Assembly: GCA_025917655.1 (NCBI GenBank)
Contig: CP084612.1
Coordinates: forward strand, 1,612,001-1,676,000
Length of the DNA stretch: 64,000 bases
Source: Chlorella sorokiniana
Taxonomy: Eukaryota; Chlorophyta; Trebouxiophyceae; Chlorellales; Chlorellaceae
Direction of reading: 5' to 3'
Shown in pieces: positions 1-64,000 of this stretch. Each line of letters begins with the position of its first letter. Positions within the stretch are counted from its first letter, which is position 1. The position numbers and the translations under genes are program-made. A model generated the notes under the pieces. It had not been told where the DNA came from. It saw nothing but the letters and a program-made list of their open reading frames with translations, and searched no databases.

Positions 1-772
1 ACACGCAGACACAGAACTAGGAAGGTCTTCCGGGGCAGTGGCAGCACTGGACTGACATGAGAGACACCAAAGGCGGACGTCCAGCATGTGAAGGCAGGGA
101 TGCTGGGCGGTCGTCTTCAAACAACAAACAGCACTACGGAACAGGAGACAGTATGGGACGCAGCACATGCACCTGCAGCATGGACTGCGCGCCAGGATCT
201 GCTAGTGTATCAGGCGGGGCAAGGGCGCATGGGACACGCAACTCCAAAACTGGGCTTGCTAGTAGGGGTGCGGTGAGGGATGATATTGGCAAGGGGGGCG
301 GAGATATAGACAGCGGAAGAGGGCAACACAGTCGGAGAAGAGTCTGCAGGCAACGGTGCGCTAAGGAGCGCACAGAGCACACACAGGGGCAAGACTGTCG
401 CTGTCTGCCTCTTTGCAGGACGGAAAACACGGGGCAAAGAGTATGAAATGAAGTTTATTGTCATAGATCGCTGCGGCGCAAATCAATCACACGAGTTGGT
501 ACATGGCGGGATGCTTTTCGCGCTGAGCAAATGCGCTGGGCTGGAAGGTTTGTGTTTGGGAGCGTTTGCAACTACCGGCTGTGGAAAGGAACTGTGGACG
601 CTCACTTGCGCAAGGGCAGGCAGGGAGGAACGACCTGGTCCCTCCATGCCCCTGACACGACCGGCGAGGTGAGAGCACGCTTGCCGCGGCAGGCGTGGGC
701 ATGCCGCGTCCATGCGTTCGCTGCTCAGCGCTCCTCAGAACTCTGCAGCATTGTCCGGAAGCGCTCAGCGCC
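1..772. other. no gene recognised; 3' flank of the PDK1-type gene
   Basis: No open frame here resembles a known family, and no canonical TGTAA poly(A) signal was found for the minus-strand kinase gene that ends at 773. Part of this stretch is probably that gene's 3' UTR; green algal 3' UTRs are often several hundred bases long. A short plus-strand frame starting near 448 has no flanking support. Confidence 0.4.
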
Positions 773-3320
773 TCACTCCAGCTCCAGGGGGTCCTCGGTG
801 GAAGCGGCCAGGGGCAGCGCCGACGCGAGCGACTGCAGCTCCCAGTCAAAGCTGCTGTTGGCGCTGCTCAGGCCTGCGGCGACGCGAGGGCACGGGGATG
901 TGTGTGTGTGTGGGGGGATACAACGGCATTGGGAGGGCTGTTGGCGGAAGGCGATCACCGGTGTGCGGCAGGCCTTGGCCGCACAGCTGGTGGCAGCGGG
1001 GCGGCAGCGCTTGCAGCGATGCAACGCCAGCCGCCAGGTGCGGGCTGCCCCTGCACCCGGCCTGGCAGTTCGGGACAAAAGGATGCACCCGCGGCCCGCC
1101 GCCGCAGCGCCCCGCACACCGCTGGTGGCTGCACAGCTCACCTGGCTCAAGGTCGGGCACATACTCTGGCGCGGGCTGGCTTCGCAGCTTGTCCCATTCA
1201 ATGCCGGCGAAGAAGGGGTGCGCCCGCAGCTCAGCCAAGTCCGTCGCACCTGCGGGCGGAGCGGCGGCAGCGGCGCCAGCTGCTGGGCACACAGTGGCGT
1301 TGGAGCTGGGGTTGGTCCAGGCCAGCGGGCGGCCACCCACAGTCAGCCACGCAGGTGGCCGAGGTGTGTGCGGCCGCAGGCGTCGCCCATTGCTTGCAGC
1401 CGCACCGCATGCGGTTCACAGGCAGCGGTCGGCAGGGGCCGAGGCAGCGGCACGCACCGATGCGCTCAGCGGGCTCCAGCTTCAGCAGGCGGCCAACCAG
1501 GTCGGCGGCAAGCGGGGACACCCCCTCGGGCAGCTCGTACCGCGCCTCCACTATCTTCTGGAAAGTGAGGTACTCTGCAGCGCGGCAGCGCGGCAGCACT
1601 CGTCACGCTGCCCGCACTTGCGAGCAGCACGGGGCACGCGGGGAGCGAGCAGGCTGCGATGCGACGGGCAGCAAGCTGGGGGGGGGGGGCCAGCACTGGC
1701 AGCTGCGCGGCAGCCTCAGGCGCAGACGGGACCTTTGGCAGGAGCACCCAAGGGGGAAGAGGGCAGGGCGAGGAGGCGCCGGACCCACCCGAGGGCGACT
1801 TGAACGGCGGCTTGCCCGCCAGCATCTGGAACAGCACGCAGCCCAGGGCCCACAGGTCCGCAGCGCACGTCACCCCTGGTTGTTCAGCACCTGCGCCGCA
1901 GAGCGGCAGGGGCGGGGTGCAAGGGCCGGGGCAGGGCTGGTGAGCACCACGTGCACGCATGGCCGAGGCCAGAAGCGGCGGCTGGGAGGCCGGCTGCACC
2001 CTCGCGGCGTAAAACCCCAGCGGGGCCAGCGCCCAAGTGCCGGTGAGCAGGGCGAGGGCCCTGCGTACGGGTGCGCGGCGACGAGGCAGGAGGCGCCTGC
2101 AGGCGCCTGCAGGCTGCGGCCTCTCACCTCGGGCGACACATAGTCTGCGGTGCCCACCAGCGACACCGCTCGCTTCCCGTCGCCCTCGCCCCCTGCCCCT
2201 CTGTGCCGCCCTCCTGCCCCTCTGTGCCGCCCTCCTGCCCCTCTGTACCGCCCTCCTGCCCCTCTGTGCAAGCCTGCTGGCCCTGCTCGCCGCCGTCTGG
2301 GCTGCCCGAGGGGGCCCCGCTCGCTGCCTGCGCTGGCTCGCCCACGGAGGAGCTTCCCGGGGCTCGGCGGCGCCGTCTGCTGCTGGGGCGGCCGCAGGCT
2401 GCGGCGGCGGCGGCGGCTGCGGTAGCGCCTCGTCCGGGGCCAGCTGCTTGGCGGACCCAAAGTCTATCAGCTTCAGGTGCCCCTCTCCGTCCAGCAGCAG
2501 GTTCTCCGGCTTGAGGTCTCGGTGCACGACGGCGCGGTCCCGCAGCACCTCCAGCATGGCCACCACCTCGGCGGCGTACCGCGCAGCATCGCCCTCCGGC
2601 AGCCTCCCCCGCTGCCGGATCTGGTCGTACAGCTCGCCTGAACAGGGGGCGGAAGGGAGGGCAGCAGAGCCTATGGCGGCGGAAACCATGCTTGAACGTA
2701 CGGACACCATGCGATGCGGCCGGCGAGCCGAGGGCCCTCACCCGGTTCCCGCGCCCCAGCTGCCAGGCGCAGCGATCACTTGCACGCGGCGCATGCAACG
2801 GCGCGCACGCGGCACAGCTGCGGCACGGCTGGAGGCTGGGAGCGGCGGCGGCAGCGTCGCTGCGGCACACCCACCGTTTGGGCAGTACTCCAGGCCCAGG
2901 TAGAGGGAGTACGCGTCCTGGAAAGTGAAGTGCAGCTTGGCGATACCGTCGTACTGCAGGGAGTCCAGGATCTGGCGCTCTCGGCGGATGTAGTCCACGA
3001 CGCGGTGCCTGCATGACGGCAGGCAGCACGGGACAAGACTTGGGTATCCCAGAAGCGGGCATACGGGGGAGGTTGGCACGGGCGGAAAAGCCCCGGCGCA
3101 GGCCGGGCCGCTGGCAGGTCGGGTGCGTTGGCAGTGCCGCTCGCAGCGATGGGCTGCCGCACCTGAGGATGTACTGCTTGTCAATCACTTTCAAGGCATA
3201 CTCCTTGCCCGTCGCACGGTGCCTGGCCAGCACAACATGCGAATAGCTGCCGTCGCCTATGCGGCGCAGCAGCTCAAAGTCGGCAAGTGAGAGCTGCAGC
3301 CTGCAAGCAGAAATACACAC
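773..3320 (-). CDS. PDK1: 3-phosphoinositide-dependent protein kinase 1 (PDK1)-like AGC kinase
   Basis: AGC-family Ser/Thr kinase that in other eukaryotes phosphorylates the activation loops of downstream AGC kinases. Visible in order: glycine loop GDGSYSHV, catalytic Lys in YALKVIDK (3163-~3300), PDK1-like CPNGELYDQI across the 2875/2637 splice, HRDLKPEN and DFGSAKQL, activation-loop Ser in SLVGTADYVSP, then DLWALGC and YLTFQKIVEARYELPE. Best exons: ~3300-3163, 3008-2875, 2637-2128, 1890 leftward, then smaller ones to a stop at 773. The start is uncertain; Met at 3320 or an upstream exon are both possible. No PH domain is seen: the protein ends soon after the kinase, in FDWELQSL and DPLELE. 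About 100 residues are inserted between DFG and the activation-loop Ser. Three one-base frame breaks, one at 1873-1876 and two within 2128-2637, are probably assembly errors. Confidence 0.85.
2193..2268. repeat. 21-bp coding minisatellite, about 3.6 copies
   Basis: The unit CTGCCCCTCTGTGCCGCCCT+C repeats at 2193, 2214, 2235 and partially at 2256, with a single substitution in the third copy. On the minus strand it lies inside the kinase exon 2637-2128 and keeps frame, giving a 7-residue Gly/Glu/Gln/Thr repeat (EGQEGGT) within the activation-loop insert. Confidence 0.85.
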
Positions 3321-3934
3321 ACGCTGGACGAGGGTGCTGCATGTCAGACGCGTGCAGCCAGCAGCCAGTCGGCAGCAAGGGGGTTGCAGGCTGGCGGCAG
3401 CGCTCTACCGCCCTTGGGCAGCAGCTGCCAAGTGCCGGGAAGCTAGGTCATGGCGGTGCAGAGTCAAGTTACGGCTGCAGGGCAGTGGGCCGGCCAGCAA
3501 CAGCGTTGGAAGGCTCTGGGCGACGCACCGGGGAGCCTTGTAATCGGTGTCGTTCGCTGTCGCCATCGCGGCGGTAGGACACATTGCCTTAATTGCTACT
3601 ATCCAGTCTGAGCTCCGCTGGGTACCCGTAGGTCATGACCGGCCAGACAGCGAGACGGTATGGTGCGACAGCCTAAAAGGAGTGCCAACAGCAACTTATG
3701 GTGACGTGGACTGATGAATGCTTGGGTCTGCCCTTTACAAACCCTCATGAGTCAATGTCAAACCCGCTGTTGTACATGGTGGCGGTACAGGTAGGTTGCC
3801 AAAGCTCCAATTGAGGAACCGAACTGACCTCGTGCGTGTATTTACGGTCGAGCAAGGCGGGCGGTGCGCTTGAGCGGCCGCAGGTGGTATTTTCGAATCT
3901 ACCACTGCCGGGCCCCACCGCTTGGTCTGGTGCC
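3321..3934. other. divergent intergenic region between the PDK1-like gene and the ankyrin gene
   Basis: Gap of about 610 bp holding the presumed promoters of two divergent genes. A missing 5' exon of the kinase may lie here. No recognisable coding segment, RNA gene or strong repeat is seen. Confidence 0.4.
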
Positions 3935-5486
3935 ATGGCCGTCCCATCTGGTCGTTGGGAGGCAGATGATAGTTTCGAAGCCATTTATGGCCGCTGCAAG
4001 GTGGGTGTTGGCCGGGTTTGTGGGTGACCCGCGCGTTGGTGGGTGACCGCTCGTTGGTAGTAGGAGGCTGCGGGGGCGTGGGAGGGAATGTTGAACAGCA
4101 CCATGCCCGGCTGCCCTTGACGCCACCCTTCAAGCGTTCAGCAGCACATTTTGCGTACGTAAAAACCCGTGTGTAAGCTTGCTTTCCTCTGCTTCCCCTC
4201 GGGCGCCGCAGGCTGTGTATCCATACGGCGGCGGCGTGCTGACAGTGGCGGGACTGTTGTCTGCTGAGGTGGCGCGCCTGTTCTGCGACATCCTGGCAGG
4301 TGTGGGTGGCAGCCTTGATTTGTGTCTGTTTGGACACCTGTTTGCCGGGATCTGTGTGGTTTGACGCTCCCCTGTGCGTTTGGCAGTCCATGCGCGGATT
4401 GAAACACCTGTCCCCACCTGTCCTGGTGCAGTCAAGGAGGCTGTGGATGCGGGGCGGGACCTCGCCACCCTGGCCCTGCACAGGCAGCGGCAGGGTGCCC
4501 CCAGGCTCCCAGCGAAGCCGCCGCCCGCCTGATACGCGGCACGCCGCTGCAGCAGCTGGCGCGGCAGCTGCAGGACTGCGCCACCCCGGCGGCGCAATGT
4601 GAGCTCGCCCGCCTGGCCTGGGGGAGCAGCAGGCTGCATGCACAGCAGCAACCTGCGCCGATTGCAACTTCCACTAAACTCGTTCACCCCGCTTGAGATG
4701 ACCCACCCGCCGGCCCAACCCTCGCCTGCCCCTCGCAGGCTGGGAGAACCTTCGATCGCTGGACTCTGCCGCTCGCATCGCTGCCATGCTGGGCCACCCC
4801 TGCGTGCTGCAGACCCTGCTGCTGCTGGAGCCGGCAGCAGCCTCGGCCACCAACATCGCCGGGTGCACGCCCTGCACGCCGCTATCCAGGCTGCCAAGCC
4901 GGCGGCGGTGCAGCTGCTGCTGGATGCTGCCCCCGCTGCCGCCACCGCCGCCGACAGCCTGGGGTGGACGCCGCTGCACCTGGCAGCCTGGCACAACAAG
5001 GCGGCGGCGGTGCAGCTCCTCGTGCGGGCAGCACCCGCAGCAGCCACAGCGCAAGACCTGACGGGGCAGACCCCGCTGCACCACGCAGCGCAGCGCGCCT
5101 GCCCAGCTGTCGTGCGCACGCTGCTGGCGGCGGCGCCGGCGGCCGCCGCCGCGCGCGACGCCAGCGGCCGCACGCCCCTGCAGCTGGCGCTGGCGGCGAG
5201 GGGGCGTGCGCCGGGCCTGCCAGACCTCGTGGCGGCGGCGCCGGCCCTGACGGAGGAGCAGTGGGCGGCGGTGCCCAGCCCCTGCCCCGGCTTGGGTCGG
5301 GCGCTGCCTGCGGCCCTGGACCGCTCTGAGGCGGAGGCGCGGCGCATCGTGCAGCGCCTTCCAGGGGCGGAGGCCCAGCGGCTGCGCGTCTTCGCTCTGT
5401 GCCTGGAGCGCAGCCAGCGGCGGCTGGGCATCCAGCTGCCCTCGCCGCTGGTGGGCACGCTGCTGGCGCTGGCGGCGGCGGGATGA
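3935..5486 (+). CDS. ankyrin-repeat protein
   Basis: Probable scaffold or interaction protein; the specific role is unknown. Four exons: 3935-4000 (starts MAVPSGRWEADDSFEAIYGR), 4212-4299, 4432-4598 and 4739-5486. Donor and acceptor phases agree (0, 1, 1), which supports the start. At least three ankyrin motifs are readable in the last exon: GCTPLHAAIQ (across a frame break), GWTPLHLAAWHNKAAAVQLL and GQTPLHHAAQ, each followed by an Ala-rich helix, plus a fourth, GRTPLQLAL. The C-terminal ~90 residues contain a helical segment (SEAEARRIVQRLPGAEAQRL) with no domain I recognise. Frame breaks of one C at 4498-4502 and 4870-4872 fall inside conserved repeat motifs and look like sequencing errors. 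There is no signal peptide or membrane segment. The gene is convergent with the GH16 end of the next gene. Confidence 0.8.
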
Positions 5487-5518
5487 CGGAAACGGGCCTG
5501 TCGGCTTTCTGACCACCC

Positions 5519-5523
5519 TTACA
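5519..5523 (-). promoter_or_regulatory. candidate TGTAA poly(A) signal for the GH16-ending gene
   Basis: TTACA on the plus strand reads TGTAA on the minus strand, the usual green algal polyadenylation signal. It lies about 360 bp past the stop at 5882. If used, this 3' UTR overlaps the convergent ankyrin gene's 3' UTR. Confidence 0.4.
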
Positions 5524-5601
5524 ACCCTTGACGAACAAAACTCAGCGTATCTCCTTGCTTCTTGCTGTATTCTTTCATCATTGCAACCATTCTTTATTTG
5601 A

Positions 5602-5606
5602 TGTAA
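5602..5606 (+). promoter_or_regulatory. candidate TGTAA poly(A) signal for the ankyrin gene
   Basis: TGTAA lies 116 bp after the stop codon of the ankyrin gene, a typical distance for chlorophyte polyadenylation. Confidence 0.55.
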
Positions 5607-5881
5607 AGTATGTACTGGCTCTTCCAGAGCATTTCCAGAGAATGTTGTTTTGTCGGGTCAGGCGTGGGTCAGTCGGAACTATTCGTCACGAGTAGTAGAA
5701 AGCAGTACGTCAGCATGCAATACCAAAGCCCCTCATGCAGGGGCCATGCAAGTACAAATGCTGCACCCAAAACAAGAAGAAGCTGGGCACTGGGAGCATG
5801 GGCAAGGGGCAATGCTGCGCCGCTTGCTGGCTGAATCATGCTGTCTTTAGTGCCGCGCGCCTGCAGAGGGGCCGTGCCCTC

Positions 5882-7480
5882 TCAAGAGTAGCCTGGCGGC
5901 GGCCACCGCCAGAGCTTGACGTGCTCCACCTCGAGGCGCGGGCGCTGCCAGGTGGCGACGGCGGCGTCCCACTGCGCCTCGCTGGCAAAGCCGCCGAACT
6001 CGGCGGGGGGAAAAGCCGCCGCCCACGGCCAGGTTCAGGACCAGGTGGAAGCGCTGGTCCCACGGCTGGCCGGCCTGGGTGTAGGGCGATGCGGGGCCCA
6101 CGCTCCAGGAAATATCCAGCCGCTGGCGGTGCAGCTCCTCGCCGTCCACCAGCCAGCGCATGAGGGCGGGGCGGCCGGAGGGCGCGTCGGGCACCCACTC
6201 CAGCGCAAAGGTGTGCGGGGCCTGGGAGAAGTCGGTGCCGGGACGGCGACCCGGCCGGAGCCGGTGTAGGCGTTGGCGGGCCAGGCGGCGCCGTAGTGCA
6301 GCGAGCCCTCCACGGTGCCGCCCAGCGCCGCCTGCCCGCGGTACTCCACGATGTCGATCTCGCCCGAGGCCGCCCAGGTGCCGTACACATTGTCTGCGGT
6401 ACAACGGGAGGCAACCAGGAGGAAGCTGAGCAGAGGTTGGCCGGCCACGACAACGATTTGTTTGCAACAATGCAGGCCGGGACTGCAGGCGCGGCTGCGG
6501 CTGCCGCTGCCGCTGCCGCTGCAGCGAGCACCAGCTGCTTCTCTCTTCCCAGCTGCCCTCACCGGTGGGCAGCATCCAGATGGCGGGCCACAGGAAGTCG
6601 CCGCGCGGCATGCGGGCCCGCACCTCCACCCGCCCGTACCGCAAGCTTCCGAACGCGGAGAGCTTGGTGCGGATGCGGGCGCTGGTGAAGGGCTGGGTCC
6701 AGGTGCAGGAGCCCTCAAAGTTGTTGGTGCAGCCCTGGAAGGTGAGCGGGCACGGCAGAAACACGCAAGGCGCGCGATTAAGGGAGGGGGCAGATGCTCA
6801 GCGCAGCGGAGGAGGGGCTACCTGCCAGGCGCAAGCAAGGGGGCAGCGCAGCGTGGCTGCCCTCCCGCGAGGAAGCCGCGTGCGGCCAGCAGCGGCAGCA
6901 TGCAGGCCGGCTGGACGGCTGGCCTCCTGCTGTCGTGCCTCCATTCATGTCCCCTGCCCCCCACCCCAGGCGCCGCCGCCCGCCCACCTCCAGGGTGCCC
7001 GTGTGCCACCCGCGCCGCGCCTCCAGCACCAGCCGCCCGCCCTCCACCCGCACGTTGTCTGGGCTGTCGCGGTAGCACTGCTTCTCGGCTGCATAGGGGC
7101 AGGATTTGATGCTCGTTGGACGCCGATGCAGGCAGAGGGGAGTGAGAGAGAGGGGATCGCACTTGGCACGAGAAAACCGGCGGCAGCTGCCGCGGGGCAG
7201 GCAGAAGCAGCCAGCAGGGTTGTGTTGGGTGCAGGACAGCCGCCAACTCAGACAGCAGCCGCAGCCGCAGAGCAGCCCTCAGTCAAGCGGCCGGGCTTGC
7301 CAATGCAGGCAGCCAGGAGCTCGGCAGGTTGGAGAAGGGGGTTGGGGGTGGGGGTGGGGGGGGGGGCAGCGTGCGCACCATTGCCGCCGCCCCAGCAGTC
7401 CACTTCCACATCAAAGAGGGAGCGGTTGAGGAAGGGCCCAGTGAAGGTCTCCACCAGCGAAGGCTCCCCCAAGCAATGCT
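5882..7480 (-). other. GH16 catalytic region (laminarinase/beta-glucanase type)
   Basis: This half would hydrolyse or remodel beta-1,3(4)-glucan. Readable in order: TFTGPFLNRSLFDVEVDCWG (before 7379), YRDSPDNVRVEGGRLVLEAR (7088-6988), YGRVEVRARMPRGDFLWPAI (6734-6563), then the acid motif EIDIVEY, GSLHYG, FALEW and a terminal KLWRW strand. Both catalytic Glu residues and the Asp between them are present. Frame breaks at 6007-6016 (G6A4), 6240-6242 and 7466-7470 interrupt otherwise intact family motifs. If an annotation splits the locus, this is the separate GH16 gene. Confidence 0.85.
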
Positions 7481-10400
7481 GTCCAGGGGGTCGGCGGCGG
7501 CGGCGAAGGGCGAGGCGAGGGCGGGGGGGGGGGCTTGGCAGCGGCGGTTTTGGACGAGGGGGCGGTCGGGGGCGTGGAGGTGGTTTGGGGCTGGGAGGTG
7601 GCTTAGGACTGGGAGGGGGCGGGGGCTGGGTGATGGTCTGGGGCGCGGGGACGGTCGGGGGCGGGGAGGTGGCTTAGGGCTGGGAGGGGGCGGGGGCGGG
7701 GTGGAGATGGGCGGGGACGGGGTGGAGGCGGCCGCGGCCGCGGTGGCGGCGGCTTGGGCCGCGGCCGTGGCGGCGGCGGCGAGGGTCGTGGAGACGGCGA
7801 GGGGGCCGGGGGCGGGGCGGCTGCGGACGTGGCGGCGGGCTGGGGCTGGCTGCCGCCCGAGTCGCGGCGGCCGTGCCAAGCGGGTCGCAGCGTGCGGGCG
7901 GCAGGCCAGGCCGTACCGCTCGCACACGCAGGCGGGACAGGCTGGCAGGTGCAGCTGGGTGGTGGCGTCCGCCAGCCGGCAGAAGCGGCAGCCGTTCTGC
8001 TCCCCCAGGCAGCCCAGGCCGCCGCTGCGGCAGGAGGGGTTGTAGGCGATGAAGGAGGCCCCGGTCTGGACGTTGGGGTTGGCCTGCGGCGTGGATGCAG
8101 AATGACGAGGAGAGTCAAGAGCCAGCCGGAGCAAGGCAGGAGCGCAGCAGACGGGCGCTTGGCAGCGCTGCCGGCGGCAGGCAGGGTGCCCTCTGCGACG
8201 GCATGGCTGGCAAGTGGTAGGGGAGGACTGGCAGCACACCCCGCAGCTGCCCGCCCGCCCGGCCTCACCAGGGCAAAGCAGTGGGCAGCGCAACAGTCGC
8301 CGCCAGCGGAAACCGTTTCGCAGGAGGCTGAGCCAGTCGTGTCGGCGGGGATGGCGGCGGAGGGCGCGGCTTGGGCAAGGGTGGGCGCGGCGAGGGCCGA
8401 GGCGAGGGGGCAGCGCCGCTTGTGTGGAGGGAGGGGGCGTGGACGTGGCGGGGGAGGGCTGCAGGCAGGGGAGTTGAGGAGGCACACCCAGGTTTCCAGG
8501 TTGAAATGTCGGGTTCAACGCGTGCCTCCCCAGAGAAACGTCGGCGCTGCAGAGCGGCAGCAGCCGGCGCACCTGAACGGCTTTGGCGGCGGCGGCCTGC
8601 GCGGCGCGGGGCGGCGTTAAGCCGCCGCCCTGCACGCCGGCCACGCATGGCTGCGCCTCTGCCGCCGTGCAGGCTCGGTTGGCGCACCCAACCCAGCCCC
8701 AGCAGTCGCAGCCAAAGGGGGCAGGTCGGGGCAGGACGTGCGCAGATCGAAAGCGGCAGCGGCAGCGCCGCCGCGAGGAAGGGGTCGGTAGCAACGTCGA
8801 TGGGCGCCCGCCCGGCAGCCCCGCCAGCCGAGCCTCGCACTGCGCCGCGCTGGGCGCGGGCGCCACCGCCGCCACGTGCGCAAAGAGCGCCGCGCAGCCG
8901 CCGGGCGGGCAGTAGCCCGTGGGTGGCGCGCCGCCCCATCCGGCCGCCTGGCGCAGCCTCAGGAACAGCAGGCCGGAGGCTTGGTGGTAGAAGAATCTGG
9001 AGCCGCTGCCTGTGGCCCCCGCATGGCCGCCAGCGAGGCGAAACCTGGGGCCGCCTCCCCCGGCATCCGCGTCGCTGCGCACAAACTCCAGCGACGCACG
9101 GGTGATGCCTGCGGCGCCAAGCGGCGTGCCGGGGGCAGGCACAGCACCGCCTCCACCTCCTGCCCCGGCTGGCAGGAGGAGCACTGCGCAAAGGCGTGGG
9201 CGGGCGTGCCTGCAGTGCCTGCACATGGCATGGGCAGGGAGAAAGGTTGGGGGCAAGGCAACCGGGGCAGGAGCGAGTGGTGTGCCAGGGAGGGCCTGCA
9301 GCTTCAAGGCAGCGGACTGCAACCGGTGGAAGTTCCCCCTGAAACCGCCGGTGCAGCCTCCCTTGTGACGGGGCGCAGCAAGCGGTGCCCATAAATGGCC
9401 CAGGGCCCCACGGCGACGAGGCAGCCGGGCGGTGCATTTGAATGAACCAACCAGAGGCTCCAGCCCTCACCCGCTCGTTTCCGAAGGCCAGCAGGTAAAC
9501 GCCGCCCTCAGCCGCCTTTACGTTCCAGTAGCGCCCGCCCCGCCCCGCCTTGGGCGACAGCGCGTTGCCCTGCAGGCCCGGCAGGCGCTGCGCAGCCAGG
9601 CCCGCCGCGCCGACGCGGCCCGGCGACAGGTTGCGCGCGCGGCGGCCAGCGCGCGGGGCGCCGCCGCCCGCCCAGTCCCAGCCCCCCAGCTCAAGGTTGG
9701 TGTAGCGGTGGGGGCAGGCGAGGCCGTAGGCTGGGTGCGAGGCGCAGCCGGGGGTGGAGTAGAAGCCGAGGCTGGTGGCGGCGTCGGCTGGGAGCAGGAC
9801 GGCCCCCGGGAACCCCGACAGCGAACCGTCTTCGTCCAGCAGCGAGGTGGTGCGCCCGCCGTCGCCAACGCTGTCCTGCGTGTGCGGCAGAGGGGGCACA
9901 AGCGGGAGACGGGGCACAGGCGGGGTGGGAGGGGCTGGAGGGCGGGGTTTGCTGGCAGGGTGCCGTGTGGTGGGCTTGTGGAAGAGGCCGGGCAGAGGCA
10001 GCCCCAGCGCAGCGCAGCGGCTGGGAGGCCCCAAGAGGCTCCGGGGTGGCGCACGCGGCGCGGGCGTTGCTGGGCAGAAGCCAAGCGGGAGCTGGGAAGC
10101 ACCCGTGCACCCATCCGCCCCCCGCTTCCCGCCGCCCCCACCACCACCCACACCTGCACCACGAAGCGGTAGGCGCAGCGCTCGGCAGTGAAGCCCGCCA
10201 CCGAGGTGCCCGCCGCCATTTGGAAGCCGTTGTGGGAGCGCAGCGAGATGGGGGCGGTGCCAGCGGGCCAGGAGCGGGCGGTGAGGCCGCGGACGGCGAG
10301 GGGGCCGTCGTACAGCTTCAAGCCTGCGCAGGGATGGTGTGTGGGGGGGGGAGGGCCGTTGAGTGTGTGGGTGTGAGGATGCAGGTGAATGGGTTCGTGA

Positions 10401-13400
10401 GTGAATGTGATTGGGTTTGTGTGTGTGTGTCTGGGAAGGGAGGGGGGCGGGGGGCGGGGGACATGGAGCAGCAGGGCCTGGGCACATGAGATGCAGCAGA
10501 GCCCGAGGCCCGGCAGTGCTGCAACGAGGACCACAGCTGAACAGCTGTATCACCGCCGCCTCCCAATCCATGCCCAACCCCTCTTGCTTCATTCCAGCCC
10601 AGGGCCCCCAACTTGCCATGGCCACCACCCTCCAGCCCACCCAAATCACCCCGACCGCCCGCACCCACCTATGACCAGGGCGCTCATGTCCTGAACCCGC
10701 GGCGCAGACCGCCCCAGCCGCTCGTCCCATCGCTGGAAGCGCGCATCACCGCCGCGGTCGCCTCGGTTGCCGCTGTAGCCCACCAGGCTGCGTGGGGGCG
10801 GCGTGGGGGTGGGGGGTGGGGGAGGGTGGGACTCTGGGCAGGGGCAGCGGGAGCAGGGCGGACACGACGCCTTGATTGCCTGCCTTGTGGCCCATGCCAC
10901 GCCTGCGCACCCTTCCCAACTTCCCACAGAAAGGGAAGAGGGAGCGCCCAGCTGTCAGCACTGCATGCAGCCGGGACGTGCCCGCTGCTTGCCGCCCCCA
11001 CCCACCCCCACACACGCATCCACACCCACCCCAGCCACTCACAGCGTGCTGTCCAGGTAGCTAGCGGCGGGGGCGGTCACGTGTGTGCCGGTGGTGGCCA
11101 GCTGGATGGCCTCAGGCTGGTCCGCCCACGCGGTGCCCACAAAGCGCATGCCGCCCATGCGCCCCCAGAACCCAGCAGAGAAGCTGCGGATGGGGGCAAG
11201 TCGGAAAGGCGAGTGCGCTCAGGTGGCGGCTACGGCGAGTGCGCTCAGGTGGCGGCTGCAGCGAGCCGCCAGTCGCGCATTTGCGGCCCAACACACCATG
11301 AACCTCCTTGCCCCTGCCCGCCCTCCCCCCATACACTCGAGCCACTTGCATGTACGCACACGCAAGCATGCCACCCCTCTTCCTGCTCCCCCACCTGTGG
11401 TGGCACGTGAAGTTGAGGATCAGCGTTTCCGCGGGGCTTCCGTCCGCCAGGCGCGGCTCCCAGTTGGCGGGGAGGAGTTGGGGGTGACGGGTGGCTCGTC
11501 GCCGCTGTCCACCGCGTCCGCCTCCGCCTCCAGGCACATGCGGCAGCTGTGCGCGGCGTTGCCGGAGAACGCGCGCAGCGGGGTGCGGGAGGGGCGCAGC
11601 GCGGGCCAGCGGGCGGCAGAGAGGCCCCTGGGGCCCAGCCGCGTGTGTATGAAGAAGCCCCAGCCCTCGGTGGCCGCCGCCACGTTGCCCTCCAACGAGT
11701 TGTCGGGGTTGGTGATCCAGAAGACCGACAGGTCGCCGTTGGCGCCCGCGCGGTCCGAGCCCAGCCGCGCCCCGTCAGCTTGGGGCGCACCAGCATGCCG
11801 AGGTTGCCCCGCAGCACGTTGCCCGTCTCGGCGCTGCTCAGACGGGGCAGCAAGGGAACGGGAGGGGGAGGGTGGGGGTTGAACGGGTGGGAAACCGGGG
11901 CAGCAACAGGTCACAAGGGTCACAGCCCCTTTTGACAAGCACACCACTTTTGACAAGTACAGGGGAGCCTCTAGAGAAAGGAGCTAACAGAGGGAAGCCA
12001 ATAATGGAGCCACAGCGCCGCGAGCTGCATGCAGGCAAGGCTGGGAGTGGTGGCGGCGGGCGGGCGGCGCAGTGCGGCGGGGCTCACCCGTCCTCCAGGA
12101 AGAAAGCGTGGCCCGCCACATCCACCGCCACGTTGCGCTCCACCAGCAGGCCCTGCAGGGGCGAGGTGTGACGGGGTGGTGAAGTATAATGCAAGTTCTC
12201 GGGAAGGGGAAAGGCCAATCACAAAGTTGCGCTCAATGCATTGTCTCGGCCCTTGCGGCTGAGCGTGGCAGGCACACGGCAACCACCACGCCTGGCAGCA
12301 GCTGGGCAGCGAGCGCTGCTGCAGCCCAGCCTGCCCGGCTGCCCCGGGTGAACACTGCCTCAGGGACCTAATGCAACACCCGGAGAATGCAACAGCGCAC
12401 CTGGGTGCCGTGGATGGTCACCGCCCTGAAGTGGGAGTCGTGGACGGCGCAGGCGCGCAGGTACGTGCCGGGCGGTACGGCCGCCGCCATGTGGAAGTGC
12501 ACCGGGTACCGCCCCACCGCGTCTGCCTGCCCGCAGTTTGCAAACTCCACGCCTTGAACGTGGTAGGCTGCAGGAACAGGAGGGGGTTGGGGGCAGGAGG
12601 GTAGAGCGCAGGGAGGGCGGGGGGCCGAGGCGGCGACAGGAACAGGCCGCGAGAAGCCGGGGGCACCCCGCAGAAGCGCTGCGTGTGTGACGGCCCTGTG
12701 TTGCAGCAGGGCGAGCCAGGCTGCAGCCCGCTCACCCGAAAAGTTCTCAAACACTATGGTGTGGCAGCCGATGCCCGGTGTGTCGTCAGCGCCCACCACA
12801 CGGACCGAGCGGGACAGCAGCGCCACCTGACGGGGAGAGGGGTGGGGATGGAGTTAGATGTTGTTGTGGGGGTGGGGGTAGGGGGGCCGGGCGCACACTT
12901 GCGCGTGTACAGCGGTGCGGGCGGCACGAGAGACGGCAGCAAGGAGGACACAGCAGCGAGCGCGGCAGGGGGTGGGGAGGAGGCGGCAAGCCGATGAGCA
13001 GCAGCCAGCAGGCGGCCAATCAGCACAGTCCGCCCGCAGCCCTCCCCCTGCTCTGCTTGCTGCTGCCCTTGCAGGCGGCAGCGCCCGGCACAAGCGGTAG
13101 CCTCGGCAGAGCAGACAATGCAGGCGGCAGGTGCGCACCTCTCCCCGCTCGTCCACCCCCTCAGTGACCTGGCCGAAGTGCATGAAGCGCAGCGGCGGCG
13201 TCACGCTGAGCCTGCTGCCCGTCACCCCCGTCACAGTCAGCCGCTCGGTCTGGTAGGGGTCGTAGTCTGTGGAGGCGAGGGCCAGCGAGTCCCCGGGGCC
13301 CACCCGGCGGCGCCCACGTCCCTATCCAGCTGCAGCGACGAGGCGGCCGCGGGAGCGGTGGCCGCCAGGCGCGCCCACGGCGCCGCCAGGCCTTTGCTGC

Positions 13401-13984
13401 CGTGCAGCTGCAGGCGTGCATGTGTGTGGGGGAACAGCATGTGCACGTGAGTTCGGTTGAGGTGGCAGGATGAGAAATTCGTGTCCCGCGGCTGGGAAAG
13501 TAGGGCCGGTGTTGCGACCGATTCACAGCGCACAGCAGCAGCCAGGGGAGCAGCTGCTTGCCTCCAGCGTTCCTCCCGCCAGCACCGCCAGCGCCTTGCG
13601 CCCTGCCTGCGGGTGCGCCGTGCCGCCGTTGAGCAGCAGCGTGGCGGTGACGCCAGCTGGCAGCGGGCACGCCTCAGACCCAGCCTGCAGCCGCCCGCCA
13701 CCTTCAACCGCAATCCAGTCGGCCGACAGGGTGGACGAGGAGTTGGAGGAGAGGTAGAGGCTGCCGCGGATTGTGACGCCGCCAGTCACCCGTGCGGCGC
13801 CCTCTATAAGCGCCGCCTCGCCAGCCGCCACAACCAGGCCCGCGGGGAAGTCGCGCACAGCTCCCGGCAGCACGCGCCAAGCCAGACCGCCGGGCAGGGC
13901 GGCATATGGCGGCTGGCAGGCGCAGGTGCCTCTGGCTACGATGGCCAAGAGGGCAAGGGGCCACACGAGCAGGCACCGAGCCAT
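5882..13984 (-). CDS. giant secreted G8/beta-helix (CEMIP-TMEM2-like) plus GH16 glucanase protein
   Basis: Predicted extracellular, multidomain and probably active on polysaccharide. It starts at Met 13984 with a clear signal peptide (MARCLLVWPLALLAIVARG). Order: G8 domain (WAPGDSLALASTDYDP); parallel beta-helix with CEMIP-type motifs (GRYPVHFH, FWITNPDNSLEGN, GWGFFIHT); Cys-rich module (FGCDCWGW); Pro-rich linker; second Cys-rich module (GCLGEQNGCRFC); Pro-rich linker; GH16 domain with catalytic GEIDIVEY (ExDxxE); end WRWPPPGYS. Supported exons: 13984-13562, 13407-13139, 12826-12736, 12567-12401, 12152-12088, 11833-11395, 11183-11043, 10787-10669, 10323-10154, 9875-9471, 9218 leftward, then 7088-6988, 6734-6563 and the last exon to 5882. 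Exon 1 uses a GC donor. Several one-base breaks occur at homopolymers. No second signal peptide or stop-plus-start is seen between the halves, but two adjacent genes remain possible, with a split near 7.5-8.8 kb. Confidence 0.6.
9471..13984 (-). other. G8 domain and beta-helix region, CEMIP/TMEM2-like
   Basis: In animals this architecture is found in CEMIP (hyaluronan-binding) and CEMIP2/TMEM2 (hyaluronidase); the algal substrate is unknown, as algae are not known to make hyaluronan. Seen here: GGTLELHG (joined across a GC-AG intron), WAPGDSLALASTDYDP, TVTGVTGSRLSVTPPLRFMH, FANCGQADAVGRYPVHFH, VTIHGTQ, GHAFFLEDG, FWITNPDNSLEGN and HSCRMCLEAEAD. Further strands follow at 10323-9471, and a last CEMIP-like stretch (RASLEFVRSD, FFYHQASGLLFLR) follows at 9218-8820. 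Phases close across exons 1-7 once one base is added at 13291-13294 and one each at 11782-11785 and 11469-11472. Confidence 0.8.
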
Positions 13985-15127
13985 GTGCAGCGGGGCACGG
14001 CCGGCAGGGACGGAAGCTGCAGCCGCTCCTGTTCCGGACGTGCCGCCGCGCGTCTCGGCAGCGATTGGCAAGGTCGCAAGGATGTTCATATTGTGCCTGC
14101 GCCTGCGCTGGCACGCGTCTTGGGTGCCATTCCCTGCGCAGCGAGCAGATGCGGCGATCTCTGAGGGCTGTCGCCGGCACCGAGGGACAATTGGCACTCA
14201 CGAAGGCGAGCGGACTTCACAGCACCATACAACTCGGCGGCCCGCGTCTTGCCTCCTCGACTTTCCTTGGCCAGCTGCCGCCACAGGTGCCGTCTGAGAG
14301 GTTGGTAGGGATTCTTGAGTGGCCTGCCCTTGAAGGCTTGGCGCTGTCCCTATCGCATAAGATGCCTGAGAAAGCGGAATGGCTCAACAAACGCTGCAGA
14401 GATGATGCCTGTTCTGTTGAACCAACCCCCAGCAGCAGCATACTCCTTGCGCCCCCTGCTCTCCAGCACATCCAGAGAACGCCGGCATGCTTTGGCGATG
14501 TGTTACAAACGCGCTAGTGAGTGGTCTCCACACGGTCAGGAGCAGGGCATTGGGGCCCGGGATCAAAGGGGACGGTGCAGGCTGGCAGGGGCGGTTTGCA
14601 AAAAGGGATCAGGTGGTTCGATGGATAGGAGCGCCATGAAATGTCCGGAGCAGGCGTGATGAGAGGGCTTTGCAGCTGGGGTGCGCTGCCCGGGGGGCAA
14701 GGCGGCGGGGAAGCGAGTCTCTGTTGTTGGGACTTGGAACGAAACCGGCGCATGCGGCAGGTCCGCAAGACATCATGAGAGGGGCACGAACAGCCGGTAT
14801 GGGGCAGATGCCTGAGGCGGCAACCTCAAAAATGTGTTCAAACACAGGACATACCATTCATTTCATTCAAAGGCAGGATGGGCGAGTGGAGCGCTGCGCG
14901 CTGCCGCCCGGGCTGGCAGCAGGGGCCGGCGGCAGCGCACAGCGCACCGCTCAGAACGAGGGGTCAGCAAAGGGGTTGAAGACTTTCGGTTTTTTTTTGA
15001 CTCGGGGAGGAGGGAACAGCAATGCCAGGACCCTTGTACACCCACAGTGTAAACGGAAAAAGGCTGGGCAGAGAAACCAAACGAACGAATGAACACACGA
15101 AAAGTGGAGTGCTGGGCAGGTGGGGGC
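13985..15127. other. intergenic: G8 gene promoter side and DUF789 gene 3' UTR
   Basis: No coding segment recognised. TTACA at 14503-14507 reads TGTAA on the minus strand and could end the DUF789 transcript, giving a long 3' UTR. The part next to 13984 should carry the promoter of the G8-GH16 gene. Confidence 0.4.
14503..14507 (-). promoter_or_regulatory. candidate TGTAA poly(A) signal for the DUF789 gene
   Basis: TGTAA on the minus strand about 620 bp past the proposed stop at 15128. It is the first such motif noticed downstream, but the distance is long, so support is modest. Confidence 0.3.
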
Positions 15128-17584
15128 TCAGGGAGGGGACAACCTGTCCTTCTGATGTGCGAACAGCAACAGAGCCGGAATAAATGGCAGAGGAGCAGAG
15201 GCTGGGGGTGGGAGCGGAAATGGAAGCGAAAAGGGGGAGGCGGGCGGAGGTGCACTCGCACCATCTGCAGCAGGGCTCGCACGTGGGCCGCGCTTCCGAG
15301 GCAGCAGCGAGAAGGGGCGGGTGCCGGGCGCGGCGCGTTTGGGCGCTGCCCGTCCGCCCGCCCGCCCGCCCACCCGCCTACCTGCCCCGCGGTGGTGGAA
15401 GAGCGCCGAGGGCAGGGGGCGGTACATCTGGCTCATGAAGTCAAAGTCGGGCAGCTGCACCTTGCGCCGCTCCACCCACGACCCCGCCGCCGCAATCATG
15501 GGCAGGTGCTGGCGCTGCAGGTTCCAGTCGTCCACCCAGGTGGGCCCCGAGGCCTTGTAGGGCATGAAGGCAAAGGGCCGCAGGCAGACGGCCGTCAGCG
15601 GCAGCTGCCGCCGCAGCGGGCCGCCGCCGTCCAGGCTGTCGCGGACGAGGCGGGCGGCCAGCCCCGCGGCGTCGACGCCGTCGCGGCTACCCGGGGACGC
15701 CGGCGCCTGCTCAGCCGCAGCAGCGGCCACGGCGGCGGCTGCCTGCTGCGCCGCCAGGGCGGACAGCGCGTTGGCCATCAGGTGCTGCCGCGCCACCTCG
15801 GTGCGCCAGGCCACCGCCGCCGCGCCAATCGTGTCCAGCAGGGGCGGCAGCGGCGCGATGCTGCAGAAGTCGGCGGGGGCTGCGGCCAGGCGCTGCGTCG
15901 GCACCGTCAGCGAGTGGAAGGTGAGGAAGTTGGCCTGGAGGTCCCGGGAGGCGGCCGGATCCGGCACGCTGGGCACGCTGCACAGCACGGGATGAGGCAA
16001 GCGCACACAATCAGAGCAGCAGCAAGCAGCAGAGGGGGAGCAGGTTCGGCGGATGGTGGGCGTGAGACATGCCTGCCGACCCATGCCGCCCGTCGCAAGC
16101 AGACACGGCAGCTGGGCGCCTCTTCAACCCCGTGGCCGCTCCTCAACCCCTGCCCGCTCCTAAACCCACACAACCAGCGCACTGGCGCCGGCCTGCTTAT
16201 CGCCAGTCGCCCCCAGGCTCCCATCTCCACCCCTGCCCCTCCCACAACACACACACACACACACAGCCGCGCAGCCTCACCGGTAGAGCGGCACCCAGGT
16301 GATGGCCAGCCAGGAGGTTGGGTGCAGGTCTCGCGTGTCCAGGCTGAGCAGCTCCGGCCGCCCCTCCGCCAGCTGCATCACCTGGTCGTGCAGCGGCAGG
16401 CGCAGGTGCGGCCGCTCCGCCTCCATGTACTCGAACAGCGGCAGGCTGGGCTCGCCCAGCGCCTGCTGCTTGCCCAGCACGGAGCCGCGGGCGGCGGCGC
16501 GGGCCAGGCGCCGCGCGGCGGCCGCCGCCGCTGTGGGGCTGTCCTTGCAGGCCTCCTCCGAGTCCGAGTCTGAGGTGGTGGAGGCGGTGGAGGCGGAGGA
16601 GGAGGTGCACACCGAGGAGGGGGCGCTCAGCACCCCTGACCGACTCAGCACCGACTCGCCGACCTCGCTCTCGTCCTCGCTGCAGTAGCTGCTCATGCCG
16701 CCGCTGCTGGCGCTGGCGCGTATCCGCCTGCATGTGCGCGAGGGGGGCAGCGGCGTGAGCGAGGGAGGCCTTGCGGCGCAGCAAGGCTCGGGGGAACAAC
16801 GGGCGGGGGGAACAACGAGCGGGGCTGGGAGCAGCGGCGGATTGTGCGCCTGCCGCGCGGCACCTTGTATGGTCGGCGCCAAACAGCTGCATGCCGGAAA
16901 GGTGGGGCGTGTAGCACTGGATGACCTGCAGCAGGGTTGTCAGACGGGCGTGCTGTCGGCGAAAAGGCGGCAGGCAGGGCATCAAGATCAGTCGCCGCTC
17001 AGTTGCGGCGAAGGGATCTAGATAACGCGGCCAGCACCCACACAGCTCACGGGGCGCACCTCCTGCCATACACCGTCGACTTGGATGCGCACGGGGACCT
17101 CGCAACCATAGGCACTCCATGCCTCGTAGCTTTGCCTGCGGGTGCAAAAGCAGGGCAGCAGGTAAGCGGCAGCGGCGGAGGCTGCTGGCGTAGGCGCGGG
17201 CGGCTGGCGGCGGCGCGGCATGTGAGGATAGGGCTCCGGCCAGGCGTGCATGCAAGCCTAGGCAGTGAACGGTTGGGCTGCACCGCAATCTGAGGCCAGG
17301 AGCTGTCAGCTGCTCACCAAAGGTCCCGCAGCGTGAAATAGCTGCTGCTGGGCGAGTCGAGGTCGTCACACTGCAAAATAGGGAGCGAGAAAGCCTGCGA
17401 TAAGTCGTGGCGACACAGCGCAAGCCTTGGGCAAGCCACGCGAAGCCGGCGCACTCACTGTGTAGACCGGCAGGGTGGGTGCCGAATGCAGCAGCACACT
17501 CTGCAGATTGCTAAGGACGCTGGGATGGGAAGGCTGGCGTGGGTGCTGTCTGCGTGGGACGCGCGGCCCTCCGCGCTGAGCCAT
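15128..17584 (-). CDS. DUF789 family protein
   Basis: Plant/algal family of unknown function, probably soluble. Diagnostic motifs in order: NLQSVLLHSAPTLPVYT (exon ending 17459), CDDLDSPSSSYFTLRDLW (17370-17318), SYEAWSAYGCEVPV (17135-17060), VIQCYTPHLSGMQLFG (16925-16864), then a long exon 16727-16281 with a Ser/Asp/Glu-rich acidic insert and FEYMEAERPH, LHPTSWLAITWVPLYR, and a last exon from 15977 with LTFHSL, PYKASGPTW and LPDFDFMSQMYRPLP. The order and spacing match plant DUF789 proteins. Start: Met at 17584 (MAQRGGPRV) is in frame with no acceptor needed; the same frame stays open to 17923, and an upstream exon spliced to 17519 is also possible. The C-terminus is uncertain: either a read-through to 15128 or a donor near 15382 to a further exon. 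Confidence 0.75.
16246..16264. repeat. (CA)n microsatellite in a DUF789 gene intron
   Basis: Uninterrupted CA dinucleotides immediately 3' (plus strand) of the intron's CT-rich segment. On the transcribed strand it is a GT tract just after the exon ending at 16281. Similar tracts sit in introns at 10.4, 22.9, 54.4 and 56.6 kb. Confidence 0.8.
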
Positions 17585-18663
17585 GGGACCCGTTGGCTGG
17601 CTGGGGCCCGCTATTGCTGGCGCAGCGGCTGACTGTGACAGCTGTGCGGGCCCGTCAGAAAGCAGGGAGGGCGGGGGAAGAGTATGCCGGGCGCCTGGGT
17701 GAGAGCGAGCAGGAAGTGGCGTGCTTGGGGCCAAGGAGGAGCGCCTATCCTGATTTCCAACACGCACTGCAGGCTGCAACCAACCCGGGGCATCGGTCAA
17801 GGCCAGGTTCTTGAGAACCGCCTGCCAGCTGCCACGCCTGGGTAAAGGATGCAGGCGCGGGGATAGCCGGCAACGCCGAGCCTTCTCTGTGCTGATCACA
17901 ACGTTAGTAAGCAGCGTGTACAAGCTTCTATGTATTGGCCGTAAGCAGCCTCGACATGTCCCTCTGGATCGCTCCGTCGACCATCCGTGGCTGTGAAAGA
18001 GCTGGTGTTTCTAGTCATTAGCATCTGTGGTCTTTCAGATCGTGAGGGGGCAGCTTTTCCTTTTGAACTATTTTCCCGCTGAGCGCCGCTGCGGCCAGCG
18101 GTCCCTGCCGCTCCTGTGCACAGTTGCTGCAGAAAGACTCACTTTGTGTCGCGTGGAAATCGATCTCTGTACAATAAAACTGCACTTGGATTGGGCAAAA
18201 CTCCATTGCTGGCGGGTTTGCATCAAGCGCCGGCTGTGGACAACGTGGCAACAGCGTTGCCTCTGCGCCTGCACGGCTCGGCCCCTCGAGCAAGTACTGC
18301 GATGCAACACAACTGGTCCTTGCCATAGCAACCCAATGTGCGTGCTGGCGAGTAGCTGCAATCCTATGTTAGGCCCGCTGTCCAAGTGCCCAGTTCTGCA
18401 CACGCAGCTTGGTCCAGGCACTTGGAGCTGGGCTGGGCAGTCCCATGGCGCCGTTTAGCGCAGAGATGTATGCTGATGGTGGTGAATGGCCGTGTCAAGC
18501 CCTTGAGGCTGCAAAAGGCACTGATAGTGCGATGCTTAGTGAGTGACGTGTCCTGGAAAGGCGTCGGAATAACTGAGCAAGAAGGTAATCAGAACGAAGG
18601 TATGCACCGTGCAAGTCCAACAGCTCAACCCCGCCAGCCGCTGAGTCTCGTGACAGTCTGGCG
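17585..18663. other. divergent intergenic region (DUF789 / cyclophilin promoters)
   Basis: About 1.1 kb with lower GC than its surroundings, between two divergent genes. It presumably carries both promoters and possibly a 5' exon of the DUF789 gene. I see no other coding signal. Confidence 0.4.
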
Positions 18664-20808
18664 ATGAGGTTGCTTGCGATCGGAGCGCTGCTGGTCGTGG
18701 CAGCGGTGGCCGGAGCCTCAGCGAAGGGGCCTGTCATCACCAACAAAGTAAGGCGGCAGAAAGCTAGCAATCAGTGCTCACCATCTTCGGTGACGGGCGG
18801 CGGCGCTGCCGACTTGTTCTTGTTGCCGCTCTTGCTCTCCTCACCAGGGAGCCCCTTCCACTGTCTTCAAACACGGCTGCACGTTCTTGCATGCGCCATT
18901 GCTGCATTATTGCCAATTGCCTCCTTGCCTCTCCGCCCCATCGCTCCTCTGTCTTCCGACACAGGTGTTCTTTGACGTCGAGATTGATGGCAAGCCCGCG
19001 GGCCGCATTGTGATGGGCTTGTACGGCAAAACCGTGCCCAAGACGGTGGAGAACTTCCGGTGGGAGCCTTTGCGCTGCGCCGTGGAAGCCTGCACAGCGC
19101 AGCGCTGCGGCGCGCACGGCAGGCCAGCCCCTGTGCCATCCCCCGCTGCCGCCCTGCAGCGCGCTGTGCACCGGCGAGAAGGGCGTGGGCAAGAGCGGCA
19201 AGCCCCTCCACTACAAGGGCACTGTCTTCCACCGCATCATCCCGCAGTTCATGCTGCAGTCGGGGGACTTCACTCGGTGGGTGTGGCGAGCTGGGCAGGC
19301 AGCAGTGGCAGCAGTGGCAGAAGGCGAGGCGGTACTGCCGCCATGCACCGAGCAGGGGCTTACGGCAGCAGGGCCCTGCCAGCGCGCTGCCGTCTCCTTC
19401 ACGCAAACCCTCTCGCCCCCTTTGTTTTCCCTCCCTCCCTCCCCCTTCCTCTCCACAGGGGCGACGGCACGGGCGGCGAGTCCATCTACGGTGAGCACTC
19501 GTCCAACTGCCTGGGGTACAGCTTCCCCCTGGCACATGACGCCAGCTGGCTCACAACTTCACAGGCGCCCCCCCACACACACATTTGCGAATACAGGCGA
19601 GAAGTTTGCGGTGAGATCAGCGCTGGCTGGCACACAAACACCGAGACACTCGGTGGTCACCCCCGCAAAGACCAGCCGTGCCCAGCCTGCTCCGGCGTGC
19701 TTCCCTGTCCCCGCGCTGCGCCGCATGCGTGTGGCTCTCACCCAGCCTCCTGTTTCCGCCGCAGGACGAGAACTTCAAGCTGCGCCACAAGGGCCCCGGC
19801 ATCCTTTCCATGGCCAACGCCGGTGGGCAGGCTGCCTGGGCAAGCCCGCCCAGCAGTGAAGGCAGCGCTGGGGGCAGGATGGCTGGCCCCCTGCGTGCAT
19901 GCCACGCTGCGGCGGCTGCAGGGCGGGGTCCCGCCCAAACGGCTCTCCCTCGGCAGAGAGGCCATGGTGTTCAAAGACAGATGCGGGCCGTGCATCCCCC
20001 TGCAGGCAAGGACACAAACGGCTCCCAGTTCTTCATCACCAGTGAGTGCTGCCTGCCGCTGCGGGCCGGGAGGGGGTGGAAGGTTGGAGGGCATGCGTCG
20101 CACCTGGCCGGGCAGGCCCACCAACGCCCCCACCCGCTCCTGACACCCTGCTTGCTGGGAACTGGGCGGCACTCTCCCGCCCAACACGTTCCCTCCCTTT
20201 TGCCCGCCCATCCCACCCCCTGCCAATTGCAGCCGTGAAGACCGAATGGCTGGTGCGACGCCGTGCTTTTCACCCTGCCCCTCGCTGCCCACCCACCCCT
20301 TGCCCTGCTCCAGCCCTGAATGTGCCGCCGTTCCGAGTGTCCTGCCCCCCCCGCCCCGCCGCACCCCTCCTCCCCCCACCACCACCAACTCTGCACGCCC
20401 GTCCCCGGCGACCCCTGCTGGGCTTCTTCCTTTCCTCCCGCCCGCAGGACGGCCGCCACGTGGTGTTTGGGCGGGTGCTGGAGGGCATGGACGTCGTGTA
20501 CAAGGTTGAGGCTGAGGGCAGCCAGAGCGGCAAGCCCAAGTCCAAGGTCGTCATCGCCGACAGCGGTGAGCCCCGCGATCTTGCAGCTTGCGCGTGCTTG
20601 GCCGCGCAAGCTGCCACCTGGGCACCCTGGCAGCCCGTGCGTTGTTCACAGCGGCTGAAGAAGACCAGCAGGGGGCCTCAGCGTGGAAGGTGTGTCGGTT
20701 ATGTGGGTGGCTATACGAGGCTGCTGCTGGTGAGCCGGCGGCCCCGCCCTGCCACCCTCCCTGCCAGGCGAGCTGCCCGTGGAGCCCGAGGAGGCTGCGG
20801 AGGCTTGA
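18664..20808 (+). CDS. secretory-pathway cyclophilin (peptidyl-prolyl cis-trans isomerase)
   Basis: Catalyses cis-trans isomerisation of Xaa-Pro bonds, helping proteins fold in the endoplasmic reticulum. Ten exons: 18664-18747, 18965-19059, 19160-19276, 19459-19490, 19597-19610 (14 nt), 19765-19822, 20006-20041, 20233-20252 (20 nt), 20448-20565 and 20768-20808. All phases close without correction, giving 204 residues. Residues 1-20 form a signal peptide ([20 protein letters not shown]). Cyclophilin core motifs are complete: [30 protein letters not shown] with the active-site Arg, [41 protein letters not shown] and [11 protein letters not shown]. The divergent-loop pattern CTGEKG fits cyclophilin B/A types. 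The C-terminus is acidic (EEAAEA) with no HDEL-type retention signal, so it may be secreted or held by binding. Confidence 0.95.
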
Positions 20809-21638
20809 GCAGCCCGAAACTGCGCCGCATAGTTGCCCAGCCGGCCTGAAGGTTTTGGAGGGAGGCCCAGTGCGGCGATGGGCAGCCCAGGCCTGGAGGA
20901 GCTGCAAGCCAGCTAGGGCGCTAGCCGGGCTGCATCAACCCTAGTGGCGGGCCTTCTTCCCTCGGCAGCCTTTTTGATTCACTTGCACCCAAGCACTGCT
21001 GGCTTACAATGAGCCTCCAGGGTGTGATCGCAGTTGTGCCAAGGTGCGCAGCAGCAGCCTGAGGGACGGGCAGGGCGCCAGCAACACTCGCTCCCAGCAG
21101 CAAGTTAGCCCCTGATGCAGCTCCCTCAGCTGCGAGGCTGCCACCTCGGTCTGCAGTCCTGGCTGGGCGCTGGCTGGGGCCGAGCCTGCCGGGCGGCCGC
21201 CTCGTTTGCGGCATGTGCTGTCCATGACCCCGCTCACTGGCGCATTGTTGCCCTCTCAAATGTTCACAAGAAAGAATTCTTCCTGCAGCACATGTATGCC
21301 GCCTTCCCTGCCCTTGGCCGTGACCTGCAGCCAGGCGGGGGAGGGCGGGGGCCCCCTTTCAAGTTTGCCATTGGTCGCTGCAGCAGACACAAGCATTTTG
21401 ATGTCCCGTCATTTCAGCAGGGCGGCCTGTGCTGTTGAATGGCAGTAATTTCACCGCCTGGCAACCTTTGCGCCACTCCCTGCCTCTTCCTAGGTGTGCT
21501 GGCTGTGCAGTCCTGCATGATGCCGCGCTATGCGGCACCGCACAGCAGGCTAGGGCTGGCCCCACCATAGTCCACCAACCGGCGCTCGCTTCAATCATCC
21601 ACTAAAATTTGCGGCCCCGTCCTTCGATCTCAGGCGCC
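20809..21638. other. intergenic, cyclophilin 3' UTR and DUF4079 gene promoter
   Basis: About 830 bp without a recognisable gene. No canonical TGTAA was found for the cyclophilin transcript. Confidence 0.4.
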
Positions 21639-23723
21639 ATGGCTGCGGCAATGTGTGTCGGCTCTGTGCGGGCCCCTCTGGCCCAGCGCCACACCCGCCG
21701 CATCGGCCAGCCTGTTGTATGTGTAGCGCGCCCCAAGACTTCCAGCGGCACCCCACGCGCGACTAAGAAGGAGGTGCAGCTCAACAGTCTTGCCCCAAGT
21801 GAGCTTTTGGCATCCTCGCTGTTTCGCTGTTCCCTTGCCAGTTCTGTGCATCAGAGACCATGCCCAGGTTCGGGACGCCACGAATAGAGGAGGGTGGAGG
21901 CACGCATCGGTGCACTGCCATCCGCCGTCACCGCCGCCGCCGCTGCACCCATCGAGCGGCGGTCGGCTTGGGGGCACCCAGCCCCTGCTGTGCTGCCCCA
22001 ATTCAGCTCCCTCCCGCCCCCCTCCCCCCTTCCAGTGGCCGCCCTGGCTGCCATCAACCCGCTGGCCGACTTCCTGCAAGGCCAGGCCAACTACTTTGCC
22101 ACGCTGGACCTGCCCTCCTGGCTGATCAGATGGGTGAGCGCGTCCGGCAGAGCCTCGAGGACTGAGCTCACCAGCGCAGAACAGCCGACGTCGCGGCAGA
22201 CCGCCGCGAGCGTGCACGCTCAGCCCGCGCGCGCCGCCCAGCGGGGACAGCGCCTGCCCGGCGGCAGGCAGCTCCTGCACGTTGTGCTTGCTGGCCCCCC
22301 TGACAACCCCCCGCCCGGGCTTCCCCTGCATGCAGGGCCACCCCGGTAACATGGCGGTTGTGCTGCTTGCCATGGGTGTGTACGGCTGCGGCTACCTGGG
22401 CTGGCGCATCCGCCTGTCTGACGATGCTGCGGAGGTGGCGGCCGCCCAGGACCTGCACCCTAAGGTGGGCGGCGGCAGCGGCGGATGCTGCCTGCTGTAT
22501 TGCGGGGGAAGCAAAGTGGAGCCATTGAATGGTGCAAGTGAAGTGAGGGCGGAGCACTGTGGGCCAGCCCAACGCTGCTGTGGGCCGTCACCAGCGGTAA
22601 CCCCACACATGGGATGGCTCCAGCCCTGTTCGTTGAACCGGTCTGGCAGCTTGCAAGGCCCGCGGCGCCCCCGCCAAGCCAAAGCGCCTCGCTTGGCGGG
22701 GCCTCGCTTTCTCCCGACCCCCCCAAAAAAACTCCCCAACCACCCCGCCTCCTCCCCATGCCCCACCCATGCAGCTGGCGGTGGGTATGACGCTGTTCTT
22801 CGCGCTGGGCGCGCTGGGCGGCTCCATGTCCATGCTGATGCAGGTGGGCGGTACGCATGGGTCGGTACCGCGCCAGGTGTCTGGTTGATGGGCAGGACGG
22901 CGTGTGTATGTGTGTGTGGGGGGACGCAGTGCAGGCCTCTTTGCGCCACATTTTGATGGCTCTGGCTGTCAACCGCCACTCGCACGCACACACGCTTCTG
23001 GCACCGCACCCGCAGCAGCACCAGCGACCTGTTTGTTGCACGGACGCCTTGCCTCGGAAAGCCCCATCGTACCCCCCCGCCGCCAGCGAGCACCCCGGCT
23101 GCCTCGGCCCAGCCACCTGCAGTGCCCCTTGCGCTGCCATGTACCGCTTCAGCACTTGGCGGGCGCCTCCCGGTGCCGGCTGCTGCAGGGCCAGTCCATG
23201 TGGTCCTCCTCCCACGTCACCACCGGTGTGATTGGCTTGGTGCTGCTGGCGCTGCAGGGCATGCTGTCCGCCTTCTTCGAGGTGGGGGCCGCGGGCGGGA
23301 GGGGGGGGCTGTGCACGCTGCACTGCCGTGTGACGTGGTGCAGGCATGCAGGCGAGGAGTGGGCAGGGGCGGGGGCCGTGGGCAGGCTTGCCAGGGCGCG
23401 GCACGGGCGCTGTACCGCCTGCGGCCTGTGGGAAGCTGCCTCGCCGCTGCTCCCAGGCTGCCTGTCGAGCCGCCGCCCTCACTTTCTGTGGGCCCCCAGC
23501 CCAACCAACCCACGCACACGCCCGTCATACGCACCGCCACCCGCACACGCGCCTTTCGAGCACGCCACCACCAGCCCACTCACCCGCCATCCCACACCCG
23601 CCTGGCACCCGCTCGCAGGACGACCCCAACGCCCGCGGGCTGCACGCCTACCTGGGCTCCGCCATCCTGGCGCTGTTCCTGGTGCACGGCGCGCTGGGCC
23701 TGCAGCTGGGCCTCTCCATCTAA
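21639..23723 (+). CDS. DUF4079 family plastid membrane protein
   Basis: Uncharacterised family of cyanobacteria and plastids, integral to a thylakoid or envelope membrane. Six exons: 21639-21798, 22036-22133, 22336-22464, 22775-22843, 23189-23281 and 23619-23723, all in phase, 217 residues. The N-terminal ~50 residues are rich in Ala, Arg and Ser with few acids (APLAQRHTRRIGQPVV), as in a chloroplast transit peptide. Mature motifs: INPLADFLQGQANYF, then GHPGNMAVVLLAMGVYGCGY followed by LGWRIR (helix 1), VGMTLFFALGALGGSMSMLM (helix 2), SSHVTTGVIGLVLLALQGML (helix 3) and HAYLGSAILALFLVHGALGL (helix 4). Conserved His residues in helices 1, 3 and 4 resemble the family pattern and could bind a haem or pigment; that is inference. 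Confidence 0.85.
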
Positions 23724-24525
23724 TCAACTCATCCGGGATGCAGGCAGCCGGCTGATCCTAACAGGCCCGGCCCGAGTGGGCTGGGCGCGCCGCCCGGCGC
23801 TGCCAACGTTGCGCTGAGCGTGGGTTTTCCCCGCGCCGCGCTGCCATGAAACATGAAACCGGCCCGAGACGCAAACTTCGCCCCCCCCGCCCGCAGCACT
23901 GCCCATTTCATTCCCGTCATTCCTGCGATTCTTACACCCCATCCATGCACAGCATGCGGTGGGCGCACCCAGCCTTGACAGCGCGCTTAGCTGGAACAAC
24001 AATCTGTGCAGTGAAGTCTGCTGCGGTGAGGGGAGCTGGTGTGAGGGAGGGATTGATTTGGTTGCTGCCTGCAGCTGCTGGCAGCACTGCCACTTGGTGG
24101 ATAAGCTCCCGGTTTTCTTGCAAAGCTGAATCTTTGCCACATTCCTCAAGGCAAGCCCGCATGGTGGATATGTCGAATTCATGGCTGCAACTTAATGGTT
24201 GCATCACAGCAGATGAAGGTAGGCAAGAAGTCAGCATGGCATGGGACACACGTGTGTTGCTGCTGTCCACACACCGATCCCCTGAGCCCAGCTTCTCGGG
24301 CATCGGAGCTGCATCTTTTTGCTCGGAGGGCTGGCGATTACTTTTAACTCGCTTCCTCGTTTTCACTCACACGTGACAGGCATCTGGTGTGGGCGGCACC
24401 AGCCCACACCCCTCGTGTTTCACCCCGGTGTGGGCCTGTCCTCGCGGACCCGTGCACGCGTTCCCTCCCGGCAGCTTGGTAGCCTCCCTGCGCAAGGTTC
24501 TCGAAGTCAGGCCGACAGGAGCGGC
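23724..24525. other. 5' flank of array gene A
   Basis: No gene seen. From about 24170 the sequence resembles the flanks upstream of copies B, D and E (the segment with GTATGTCGAATTCAT recurs upstream of B and D, near 27845 and 35245), so it belongs to the duplicated unit. It contains the promoter-proximal inverted repeat at 24386-24410. Confidence 0.5.
24386..24410. promoter_or_regulatory. conserved inverted repeat upstream of gene A
   Basis: Arms GGTGTGGGC and GCCCACACC with a 7-nt spacer, 116 bp upstream of the A start codon. The same element lies at 28069-28093 (B, perfect), 39546-39570 (E, 8-bp arms), 35460-35483 (D, one arm degenerate) and in decayed form near 31740 (C). Confidence 0.5.
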
Positions 24526-27513
24526 ATGCAGCGAAGCAGTGCCCACCCCAGGTGCCGGCTGTGGCCTTGCCTGCTGGTGATGGGTGAGTCGACGTCGACG
24601 GCGGAGCCGCCGCAATTAGCCTGGCAGTTGGCCTCGGTCGTGTGACCCTGCGCACCCATGGATGACCTGGCATGGTGCCCAACTTGTATGCTGTGCGCGT
24701 GCAGGGCTGCTGCTCCTCCTGCCGTGCCACGCAGCTGCTCAGTCCGTGTGAGGCGACGCTGCCTGGGCCGGCCTGCAGGCAGGCCTGCAACGGTCACTTG
24801 CCTTGTTTGGGCTTACAGTGTGTCCATCCGCAATGGAGCTTGCAAGACACGAAACACCACATCAGAGCCGCCTTTCTTGAGCTGGCACACCCAGCGCCTG
24901 CATGTCCATGTTCGCCACCTGCTGAGAGATTCCTTGCTGCCGCCGCCGCCTCTGGCACCACTTGAGCCGTGCAGGTTGCTGGACACCATCACCGGCATCA
25001 CCTTCATCGGTCGTACATCCTCCCTTTCTGATAGATTGCGTGGCGCTCGCCTGCGCTGGGGTGCTCAATCCTCCTGCCTCGCCTCCGTTTCATTCGTCCT
25101 TGGCAGCGAGGCTGATGAAGGGCTAGTGCAGTGCACGGTTGATGCGCTGCTCTTCCAGCTGCCACCCAGCCCCGGCGTCCCTCCGCGCGGCACGGCTCCC
25201 ATCATCACGTCGCCCCCTGTGTCCGTGGCGCTGCCCTCGGGGTTTAATGCGACAACCGTCACGTGCGGCAGCTTGGCTGCCCCACGCTCTGGCGCCTGTT
25301 GTGCCTGTATCTGCCCAGCTGCTGTCAGTGCATGATCCCTAGGACCGCCTCGCGGAAACCGTGTGCACACTGTGCAGGTTGGGACACACCTGTCCAGGCA
25401 CGTCGCCGCCTTCCACCTTTGCACCCGCGCCGCTGCCGCCCACGCTGCCACAGGCTGTCGATGGGCGTTCTGATGGAGGCGGGCGTCGAGTACGGCCTCT
25501 TCCCGCGTGTTTCGTGTCGTGCTGCGATATACTACTACTGCTCGTCGGCCAACATCGGCCCAATCTGCTCAGAAACTCCTGTGTCAGGCCCGGGAGCTGA
25601 CTACCTTTCCAACCTGCTGCTTTACTCCCCACAAGGCCGGGAGCCGTTCCTACAGACGCACGGCTCGCGCCTTGTGTATGCCATGTTGCTAGACAGCAGC
25701 CCCAGGTGGGCTGCTGCCACGGGCACAGCGCACATGCGTGCTCGGCAAAGGAGGCGTGCCAGGGGCCCGCCGTTGACTGTGCAGTTGCAATGAGGTGACC
25801 CAAACCCTGGCTGGCCGCCCTCTGCAGCCCACCGTCGCCGCCGCCGCCCTCGCCACCATTCCCCTCGCCCCCGCCACCCTCGCCCACGCCGCCGTCTTTG
25901 CCGCCGCCCTTGCCGCCGCCGCCCTCGCCACCACCGCCCTCTCCGCTGCCGCCCTCGCCACCACCGCCCTCCCCACCGCCCTCGGCCCCGCCTCCCTCGC
26001 CGCCGCCTCCCTCGCCGCCGCCTCCTCGCCGCCGCCTCCTCGCCACCACCCTCGCCGCCGCCTCCCTCGCCGCCGCCACCCTCGCCACCACCCTTTCCGC
26101 CGCCTCCTCTCCGCCGCCTCCCTCTCCGCCGCCTCCCTCTCCACCTCCACCCTCGCCGCCGCCTCCTCCCGCCTCCGCCCTCCCCACCGCCTCCCTCGCC
26201 GCCGCTGCCCTCGCCCCGCCCCGTCCCAAGCCGCGCCGCCGCCCGCCCAAGCCGCCTCCGCCCCGCCCCAAGCCACCTCCGCCCCGCCCCAAGCCGCCGC
26301 CCCACCCCAAGCCACCACCGCCTCGCCGCAAGCCACCCCCACCTCGCCCCAAGCCACCCCCACCTCGCCCTAAGCCTTCCCCTCCTCGCCCAAAGCCGCC
26401 GCTACCTCGCCCAAGCTGCCTCCCAAGCGTCCCAAGCCACCCCCGCCTCGCCCCAAGCCACCTCCGCTTCGCCCCCGTCCTCGCCCCCCTTTGCCGCGAC
26501 CCCCAGCAGCAGTCGGCGGCCATTTTCGGCGGCGTCAACACCAGCTACCGCGGCTTCGACTACACAGGTGGGTACAGGAAGAGTGGGGGGTGCGCCGGGC
26601 GTGCTGCTGCATGGTACTGGCAACCAGATGTGGGCTTCATGCTACGCACCCGCCTGCATCACCTTGCATGCACCCGCCTGCAGGCGGCCCCAAAACACCC
26701 TACACCTGCGCCCTGGGCGTGAGCACCCTGCTGTACAGCGACGGCAGCGGCACGCGCGTGGCCGCCCGGTTTGGCCCCGGCGGCGACCGCCCGGCCAGAC
26801 GCTGCTGCGCGTGGTGGAGTTCTCAAAAGGCGTCACGCGCGTGGCCGTGCAGCTGCGGGAGGTGGCTGGCGAGTGGAAGCTGAGCGGTGCGTGTCCGACG
26901 ATCGTGCAGCAGCTTTGTGCTTGGTGCTGCACGTATGCAGGCTGACTGCTAAGGGGGCATCGCACTTGGGGAGACGCATGCCGTGTGCTCCGCCCGTCGC
27001 AGTTGTGGCCGACGGGCGGCTGTGGACGGGGTGGGCCAGCTGGCGTTGCGCAACAACGTGGTGGTGGAGGTGAGCGCCAGCCGGCGGTTGGGTCGCGCAG
27101 GGGAGGGAGCACGCCGCGCTCGGTTGAGCATCTCGTCTGCTTGCAGCTGCGCAGCGAACTCGAAGCACTTGGCCTTGCACCGACATGGGTGCAGGCCCGG
27201 CCAGCTCTCGGATACGTGTCCGTATCGACGCCCCAGCTGCGCACCACCCTCCGCCCCGCGTTCGGGTACGCTGCACGGCATGGAGAACCTGCCTGGCAGC
27301 TGCGTGCGATGCTGCTGCCTGGCATGGCTGGCTGGTTCCCCTGCAGCGCTTGGCCCCTGGCGCCGCCTGCTCTGACCCGCCTGCTTGGTGTGCCTCCCTG
27401 CTGCAGCCGGCGTATCCGCAGTACGGCCAGTGGCTGGATGTGTACCTCATCAGGCTGCCCCCCCCCTGCCGCTGCCTGTGGCCGGCCTGCTGGGCGCCAC
27501 CTACCGCCCCTGA
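24526..27513 (+). CDS. array gene A: secreted Pro-rich stalk protein
   Basis: Predicted extracellular or cell-wall protein; no known family identified. Exons: 24526-24583, 24705-24747, 24819-25262, 25454-25705, 25828-26567, 26684-26886, 27003-27069, ~27147-27266 and 27407-27513. Exons 1-2 encode a signal peptide (MQRSSAHPRCRLW, then LLLLLPCHAAAQS). Exons 3-4 form a beta-rich domain (LRGARLRWGAQS, CTVDALLFQLPPSPGVPP, MEAGVEYGLFPRVSC, VSGPGADYLSNLLLYSP) with NATT and RNTT sequons. Exon 5 is a stalk of SPPPP blocks followed by PRPKPPP blocks. Exons 6-9 encode a second domain (TPYTCALGVSTLLYSDGSGT, AGEWKLS, YPQYGQWLDVYLIRL). Frame breaks lie in the stalk (two, at CCTCCTCG), at ~26790 and in exon 7; the same motifs are in frame in copy D. 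The exact C-terminus is uncertain. Confidence 0.7.
25828..26480 (+). repeat. Pro-rich stalk of gene A
   Basis: Low-complexity codons CCG/CCA/CCC/TCG giving first SP(3-5) blocks, then from about 26220 Lys/Arg-Pro blocks (PPRPKPPPP). The composition resembles hydroxyproline-rich cell-wall glycoproteins of green algae. Only the frame set by the exon 4 donor (phase 2) gives regular SPPPP; the other frames are Ala-rich or Arg-rich. Confidence 0.8.
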
Positions 27514-28204
27514 GCCCCGGATTGGTGTGGGTGTGGGTTTGGCCCCTCCGCATTACCACCACCTGTGCACTCCTGCCCTGCTTGTGGTGTTTCAAAGCAT
27601 GGTTGGTCCCCTCACTTCTACGAGCCGCTGCGTATGGAGCCTTGCGTATGGAAGATCTTTTGGAAAGTGCCTCTATGTGGGGCAGCAGTAGGCAACCTTT
27701 GCAACAAATCCTGCCTGCTGCAGTGAGGAGCGCTGCGTGAGGGAGGAGTAATTGTTGGCCCGCTAGCAGCGCTGCTGGCAGTGGTGGATTAGCTCCCCGG
27801 GTGCATGCGTGCAAGCTGCATGTGGCCAGATTCCAGCAGGGCGGGTATGTCGAATTCATCGCTGCAACTCAATGGGTGCATCACAGCAGGAGAAGCTAGG
27901 CAAGAAGTCGGATGGCATGGGACACATGTGTTGCTGCTGTCACCAGCTGTCCACACACCGATTCCCTGAGCCCAGCATCTGAGCACTCGGAGCTGCACCT
28001 TCCTGCTGGGAAAGTTAGCGATTAATTTAGCTCGCTTCCTCTTTCCTAGTCACAAGTTACACGCATCGGGTGTGGGCGGCACCTGCCCACACCCCCTCCT
28101 GTTTCACCCCAGGTGGGCCTGTCCTCGCGGGTGCACGCGTTCCCTCCCGGCAGCTTGGTAGCCTCCCTGCGCAAGTTTCTCGAAGTCAGGCCGACAGGAG
28201 CGGC
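27514..28204. other. A-B spacer
   Basis: 3' flank of gene A and 5' flank of gene B. The duplicated promoter segment begins near 27830. No independent gene is seen. Confidence 0.5.
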
Positions 28205-31179
28205 ATGCAGCGAAGCAGTTCCCACCCCAGCCGCCGGCACTGGCCTGGCCTGCTGGTGACGGGTGAGTCGACGGCGGAACCGCCGCCATCAGCCTGGCAG
28301 CTGGCCTCGGCCGTGTGACCCTGCAGCACCATGGCTGACTTGGAACGTTGCTGACCTTGTATGTTTTGCACATGCAGGGCTGCTGCTCCTCCTGCCGTGC
28401 CACGCGGCCGCTCAGTCCGTGTGAGGCGACGCTGCCTGGCCCATGGGCCGGCCTGCATGCAGGCCTGCAACGGTCACTTGCATTGTTTGGGCCTACAGTC
28501 CGTCCATCCGCAATGGAGCTTGCAAGACAGGAAACACCACATCAGAGCCGCCTTTCTTGAGCTGGCACACCCAGCGCCTGCATGTCCATGTTCGCTGCCT
28601 GCTGACGGAGATTCCTTGCCGCCGCCGCCGCCCCTGGCACCACTTGAGCCGTGTAGGGTGCTGAACACCACCACCGACAAATCGACGCCCGCATTAAGTA
28701 TTATCACACCTGGATTATTGACTGGCGTGCGCTTGCGCTGGGGAGCTCAATCCTCCTACCTCACCTCCGCCTTTTTCGACCTTGGCAGCAGTGCTAACGA
28801 GGTCGAGTGCACGGTTGCTGCGCTGCTCTTCCAGCTGCCCGCCAGCCCTGACGTCCCTCCACCGGGCACGGCTCCCATCTTCACGTCGCCGCCCGTGTCT
28901 GTGCGCTGTTCCAACCATTCACAGCGACAACCGTCACGTGCGGCAGCTTGGCTCTGGTGCCTGCTGTGCCTGCGGCTGCCCGCCTGCTGTCTGCATGATC
29001 CCTTGTGAGGACCGGCGCGCGGAAACCGCGTGCACACTGTGCAGGGTGGGTCACCCCTGTGCAAACACACCGCCGCCTCCACCTTTGCACCCGCGCCGCT
29101 GCCGCCCACGCTGCCACAGGCTGTCGATGGGCGTTCTGATGGAGGCGGGCGTCGAGTACGGCCTCTTCCCGCGTGTTTCGTGTCGTGCTGCGATATACTA
29201 CCACTGCTCGTCGGCCAACATCGGCCCAATCTGCTCAGAAACTCCCGTGTCAGGCCCGGGAGCTGACTACCTGTCCAACCTGCTGCTTTACTCCCCACAA
29301 GGCCGGGAGCCGTACCTACAGACGGACGGCTCGCGCCTTGTGTATGCCATGTTGCTAGACAGCAGCCCCAGGTGGGCTGCTGCGACGGGCACAGCGCACA
29401 TGGGCGCTCGGCAGAGGAGGCGTGCCAGGGGCCCGCCGTTGACTGTGCAGTTGCAATGAGGTGACCCAAACCCTGGCTGGCCGCCCTCTGCAGCCCACCG
29501 TCGCCGCCGCCGCCCTCGCCACCATTCCCCTCGCCCCCGCCACCCTCGCCCACGCCGCCGTCTTTGCCGCCGCCCTCGCCCCCGCCGCCCTCGCCACCAC
29601 CGCCCTCTCCGCTGCCGCCCTCGCCACCACCGCCCTCCCCACCGCCCTCGGCCCCGCCTCCCTCGCCACCACCCTCGCCGCCGCCTCCTCGCCGCCGCCA
29701 CCCTCGCCACCACCCTTTCCGCCGCCTCCCTCTCCGCCGCCTCCCTCGCCGCCGCCTCCCTCTCCACCTCCACCCTCGCCGCCGCCTCCTCCCCGCCTCC
29801 GCCCTCCCCACCGCCTCCCTCCCCACCGCCTCCCTCGCCGTCGCTGCCCTCGCCCCCGCCCGTCCCAAGCCGCCGCGCCGCCCCGCCCCAAGCCGCCTCC
29901 GCCCCCGCCCAAGCCACCTCCGCCCCGCCCCAAGCCGCCGCCCCACCCCAAGCCACCACCGCCTCGCCGCAAGCCACCCCCACCTCGCCCCAAGCCACCC
30001 CCACCTCGCCCTAAGCCTTCCCCTCCTCGCCCAAAGCCGCCGCTACCTCGCCCAAAGCTGCCTCCCAAGCGTCCCAAGCCACCCCCGCCTCGCCCCAAGC
30101 CACCTCCGCTTCGCCCCGTCCTCGCCCCCTTTGCCGCGACCCCCCAGCAGCAGTCGGCGGCCATTTCGGCGGCGTCAACACCAGCTACCGCGGCTTCGAC
30201 TACACAGGTGGGTACAGGAAGAGTGGGGGTGCGCCGGGCGTGCTGCTGCATGGTACTGGCAACCAGATGTGGGCTTCATGCTACGCACCCGCCTGCATCA
30301 CCTTGCATGCACCCGCCTGCAGGCGGCCCCAAAACACCCTACACCTGCGCCCTGGGCGTGAGCACCCTGCTGTACAGCGACGGCAGCGGCACGCGCGTGG
30401 CCGCCCGGTTTGGCCCCGGCGGCGACCGCCCGGCCAGACGCTGCTGCGCGTGGTGGAGTTCTCAAAAGGCGTCACGCGCGTGGCCGTGCAGCTGCGGGAG
30501 GTGGCTGGCGAGTGGAAGCTGAGCGGTGCGTGTCCGACGATCGTGCAGCAGCTTTGTGCTTGGTGCTGCACGTATGCAGGCTGACTGCTAAGGGGGCATC
30601 GCACTTGGGAGACGCATGCCGTGTGCTCCGCCCGTCGCAGTTGTGGCCGACGGGCGGCTGTGGACGGGGTGGGCCAGCTGGCGTTGCGCAACAACGTGGT
30701 GGTGGAGGTGAGCGCCAGCCGGCGGTTGGGTCGCGCAGGGGAGGGAGCACGCCGCGCTCGGTTGAGCATCTCGTCTGCTTGCAGCTGCGCAGCGAACTCG
30801 AAGCACTTGGCCTTGCACCGACATGGGTGCAGGCCCGGCCAGCTCTCGGATACGTGTCCGTATCGACGCCCCAGCTGCGCACCACCCTCCGCCCCGCGTT
30901 CGGGTACGCTGCACGGCATGGAGAACCTGCCTGGCAGCTGCGTGAGATGCTGCGCAGCATCTCACGCATGCTCTCAGCATGCTGCCTGGCATGGCTGGCT
31001 GGTTCCCCTGCAGCGCTTGGCCTCTGGCGCCGCCTGCTCTGACCCGCCTGCTTGGTGTGCCTCCCTGCTGCAGCCGGCATACCCGCAGTACGGCCAGTGG
31101 CTGGACGTGTACCTCATCAGGCTGGGCCCCCCTGCCGCTGCCCGTGGCCGGCCTGCTGGGCGCCACCTACCGCCCCTGA
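28205..31179 (+). CDS. array gene B: secreted Pro-rich stalk protein, near-identical to A
   Basis: Exons by homology to A: 28205-28262, 28378-28420, 28499-28937, 29120-29371, 29494-30207, 30323-30525, 30641-30707, ~30785-30903 and 31074-31179. Signal peptide from MQRSSSHPSRRHW joined to LLLLLPCHAAAQS. The N-terminal domain has LTGVRLRWGAQSSYLTSAF, CTVAALLFQLPASPDVPP and MEAGVEYGLFPRVSC. The stalk is about 26 nt shorter than in A and still bipartite (SPPPP then PRPKPPP). One-base breaks relative to A: a missing G near 28905, ATTTCGG instead of ATTTTCGG near 30163, plus the shared breaks in exons 6 and 7. A 34-bp extra segment near 30945-30980 repeats the CTGCGTGAGATGCTGCGCAG sequence as a partial inverted repeat within the last intron. 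Confidence 0.7.
29494..30120 (+). repeat. Pro-rich stalk of gene B
   Basis: Same two-part organisation as in A: SPPPP-type repeats to about 29860, then PRPKPPPP-type repeats. The homopolymer lengths in CCCC(C) stretches differ from A at several places. Confidence 0.8.
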
Positions 31180-31855
31180 GCCCGCGATTGGTGTGGGTGT
31201 GGCTGCAGCCCGGGTGCTTGACGCTACCTGTGTGCGCTTCTTCGTTGCTTGTGGGGTCAACAAGCATGGGTGACGCATCTGAGCCACGGGGTGTGCAGCC
31301 TTGATTTGTGAAAGACCTTTGGAAGCGGCTCTGTCTGGCCCAGCACCAGGACAACTTTTGCAGCAGAGCGTTCCTGCTTCGGTGAGGAGATCTGGCGAAA
31401 GGGAGAAACATTCTGGCTGCTGCCTGTCAGCAGTGCTTAACTAACTCACATGCTTGAATGCTTGCAAAGCTGCTTACTGCAGTAGACTCCTTACTGCCAG
31501 ATTCCTGAAGGCACCCGGCCGGACGGACCGCCAGTCCATTTCTGCAGCGTATGGTTGCATTACAGCTAATGAAGCTTGGGAAGAAACCGGCACATGGCAT
31601 AGCACGCAAAGTGTGTTGCTGCCGTCCGAACACCGATCCTCAGCTTCTTCAGCCGCCGGGGCTACACCTTTCTGCTGGGATGTGTGCGATTCATCCGACC
31701 TGTTTGCGCCTCTCTCTCCACCAGTGGCATGCATCAGGTGTGGGTGGCACCCGCCCACGCTTCCTCCTGTGTCAGGGCTTGTCCTCGCGGCTGCCTCCCA
31801 GCAGCTTGGTAGGTTTGCCTGCGCAAGGTCCTGACGTCAGGCCGGCAGGAGCGGC
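31180..31855. other. B-C spacer
   Basis: Diverged from the other spacers, although TGTGGGTGGCACCCGCCCAC near 31740 still recalls the conserved inverted repeat. No gene is recognised. Confidence 0.45.
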
Positions 31856-34800
31856 ATGCAGCGAAGCAGCACCCGCGCGAGTGGCCGGCTGTGCGGGGGC
31901 CTGTTGGTGATGGGTGAGTCGACGGCGGAACCGCCGCCGCGAGTCTTGCAGCGAGCTCTGGCCGTGTGACCCAGCAGCACCATGGCTGACCCGGAATGGT
32001 GCTGACGTTGTTTGTTGTGATGCGCAGGGCTGCTGCTCCTCCTGCCGCGCCACGCGGCCGCTCAGTCTGTGTGAGGAGAGCTGCCTGGGCGCCTGCATGC
32101 AAGCCTGCAGTGGCCTCCGCAGCGCTTGCCTTGCGTTTGGGTTGGCAGCATCTGATGTGGTGGCGTGGATAGAGCACACCACACCAGAGCGGCCTTAGCG
32201 GGGGCGGCACTTTAGGCGCTTGCACATCCATCTTTTCAAGCTGCTGAGGCAGATTCGTTGCTGCCGCCGCCGCCCTCCGGCCCCACTTGAACCGCGCAGG
32301 GTGCTGGACACCATTTCCACCGGCCCCTTTTTTGGCTCTGCTCCCGTCGGTCCTGAGTTCTCTGTTGGCTTACGTTTGCGCTGGGGCGCTCAGTCCTCCT
32401 ACCTCACCTCAGCCTCCTTCGACCTGAGCGGCAGGCCTGATGCAGTCCAGTGCACTGTTGATGTGCTGCTCTTCCAGCTGCCGCCCAGCCCCGACGTCCC
32501 TCCACCGGGCACGGCTCCCATCTACACGTCGCCGGCCCAATCCTTGGCGCTGCCCAGCCGCAATCAACAGACGACCTTCATGTGCGGCGGCATGGCTGCT
32601 CCACCCTCTCTCGCCTGGCGTGCCTGTGGCCACTCGCGCTGCTGCCAGTGCAAGATCCATGGCGAGGATCGCCATGCAAAGACCGCATGCTTGCTGTACA
32701 GGCGCCCCGCTGTTTTCCACCTGTGCATCTGCACTGCTGCTCCCCCCGCTGGCGCAGGCTGCCGATGGGCGTGTTGATGGAGGCTGGCGGGAGTACGCGC
32801 TTGTCCCGCGCTTCACGTGTCAAGCAGGGCTGTACAGCTACTGCGAGACCCTTGAGTGCCCAACACTCCCTGTGTCCGGCCCGGGAGCTGACTACATTGC
32901 CGCCGTGTACTATTATTCCTCCTCCGCGAACACGGAGCCATACCTGGAGGATGCTTCTTTCGACAGTGTCGTGTACAGAGTGAAGCTTGAGGCCAGCCCC
33001 AGGTGGGTTGGAGGCGGGCAGAGCGCACGTAGCTGCTTGGCAGAGGGGGCGCGCCGGGCGCCCGCCGTTGAATGTGCACTCGCAACGAAGTGACCCAAGT
33101 CCTGTCTGGCCACCCTCTGCAGCCCACCCTCACCACCACCCCCTCGCCGCCGCCGCCTTCGCCACCGCCGCCCTCCCCGCCGCCGCCTTCGCCACCGCCG
33201 CCCTCCCCGCCGCCGCCCTCGCCGCCGCCGCCCTCGCCGCCGCCGCCCTCGCCACCGCCGCCCTCCCGCCGCCGCCTTCGCCACCGCCGCCCTCGCCGCC
33301 GCCGCCCTCGCCGCCGCCGCCCTCGCCGCCGCCTCCCTCCCGCCGCCGCCTTCGCCACCGCCGCCCTCGCCACCGCCGCCCTCGCCCCCACCCTCTCCGC
33401 TGCCGCCCTCGCCACCACCGCCCTCCCCACCGCCCTCGCCCCCGCCGCCCTCGCCGCCGCCTCCTCGCCACCGCCGCCCTCTCCGCCGCCGCCTTCGCCC
33501 CCGCCACGCCCAAAGCCTCCCCCGCCCGCCCAAAGCCACCTCCGCCCGCCCAAAGCCACCTCCGCCCCGCCCAAAGCCACCTCCGCCCCGCCCAAAGCCG
33601 CCTCCGCCTCGCCCAAAGCCGCCTCCGCCTCGCCCCAAGCCGCTCCTCCCCGCCCCAAGCCGCCCCCGCCCCGCACCAAGCCTTCCCCGCCACGCCCCAA
33701 GCCGCCCCCGCCTCGCCCCAAGCCGCCCCGCCACGCCCCAAGCCGCCCCCGCCTCGCCCCAAGCCGCCCCCGCCTCGCCCCAAGCCGCCCCCGCCTCGCC
33801 CCAAGCCGCTCCTCCCCCGCCCCAAGCCGCCGCCGCCCCGCCCCAAGCCGCCCCCGCCGCGTCCAAAGCCTCCAATGCGCTCCCCCAAGCCGCCGCCCCC
33901 TCGTCCTCGCCCCCACTGCCACGGGGCCCCCGCAGCTGGAGGCTGCCATTTCCGGCAGCGCCAACACCAGCTATCGTGGCTTTGACTACACTGGTGGGTG
34001 CAGGAAGAGGAATTGCGTCGGTTCATGCTGCTGCAAGGTGTTGATAACGGGCACTCCGATTCCTGCTGCACTCTTGCCTGCAGGCGGCCCCAAAACACCC
34101 TACACCGGCGCCCTGGGCGTGAGCACCCTGCTGTACAGCGACGGCAGCGGCACGCGCGTGGTCGCCCGGTTTGGCCCGGCGGCGACCGTCCCGGCCAGAC
34201 GGTGCTGCGCGTGGTGGAGTTCTCAAAAGGCGTCACGCGCGTTGTTGTGCAGCTGCGGCAGTTGGCCGGCGAGTGGAAGCTGAGCGGTGTGTGGGCCGTG
34301 CTGCGCAGAATGTTTGCTTTGTGGTGCCAGGGATGCGCTGGGGTTGCGCGGGGGCATCACACTGGGAAGACGCATGCCGTGTGCTCCGCCCGTCGCAGTT
34401 GTGGCCGACGGGCGGCTGTGGACGGGGTGGGCCAGCTGGCGCTGCGCAACAACGTGGTGGTGGAGGTGAGCGCCAGCCGGCGGTTGGGTTGCACAGGGGA
34501 GGGAGCACACCTCGCTCGGTTGAGCACCTCGTCTGCTTGCAGCTGCGCAGCGAACTCGAAGCACTTGGCCTTGCACCGACATGGGTGCAGGCCCGGCCGG
34601 CTCTTGGGTACGTGTCCGTATCGACGCCCCAGCTGCGCACCACCCTCCGCCCCGCGTTCGGGTACGCTGCACGGCATGGAGAACCTGCCTGGCAGCTGCG
34701 TGCGATGCTGCTGCCTGGCATGGCTGGCTGGTTCCCCTGCAGCGCTTGGCCCCTGGCGCCGCCTGCTCTGACCCGCCTGCTTGGTGCGCCTCCCTGCTGC

Positions 34801-34908
34801 AGCCGGCGTACCCGCAGTACGGCCAGTGGCTGGATGTGTACCTCATCAGGCTGGGCCCCCCTGCCGCTGCCCGTGGCCGGCCTGCTGGGCGCCACCTACC
34901 GCCCCTGA
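31856..34908 (+). CDS. array gene C: secreted Pro-rich stalk protein
   Basis: Exons: 31856-31913, 32028-32070, 32216-32581, 32758-33002, 33123-33993, 34084-34286, 34399-34465, ~34543-34662 and 34803-34908. The signal peptide begins MQRSSTRASGRLCGGL. Exon 3 starts later than in A and B, directly at the segment matching RLHVH, so the A/B leader with RNTT is absent. The N-terminal domain has RLRWGAQSSYLTSASFDLSG, CTVDVLLFQLPPSPDVPP, RFTCQAGLYSYC and PVSGPGADYIAAVYYY. The stalk (33123-33905) is long, starting with regular SPPPP. The C-terminal domain follows as in A. One-base breaks occur at 32785 (GGGG expected), near 34173 and in exon 7. C is the most diverged member among A-D in its promoter and leader. 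Confidence 0.7.
33123..33905 (+). repeat. Pro-rich stalk of gene C
   Basis: SPPPP blocks from 33130 to about 33500, then RPKPPPP blocks to about 33880, mostly in 12-18 bp GC-rich repeats; some sub-blocks are out of frame at missing C residues. Confidence 0.8.
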
Positions 34909-35574
34909 GCCCCGTCTTTGTGCGGCTGAAGCCGGGTGCTTGATAACCTCACCACCTGTGCGCTTCTCCCCTGGATATGGCGTTGACAGCATGGTGGAAT
35001 GCTTTGTTTGCACTAGCAGCAGATGCGTGTGGGGCCTTGTTGCATATGCAAGAACTTGTGGGAGTGCCTCTTTCTGGCCGAGCACTAGGCAGCCTGTGCG
35101 GAGAAGCCTGCCTGCCTGCTGGCAGCGCTGCAGTGAAGAGCGGCGTGAGGGAGGAATACTCTGGTGGCTCTTGCTGCCTGCAGTGGTGGATCTGCTTGCG
35201 CTTCATGCATGCAAAGCTGCATCTGGCCAGATTCCAGCAGGGTGGGTATGTCGAATTCATCGCTGCAACTCAATGGATCACAGCAGATGAAGCTAGGCAA
35301 GAAGTCGGATGGCATGGGACACGCGTGTGTTGCTGCTGTCCACACACCGATCCCCTGAGCCCTGGCTTCTTGGGCACTCGGAGCTGCACCTTTCAGTTCG
35401 GAAAGCTCGCGATTCATTCAGCTCGTTTGCTCGATCCCACTCTCAAGTGACACCCATCGGGTGTGGGCGGCACCTGCCCACCCTCCCTCTGCTTCAGGGC
35501 TTGCCTCGCTCCCCCCCCAGCAGCTTGGCAGGCTCCTTGCGCAAGGTCGTCGAAGTCAGCCCGGCAGGAGCGGC
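34909..35574. other. C-D spacer
   Basis: The first ~200 bp match the D-E spacer closely (CATGGTGGAATGCTTTGTTT recurs at ~34990 and ~39096). This shows that the 3' flank was duplicated together with the gene. Confidence 0.5.
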
Positions 35575-38500
35575 ATGCAGCGAAGCAGTTCCCACCCCAG
35601 CCGCCGGCACTGGCCTGGCCTGCTGGTGACGGGTGAGTCGACGGCGGAACCGCCGCCATCAGCCTGGCAGCTGGCCTCGGCCGTGTGACCCTGCAGCACC
35701 ATGGCTGACTTGGAACGTTGCTGACCTTGTATGTTTTGCACATGCAGGGCTGCTGCTCCTCCTGCCCTGCCACGCGGCTGCTCAGTCCGTGTGAGGCGAC
35801 GCAGCCTGGGCCGGCCTGCTTGCATGCCTGCTATGGCCTCCGCAGCGCTCGCCTTGCGCTTGGGTTGGCAGCATGATTATCTGATGTGGTGGCGTGGATA
35901 GAGCACACCACACCAGAGCCGCCTCATCGGGGCTGGCGCTTCAGGCGCTTGCACGTCCATATTTTCAAGCTGCTGAAGCGGATTCCTTGCTGCCGCCGCC
36001 GCCTTCCGGCACCACTTGAGCTGCGCAGGGTGCTGGACACCTCCCCGTCGGCGCCTCCTCGTCCGGCTACTCTTTCATCAGCTCTGAAGTATCTGTTGGC
36101 TTCCGCCTGCGCTGGGGTGCTCAGTCCTCCTACCTCACCTCCGCCTCCTTCGACCTGAGCGGCATTCCTGGTGCAGCCCAGTGCACGGCCAATGTGCTGC
36201 TCTTCCAGCTGCCCGCCAGCCCCGACGTCCCTCCGCCGGGCACGGCTCCCATCTTCACTTCGCCGTCATCGTCTTTGGCGCTGTTCGGGCCCTTTCAACA
36301 GACAACCTTCACGTGCGGCGGCATGGCTGCTCCACCCTCTTTCGCCTGCCGTGCATGTGGCCACTCGCGCCGCTGCCAGGGCGCGATCCCTTACGACGAT
36401 CGCCATGCAAAGACCGCATGCACACTGTACAGGCACACCGCTGGTTTTCACCTATGCACCTGCACTGCTGCTCCCCCGCTGGCACAGGCTGCCGATGGGC
36501 GTTTTAATGGAGGCTGGCGTGGAGTACGCCCTTGTCCCACGCTTTACGTGTGGGACAGGGCTGTACTTTTACTGCTCGACAGGTTTCGTGGTGTGCCCGT
36601 CATTTCCTGTGTCCGGTCCGGGAGCTGACTACATTTCCGTCGTGTACTATGGGACCCTGGAGGGCAGGGAGCCCTTCCTGCAACAGGGTGGCGACGGCGA
36701 TTTTGTGTACAAAGTGGTGCTGCTGGCCAGCCCCAGGTGGGTTGTGGAGGCGGGCAGAGCGTCGTTGCTTTGCAGAGGAGGCGCACCGGGGCCCGTCATT
36801 GAATGTGCAATTGTGCGATTGCACCGATTGCAACGAGGTGACCCAAGTTCTGTCTGGCCACCCCTTGCAGCCCACCCAGCCCACAGCCCTCGCCGCCGCC
36901 ACCCTCGCCGCCGCCGCCTTCGCCACCGCCGCCCTCCCCGCCGCCGCCTTCGCCGCCGCCGCCCTCGCCGCCGCCGCCCTCGGCGCCGCCTCCCTCCCGC
37001 CGCCGCCTTCGCCACCGCTGCCCTCGCCGCCGCCGCCCCCCCCGCCGCCGCCTTCGCCGCCGCCGCCCTCCCCGCCGCCGCCGCCGCCGCCGCCGCCCTA
37101 TCCGCCGGCTCCCTCTCCGCCGCCGCCCTCGCCCCCCGCCCTCTCCGCCGCCTCCCTCTCCGCCGCCCCGCCCCAAGCCGCCTCCGCCACGCCCAGAACC
37201 TCCCCGCCCCCCAAGCCTCCTCCGCCTCACCCTAAGCCGCCCCCAAGCCTCCTCCGCCTCACCCTAAGCCGCCCCCCGCCCGCCCAAAGCCGCCCCACCC
37301 CGCCCCAAGCCGCCACCGCCTCGCCCCAAGCCGCCCCCGCCCGCCCAAAGCCGCACCCACCCGGCCCCAAGCCGCCACCACCTCGCCCAAAGCCGCCGCC
37401 ACCCTCGCCGCCGCCGCCTTCGCCACCGCCGCCCTCCCCGCCGCCGCCTTCGCCGCCGCCGCCCTCGCCGCCGCCTTCGCCACCGCTGCCCTCGCGCCGC
37501 CGCCGCCCTCGCGCCGCCTCCCTCCCGCCGCCGCCTTCGCCACCGCCGCCCTCGCCCCCCCCGCCCTCTCCGCCGCCGCCCTCGCCTCCCCCGCCCTCTC
37601 CGCCTCCGCCCCGCCCCAAGCCGCCACCGCCTCGCCCCAAGCCGCCTCCGCCCCGCCCGAAACCTCCTCCGCCTCGCCCCAAGCTGCCTTCGCCCGCCCC
37701 AAGCCGCCTCCGCCCCGCCCCAAGCCTTCCCCGCCTCGCCCCAAGCTGCCTTCGCCCCGCCCCAAGCCGCCCCCGCCCGCCCAAAGCCGCCGCCGCCTCG
37801 CCCCAAGCCTCCCCCGCCCCGCCCAAAGCCGCACCCACCCGGCCCCAAGCCGCCACCACCTCGCCCAAAGCCGCCCCCGCCACGCCGCAGGCCGCCTCCA
37901 CCGCGCCCCAAGCCGCCGTCGCCACGCCGCAGGCCGCCGCCGCCGCGCCGCAGGCCGCCTCCGCCGCGTCCAAAGCCGCCAATGCGCTCCCCCAAACCGG
38001 CGCCACCCCCGTCCTCGCCCCCTTTGCCGCGGGTCCCCCGCAGCTGGAGGCTGCCATTTCCGGCGGCGCCAACACCAGCTATCGTGGCTTTGACTACACA
38101 GGTGGGTGCAGGAAGAGGGAGCTGCGTCGGTTCATGCTGTGCAATGTGTTGACGACGGGCACTCCGCTTCCTGCTGCTCGCCCGCCTGCAGGCGGCCCCA
38201 AAACACCCTACACCGGCGCCCTGGGCGTGAGCACCCTGCTGTACAGCGACGGCAGCGGCACGCGCGTGGCCGCCCGGTTTGGCCCCGGCGGCGACCGTCC
38301 CGGCCAGATGCTGCTGCGCGTGGTGGACTTTTCAAGGGGCGTCACGCGAGTAACTGTGCAGCTGCGGGCGGTGGCTGGCGAGTGGAAGCTGAGCGGTGCG
38401 TGGGCCGTGGCTGCGCAGAAGGTTGACTTCGTGGTGCCAGGGATGCACTGGGGTTGCACCGGGGGCATCGCTATTGGGGATATGCATGCCTTGTGCTCGA

Positions 38501-39014
38501 CTTGTCGCAGTTGTGGTCGACGGGCGGCTGTGGACGGGTGTGGGCCAGCTGGCGCTGCGCAACAACGTAGTGGTGGAGGTGAGCGCCAGCCTCCAGTTGG
38601 GCGCTTGTGTTGCCGGGGGAGCACACCGCGCTCGGTTGAGCACCAGGCTGTGTGTGGTCATGGACAGCGAAGCACTTTCACCGACGTGGGTGCAGGCTCG
38701 GCCGGCCCTCGCATACAATGTCTCCATATCTACGCCCCAGCTGCGCACCACCCTCAGCCCTCGCGTCCGGGTGCGCCGTGTGCACCGGAACCTGCTTGGA
38801 TGCTGCTGACCTGGCAGGCGCTGCATGTCTGGATCTCGACCCTGCAGCACGTGGCCTCAGGCGCCGCCTGCTCTCACCCGCCTCAATTGTTGCGCCTCCC
38901 TGCTGCAGCCGGCGTACCCGCAGTACGGCCAGTGGCTGGATGTGTACCTCATCAGGCTGGGCCCCCCTGCCGCTGCCCGTGTCCGGCCTGCTGGGCGCCA
39001 CCTACCGCCCCTGA
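35575..39014 (+). CDS. array gene D: secreted Pro-rich stalk protein, best-preserved C-terminal domain
   Basis: Exons: 35575-35632, 35748-35790, 35945-36312, 36488-36736, 36871-38101, 38192-38395, 38511-38578, an unclear exon 8, and 38909-39014. Signal peptide MQRSSSHPSRRHW plus LLLLLPCHAAAQS. The N-terminal domain has FRLRWGAQSSYLTSASFDLS, CTANVLLFQLPASPDVPP, MEAGVEYALVPRFTC and PVSGPGADYISVVYYG. The stalk is the longest of the array (~1.1 kb), with two SPPPP-to-PRPKPPP cycles. Exons 6 and 7 are fully in frame: TPYTGALGVSTLLYSDGSGT, ARFGPGGDRPGQMLLRVVDF, AGEWKLS and DGRLWTGVGQLALRNNVVVE. They are the reference for the breaks in A-C. One missing C in exon 3 near 36047. The end is either ATYRP-stop at 39012 after one base is added to a C6 run, or later in the uncorrected frame. 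Confidence 0.75.
36871..37990 (+). repeat. Pro-rich stalk of gene D, internally duplicated
   Basis: Two successive cycles, each with SPPPP-type repeats (36890-37160 and 37395-37610) followed by RPKPPPP-type repeats (37160-37390 and 37610-37870), then an Ala/Pro/Arg tail. The second cycle looks like an internal duplication of the first. Confidence 0.75.
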
Positions 39015-39662
39015 GCCCCGGATTGGTGCAGCTGCGGCCCGGGTGCTTGATAACCTCACCACCTGTGCGCTTCTTCCCTGGATGTGGCGTTGACAGCATG
39101 GTGGAATGCTTTGTTTGCACTAGCAGCAGCTGCGTGTGGGGCCTTGTTGCATATGCAAGAACTTGTGGGAGTGCCTCTGTCTGGCCCAGCACCAGGCAAC
39201 CTGTGCAGCAGTGCCTGCCTGCCTGCTGGCAGCGCTGCAGTGAAGGGGAGCTGGGGTGAGGGGGAGTGCTATGGCGGCCTGGTGCCTGCAGCGCATTTCA
39301 GCTCACCTGCTTGCATGCATGCAAAGCAGAATGTGGCCAGCTTCCTGAAATCAGGGCGGGGATATCAATTTCATCGGTGCAGCTCAATGGTCACATATGC
39401 ATGGCAGCAGCCAGGGAGGAAGTAGCATGGCAAATCTTTGAGCCCAGCTTCTTTCGGCTACTTAGGGCTGCACCTTTCTGCTTGCAAAGTGGGGCGATTC
39501 ACGTTGTTCGCTTGTGCTTTCTCACTCCACACGCGACTCGCATCGGGTGTGGGCGGCACCTGCCCACACTCCCCCTGTTTCAGGGCTTGGCTCGCAGTTC
39601 CCTCCCGGCAGCTCGGCAGGCTCCTTGCGCAAGGTCATCAGAGCCAGGACGGCGGGAGCGGC
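39015..39662. other. D-E spacer
   Basis: Matches the C-D spacer near its start. It carries the inverted repeat GGTGTGGGC / GCCCACAC at 39546-39569, 94 bp before the E start codon. Confidence 0.5.
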
Positions 39663-41822
39663 ATGCAGCGAAGCAGTTCCCACCCCAGCCGCCGGCACTG
39701 GCCTGGCCTGCTGGTGACGGGTGAGTCGACGGCGGAACCGCCGCCATCAGCCTGGCAGCTGGCCTCGGCCGTGTGACCCTGCAGCACCATGGCTGACTTG
39801 GAACGTTGCTGACCTTGTATGTTTTGCACATGCAGGGCTGCTGCTCCTCCTGCCGTGCCACGCGGCTGCTCAGACCGTGTGAGGCGGCGGTGCCTGTGCT
39901 CGTTTAAGCCGAAATCTTGCATGCTGGCCTGCACAGGCCACGGCGGCACCTGCCTTGTTTGGGCTTGCTGCCTGTTTGTGCACAATGGGGCTTGCATAAC
40001 GGGTCGCAGGCTCACGACGCCAGTGCTGCCATTGTGGAGCTGGCGCACCCAGCGCGTGCCGTGTCCGCTGTGGCTGCCTTGTGACGGGGATTCCTTGCCC
40101 CTGCCGCCGCATCTGGCACGCCTTATCCTGCGGCTTCATCCCACGCAGGGTGCTGGACACCACTGCCAAATCTATCGATATCGGGGCCCGGACGGGTTGA
40201 GCACCATATATCGCTCTTCTTTCATCACTCCTTCCGACTTGTTGGGCCTGCGCCTGCGATGGGGTGCTCAATCCTCTTACCTCCTCACCGCCACCTTCCC
40301 CCTTGCCGCTCCCACGAGCGGCCAGTGCACGGTTGATGCGCTTCTCTTCCGGCTGCCCGCCAGCCCCGAAGTCCCTCCGCCGGGCACGCCTCCCATCTTC
40401 ACGTCGCCGCCCGTGTCCGCGGTGTTGCCGCAAGAATCTGGGCTGACCACCTCGACAGTTGCAAACGTCACGTGCGGCTGCTTGGCTTCTCCTTGCTCTG
40501 GCGCCCAACATACCTGTGGCCGCGCACCTGCGTGATTCCTTGGGGAAACGCCGTGCGGAGGGTGCCAGCACATCGCGCAGGGTGGGGCACACCTGTGCAG
40601 GCCCGCCGCCGCCTTCCATCCTGCAACCCCGTCGCTGCTCCCCCGTGGCAGGTTGTCGATGGGCGTCCCAATGGAGGCGGGCGCCGAGTACGGCCTCTTC
40701 CCGCGAGTTTCGTGCCAGGCGGCGCTGCTCACAGCCTGCGAAAGTGTGGGCGGGAGCAACGGCATAACAAGATGCCCAAATGTCCCTGTGCCAGGCTCAG
40801 GAGTTGACTATATTTCCAACCTGGATCTTGTGACTCTTATGACAGGACCCTCCATCCAGGGGTCCATGCAGTCTGCTGCATATGCGGTGCTGCTGGTCAG
40901 CCCCAGGTGGGTTGCTGGGATGGCTTGGGCGCAGCTGGGTGCTCGGCAGATCTGGGGTAGGCGTGCCAGGTGCCCGCGGGTGCCAGGCGCCCGCCGTTGA
41001 GTGTGCAGTCGCAATGGGGCGACCCAACCCTGGCTGGCCACCCCTGCAGCCCACCCTCACCACCGCCCCCTCCCCGCCGCCGCGGCGGTTGGCGCTGGTT
41101 GGCGGCGCGCTGGACGCCGTCACAACGCTGGGCAGCGCCAAGCCTGTGACCGCCACCAAGTGGGTGGCGGTGCTGTTCAAGGTGGACCGCGCCACGCAGC
41201 TGAGCCAGGTGGCGGTGGACATGACGCCTTCCACCACCATCACCATCGCCCTCACCGGCATCAGGACCGCCTCTGTCGCCACCGGCGGCCTGATCCCCAC
41301 CGTCACCACGGACGCCCCGCAACAACCACCATCTCCAGCCAGGCCTTCACCGCTCCGGCCGCCCCAAGGCACAAATTCTTCGCTTTTGACCTCGCCCCCA
41401 ACTCACCCTGGCCCCGGCAAGTACGCCATCGTGCTCAAGTCGGACGCCGCGGGCACGCAGGTCTACGACAGCATCCTGCAGTCGCTCACCGACCTGCTGT
41501 GCCTGGGCAACGCCAACGCCGGCGTCACCGTGCTGGACTACCAGTTCACCTCCAACTCCGGGACCCTCTGGTGAGGCGGCGCGGGGGGAAGGGGGCGATT
41601 GCATGCTCCAGGCAGAGCGGCGGAAGTGCGTGGGGTAGACAGCCCAAAAGGCGTTCTGCCACCACGTGCGGCTGCCGTCTGCCTGTGCTGCTGACACAGC
41701 TGATGCGCCCCTTGCACCGCAGGACGAAGAACGCGGTGTTGCCTCTGCTGGGCGGCCTGCCCATCGCCGGGGATCTGCTGCCCAAGCCGTACCGCATCAG
41801 AATTGCTGGTACCTCAGTTTGA
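39663..41822 (+). CDS. array gene E: shared N-terminal half, different C-terminal domain, no long stalk
   Basis: Exons: 39663-39720, 39836-39878, ~40149-40471, 40652-40906, 41050-41570 and 41723-41822. Exons 1-4 match the array (signal peptide; LRLRWGAQSSYLLTATF; CTVDALLFRLPASPEVPP; MEAGAEYGLFPRVSC; PVPGSGVDYISNL). At exon 5 the usual acceptor (CTGCAG before CCCACC) leads to only PTLTTAPSPPP, then a new domain: KPVTATKWVAVLFKVDRATQ, LSQVAVDMTPSTTI, FFAFDLAPNSP, GKYAIVLKSDAAGTQVYD and VTVLDYQFTSNSGTLW. This resembles bacterial choice-of-anchor beta-sandwich domains in layout; that is my inference. Terminal stop at 41820 after PYRIRIAGTSV. Three missing C residues in exon 5 and one base in exon 3 restore frame and phase. 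Confidence 0.7.
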
Positions 41823-43781
41823 TTTGAAGCCGGCCGGAAGCAGATGCTCTCATCGTCAAGGTTGCTCAGACAGGATTGCGGCAAGACCCATCTCCGGCCC
41901 TCCCGTCATTCCACACCCCAGCACACCCTGCCTCTCCTCCTTTTGTTCATCTCAACCCCGGGACCCCGATGGCAGGGTCCCGTCAGGACGGGTGTGTCAT
42001 ATTCATTCCTGCGACGTGTGGAACGGTACCGCTGCCAGAGGGGTTGATTGATGTGCAGGACGGCAAGTGTGTGTGTGTGTTGAGGGCACCCGCAGGGTGA
42101 GGCCTCTGGGCGCCGCTTGATGGATGGCTCTGCGCATTTGGCCCCCAGCGCTTGCGCCTCCGCCGCTGCCGCCACTATCCGTGGCCCCCACCTCATCTGA
42201 CCCCTCCATGCACCGCACGTGGTCACAAACTAAGCCTCCACAGCACGCTTGTAGCTGGAAGGCAAGGCAGGCAGGGGAGGAAAGCTTGGGTGGCCGCAGC
42301 TCGCGGCCCGTCTGCAGCAGGCCTCTTGCGAGCTCCTCAAGGCCCCTTCTCCGCCGCCTCCCCCTGCTCCTGGTCGCCGCCGCTGCACGAGGGGGCGGGA
42401 CACGGGGCAACGGTTGTGCTGGCAGGGCCAGAGGCCTCGTGGAGCGGTGCCGTCAGCCAGCTGCAGCCGTTGCCTACGCGTGCTGCCAAACAATGCAGGC
42501 GGTCTGGACACCTCCAGCTGCGCCCTCATCGGGATGCCAGCAGTGCAGGTCCTGGCTGCGTCGCCGACCGGCGGCAAAGCTCACCTGTAGGGGTCCTGTT
42601 GCGGCCCTGGATGCCCGGCGCTGCGCCCCTGCCCAACGCTCTGCCCTTGCTCCTGGCTGCCGGGCTGCTGCTGCGCGCGCTCAGCGCCGAGCACCACCCC
42701 CGCTGAATCCACCACAGAAGTGAAGTCGTTCTTGATCCTGTCAGGCAGATCCTCCTTGTGCTGCACCGGAGTGTCCTGCCCGGCGACCACGCCCGACCAT
42801 GCGCGCCGCCCGCCCGCGGCGGCGGCAGCAGCGGCTGCCGCCGTGATCGCTGCACGAGGGGCAGCAGCAGCAGCGAGCATTCTGGCTTCTTGCCGGGCGA
42901 GTGGAATGCTTCTGGTCGCTGTTTTGGGTGTGGAGGCGACGGGCCCAGGTAGGAGAGGGCGTGTGGCCGTCCAAGGCAAGCACAGGCGTCCTTGTCGACG
43001 TCAAAACCTGGAGCTTGCTGAATAGCCTTCCCTGCTGGTGCTGCTGCTCATTGTAGCTGCCACGACTTCGATTCCATGACACCGGGTGTTGCTCAGTCAG
43101 CAGCTGCCGTCACTGCCCGCTCAACAAAACAAGCAACCCACACAAACTGAGCTCCCTCATTCAGGGCTGGCATTTTTTTGTTGACAAGTTGTGCCGCTCA
43201 TTTCGACATGCGAAAGCAGGGCAGACACACCAAGGGGTCGAGCAGAGCGCCACCACATGCTCGGCGCCAGGGAAAGAGAGGGTGCTGGGCCCGCTGCACG
43301 TATGCTGCGGCAGCAGAGCTGTCTAAAGCGCTGGTGGCGGCCGCGGCCTGGGACTGTGCCGCCACAGTGCTGGCTGAAGCTAGTCCTGGTCGGGTGGCGG
43401 CGGCTCACAACAAGCCAGCCGCACACACCGTCAATCCCGCTACAGTGAAGCGGCACCACGGGGCCGCGCCCCCCCCCGCCCGCGTTGCAGCTTGCGCCGC
43501 CGTCGCCGCTGGGGCGCCAGGCCTCCCGCTACATGGTTGGTTGCTGCTGCTGCTGCTGCCAAGGAAAGCGAGTTGGAGGGAAGGAAGGAGGGGGAGGCTG
43601 CTTGTGCTGCTGCATAGAAGGTGGTCCATGGAGCGTGGCGCCCAGCTGCCCAGATGCGGCGGCCGGCCGTGCGGCTGGTAACAGAATCAGTGTTGTGGCT
43701 GTGAGGTGGACGCTGCGCGGCCCGTGCCCTGCGGGCGCCACTGCCCGTCGGCACGGGCTTGTGTGGGGACGGGCCCCCCCC
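41823..43781. other. 2-kb gap between array gene E and eIF4A, no confident gene
   Basis: The eIF4A 3' UTR should occupy the right part. A minus-strand frame at 42581-42979 reads like protein for about 35 residues (KEDLPDRIKNDFTSVVDSAG) but has no recognised domain, clear start or splice context, so it is noted only as a weak hypothetical. Nothing else stands out. Confidence 0.35.
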
Positions 43782-46700
43782 TCAGATGAGGTCGGCGATG
43801 TTCGAGGGCAGCTCCTGCGACGTGGAGAAGCCGGGCGGATGGGCGGTGAGAGACCTGGCAACTGCGACGCACATCTCGTGGCAGGGTGCACGCCCCGTCA
43901 TGCATCCCCAGGCTGGCGATCACGTAGAGCTGGATCCAACCCCAACACATCTGCACTGTTCATTTAGCTCGCGGAGGTGCGCCTGCTTGCACCACGTGCA
44001 GCGAAGCCGCAGGCAGGCACTCTGTTGGCGGCGCCGCGCCAGCACCCACCTCGATCACGGTGTTGTAGAAGCGCTGGATGTCCTGCAGCAGGCGCTCGTC
44101 GTCGTTGGTCACAAAGTTGATGGCCACACCCTGCAGGAGAGATGGACAGAGACGAAAGGGGTGAGAGGTTGATGGCGGCGGCAAGGCACATGCGGCGGCG
44201 GCCGGGGCCCATCACAAATAGCAGAGGTGCGCTGTCAGCCGCGTGCTCGCCTTACGACCGAAGCGACCGGAGCGGCCGATGCGGTGCAGGTAGTTCTCGG
44301 GGTTGTTCGGGAGGTCGTAGTTGATGACCAGGGAAACCTGCGCGGAATCGGGAAATCGGGCGGTCGGTGGGCAACAGTACGCGTGTTAATTGCATTCAAT
44401 GAAACCGGCCAGCACGTAAGTCGGTGCCGTGCCAGCTGAAGGGCAGGACAACAGCGGCGGTGGCCACAGCGCACAACCTGCCCAGGCTGCCGCCCACCAC
44501 AGCCCTGAAGCTGTCCCCGCGGCCGCCCCCGACGCACCTGCTGCACGTCAATGCCGCGAGCCAGCAGGTCGGTGGTGATGAGGACGCGGGAGGAGCCGGA
44601 GCGGAACTCGCGCATGATGACGTCGCGCGTGTTCTGCACCGCAACGGAGTGCACGCAGCCAGGAGAGTCAGCAAGAGGGCCGCAACTGCTGTTTGGAGGG
44701 CGGGACTAGCTCCCAGCGCGACGAGGCACAGGCTGCAGGCCGGCTGCTGGACCCCCTTTTCCAGAACTGACCCAGCGCGCCCGGCTGGCGCAAGCGCGGG
44801 CGCCACCCCGCCTTCCTCCCCCCCAAAAAGAAAACAAACAAACACACCCACCCACCTGGTCCATGTCGCCGTGGGTGGCGGAGACGGTGTGGTCGCGCTC
44901 GCGCATCTTGTCGGTCAGCCAGTCCACCTTGCGGCGGGTGTTGGCGAAGATGACGGACTGGGTGATGGCCAGGGTCTCGTACAGGTCGCAGAGCGTGTCC
45001 AGCTTCCAGTCCTCGCGCTCCTGCACAAGCAGCAGCAGGGGGGCAGGCGGCAGGCGGCGCGCTCAACCAACCACTCGATGCGCGGGCCCGCTGCCGCCGC
45101 TGCTCTCGAGGCACCGAGTGCCCGTGGTCCTCGGGGCCAAGCGGTGCAGGGCACAGGGAGCAGGGCGCGAGGGCCTTCCAGCGCCCCAGTGCCCGCCCCC
45201 GGCAGGAACAGACACAGACCAGCCCCGGCACGCAGCGTACAACAGCACCCCCCAGCACCACCCACCACGTTGACGTAAAACTGCTTGATACCCTCCAGGG
45301 TGAGCTCGTCGCGCTTCACCAGGATGCGCACCGGCTTGTTCATGAACTTGCGGGTGATCTCCAGGGCCTCGGGGGCAGCGTGGCAGAGAACACGCCCACC
45401 TGCCGCGAGAGGGGGTGGGGGTGGGGCGGGGGTGGGCGCCGGGTGAGACCAGCGCCGCGCTGCGAGGCTGACAGCGGCGCGCTGCCCTGGCCCGCAGGAG
45501 GCGGGCCCAGGCGGGCAAGCGCTCGCCGCAACACGGCCGCAACACAGCCACCGTGTGCCACTGCTGCCCAGCCTTCCAACGTGTCCGCACCTGTTTGCAT
45601 GCCCCAGATCCCCCCCAAAACAGAACAGCGCAGCAGTACCACACACGCGCACACACCTGGATCTTGGGGGCAGCAGCTGGAAGATGTCGTAGATCTGGTC
45701 CTTGAAGCCGCGCGACAGCATCTCGTCGGCCTCGTCCAGCACAAACATCTTGATGGAGTCGGCGCGCAGGGCGCGGCGGCGCAGCATGTCGTACACACGC
45801 CCGGGGTGCCCACCACCACGTGCACGCCGCCCTGCGGGCGCAACACGGCGCGCGGGGGGTGGCATTGAGCGCGGGGAAGCAGGAAAGCGGGGCGGGCTCC
45901 GCTGCGCGTGTTGCGCAGCTGCAGGGGCGGCAGCCCAGCGGCTACTGCCTGCAGGCAGGCGTGCCGACTGTCCGCTCCTGCGCCCCATCTGTGAGGCCAC
46001 AGCCCCCAAACCCCTCGCTGATCCCACCAGCCCCGCCAGCCCCCACCCACCTGCAGGATGCGGGTGTCCTCGCGCACAGAGGTGCCGCCGACGCACGCGT
46101 GGCACTTGACGTTGAGGTAGTCGCCCAGAGCGCGCATCACCTTCTCGATCTGCTGCGCCAGCTCGCGCGTGGGGGCCAGCACCAGCGCCTGGCACTCCAC
46201 CAGGGAGTAGTCCAGGTTCTGGGGGCGGAGGCGAGGCGGTCAGACATGGGAAGAGCGGCGAGGGGGTGGAAGACGCGGTGCTGGCCCCGCAAGGAGCGGC
46301 AGGGGGAGCGGCGAGGACGAGCCACGCCAATGATGGCTAGCTATGGCTGCATGCCACTTTCGGACAGGCTGCCAGCCCCAGCTGTGCCGCCACGCCGCAT
46401 TCTTCCAAGCAGTGAAGCCGCTGCCTTCTGGCCGCGGTGCGCGCCAGGCAGCCTGCTGCGCCACGCCGAGGCTGGCCACGCTGCCGGCTGAGACCTCGCC
46501 TGGCCAGCAGCCGTGTGCCGCAGGGAAAACAGCGGCAGCGAGCGGGCGCGGCATGCATGCTGCCTTGCTGTCGTGCCAGCCCTGGGCAGCACCCACCTGC
46601 AGGATGCCCGCGCAGAAGGTGGCGGTCTTGCCGGTGCCAGACTGGGCCTGCTGGATCACGTCCAGGCCCTTGCCGAAGGGCACGATGCCCTTCTGCTGGA

Positions 46701-47211
46701 TGGCAGAGGGCTTCTCGAAACCTGCGGCATGCATCCGCAGGGGCACGGGCACCGTGAGCCGCTGCGCAGCGGCCTGCCGCGTTTAGCCTCCGTATGCAGC
46801 GCTGGGCCCCGGCTGCAGCTGCCGGCATCTGATGCCGCGCTGGCGCTGCTCGCCAGGCATGCATTCCTCGCTGCATGTGCCGGGCAGCACAGGCGGCGCG
46901 CTGGCGCTGGGGGCGCACCGTACGCGTAGATGCCGCGCAGCAGGTTCTCGTGCAGGTTCATCTGGTCGAAGCTCTCGTAAGACTCGTTCCAGTCGGTGAA
47001 GTACTCGCTGGTCTCGCCCATCCTGCGATGAGGCGATCAACGGAGGGTGCGGGCGTCAGCCGTGGCCAGGGTGCGCGCGCGGCAGTCGCCGCCCAACGCC
47101 TGATCAGCTTCTGCGCCTCCGCCTCCCGCCCGGCAGCGCTCAGCGCCGCACTCACACTTCCTCCATCTTCTGGTCGAAAGCCTTGGCATCGTAGGCGTTG
47201 CCCTCAGCCAT
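43782..47211 (-). CDS. EIF4A: eukaryotic translation initiation factor 4A (DEAD-box RNA helicase)
   Basis: ATP-dependent RNA helicase of the eIF4F complex that unwinds mRNA 5' leaders; cytosolic. Eleven exons: 47211-47156, 47022-46919, 46721-46597, 46218-46051, 45831-45657, 45399-45266, 45020-44856, 44633-44538, 44337-44251, 44130-44050 and 43814-43782. Motifs: Q-motif region [24 protein letters not shown] (Walker A), [10 protein letters not shown] and GTPGR, DEAD in [27 protein letters not shown] and [13 protein letters not shown], ending [10 protein letters not shown]. The start is [15 protein letters not shown]. Exon 9 ends at a GC donor (AAG then GCGAGC), fixed by perfect protein continuity. 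Three single-base losses (GTPGR near 45800, 45666-45670, 45371-45375) break the frame; adding one base each restores both protein and every intron phase. Confidence 0.97.
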
Positions 47212-48253
47212 GGTTGCGAAGGTTGTCTGCACGGCAGCCAGGGGGAGCAGGCCGGGGGTCGATAGGAGCAGCCGAACCCTGCTGGATGCCTGGAACCGAG
47301 GGCTTTCCCACGCGAGGCACCGGGGAAGCAGCGCCTTTGAATGCCCCAGCCGCCAGCCTCAAGGGCCGCCAATCGGCCAGCATGCCCCTGCAACTGACTC
47401 CTTCCGACCGCTTGCTGCATTGCACGCCATAACAACCCCCATAGGCTCCTGTCCGCTGTGATGGCCTCCGCCGCATGTCACCTGGTTTTGCGGGGGCAGG
47501 CCCAAGTGAGCTTGAAGTGCAACGGAGGTAACTGGCTAACCTCCGTTGTAAAGGACGGAGCTGGGCGTGGACCCAGCACTTGGGGGCGGCCCACCCGGCT
47601 GCCAGGCCTGCTGACCCAGGAGGCGCTGAAACTGACCAGCGCATGCAGGCCCAAAACGCGCATTGCAATGTTGGTATTTGAATTGCAAGTCCATTTGCTA
47701 CACTGGGCAGCGCTGCGGGACTGGGCCACATATTCCCTTATGCGCAACTGTCAGCTGCAGAGCGCCGGGCAGGTTGCCTAACTACAATCGATCGTTCATC
47801 AAAAGACCCACAGCCTGGCACGTCCGGTCATGTGGCCTGCTCTCTGGCACCTCTTGCCGCTAGGCCGCTAACAGACCCCCGCACCTGGCAAGCAATTGTC
47901 ACGCGTGGGTCACAACTGGCAGTGAATACAATGGAAAGAGGCCATCAGCAACAGATAAATACGAGTCTGGACAGAATTGTGACGCCAGCACCACACAGCA
48001 ATACGTGCCTGCTGGCGACGAGCAACAACGAAGAGCAAGCATGGGAAGCAGCGGCAGCAGCAGGGCGGGCGCTGTCAACTAGCGCGCCGCGCCTGGCTGG
48101 GGCGCGTCGACCAGCAGGGAGGAGCGCATGGCTGCGCGGGGCGGGTGTGGGGGGGGCAAGGCAGGAGACGCAGCACTACGGAGGAGGGCAGTGGGTGGAG
48201 GTGGCGCGTCGGGACGGGGGCTAGCCGGTGGCTTCACTGCGTCTGCACGCGCT
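47212..48253. other. eIF4A promoter and kinase gene 3' flank
   Basis: About 1 kb without a recognisable gene. It holds a perfect inverted repeat at 47520-47548, described separately. Confidence 0.45.
47520..47548. repeat. perfect 10-bp inverted repeat with 9-nt spacer
   Basis: Left arm CAACGGAGGT (47520-47529), spacer AACTGGCTA, right arm ACCTCCGTTG (47539-47548). It lies about 310 bp upstream of the eIF4A start codon. It could be a protein-binding palindrome or a hairpin; one copy is seen in this window. Confidence 0.7.
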
Positions 48254-51200
48254 TCAGCCTGCGGCCACTGCCCCCACGCTGAGCAGGCGCCGCAGCACGC
48301 CGCCGTCCCTCTGGCCACCCTCCCCGCCCTCCCCCTGGGGCTGCTTGTCGGCTGGTGGGGGCCCGGCCGCCGCCGCCACCCCGTCGGCGGCCTGGGCAAA
48401 GGGAGAGGGTTGCACCGGGCCGGACGAGCGCGGCATGTGGCCGGCATCCCCCGTCAGCGCGCTGTCAATGAGCTGTGAGGGGCGGCTGCTGACCAGCTGG
48501 CCTGCAGCGGGCAGGGAGGCGCGGGGTGTAGGGTCATGGGAAGAGAGGCAGGGCCGCCAGAGGCTGGGCGGCACGCTGCGCCCGCTGTGCACCTCCTGCC
48601 CCTCGCAGCCGCCCCCGGCAGCAGCCAGAGCAGCAAAACGCCCGGTCAGTGCACCCCGGCTTGCGCAGGCACAAGCGGCAGCAGCCCCTACGGGGGTGCG
48701 GGCACAGCGGCTGCTGCTCGCGGCTGGAGCTCACTGCTGGGTTTGGGTTCGAGGCCGCCATCGGCGCCTGCCGGGCTCACTGGCGTGCCCCCTCCATGGA
48801 TGGGGTGGCCTCGATCACCGTGCTGGGCATTGAGACGGGCTCCAGGTGCTGGCGGGAGGGCATGGGGCTGCCGGTGGGGGAGCGAGCCGCAAAGGGGGTC
48901 AGCCCTGTGGCGCCCGCAAAGGCGGGGCCGCCGCCAAAGGGGCTGGGCGGCGGCGGCGCCGCGCTGCTGAACGTCGGACCAGTGGCGGGGGCAGGGCTGA
49001 CGTCGAATGGACTGGGGGCGGGGCCGCACTGCTAACAACCTGGCCGGCTGGCAGCAGGGTGCCGCCAAAGGGACTGGGGGCGGTGCTGCCGCGCTGCTAA
49101 TCGTCTGGCCTGCCGCGGCCGTAGGTCCGCCGCCAAACGGACTAGGCGGCGGTGCTGCTGCGCTGCTGACAGTCTGGCCTGCCGCCGCCGTGGATCCGCC
49201 GCCAAACGGACTAGGCGGCGATGCTGCCGCGCTGCTGACAGTCTGGCCTGCCGCCGCCATGGATCCGCCGCCAAACGGACTGGGCGGAGGAGGCGCCGTG
49301 CTGCTGACGGCCTGCCTGGCGGCTGGCCCCCAGCCCCCAGGTCAGCGCTGCTGCTGCCCTCCTCCCGCGCAGCCTGCTGCGCCGCCTGCTGCGCCTGCGC
49401 TGCCGGCTGCGTGGCCACCCCCGAGGCCGAGAAGCCCCTGCCCAGCCAGGTGGGCGGGCCGCCGTCAAAGGGCGACGGCGCCGGCGCCGAGTTGCTGACG
49501 ACCGAGGCGCCGCTGGTGGCTGGCGCCATGGAGGCGCCGCCGGCGGAGGGCTGGGTGGACATGTGGCCGCCCCCTTCCGACCCCCTCGCTGGCCTGCTCA
49601 GGGATGGGCGGCGGGTGGGCGGCACCCCCGCCGCCGCCGTCGCGGTACGCGCTGTCCACAACCGCCACGGCAGCCACGCCCGCCGCCGCCGCAGCCGCAG
49701 CCGCCGCGGCTGCCGCCGCGGGCGCGGCCGCCCCGTTGGCAGCCGCGGCGGCGGGCGGGGCCGCGGACGCGGCGCCGCCGTCTCCTCCGCCCTGCCCCGA
49801 CTGGCGGGCGATGCGCGAGGGGGCGGCTCCCAGCACGGGGCCGCCCGGGCCGCCACCTCCCGCGAGTTGGAAAGAATGTTGGCCACCTTGCGCAGGTCGG
49901 CAATCACCTGCAGGCGGCAGCGCGCAGCACCCTGGTTCAAGCAGCTGCGCCGGGCGCCACGCAGGGCACTCCCCACGCAGCTGGCACTGCCTCCCGCCGC
50001 CGCGTGCAGACAGCTGCCTCTGGGGGCGTGGCGCCGAGCAACACCGCGCTGCTGCGGCCACACTCCACACCCCACGCCCATCCGCACATCCACACACACA
50101 CAGAGAAAGCATCCATTCGCACATCCACACACACACACACAGAGCATCCACACCACCGCCGCTGCACCCGCACCCGCACCCGCACCCACCCACCCGCTCA
50201 AAGGTGGGCCGCCCCGGGTCGTCGGCCCAGCAGCGCTGCATCAGGGCCACGTACTCATCATAGCCGGAGAAGGTGCCGCCGGGCAGCTGCGCCGCCGCGT
50301 ACTGGTCGGGCACGGGGGGCGCATGCGCTGCTGCGTGATGCTCAGCATGATCTGCAGCACGCTCATGCTGGAGAAGGGCAGCTCCCACGTCAACAGCTCC
50401 CACAGAATCCTGTTGGAAAAAGGGGGTGCGGTGGGAGGGGGGAGGGGAGGTGAACAGGCTCCCCCGCTGCTGGAACAGGCGAAGGCGCGGAGGACCCGAC
50501 AACAACAGCGGAGCGGCTGCCAGCCAGCACGCAGACGGCAGGCTGCCCTTCCGCTGGGCCGCAGCAAGCACAGGAAGCAGCACGCAGAGGCCCGCAATCA
50601 ACCAGCCCCCAGCGGCTGACAGTCTGCCGCTCACAGTCCGAAGGCGTACACGTCGCTGGCCTTGGTGAACTCCTGGCGCAGGATGACCTGCGGGGGGAGG
50701 AAAGCGGGGGGGGGGCGCAGTTGAGAAGGACCCCGGCAGACAGGTGCCCCTTGCAGGAAGGGGCTCATGGCGAGTGCGGGCGCTTCAGGAAGGCGGCAGC
50801 AGCGGGGCCGGGGTTGATGACACGCGCGGGGCAGCAGCACGCGGCGGCAGGGCGGGCGGGCGAGGCGCACCTCTGGCGGCTGCCAGCGCGGGTTGGTGGC
50901 CTGCACGGAGGACATGACGTTGTCCTTGGCGGGCTGGGAGGCCTTGGACAGGTTGAAGTCGGTGACCTGAAAGCAAGGGGGACCGTGGGTTAGGGGAGGG
51001 ACAGGGGCAGGGGTGAATGTTGGTCAACGATTGGATTGAGAGAGGGCTGAGGCCACTGGTGCGTGGAGGGGCTGGCGGAGCCGCTTATGCAGGGGGCCCA
51101 GGCAGGAGGGCCCTCCAGGGCTTGGCAGGCGGGGTGGAGCGCGCGCGCCCCCAGGGCGCCGCAATGGCCCGCGCCGCACCTTGACCCTCCAGTTCTTCTC

Positions 51201-54200
51201 CACCAGCAGGTTGGGGGACTTGAGGTCGCGGTGGATGATGGTGGGCTTGTGGCCGTGCAGGTACAGCATGCCCTGCGGCGGTACGGTCACAGCGGGGGTG
51301 AGGGGCTGTGTAGCACCCCGTGCATCGCACTTCACCCGGGGACGCTAATGGAGACACGCGTCGCTCCTGGGCCCTGCTGAACAGGAGCCCTGCACAGGAG
51401 CCCTGCTGCCTCGCAGCTTCTCTGCCTTCCCGGTACCAAACCAACCCCCCCCTCCGCCGCCGCCACCATCCCCGCTGCTGCTGCACATACGCGCGTAAGC
51501 AGCGTTCACAGCCACATGCGCGCGCGTCTCGTGCAGCCCGCCAGCCCGCCAGGGGCCCACCTTGGCGGCGTCAAGGGCCATGACAATGCGGCGGGGCCAG
51601 TCCAGGGCGCGGCGCAGCGCCGGCTTCTCTCTCGCCTCTTGCAGCAGGTCGTAGAGCGAGCCGCGCGCGCAGTACTCTGCGGAGGGGCCGGAAACAAAGG
51701 GGATGGGCGAGGGAGGCGGCCAGGCGCCGAACGAGGCGAGGAGGTCTGCAGCCAGCCGCACGCAGGCACCGGCTGCGCGGCAGGGGCAAGGGCACCAGCG
51801 CCCAGGGCCCTCCCACCCTTAACTCCCAACGCATGATCGATGCTGAGCCGACTGCACAAACCGTGGAAGGCAAGCGGCAGGGCGCCGCCGCCGCCCCCAC
51901 GCCCCCACCTGTGACCACCGCCGCCGGCTCCAGCACCACCCCCATGAAGAGGATGATGTTGGGGTGGCGCATCTCCTTCAGCAGCCCCACCTCCTTGTCC
52001 AGCGCGCGCTGCACCTCGCGGTTCAGCTTCACGCCTGCAGCGCCAGGCCAGAACCAGGGGAGAGGGCGGGGGGCATGGTGAGGTATGAGGTGCTATGCGC
52101 CCTGAGGTGCTGCGTACGCACGTGCGCAGGGCGGGCGGCGGGCGGAGCGGGAGAACAGCAAGGCCGCAGGTTGCAGGCAGCTGCCGCAGCAGGGGCCAGC
52201 ACACAGGGCGCGTGGCAGTGCTTCGGGCAGAAGCCAGCGTGCAGGTGCCGCCTGAGGGAGGGAGCGCCGGACCAAGCGCTCAGGCGGGGCGGCAGCGGGC
52301 GGCGGTAAGAAGCAGCGCACCTCCGCTGGAGTCGTGCTGCAGCGAGCCGGTCTGCACGCCCAGGGCGGAGAGCGAGCCGAGCTGCTTGATGGCCACATCC
52401 GTCTCCTGCCACCGCCCAGCCACACCTGCAATGTGGGCAGGTGGGTGGGTGGGGAAGTGAGTGTATGTGTGTGGGAGGGTCAAGAGGCAGCCACCACCGC
52501 AGCAGCTTTAGAGGACGTGTGGAGGCATCCGACCAGGCAATGCGACTCAGAACCATGAAGGGACCAGCCCGCGCCCTGAAAGCCTGCTCCCCGCCGCTGT
52601 ACAATGCATGCGACACGGAACGGGCTGCCCCCTTCTTGCCTCGCGGCCGAGCACGCCGCTGCTGCCCACCTTGCCAAAGGCGCCCTCGCCGATGATGCGG
52701 GTGCGCGTGAGCTCCTTCCAGTCGATCTGCCACTTGCTCGTCTCCTCCACAAAAGCGGAGTGGTCCTGCGGCACTCGGCGCCCCCGCGTCAGCAGAGCCA
52801 ACAGAGGGCCGCCCCCACCACAGGCAGCACACTCCGTGCCCATGCAGACAGGCAGGCAAGGGCAGCCCGCTGTCGCTCCTCATTGACCCACAGGAAGACA
52901 GTCGGGCACAAGCGCAACCGACTGCTCGGTCACCAGACTCACCCCAGGGGCAGCCACCCCCAGGTAGCCACCCCATGGGCGGCCACCCAACGGCAAGCCA
53001 CCCCTCGGCAATCCATCTGACCCGAACACCCCGCGCCCCGCCCACCTCGCTGCGGTCTGAGCGCGAGGGTCGGCGCCCGCCCTCCTCGTCCAGCGAGCCG
53101 TCGTAGTCCATGGAGCCCTGCTGCGCCTCTAGCAGCTTCTCCTCCAGGAAGGCCGTGAGGCGGGCGGGGGTGAAGCAGAACACGGGCCACTGGGGGGGGA
53201 GGGAGGGAGGGTAGGGTAGGGTTGGGCGGGGTTGGGGGGCTAAGAGTCGGGGCTGAATCAAAGGGGGTGAGGGAGGACCACAGCCTGCTGCTGAGCACAC
53301 AGGAAGCAGCCGCTCACTCCAGCGCAGCAGCCAGGCGCAGCCCACACCATGCAGCCCGCTGTGCGGCGCTGCGCCAGCCGCGCACGCTCGACCCAGCCGC
53401 ACCTGCGCGCGCTCCGCGCCGTCGCCGCCTGCACCTCCATCCGCGCCTCTTCTGCTAGGCGCCGCAGCTCAGCCACCGGGAAGAGCTTGATGGATGCTGA
53501 GTTGGAGGCGGTGACGACGCCGATGAAGCCGCCCACGGCGGTGGACAGGCCGGACCTGGGGGGGGGGGCAGGCACAGGCGGGGCAGCAGGGCGGGTTGGG
53601 GCTGCAGGAGCCCTGAAGCGGCATGGCTGGCGCCCTCCAGCAGTCGCGTGACAGCTTGGATGGAAGGATCAGGTCAAAGGAACCCATCACCCCTGTTCTG
53701 TTTGGCGCTGGGGAGCCTGGTGCGGCCTGCAGGCATACAGGCCCCAGCTGCGCCCCCAAGGGGGCTTCCAGCACGCAGCCGTCTCCCAAGCACATCCGCA
53801 CCAGCAGCTGTCAGCTGTGTGCCCGCCGCCGCCCCCGAGGCTCACTTGCTGGTGTCCAGCTCCAGGCAGGGCAGCGACGAGTTCTTGATGGTGCTCACCA
53901 CGCCGTCGTTGTACACGATGCGCAGCCCCGGGGGCTGCGCGGGTGGGGGATGGGCCGCACGCGCACCTTGCCGTCTGCGGGGGCCAGGCAGGCAAGGGTG
54001 AGTGACGGGTGCGTGTGGGTATGTGCATCGTTGAAACGCTGATGTGCGCAGGTAAGCGGGGGTCGAACACGGGCGGGAGGGAGAGCCGCCAGGGCAGCGC
54101 CAGCATGGCTGAAGTGCCCCACCACATGCCCGCAGCCATGACCCAGCCAGCTGATGCCCCCGGCCACTCCCCTGCTGCCATTCCATGTCCGTCAACCTGC

Positions 54201-56586
54201 CTCTCCCGGCCCTCACCGTTGTGCGCGGTGATGACGGCGCCCAGCGGCTCGCACACCACCACTCGCAGCGCTGGCGCCACGCGGTCGCCGATGCGCACCA
54301 GCGGCACCAGCGGCGTGTTGTGACTCATTTGGCCCCAGATCTGGACGGAGGGTGGGTGGGATGGGGTGTGCACGTGTGTGTGTGAGCATGTGTGTTGTGT
54401 GTGCGTGTGTGTGTGGGGGCGGGGGGGGGGCGCGCGCAACTGCACGAACTGGGGCTCGAGGAAGTGCACAGCCGCATGGCAGGGGCGGCAAACCGGCAGC
54501 CACGCTGAGGCGCCGAGGTGGTGCAGGCGGGCGCCCCACGCGCCGCACCTGCGAGATGCCCGAGTCGTGCACCGTGAGCAGCTGCCACTGCATGTCCACC
54601 TCAAAGGTGCGCGTGGCGGGCATGCGGCTGGCCACCGCCACGCTGGCGGCCGTGGAGAAGGAGGAGAGGGCTGCAGGCGTGGGCAAGGGGGCGGGGGGCA
54701 GCGAAGAGCCGTGAAGGCGCTTCAGGGGGTGGGGCGGCTTGCGCCGGGCGGCAGGAAGCAAGCGCGGTGGCAGGGGGCATGCAGGGGGCGGCGGGGGGCC
54801 TTGTGAGCGGCGCACAGGCAGGGGCCGGCGCGGCGCTGGGCCTCACCCTGCGAGCCCGCGGGGGCGCGCTGCACGCGCTCCGACTGCTGCACCACCGCAA
54901 TCGGCGTGATGATGGCCATGTCGTTGGCCAGACCTACAGGCTCGTCTAGCGGGAGGGCGGGGATGAGGGGGAGGGTGCGGCGGCCGAGGCAGCTGTGGGT
55001 GAGGCGTGCGGGGCTGGCGAGCGGCCAGCAACCGGGGGAACCAGCAGGCATCCCACTGTTTTCGGTGATTGCTTGTGATAAACACTCAGCTAACACCAAC
55101 AAAGAACGGGCAGAGCCGGGGCCCCTCACCCATGGACCGCATGCTGTGCGCCGCGATGTGGAAGCCAGCCTGCGTCCACTCCCTGAAGGTGGCAAAGCGG
55201 AGGAGCCGCCGCAGGTCCAGACGCGGCGGCCCGCCGCCATGATGCAGCGCACGGGGCCGTAGTGCGCCGGGTCCCGCGCCAGCTCATGAGACACCATGCT
55301 GTCCAGCTCTGCGGTTGTTGTGTATTCAGGGAATGGGTAGTTGCTCAGGGAAAAGAAAGGAGAGAAGGGAAGGGGAAGCATGAGGCGTGCTGGGAACAGG
55401 TTGGGTGGGAAAGCGTCGTTTGCTTCAGTTCGTTTGGGGCAGGTTGAAGACGGCAGGCATGCTACACTGGCTGCGTGTCCCAGCACCGTTTTCCCGCCAA
55501 AGCGCCGCCACCCCCCTCCTTACCACCAACAACGCACACACACACCACCCTCGTCAGCCCCAGCTTCCTGCACCTCAGGCGTGCGCCGCCGGCCCCCCAC
55601 CCCCCCCCCCCCACCCTACACACACACACACACACCACCCTGGCCCCTGACAGCCCGACTGTGCCCATGGCTGCCGAAGTGGCGCACCCAGGCTGGCAGT
55701 TGTGGGCTGGTAGTCGTCGGGCTCCCGCTTCCCGTCCCCAAAGTGGTTGAGCTCGCCGCGCAGCGTGAGCACCAAGTGCCCTGTGCTCACGCCGCCCCGC
55801 TGCTGCACATCCAGCCGGAAACTCTTGACGCGGCCGCGGTCTGGGGTTGAGGGAAGGCAGGGGGGGAGGTTGCCGAGGGGCAGAGAGGCGGGGAGAGGAA
55901 GGGGGAGGGGCGGTAGCCCAGCGCGTGGCTGGGACGCAACCAGCGGGCGGCAGAGCCCCGCACGCTTCCTGGGGCGCAGAGCGCGGGCCGAACATTGACC
56001 GGCAAGATAGGTCGAGGGCGTGGGGCGCCGCGGCCGCTCCGGCTCTCACCTCCGCCCACCCAGCACCGCCCCAGCTCGTCGGTGGTGATTGTGGTGACCG
56101 AGTGGCCAAACGCCTTGGTGCTGTCCACCACAGCCTCCTGCTTCTGGGCATCGTACACGCTGCAGGCGGGCCGGAGCAGGGAGCGGGACGTTGGTAGGAG
56201 GCGAGGGTGTGCACCAAGCGAGGTAACGCATGCGGGCGCTGTGGGGTTTGATTGTGACCAGGAGCACCGCTGGCCCAGCGCTGCCCCCCTCCACAACACA
56301 CACAAACACGCACGCACCACCACCACACACACCACACACATTGCACACCCAGCATGTTGTCACACATAGGCACAGGCACCGCGGTTGCAGCCGCCGCGCA
56401 CCGGATGTGCCCGCTGGCGTGCCCCGTCCAGATGAGGCCCGACAGGTCGTCGAAGTGCATGCAGGTGACGCTCTTGTCGCCGCGCGCCTCCTTCAGCTCG
56501 CCGGCGATGTCGTTCGACAGGTCCCATGTGAGCAGGCTGCCGTTGCTGAACACGCTCCTGGGAGGGAGGGAGGGAGGCACAGGCAG

Positions 56587-56619
<33 letters not shown>

Positions 56620-58194
56620 GGGGAGGGGGGGGGGGGAGGGCAGCCAGGGGGGCAGCTAGGGAACGACGCGAGAGCTGTAAAGGCAGGCGCTGAATGCAGC
56701 GGCAAGGAGATGGCGGCATGGCGGATATGGTGCCTGCTTCGCCGCCAGGCTGGCGCGGATCCACCCGCGCCGCTGCGGAGGCGCCGGTCTCTGGCGCGCC
56801 CTTGCCGACCCCGCCGTGAAACAATACACGAGAACCCCACCATCATTCGCATGCATCCATAAAGAAAGAAACAGAAACAAGGCAAGCAATGCACCCCCAC
56901 ACGCGGCCGCAGTCGCTCACTTGCTGAGGTAGTACCAGAGGTAGCCCAGCTGGCCGGGCTCCCGCGGCGGCACGTGCACCAGCGAGGTGATGGCCTGGCG
57001 CGAGCCGCCCTTGCGGACCTTCTTGGGCTGCATCGCCTCCTCGGGCACCTGCCGGTCGCCCATCATGTAAGCCACCGCCCCCAGAGCTGGGGCCCTGGGC
57101 CTGGGGCTGAGAGCCATCCGCAGTCATGGGATGCGGCTCCGAGGGCTGGCTGGAGGCGGAGCCCGGTGGGGCGGAGCCGAGGCCGGCGGAGGGCGCGGGC
57201 CCCGAGGCGGCTGCCAGGCCCGACGCGGTCGGCGACAGCGCGGGCGGCCGCCGACGGCGGCGTGCCGCTGCCGAGCGCGGCGCTGGCCAGGGTGCCGAGG
57301 CGGGGCGCGGGGGGGGGGGCGCGCGCTGCAGGCGCGCCTGCTTGGCCAGGCCCGTCAGCTCGCGGATCACCTCGTCAAACTTGAGGGGGTGCCCGGGAGC
57401 ACACCTTGGACACCAGCTTCTGCACGCCGCTCATGGAGCCGTACACGCGCACCACCGCCTCGCCCTGCGGCACGCAAGCAAGGCCGACAGAGGGGTGGGG
57501 TTTGTACCCGACAGCCCAGGGCTGGCACGATGGGTCGGGCTGTGCGGCAAAGGGCGGCAGGCGGCCGCATGCGGCGGCAGGGTGTGGCCGCGGTGCAGCG
57601 GCGTGAGCGTGCAGGGAAACAGATCAGTACTGCGAAACATGACCGGCGGAGACGTCCCGGGAGTTTGCCCGGCACCGTACCGCACCTTGTCCAGCTCGTA
57701 CTGCACGCGGGCGGACAGCTGCTGCAGGGCGCGCTCCCGGGCCAGGTCGATGTCGGGGTCGTACAGCATGTCCTCCAGCGCCACCACCGCCTCGGTGGCA
57801 GCACCCAACAACTCCGTGCACTTCTCGCGGTGCGCGTTGGCGGCCTTGACCTGAGCGCGCAGGTCGGCCAGGTCTTTGCGGCAGCCCTCCACCGCCGCCG
57901 TGCAGCGCTGCAGCTGCTGCGCCTCGCTCTGCTGCACGCTGCGCATCGACGATATCAGCTCGCTGTCCCCGCCATCCGTGGCGGGCGGGCTGGGCGGCAC
58001 GCCGGGCCCCAGCGGGCCGGCAGCAGCTGCGGCAGGGGAGGGCAGGCGGTGGGGTGGGTGGGGCGGCGGCGCCAAGGCCCGGTTGTGGGCGGCACGCGGC
58101 TGGCACCCGACCTTGAAAGACCTCCTGCATCGGTAACATAGCTGAGGCACGCAGGCTGCCGCTCACCAGTCCCAGCAAAGGGCGAAGCGGCCAT
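48254..58194 (-). CDS. WD40-like propeller plus Raf-like (TKL) protein kinase, repeat-rich tail
   Basis: Large signalling kinase, probably cytosolic, of the plant Raf-like MAPKKK group. It starts [10 protein letters not shown] at 58194. Order: helical, coiled-coil-like region (58026-57686, [16 protein letters not shown]); Ala/Pro-rich linker; WD-type strands over many exons ([77 protein letters not shown]); acidic linker; kinase from 52765: [51 protein letters not shown] (DFN in place of DFG), [32 protein letters not shown]. The C-terminal tail (49907-48781) is Ala/Gly/Pro/Ser-rich with 23-residue repeats, and a last exon 48501-48254 carries [19 protein letters not shown]. Most donors and acceptors are clear. 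At least four one-base breaks occur, e.g. the C6 run at 50314-50319. Two separate genes are possible but kinase and WD exons link in phase. Confidence 0.8.
48931..49336. repeat. 69-bp coding minisatellite, about 5 to 6 units
   Basis: Unit starts CCGCCAAACGGACTAGGCGG; clear copies begin at 49130, 49199 and 49268 (69-bp spacing), with a 68-bp copy at 49062 and degenerate copies to the left. On the minus strand it encodes a 23-residue repeat with SPFGGG and [12 protein letters not shown] in the kinase tail. The 68-bp copy is one base short and shifts frame. Confidence 0.85.
56587..56610. repeat. (GT)n microsatellite in an intron of the WD40-kinase gene
   Basis: Uninterrupted GT dinucleotides followed by a G-rich stretch, immediately 3' (plus strand) of exon 56402-56557. 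Confidence 0.85.
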
Positions 58195-58708
58195 CGTGCG
58201 TGCGAGGCCGCGTCAGGCTTGGGTGCAGTCAGGGTTTATGTGCAGAGGCATCACTATGGCGGCTTTCCCCCAAAGCGTCTGTGTCGGCGCCGACTGTTGC
58301 CTCGCTAGCTGAGTGGGGGCACCCCTTGTCGGGCTTGGCAGTTGTGTCAGGTGACAACTGTGTCCTTAGGCCCAAGTCAGCGGTTCGCACGCCCAAAATG
58401 CGAGGAACCTCAAGTTACATGGCTGCAGTACAGGCCGTGAAGTCAGGAAACACTCTTGGTGTCGGGCCTTGGGTGCCAATTATTTCTGATTGTTGCACGG
58501 TGGGAAAGCTTGTGTCACGAAAGCAACTGAGTGTCAAAAGGTTTGCGCCGCCATGGTTGCCGCGCTACCCATTGCTCGTTGCATCATCCGCCACAAGGCT
58601 CCGCTGACATCGTGTTTCGCGCCCGAAGCTTGCGGTGCTACCTCCGCCCGTGCTGCAGGCACCTAGGGCCAGCGGTGCAACGCACTCCGCAACGGCGCCC
58701 CCTGCAGC
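58195..58708. other. divergent promoter region (WD40-kinase / UPF0390-like gene)
   Basis: About 510 bp between two divergent start codons; no coding or RNA gene signal recognised. Confidence 0.45.
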
Positions 58709-59362
58709 ATGGCGCAGAAGCCCTTGGCAAAGGGCAAGAAGCAGCAGAAGCAGCAGGTGCCAAACCGGCATGGGAAGAAGGCGCTGACCAAGAGAGGTGA
58801 ATTCAGTTTCTGCGTTGCTCCGGCTCAGCAGCCTCAGGCTTGCAGGGTCCAGCCGCCGCCACGGTTGCCACGGCTGCACTGTCTGCAGTGAGGCGCGTCA
58901 AACGAATGTGCCCACCCGCCTTGTCTCCACCGTGCCGCAGGCGCGCTCATCAAGCCGCCCAAGCGCGCTGTTCTCAAGCAGGCACACCAGGAGGCGCAGG
59001 AACTCACCAAGGCCATCAACGCCGACAACGAGGAGCACTTCAAGGCCGCCGCGGCCAGCCAGCCGGGCGGGAAGCTGTCCATTGTGAGCCGGCGCGGGGC
59101 CGGCGGGCAGGGCAGCTGCCCTCGGCAGGGCCAGAGCAGCCGGCCGGCACCGCTCGGGCAGAGCCTGGCAGCTTGGCGAGGCCAAGCATTGCTACGGCGC
59201 CTCGGGCGGGGCTGCTGAGCTGCTCTGGCATGCCATCCATGCTGGTTCGTCTGCTCCCCTCCCCTGCAGCTAAAAGCGCCTGTGGCGGCTACCGCCGACG
59301 AAAAGGCAAAGTCCAAGAAGTCGCTGAAACCGGGCACCGCCTTTGGCATGGCGCGGCAGTAG
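58709..59362 (+). CDS. small basic UPF0390/DUF2462-like protein (C19orf53-type)
   Basis: Short Lys-rich protein, 107 residues, in three exons that close in phase without correction: 58709-58796, 58941-59083 and 59270-59362. It begins MAQKPLAKGKKQQKQQ, continues RHGKKALTKRGALIKPPKR, then a helical segment (QEAQELTKAINADNEEHF) and ends GTAFGMARQ. The layout of a basic N-terminus, PPK motif, helix and late LKAP motif matches the family that includes the human Leydig-cell-tumour 10-kDa homologue, whose role is poorly known (probably nuclear or nucleolar). Family assignment is by remembered pattern only. Confidence 0.65.
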
Positions 59363-59756
59363 GCCTGCCCGCCACGCGGCAGCAGTCCTGCCGCCGTCGC
59401 CATTACGACGCAACCCGCACTCCTGACCCATGCAGCTTGCCCCTCCAGCTTCCCTCTCTTGTTTTGCTCTTCCCCGCCGCTACTCTGCCTTGCAACGCTT
59501 TGCTGAACCCAGCCTTCAGGCTCCCGCTCGTCCATCCCGCACACCTGCTCACTTCAGCTTCATTGCTTTGAACAATGTCACATGTACTCAGGTATGAGCA
59601 AGGGAAGAGAGCAAGGGGAGCGATGAGGAAAACAAAGTGTTTGGGTAAGGGTGCGGCCAGGTCAGCCGCGGCGGCAGGCACACGGGTCGGCCACAGCCCG
59701 CAGCAGGCAAGTTGTCGCTTTTAAAAGAGCTGCACCGCGATTCAGTCGGGGCCTGC
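59363..59756. other. convergent 3' region
   Basis: 394 bp between the stops of two convergent genes; presumably two 3' UTRs. No canonical TGTAA was noticed. Confidence 0.45.
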
Positions 59757-62735
59757 TCAGAGGTCGTCGTAGCGCAGCGACTTCGCCACCTTGAAGAAGT
59801 GCTCCGCCGCCTCCTCGGGGTGCCCTGCAGAGCGTGGGGCGCACGGCGCGGCCCAGGGGTGGGCATGGCGGTGCAGGAGCGGTACCCTCGCAGCAGGCGG
59901 CGAAGCTTGGGCGTCCCGCACCCCGCCAGGCGCAGCCGGTGCCGGTGCGCTGGCGCGGGCGTGGGCAGGGTTTCAGCAGGCAAACAGGAGCCACGGGCGC
60001 GGCGATGCACAGACGCGGCTAGCGAGAGCGGGCCAGCTGGCTGCCGCGCCGCGGCTTGCCTGCATGATGCCGTGTCCAAGGTTCATCACGTGCCGCACGC
60101 CCATGTCCTTGGCCGCCTTGGCCGTCTCGCGCACGCGCTGCTCAATCATCTCCTTGCTGCCAAACAGCACGCCGCTGTCCATGTTGCCCTGCGCGCCGCG
60201 AGGGAAAACCAGCGCCGCAGATCCTTGGAGCCATGGAAGCGACGCTGCAGCTGGCTGACCCACCAACCCCTCCCTCTGGCTGCCCCCTCCTGCCGCTCCG
60301 AGCTTTGCCTTAAGAGCCCCTGCCCCAGGAGCAAGGCCCCAGCCCCGCCTGGCCCCACCCGGCCCTCAATGGGAAAGGCCACGGCCCCGCCTGGCCCCCA
60401 CCTGGTACGCAAACTGCGTGCCCGCCCGCTGGATGCCCTCCTTCATGTCCACGGTGTGGCAGAGGGAGATGACGTCGGGGTTGCAGGCCGCCATGCGCTC
60501 CACAAGCGCGCCGCTGTTGGAGATGTAGAGGATGATGGGCAGGTCGGGGCATTGCTGCAGCAGAGGGGGGCTTGTTGTTAGTGGGTGGGTGTGGTTAATG
60601 GGGAGGGTGGGTGAGGGTGCAGTTGCGGGTGGGTGTGGGGCAGGTGGGGCAGGTGGGGGACGCGCGGGCTGTCCTTCTGTTACAGCTCCCTTTCCGTCGC
60701 CACATGCTGTGCACCAGGCAGGCACCCGTTGGCCCACCCCAGGCCGCCTCCCTCCCCGCACACCTTCTTGGCCTCCGCGATGATGTGCTTGAGGTAGGGC
60801 GCGCACCACACGTCGAAATCCAGCGGGGACAGCTGCGCCGCCCACGAGTCGAAAATCTGCACCACCTGCGCGCCGTTGTCGTGCTGCAGCAGCCAAGGAG
60901 GGGGAAGGACGCGGGAGCGTTGACCAGGGCCACAGCAGCGGCGTCGGTGTGCCGCCCCGTGTCCTGTCAGCTAGTTGTGCGCCAGCAGAGGGCGGCAGCG
61001 CGACCAAGCAGCGCGGCAGGGCAGTACAGCTGCCCTGACGCGGCTGATAACCCCGCCTCCCACCTGGTACTTGATGTAGGTGACGACGGCGTCGGCCAGC
61101 TTCTGCAGCAGCGCGTGCAGCACCGCGGGCTCGCTGAACATCAGCTTCTTGATCTGCACGTAGTTCTTGGACATGCCGCCTGCACCACAGCAACCAGCCA
61201 CCGGGCGTGAGGCAAGGTGGGTTGCAGACGGAAAACGTGGGGATGAAAAATTGGATGCAGGCGTGTAGAGTGGTGTCAGATGCACGGATGGATGCTGGAC
61301 AAGCCGCTCCGAGCCTCGCCAGGCGGTGTGCTGACGCCGATACGCCAACATGCCCTTTGCGCCTTCCCTTTCCCTCCCCGCGACACACGCAAGCAGGCAG
61401 CCAGCAGCGAAGCCCTCGCGACCCGCACGCGCGCACGCCGCCACCCACCCTCCACGATGTAGGTGGCCAGGGTGAAGGGGGCGCCCACAAAGCCCAGCAC
61501 CGCGGCCTCGTTGCCGACCTCGGCCCGCAGGCGGCGCAGCGCCTCCCCACAAACGGCACGCAGTCGTCGGGCACCAGCGGCGTCACCTTGTCCACGGCCT
61601 GTGGGGCACAAGGGAGGAGAAGGCGGCGGGGCGAAAAGCAAGGGTTGTGAAGTCAACAAAAGTGTGCCAACTCACGGTTGTCCACATGCTTGCGACAAGC
61701 GGTGTGGATGGAGCGCCGGGCATCGGCTCGGCAGTTGGTGCAGCTGTAGGGGTGTGCCAATAAGGCCTGGGTCCCCCCCAACACACACACACACAAACAC
61801 ACACAAAAAAACCGGCTGAAGCTGTCCCGCATGCGCCGCCGCTCACCGCCATGGTGCGGATGGGGTCGGCGATCACGGGGCCCTTGCCCTTGTCGATGTC
61901 AAAGGGGATGTTCATGCCCGCGATGGGGGTGAGGATGTCGGAGAAGAGGATGACGCCGTCGGGCTGGAAGGCGCGCCACGGCTGCAGGCTCACCTCCACC
62001 GCCACGTCCGTGTTCTCTGCGGGGGCGGAGACGTGGGGCAGAGCGTGGGTGGGGAAGGGGAGCGGGGGGACGGGGTGAGAGAAGGAGTGGTCCTCGCGAG
62101 GGAGGAAACATTGGGGTCGCGATCATGCAGCATGGCCCGTCTGCGGCGCCCGCCTGGCAGCCAAGCGCGCTGTGCGTGCGCACCGGAGCGCTCGCGGAAG
62201 GTGGTGTACTTCTTGCACAGCTCCTGGTAGACCTTCATGTACCGCCCAGCCTGGCGCATCATCCACACGGGCGGACGCTCAACGGCCTCGCCGCGCAGCG
62301 CGCGCAGCAGCAGCGGATCGTCGGAGGACTGCGTGGCAGAGGCAGGCCCGGAAGCAGTGGCGGCTGATGTGAAGGGCGGCCAGGGGCGATAGTACAAGGG
62401 CAAGGGGTGGAGAGAGCTGGGAAGGGCAGCGGGGAGGCGGGGGCAGCCTAGGCGTGGGCGGCAGCGGCTGCATCCGAGGGTTCCTTGGGCCCCACCTTGG
62501 TCGATGCGCCCGCCGCCTGCTCAACCGAGGCCACCGCCTGCACCTGAACGCTCTTGCGAGCGGCCCGCTGCGGATGGGAGCAGCAAAGACGGAGAGCGAG
62601 TGGGTGCCCCGGCCCGCACCGGCCTGATGAATGGGCGTTGAAATCATGAGCTTAACAATTTCTGCAGTGACTTACCGCCTTCAGCGCGGGCTTGAAGGCC
62701 GCATTGGCCTGCTGGGCAACAAACGCAGTCTGCAT
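59757..62735 (-). CDS. HEME: uroporphyrinogen decarboxylase, plastid-targeted
   Basis: Decarboxylates uroporphyrinogen III to coproporphyrinogen III in the tetrapyrrole pathway (haem and chlorophyll), in the chloroplast. Ten exons: 62735-62676, 62567-62496, 62328-62184, 62016-61847, 61598-61449, 61179-61064, 60883-60764, 60554-60402, 60188-60060 and 59824-59757. The first ~45 residues ([20 protein letters not shown], then [14 protein letters not shown]) are a transit peptide: basic, Ala/Ser-rich. Signature [12 protein letters not shown] with the substrate-binding Arg is intact, as are [38 protein letters not shown] and NLGHGI. Exon 9 ends at a GC donor (CAG then GCAAGC). Single missing bases at 61545-61548 and 59817-59820 break the frame; adding one each restores the family sequence and phases. 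Confidence 0.97.
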
Positions 62736-63171
62736 TGTGCTGCTGGAGCTGCGATAGCTTGTTGAATAATGCGCCCTCGACTGCACCAATCCACAGTGAC
62801 ACTCAGAGAGTCTGCAGATGCTGTCTTTAGCAACCTCATCCGCAGGTGCTATCTTGTTGTCTGCCACGTCTGCATGCTCGGTTGTAGCGTTAAACAGCAC
62901 CTTTGCTGATCAATTCTTTCATTTTGAGCGTTTCTCAATTTTCTCAGCACTGCTCTGCAGTGTCGGGATTTGGACGGCGTGCTGACCTTCTCCTCCAACG
63001 GGGATGTAGGCTCCTCGGTCATTGAATAGCATGCGCTTGACATGAACGGTCGGCTGTGACAGCAAGCGCGGGGGCACATGGCAGGGGTTTCCCCCTCGCT
63101 GATGCCTACTGACCGCGCCGGTTAGCAGCGTGTGCAGCCTTGCGCCCAGCCCCACGCTTGGCTGCTAGCCC
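62736..63171. promoter_or_regulatory. 436-bp divergent promoter, UROD and J-domain gene
   Basis: The start codons of the two genes are head-to-head with 436 bp between them, including both 5' UTRs. The region is visibly AT-richer than the genes. No specific factor site is recognised. Confidence 0.5.
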
Positions 63172-63966
63172 ATGGCAGGACGCAGCAACCTGCCCTTCAC
63201 TGATCCATGGGCGGTGCTGGGTGTGGCACGGGCGCCAGCCGCGACGAGGTCAAGGCCGCGTTCCGTTGCGCCGCCCTCCGCTGCCACCCAGGTGTGCGTC
63301 CAGTTCCTCGTGCTTGCTGCCTGTTTGAGACGCAGGGTGAGCATGGTCGCCCACCAGCGCAATGCTGGCGAAGCATTGCCAGCGATATCACGCGCCTGAT
63401 ATGGAAGCCACTTGCGCGCAGATGTTGATGCTGATCCCCGGGCCGCTGCGCGGTTTGCCGAGGTGAAGGCCGCTGCAGATGCGCTGCTCAAGGTGAGCGG
63501 GGTCTGGTTGGCCGCCGACGGTCGCTCAGGGCTGCCTTAAAGCAAGATTGTTGATATAATTCTTGCGTCAATTTGAAGGCTGCCGCTCATCTCTCTGTGT
63601 GTGCAGCACCCTCGGGCAGGGAGAGTACAGGCAGCCGCTTGGAGCGCGCACCGTGCCGCCGCAGCGCAGCCTGGCGCTCCACTGCACACCACCCGCATGC
63701 TGTGGGCCGGTGCCTGCGTGGCCTGCGCGCTGGCCTTTGCCTACGGCGCCTTCTGGGCCCGTTACGCACAGCGACGCTCGGAGGCAGCGGGTTCCCCGGG
63801 TGCCACGGCAAGGGACCCAGCGCCGCAGCGCCGCAAGCTCTTGGCAGTGCTGCTGGCGGAGAAGCAGCAGCAGCAGCAAGAGGCACAACGCCTAGCTGCT
63901 GCGGGAGGTGCAGCGCCAGATGGGTCACCAGGACCTGGGTCCTTCCAAGCAAGCAAGCCCCAATAG
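63172..63966 (+). CDS. J-domain (DnaJ-like) protein with a single membrane helix
   Basis: Hsp70 co-chaperone, probably membrane-anchored. Three exons: 63172-63291, 63422-63492 and 63607-63966, about 183 residues. Residues ~10-65 are the J domain: DPWAVLGV, SRDEVKAAFRCAALRCHPD, then DPRAAARFAEVKAAADALLK. The HPD motif is created across the first splice (CAC CCA G joined to AT). One G is missing at 63225-63226; adding it restores both the J domain and the exon phase. The last exon has a hydrophobic helix (MLWAGACVACALAFAYGAFW) about 65 residues before the end, followed by a Gln-rich tail (LLAEKQQQQQEAQRL). With no N-terminal signal, the J domain should face the cytosol, or the stroma/matrix if imported. 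Organelle not determinable. Confidence 0.8.
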
Positions 63967-64000
63967 CTGCACGTCCTCACTCCACCGCGCTGGGTTGCCG

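What the first reader, a model, noticed from the sequence alone, without database searches (positions are those of the whole stretch)
24172..41822. Five-gene tandem array encoding signal peptide, beta-rich domain, giant Pro stalk and C-terminal domain
Five direct paralogs with the same exon plan occupy 17.6 kb. Each has a signal peptide, a conserved N-terminal domain (WGAQSSYLTS, LLFQLP.SPDVPP, MEAGVEYxLxPR) and, in four, a bipartite SPPPP/PRPKPPP stalk and a shared C-terminal domain. I cannot place either globular domain in a named family; pherophorins share the head-stalk-head plan but not these motifs. This looks like an expanding family of cell-wall or mating/adhesion-type proteins and is the strongest candidate here for an undescribed system.
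Basis: partly seen in the sequence, partly recalled or inferred. Interest (0 to 1): 0.85.

Follow-up and report, generated by a model that had tools for sequence, protein, structure and literature searches.

The report
Variable-head, constant-tail algal wall protein array
Five neighbouring genes of what looks like a green alga encode secreted, proline-stalked wall-type proteins whose head domains differ strongly between copies while their tails stay much alike, a pattern that hints at a recognition role but does not prove one.

Summary
The array is real: five direct paralogs (24526-27513, 28205-31179, 31856-34908, 35575-39014, 39663-41822). Each has a signal peptide and a two-exon head. Four continue into an SPPPP / RPKPPPP stalk and a shared tail; the fifth has an unrelated tail whose distant C2 relatives score above the cut-off for choice-of-anchor R. 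Three C8 genes carry two heads plus the tail; seven further loci carry the tail. No Pfam, NCBIfam or PDB family is matched convincingly by head or tail; one head (copy 4) reaches choice-of-anchor R at 14.4 bits, far below its cut-off of 30. Frame breaks in copy 3's tail look like assembly errors: a metagenome protein differs by single bases at all four. New here: tail exons are about 3-6 times less diverged than their introns in five of six pairs; in the two closest pairs head exons are instead more diverged than the introns beside them (copies 1-2 exon 3: 27% against 7%), in the other eight exon 3 is about level; all five genes share an upstream element perfect nowhere else in the 38.8 Mb genome. 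Best reading: chimeric hydroxyproline-rich wall glycoproteins with diverging heads; recognition is possible but unproven.

The parts
24386..24407 (+). copy 1 upstream element GGTGTGGGYGGCACCNGCCCAC, 140 bp before ATG
   Evidence: 0 mismatches
24526..27513 (+). copy 1: signal peptide e1 24526-24583, e2 24705-24747; head e3 24975-25262, e4 25454-25703; stalk+FDYTG e5 about 25828-26567; tail e6 26684-26886, e7 27003-27069, e8 about 27147-27263, e9 27407-27513
28069..28090 (+). copy 2 upstream element, 136 bp before ATG
28205..31179 (+). copy 2: e1 28205-28262, e2 28378-28420; head e3 28657-28937, e4 29120-29369; stalk e5 about 29494-30207; tail e6 30323-30525, e7 30641-30707, e8 about 30785-30901, e9 31074-31179
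31737..31758 (+). copy 3 upstream element, 119 bp before ATG
31856..34908 (+). copy 3: e1 31856-31913, e2 32028-32070; head e3 32300-32581, e4 32758-33000; stalk e5 about 33123-33993; tail e6 34084-34286, e7 34399-34465, e8 about 34543-34659, e9 34803-34908
35460..35481 (+). copy 4 upstream element, 115 bp before ATG
35575..39014 (+). copy 4: e1 35575-35632, e2 35748-35790; head e3 36029-36312, e4 36488-36734; longest stalk e5 about 36871-38101; tail e6 38192-38395, e7 38511-38578 (by border word; the aligner ran on to 38606), e8 about 38657-38773, e9 38909-39014
39546..39567 (+). copy 5 upstream element, 117 bp before ATG
39663..40904 (+). copy 5 signal peptide (39663-39720, 39836-39878) and head (e3 about 40149-40471, start uncertain; e4 40652-40904)
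41050..41822 (+). copy 5 tail, exons 41050-41570 and 41723-41822 with stop; two inferred frame breaks; no SPPPP/RPKPPPP stalk; domain shared with C2:4777503-4778217

Best explanation
The array encodes secreted chimeric hydroxyproline-rich glycoproteins of the cell wall or outer matrix of what is probably a green alga. The signal peptide sends them out; the SPPPP pentads and then the cationic, acid-free RPKPPPP heptads form a stiff rod (expected to be hydroxylated and O-glycosylated) that holds the protein in the wall; the conserved tail is the shared anchoring or assembly module, also used behind other heads elsewhere in the genome; the head is the outward, variable part. Duplication and exchange between copies keep tails alike and leave heads different. 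Shown by sequence: architecture, modularity, tail conservation, head divergence above introns in the two closest pairs, shared upstream element. Inferred: secretion, glycosylation, wall location, anchoring by stalk and tail, any ligand binding by heads.
For: Signal peptide and head in 5 of 5 copies, stalk and tail in 4 of 5. Stalk about 235-405 residues, no D or E, periods 15 and 21 nt. Tail at 14 loci, a lower bound: C10 x4, C8 x3, C9 x2, C11 x4, C13 x1 (all 14 modelled). Upstream of the C9 tail at 204-205 kb lies a Cys-rich head, a family also found about 2 kb before the C13 tail and at further C9 places. Tail exons 6-9 against introns 5-8: odds ratio 0.14-0.33, p 5e-8 or below, in 5 of 6 pairs (counts). 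Head exons against introns 2+3: copies 1-2 exon 3 77/281 against 29/405, p 1e-12; copies 3-4 exons 3+4 115/522 against 45/404, p 1e-5, with the rise and fall near exon-3 edges in both. In Chlamydomonas, PPSPX motifs of GP1 anchor fused proteins to the wall (PMC11785195, abstract seen).
Against: No transcript, proteome or localisation data were held. Head and tail lack a convincing family match. The head excess is seen in 2 of 10 pairs; in the other 8 exon 3 is about level with introns 2 and 3. Exon 4 of copies 1-2 is nearly identical (5/250), tail pair 1-2 shows no difference (6/493 against 2/450), and the first head of C8a/C8c is conserved (27/501 in exons against 60/310 in introns). In the head the synonymous rate also exceeds intron divergence for copies 1-2 (dS 0.43), so positive selection alone is not shown. 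The pairs and regions tested were chosen after seeing the data. Stalk frames need 4-9 inferred frame changes per copy.
Confidence: 0.68

Rival explanations
1. Recognition proteins: heads diversified by selection for telling partners, viruses or bacteria apart (mating, self/non-self or receptor roles), presented on a wall-anchored rod.
For: Head exons more diverged than neighbouring introns in the two closest copy pairs; in C8a/C8c the second head is likewise somewhat more diverged (134/466 against 77/355, p 0.02) while the first is conserved.
Against: No ligand, expression or population data; 8 of 10 pairs show exon 3 level with introns; dS raised together with dN; exon 4 of copies 1-2 not diverged; one genome only; the third C8 gene was not compared.
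Confidence: 0.25
2. Ordinary structural wall proteins: heads drift under relaxed constraint, tails and stalks do the work, and patchy conversion gives the exon/intron contrast.
For: Intron 1 is identical in copies 2, 4 and 5 (0/115) beside strongly diverged blocks, so conversion is patchy; exon 3 dN/dS averages about 0.8 over 10 pairs.
Against: The contrast follows exon-3 edges in two pairs; R, G, Cys and other head positions stay conserved over 11 heads.
Confidence: 0.35
3. Decaying pseudogene array with frameshifts and no product.
For: Inferred breaks: tails of copies 1-4 have 4, 4, 4 and 1, heads of copies 2-4 one each, copy 5's tail two, stalks 4-9.
Against: P0001 differs from the window by 5 single-base indels, 4 of them within 12 nt of the 4 inferred tail breaks of copy 3; copy 1 has no break in its head; C8 last exons are unbroken; tails are conserved above introns. 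The other breaks were not checked against independent sequence.
Confidence: 0.07

Closest known systems
Pherophorins (volvocine algae)
   Same: Expanded gene family of extracellular proteins (PMC4844696, passages seen); globular part - proline rod - globular part (recalled).
   Different: No PF12499 match among 10 tail and 11 head members or in the genome (where no control rang, so absence is not shown).
Extensin-type and chimeric hydroxyproline-rich glycoproteins (GP1, sexual agglutinins)
   Same: [10 protein letters not shown]-type rods on secreted proteins; agglutinins present heads on rods (recalled).
   Different: Second rod segment of cationic RPKPPPP heptads; heads and tail without convincing library match; no mating link shown.
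Choice-of-anchor R domain (NF041539)
   Same: Copy 5's tail aligns with the L049 tail (83%), P0002/P0003 (39%) and L050/L051 (30%); of these lineages L048 tail scores 38.1, L050 37.9 and P0002 33.9 bits, above the cut-off of 30. One of 11 heads, copy 4, is hit at 14.4 bits, E 0.028, in register from its start.
   Different: Copy 5's own tail and the L049 tail give no hit, P0003 24.9 bits; 10 of 11 heads give none; heads against this set by profile comparison E 0.19.
Root_cap (PF06830) and VWD (PF00094) domains
   Same: C9 tails begin GDPHW.GFD and end in GLLGE; window tails end GLLGATYRP: a likeness from recall only.
   Different: No match among 10 tail members or in the genome (no control rang for VWD).

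Membership tests
Pherophorins | PF12499 (DUF3707) domain in head or tail | tested here: not met
   0 of 10 tail and 0 of 11 head members at E<=10; genome scan 0 matches, no control rang
Pherophorins | two globular parts joined by a proline-rich rod on a secreted protein (layout recalled) | tested here: met
   copies 1-4; signal peptide judged by eye, no predictor run
Hydroxyproline-rich glycoproteins (chimeric) | signal peptide plus repeated SP(n) motifs | tested here: met
   15-nt SPPPP array in copies 1-4
Hydroxyproline-rich glycoproteins (chimeric) | hydroxylated, O-glycosylated proline and wall location | not testable with these tools
   needs protein chemistry
Choice-of-anchor R (copy 5 tail) | NF041539 score of 30 bits or more | tested here: inconclusive
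   copy 5 tail itself no hit; relatives 38.1, 37.9, 33.9 above and 24.9 below the cut-off, L049 tail none
Choice-of-anchor R (heads) | NF041539 score of 30 bits or more, or a significant profile-profile match | tested here: not met
   best of 11 heads 14.4 bits, E 0.028; hhalign probability 0.3%, E 0.19; a lead, not membership
Root_cap / VWD (tail) | PF06830 or PF00094 match | tested here: not met
Sexual agglutinins | gamete-specific expression and mating function | not testable with these tools
   no expression data held

The most novel reading that the evidence does not exclude
A variable-head, constant-tail surface recognition family in a green alga: head exons are diversified (by exon-scale exchange and selection) faster than their own introns, displayed on a cationic proline rod with a common anchoring tail, and the five genes of the array share one upstream control element. 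It would be a candidate for self/non-self, mating or virus/bacterium discrimination.
Probability: 0.25. Interest if true: 0.82.

Novelty: new variant of a known kind. Interest (0 to 1): 0.58.

Why it matters
Head and tail look like domain families that Pfam and NCBIfam do not hold, and the tail is used in a modular way on at least five contigs of one genome. If the excess divergence of the head exons over their introns is due to selection, this array is a testable entry point to surface recognition in an alga; the shared upstream element makes joint regulation testable too.

Tried and rejected
Pseudogene array: judged unlikely on the metagenome comparison, which covers copy 3's tail only, and on tail conservation. 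Pherophorin, Root_cap and VWD membership: tested, not met. Heads as choice-of-anchor R: I expected it from the residue pattern; the profile comparison does not support it, the one sub-cut-off hit is a lead. Global protein search: head none of 2252 candidates, tail one of 2842, P0001. Collection scans with the tail alignment: 22 pattern stretches in genome contigs and 39 in viral contigs, none confirmed. C5:2139297 as a further tail: not confirmed. Other chance-level family hits: phd_fam 0.19, TraC 0.012 (2 of 10 tails), Tsp 0.31; SAP 0.13, Pur_DNA_glyco 0.16; YqbF 0.29. AlphaFold2: head model mean pLDDT 47.2, choice-of-anchor R relative P0003 59.9; both too weak to carry an argument, and fold search was off. 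Rfam: nothing at gathering threshold. Phages, megablast of 28400-30000: no match. Rows 'e6' used a wrong frame and are not used. The dN/dS values rest on seven tail segments picked by conserved-peptide patterns, so they are biased low; the argument therefore rests on whole exons. The site-class count (20 of 78 exon-3 differences with both bases present in other copies) is compatible with exchange but is no test. Literature: 7 searches; nothing on this family was seen in the listed titles and abstract starts, but listings were capped (15 of 289, 10 of 14) and only open PMC papers are held.

Full report
What is there. The window is G000:C10:1612001-1676000 of a 38.8 Mb, 15-contig genome. No taxonomic test was made; fragments beside the array read by eye like genes of a green alga (a cyclophilin, a DEAD-box helicase, kinases, uroporphyrinogen decarboxylase, no family search run on them). 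Between 24.4 and 41.8 kb lie five direct paralogs. Exons 1-2 encode a signal peptide judged by eye (MQRSSSHPSRRHWPGLLVTGLLLLLPCHAAAQS in copies 2 and 4), exons 3-4 a head of about 175-183 residues, exon 5 the stalk ending in FDYTG, exons 6-9 the tail ending GLLGATYRP. Copy 5 keeps exons 1-4 and then reads into a different tail.

Stalk. The best frame path gives about 243, 235, 284 and 405 residues in copies 1-4: SPPPP pentads (15 nt) then RPKPPPP heptads (21 nt), 12-26 Lys, 20-36 Arg, no Asp or Glu. The path scores for P, S and K, needs 6, 4, 9 and 8 frame changes, and drifts into another frame over its last stretch, so lengths are estimates.

Frame breaks. P0001, a metagenome protein, aligns end to end (423 of 423) to window 34025-35287 with 5 single-base indels. 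Four (34177, 34427, 34648, 34854) lie within 12 nt of the 4 breaks that I had inferred in the tail of copy 3 (34172, 34427, 34659, 34859); the fifth, at 34347, lies in an intron. In the C8 paralogs the last exon is unbroken. Assembly error is the simplest reading for copy 3; strain difference is not excluded, and the breaks of the other copies were not checked.

Family. The head occurs in C10 (5 genes) and C8 (3 genes, each with two head-like domains in tandem). The tail occurs at 14 loci: C10 x4, C8 x3, C9 x2, C11 x4, C13 x1. A C5 candidate was not confirmed. The C9 gene at 202-206 kb has a Cys-rich head, a serine-proline run and a PPPPKPKP run before the tail; that head family has further matches on C9, C13 and, weakly, C8. 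I did not read the heads of the C11 genes. So the basic-proline segment plus tail looks like a module behind varied heads. Copy 5's tail is shared with a C2 gene (70-84% over three stretches) and more distantly (30-41%) with another C2 gene, L048, whose tail, joined over a frame break, scores 38.1 bits against NCBIfam choice-of-anchor R, cut-off 30. The genome scan finds two further C2 places over the cut-off and two below it, with 0 of 14 controls. Copy 5's own tail and the L049 tail have no direct hit, so the placement is by transitivity.

What the domains are. Heads and tails gave no credible Pfam match (4 proteins, 6, 10 and 11 members) and no credible PDB match (the best value, E 1.6e-4 to a designed protein, covers 54 residues and is not repeated by the profile). 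In NCBIfam the 10 tails gave only chance-level hits. Of the 11 heads one, copy 4 (hand-joined near its start), is hit by choice-of-anchor R at 14.4 bits, E 0.028, residues 9-112 to profile 7-102. I had guessed this family from the pattern before testing, which makes the hit more interesting, but it is half the cut-off and hhalign of heads against that set gives E 0.19. C9-type tails recall Root_cap/VWD domains (GDPH..GFD, final GLLG), but those models gave no match. The head structure model has low confidence (mean pLDDT 47.2).

Evolution. Substitutions per aligned site, gaps left out. Tail exons 6-9 against introns 5-8: 0.030-0.074 against 0.16-0.31, odds ratio 0.14-0.33 in 5 pairs; pair 1-2 is nearly identical throughout (6/493 and 2/450). 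My first test left out exon 8 and intron 7 and gave 0.10-0.21. Head: copies 1-2 exon 3 77/281 against introns 2+3 29/405; with exon 4 (5/250, not diverged) and intron 4 added still 82/531 against 33/529, p 2e-6. Copies 3-4 exons 3+4 115/522 against introns 2+3 45/404, or 58/521 with intron 4. In the other 8 of 10 pairs exon 3 (0.25-0.32) is about level with introns 2 and 3 (0.24-0.37), while exon 4 (0.34-0.40) is mostly above them. Sliding windows show the contrast near exon-3 edges, cleaner for 1-2 than for 3-4. C8a/C8c: first head conserved (exons 27/501, introns 60/310), second not (134/466 against 77/355, p 0.02). Pairs were chosen after inspection. Head dN among the five copies: exon 3 0.16-0.42 with dS 0.29-0.49, exon 4 0.32-0.58 apart from copies 1-2 (some pieces trimmed at breaks). 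Because dS rises with dN, exchange or local hyper-divergence must contribute. Exon 1 and intron 1 are identical in copies 2, 4 and 5 (0/58, 0/115), a sign of recent conversion.

Upstream element. GGTGTGGGYGGCACCNGCCCAC, a pattern drawn from the five copies, occurs without mismatch at those five places only in the genome, 115-140 bp before the ATGs; four other places, none on C8, have two mismatches, and the reversed control pattern has none. Window shuffles give a mean of 0.06 at up to 3 mismatches. By eye its flanks form an inverted repeat in copies 1, 2 and 5; copy 3 would need two G-U pairs and copy 4 has one mismatch.

Mechanism. The most likely function is that of chimeric hydroxyproline-rich wall glycoproteins; GP1 PPSPX motifs are reported to anchor proteins in the Chlamydomonas wall (PMC11785195, a preprint, abstract and outline seen). 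That heads face outward and bind something is inference from their divergence. Other papers: PMC10762512 and PMC4844696 (passages); the rest as search listings.

Noticed in passing
24386-24407, 28069-28090, 31737-31758, 35460-35481, 39546-39567: Upstream element, perfect at exactly five places in the genome, one before each copy.
   Followed up: yes
window 34025-35287 against P0001: Five single-base indels against a metagenome protein: the assembly seems to carry frequent indel errors in G+C-rich stretches.
   Followed up: partly
L037, L038, L039 (C8): Two-headed relatives: between L037 and L039 the first head is conserved and the second diverged; L038 not compared.
   Followed up: partly
G000:C2 4.74-4.78 Mb (L048-L051): Genes with choice-of-anchor R domains, a family curated for bacteria and archaea, in a eukaryote near the end of contig C2.
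   Followed up: partly
G000:C9 76-80 kb: Several Cys-rich head domains in a row, like the one in front of a C9 tail gene.
   Followed up: no
window 5.9-13.5 kb, - strand: Fragments that read by eye like a GH16-type glucanase and a large secreted beta-helix or G8-like protein near the array; no family search run.
   Followed up: no
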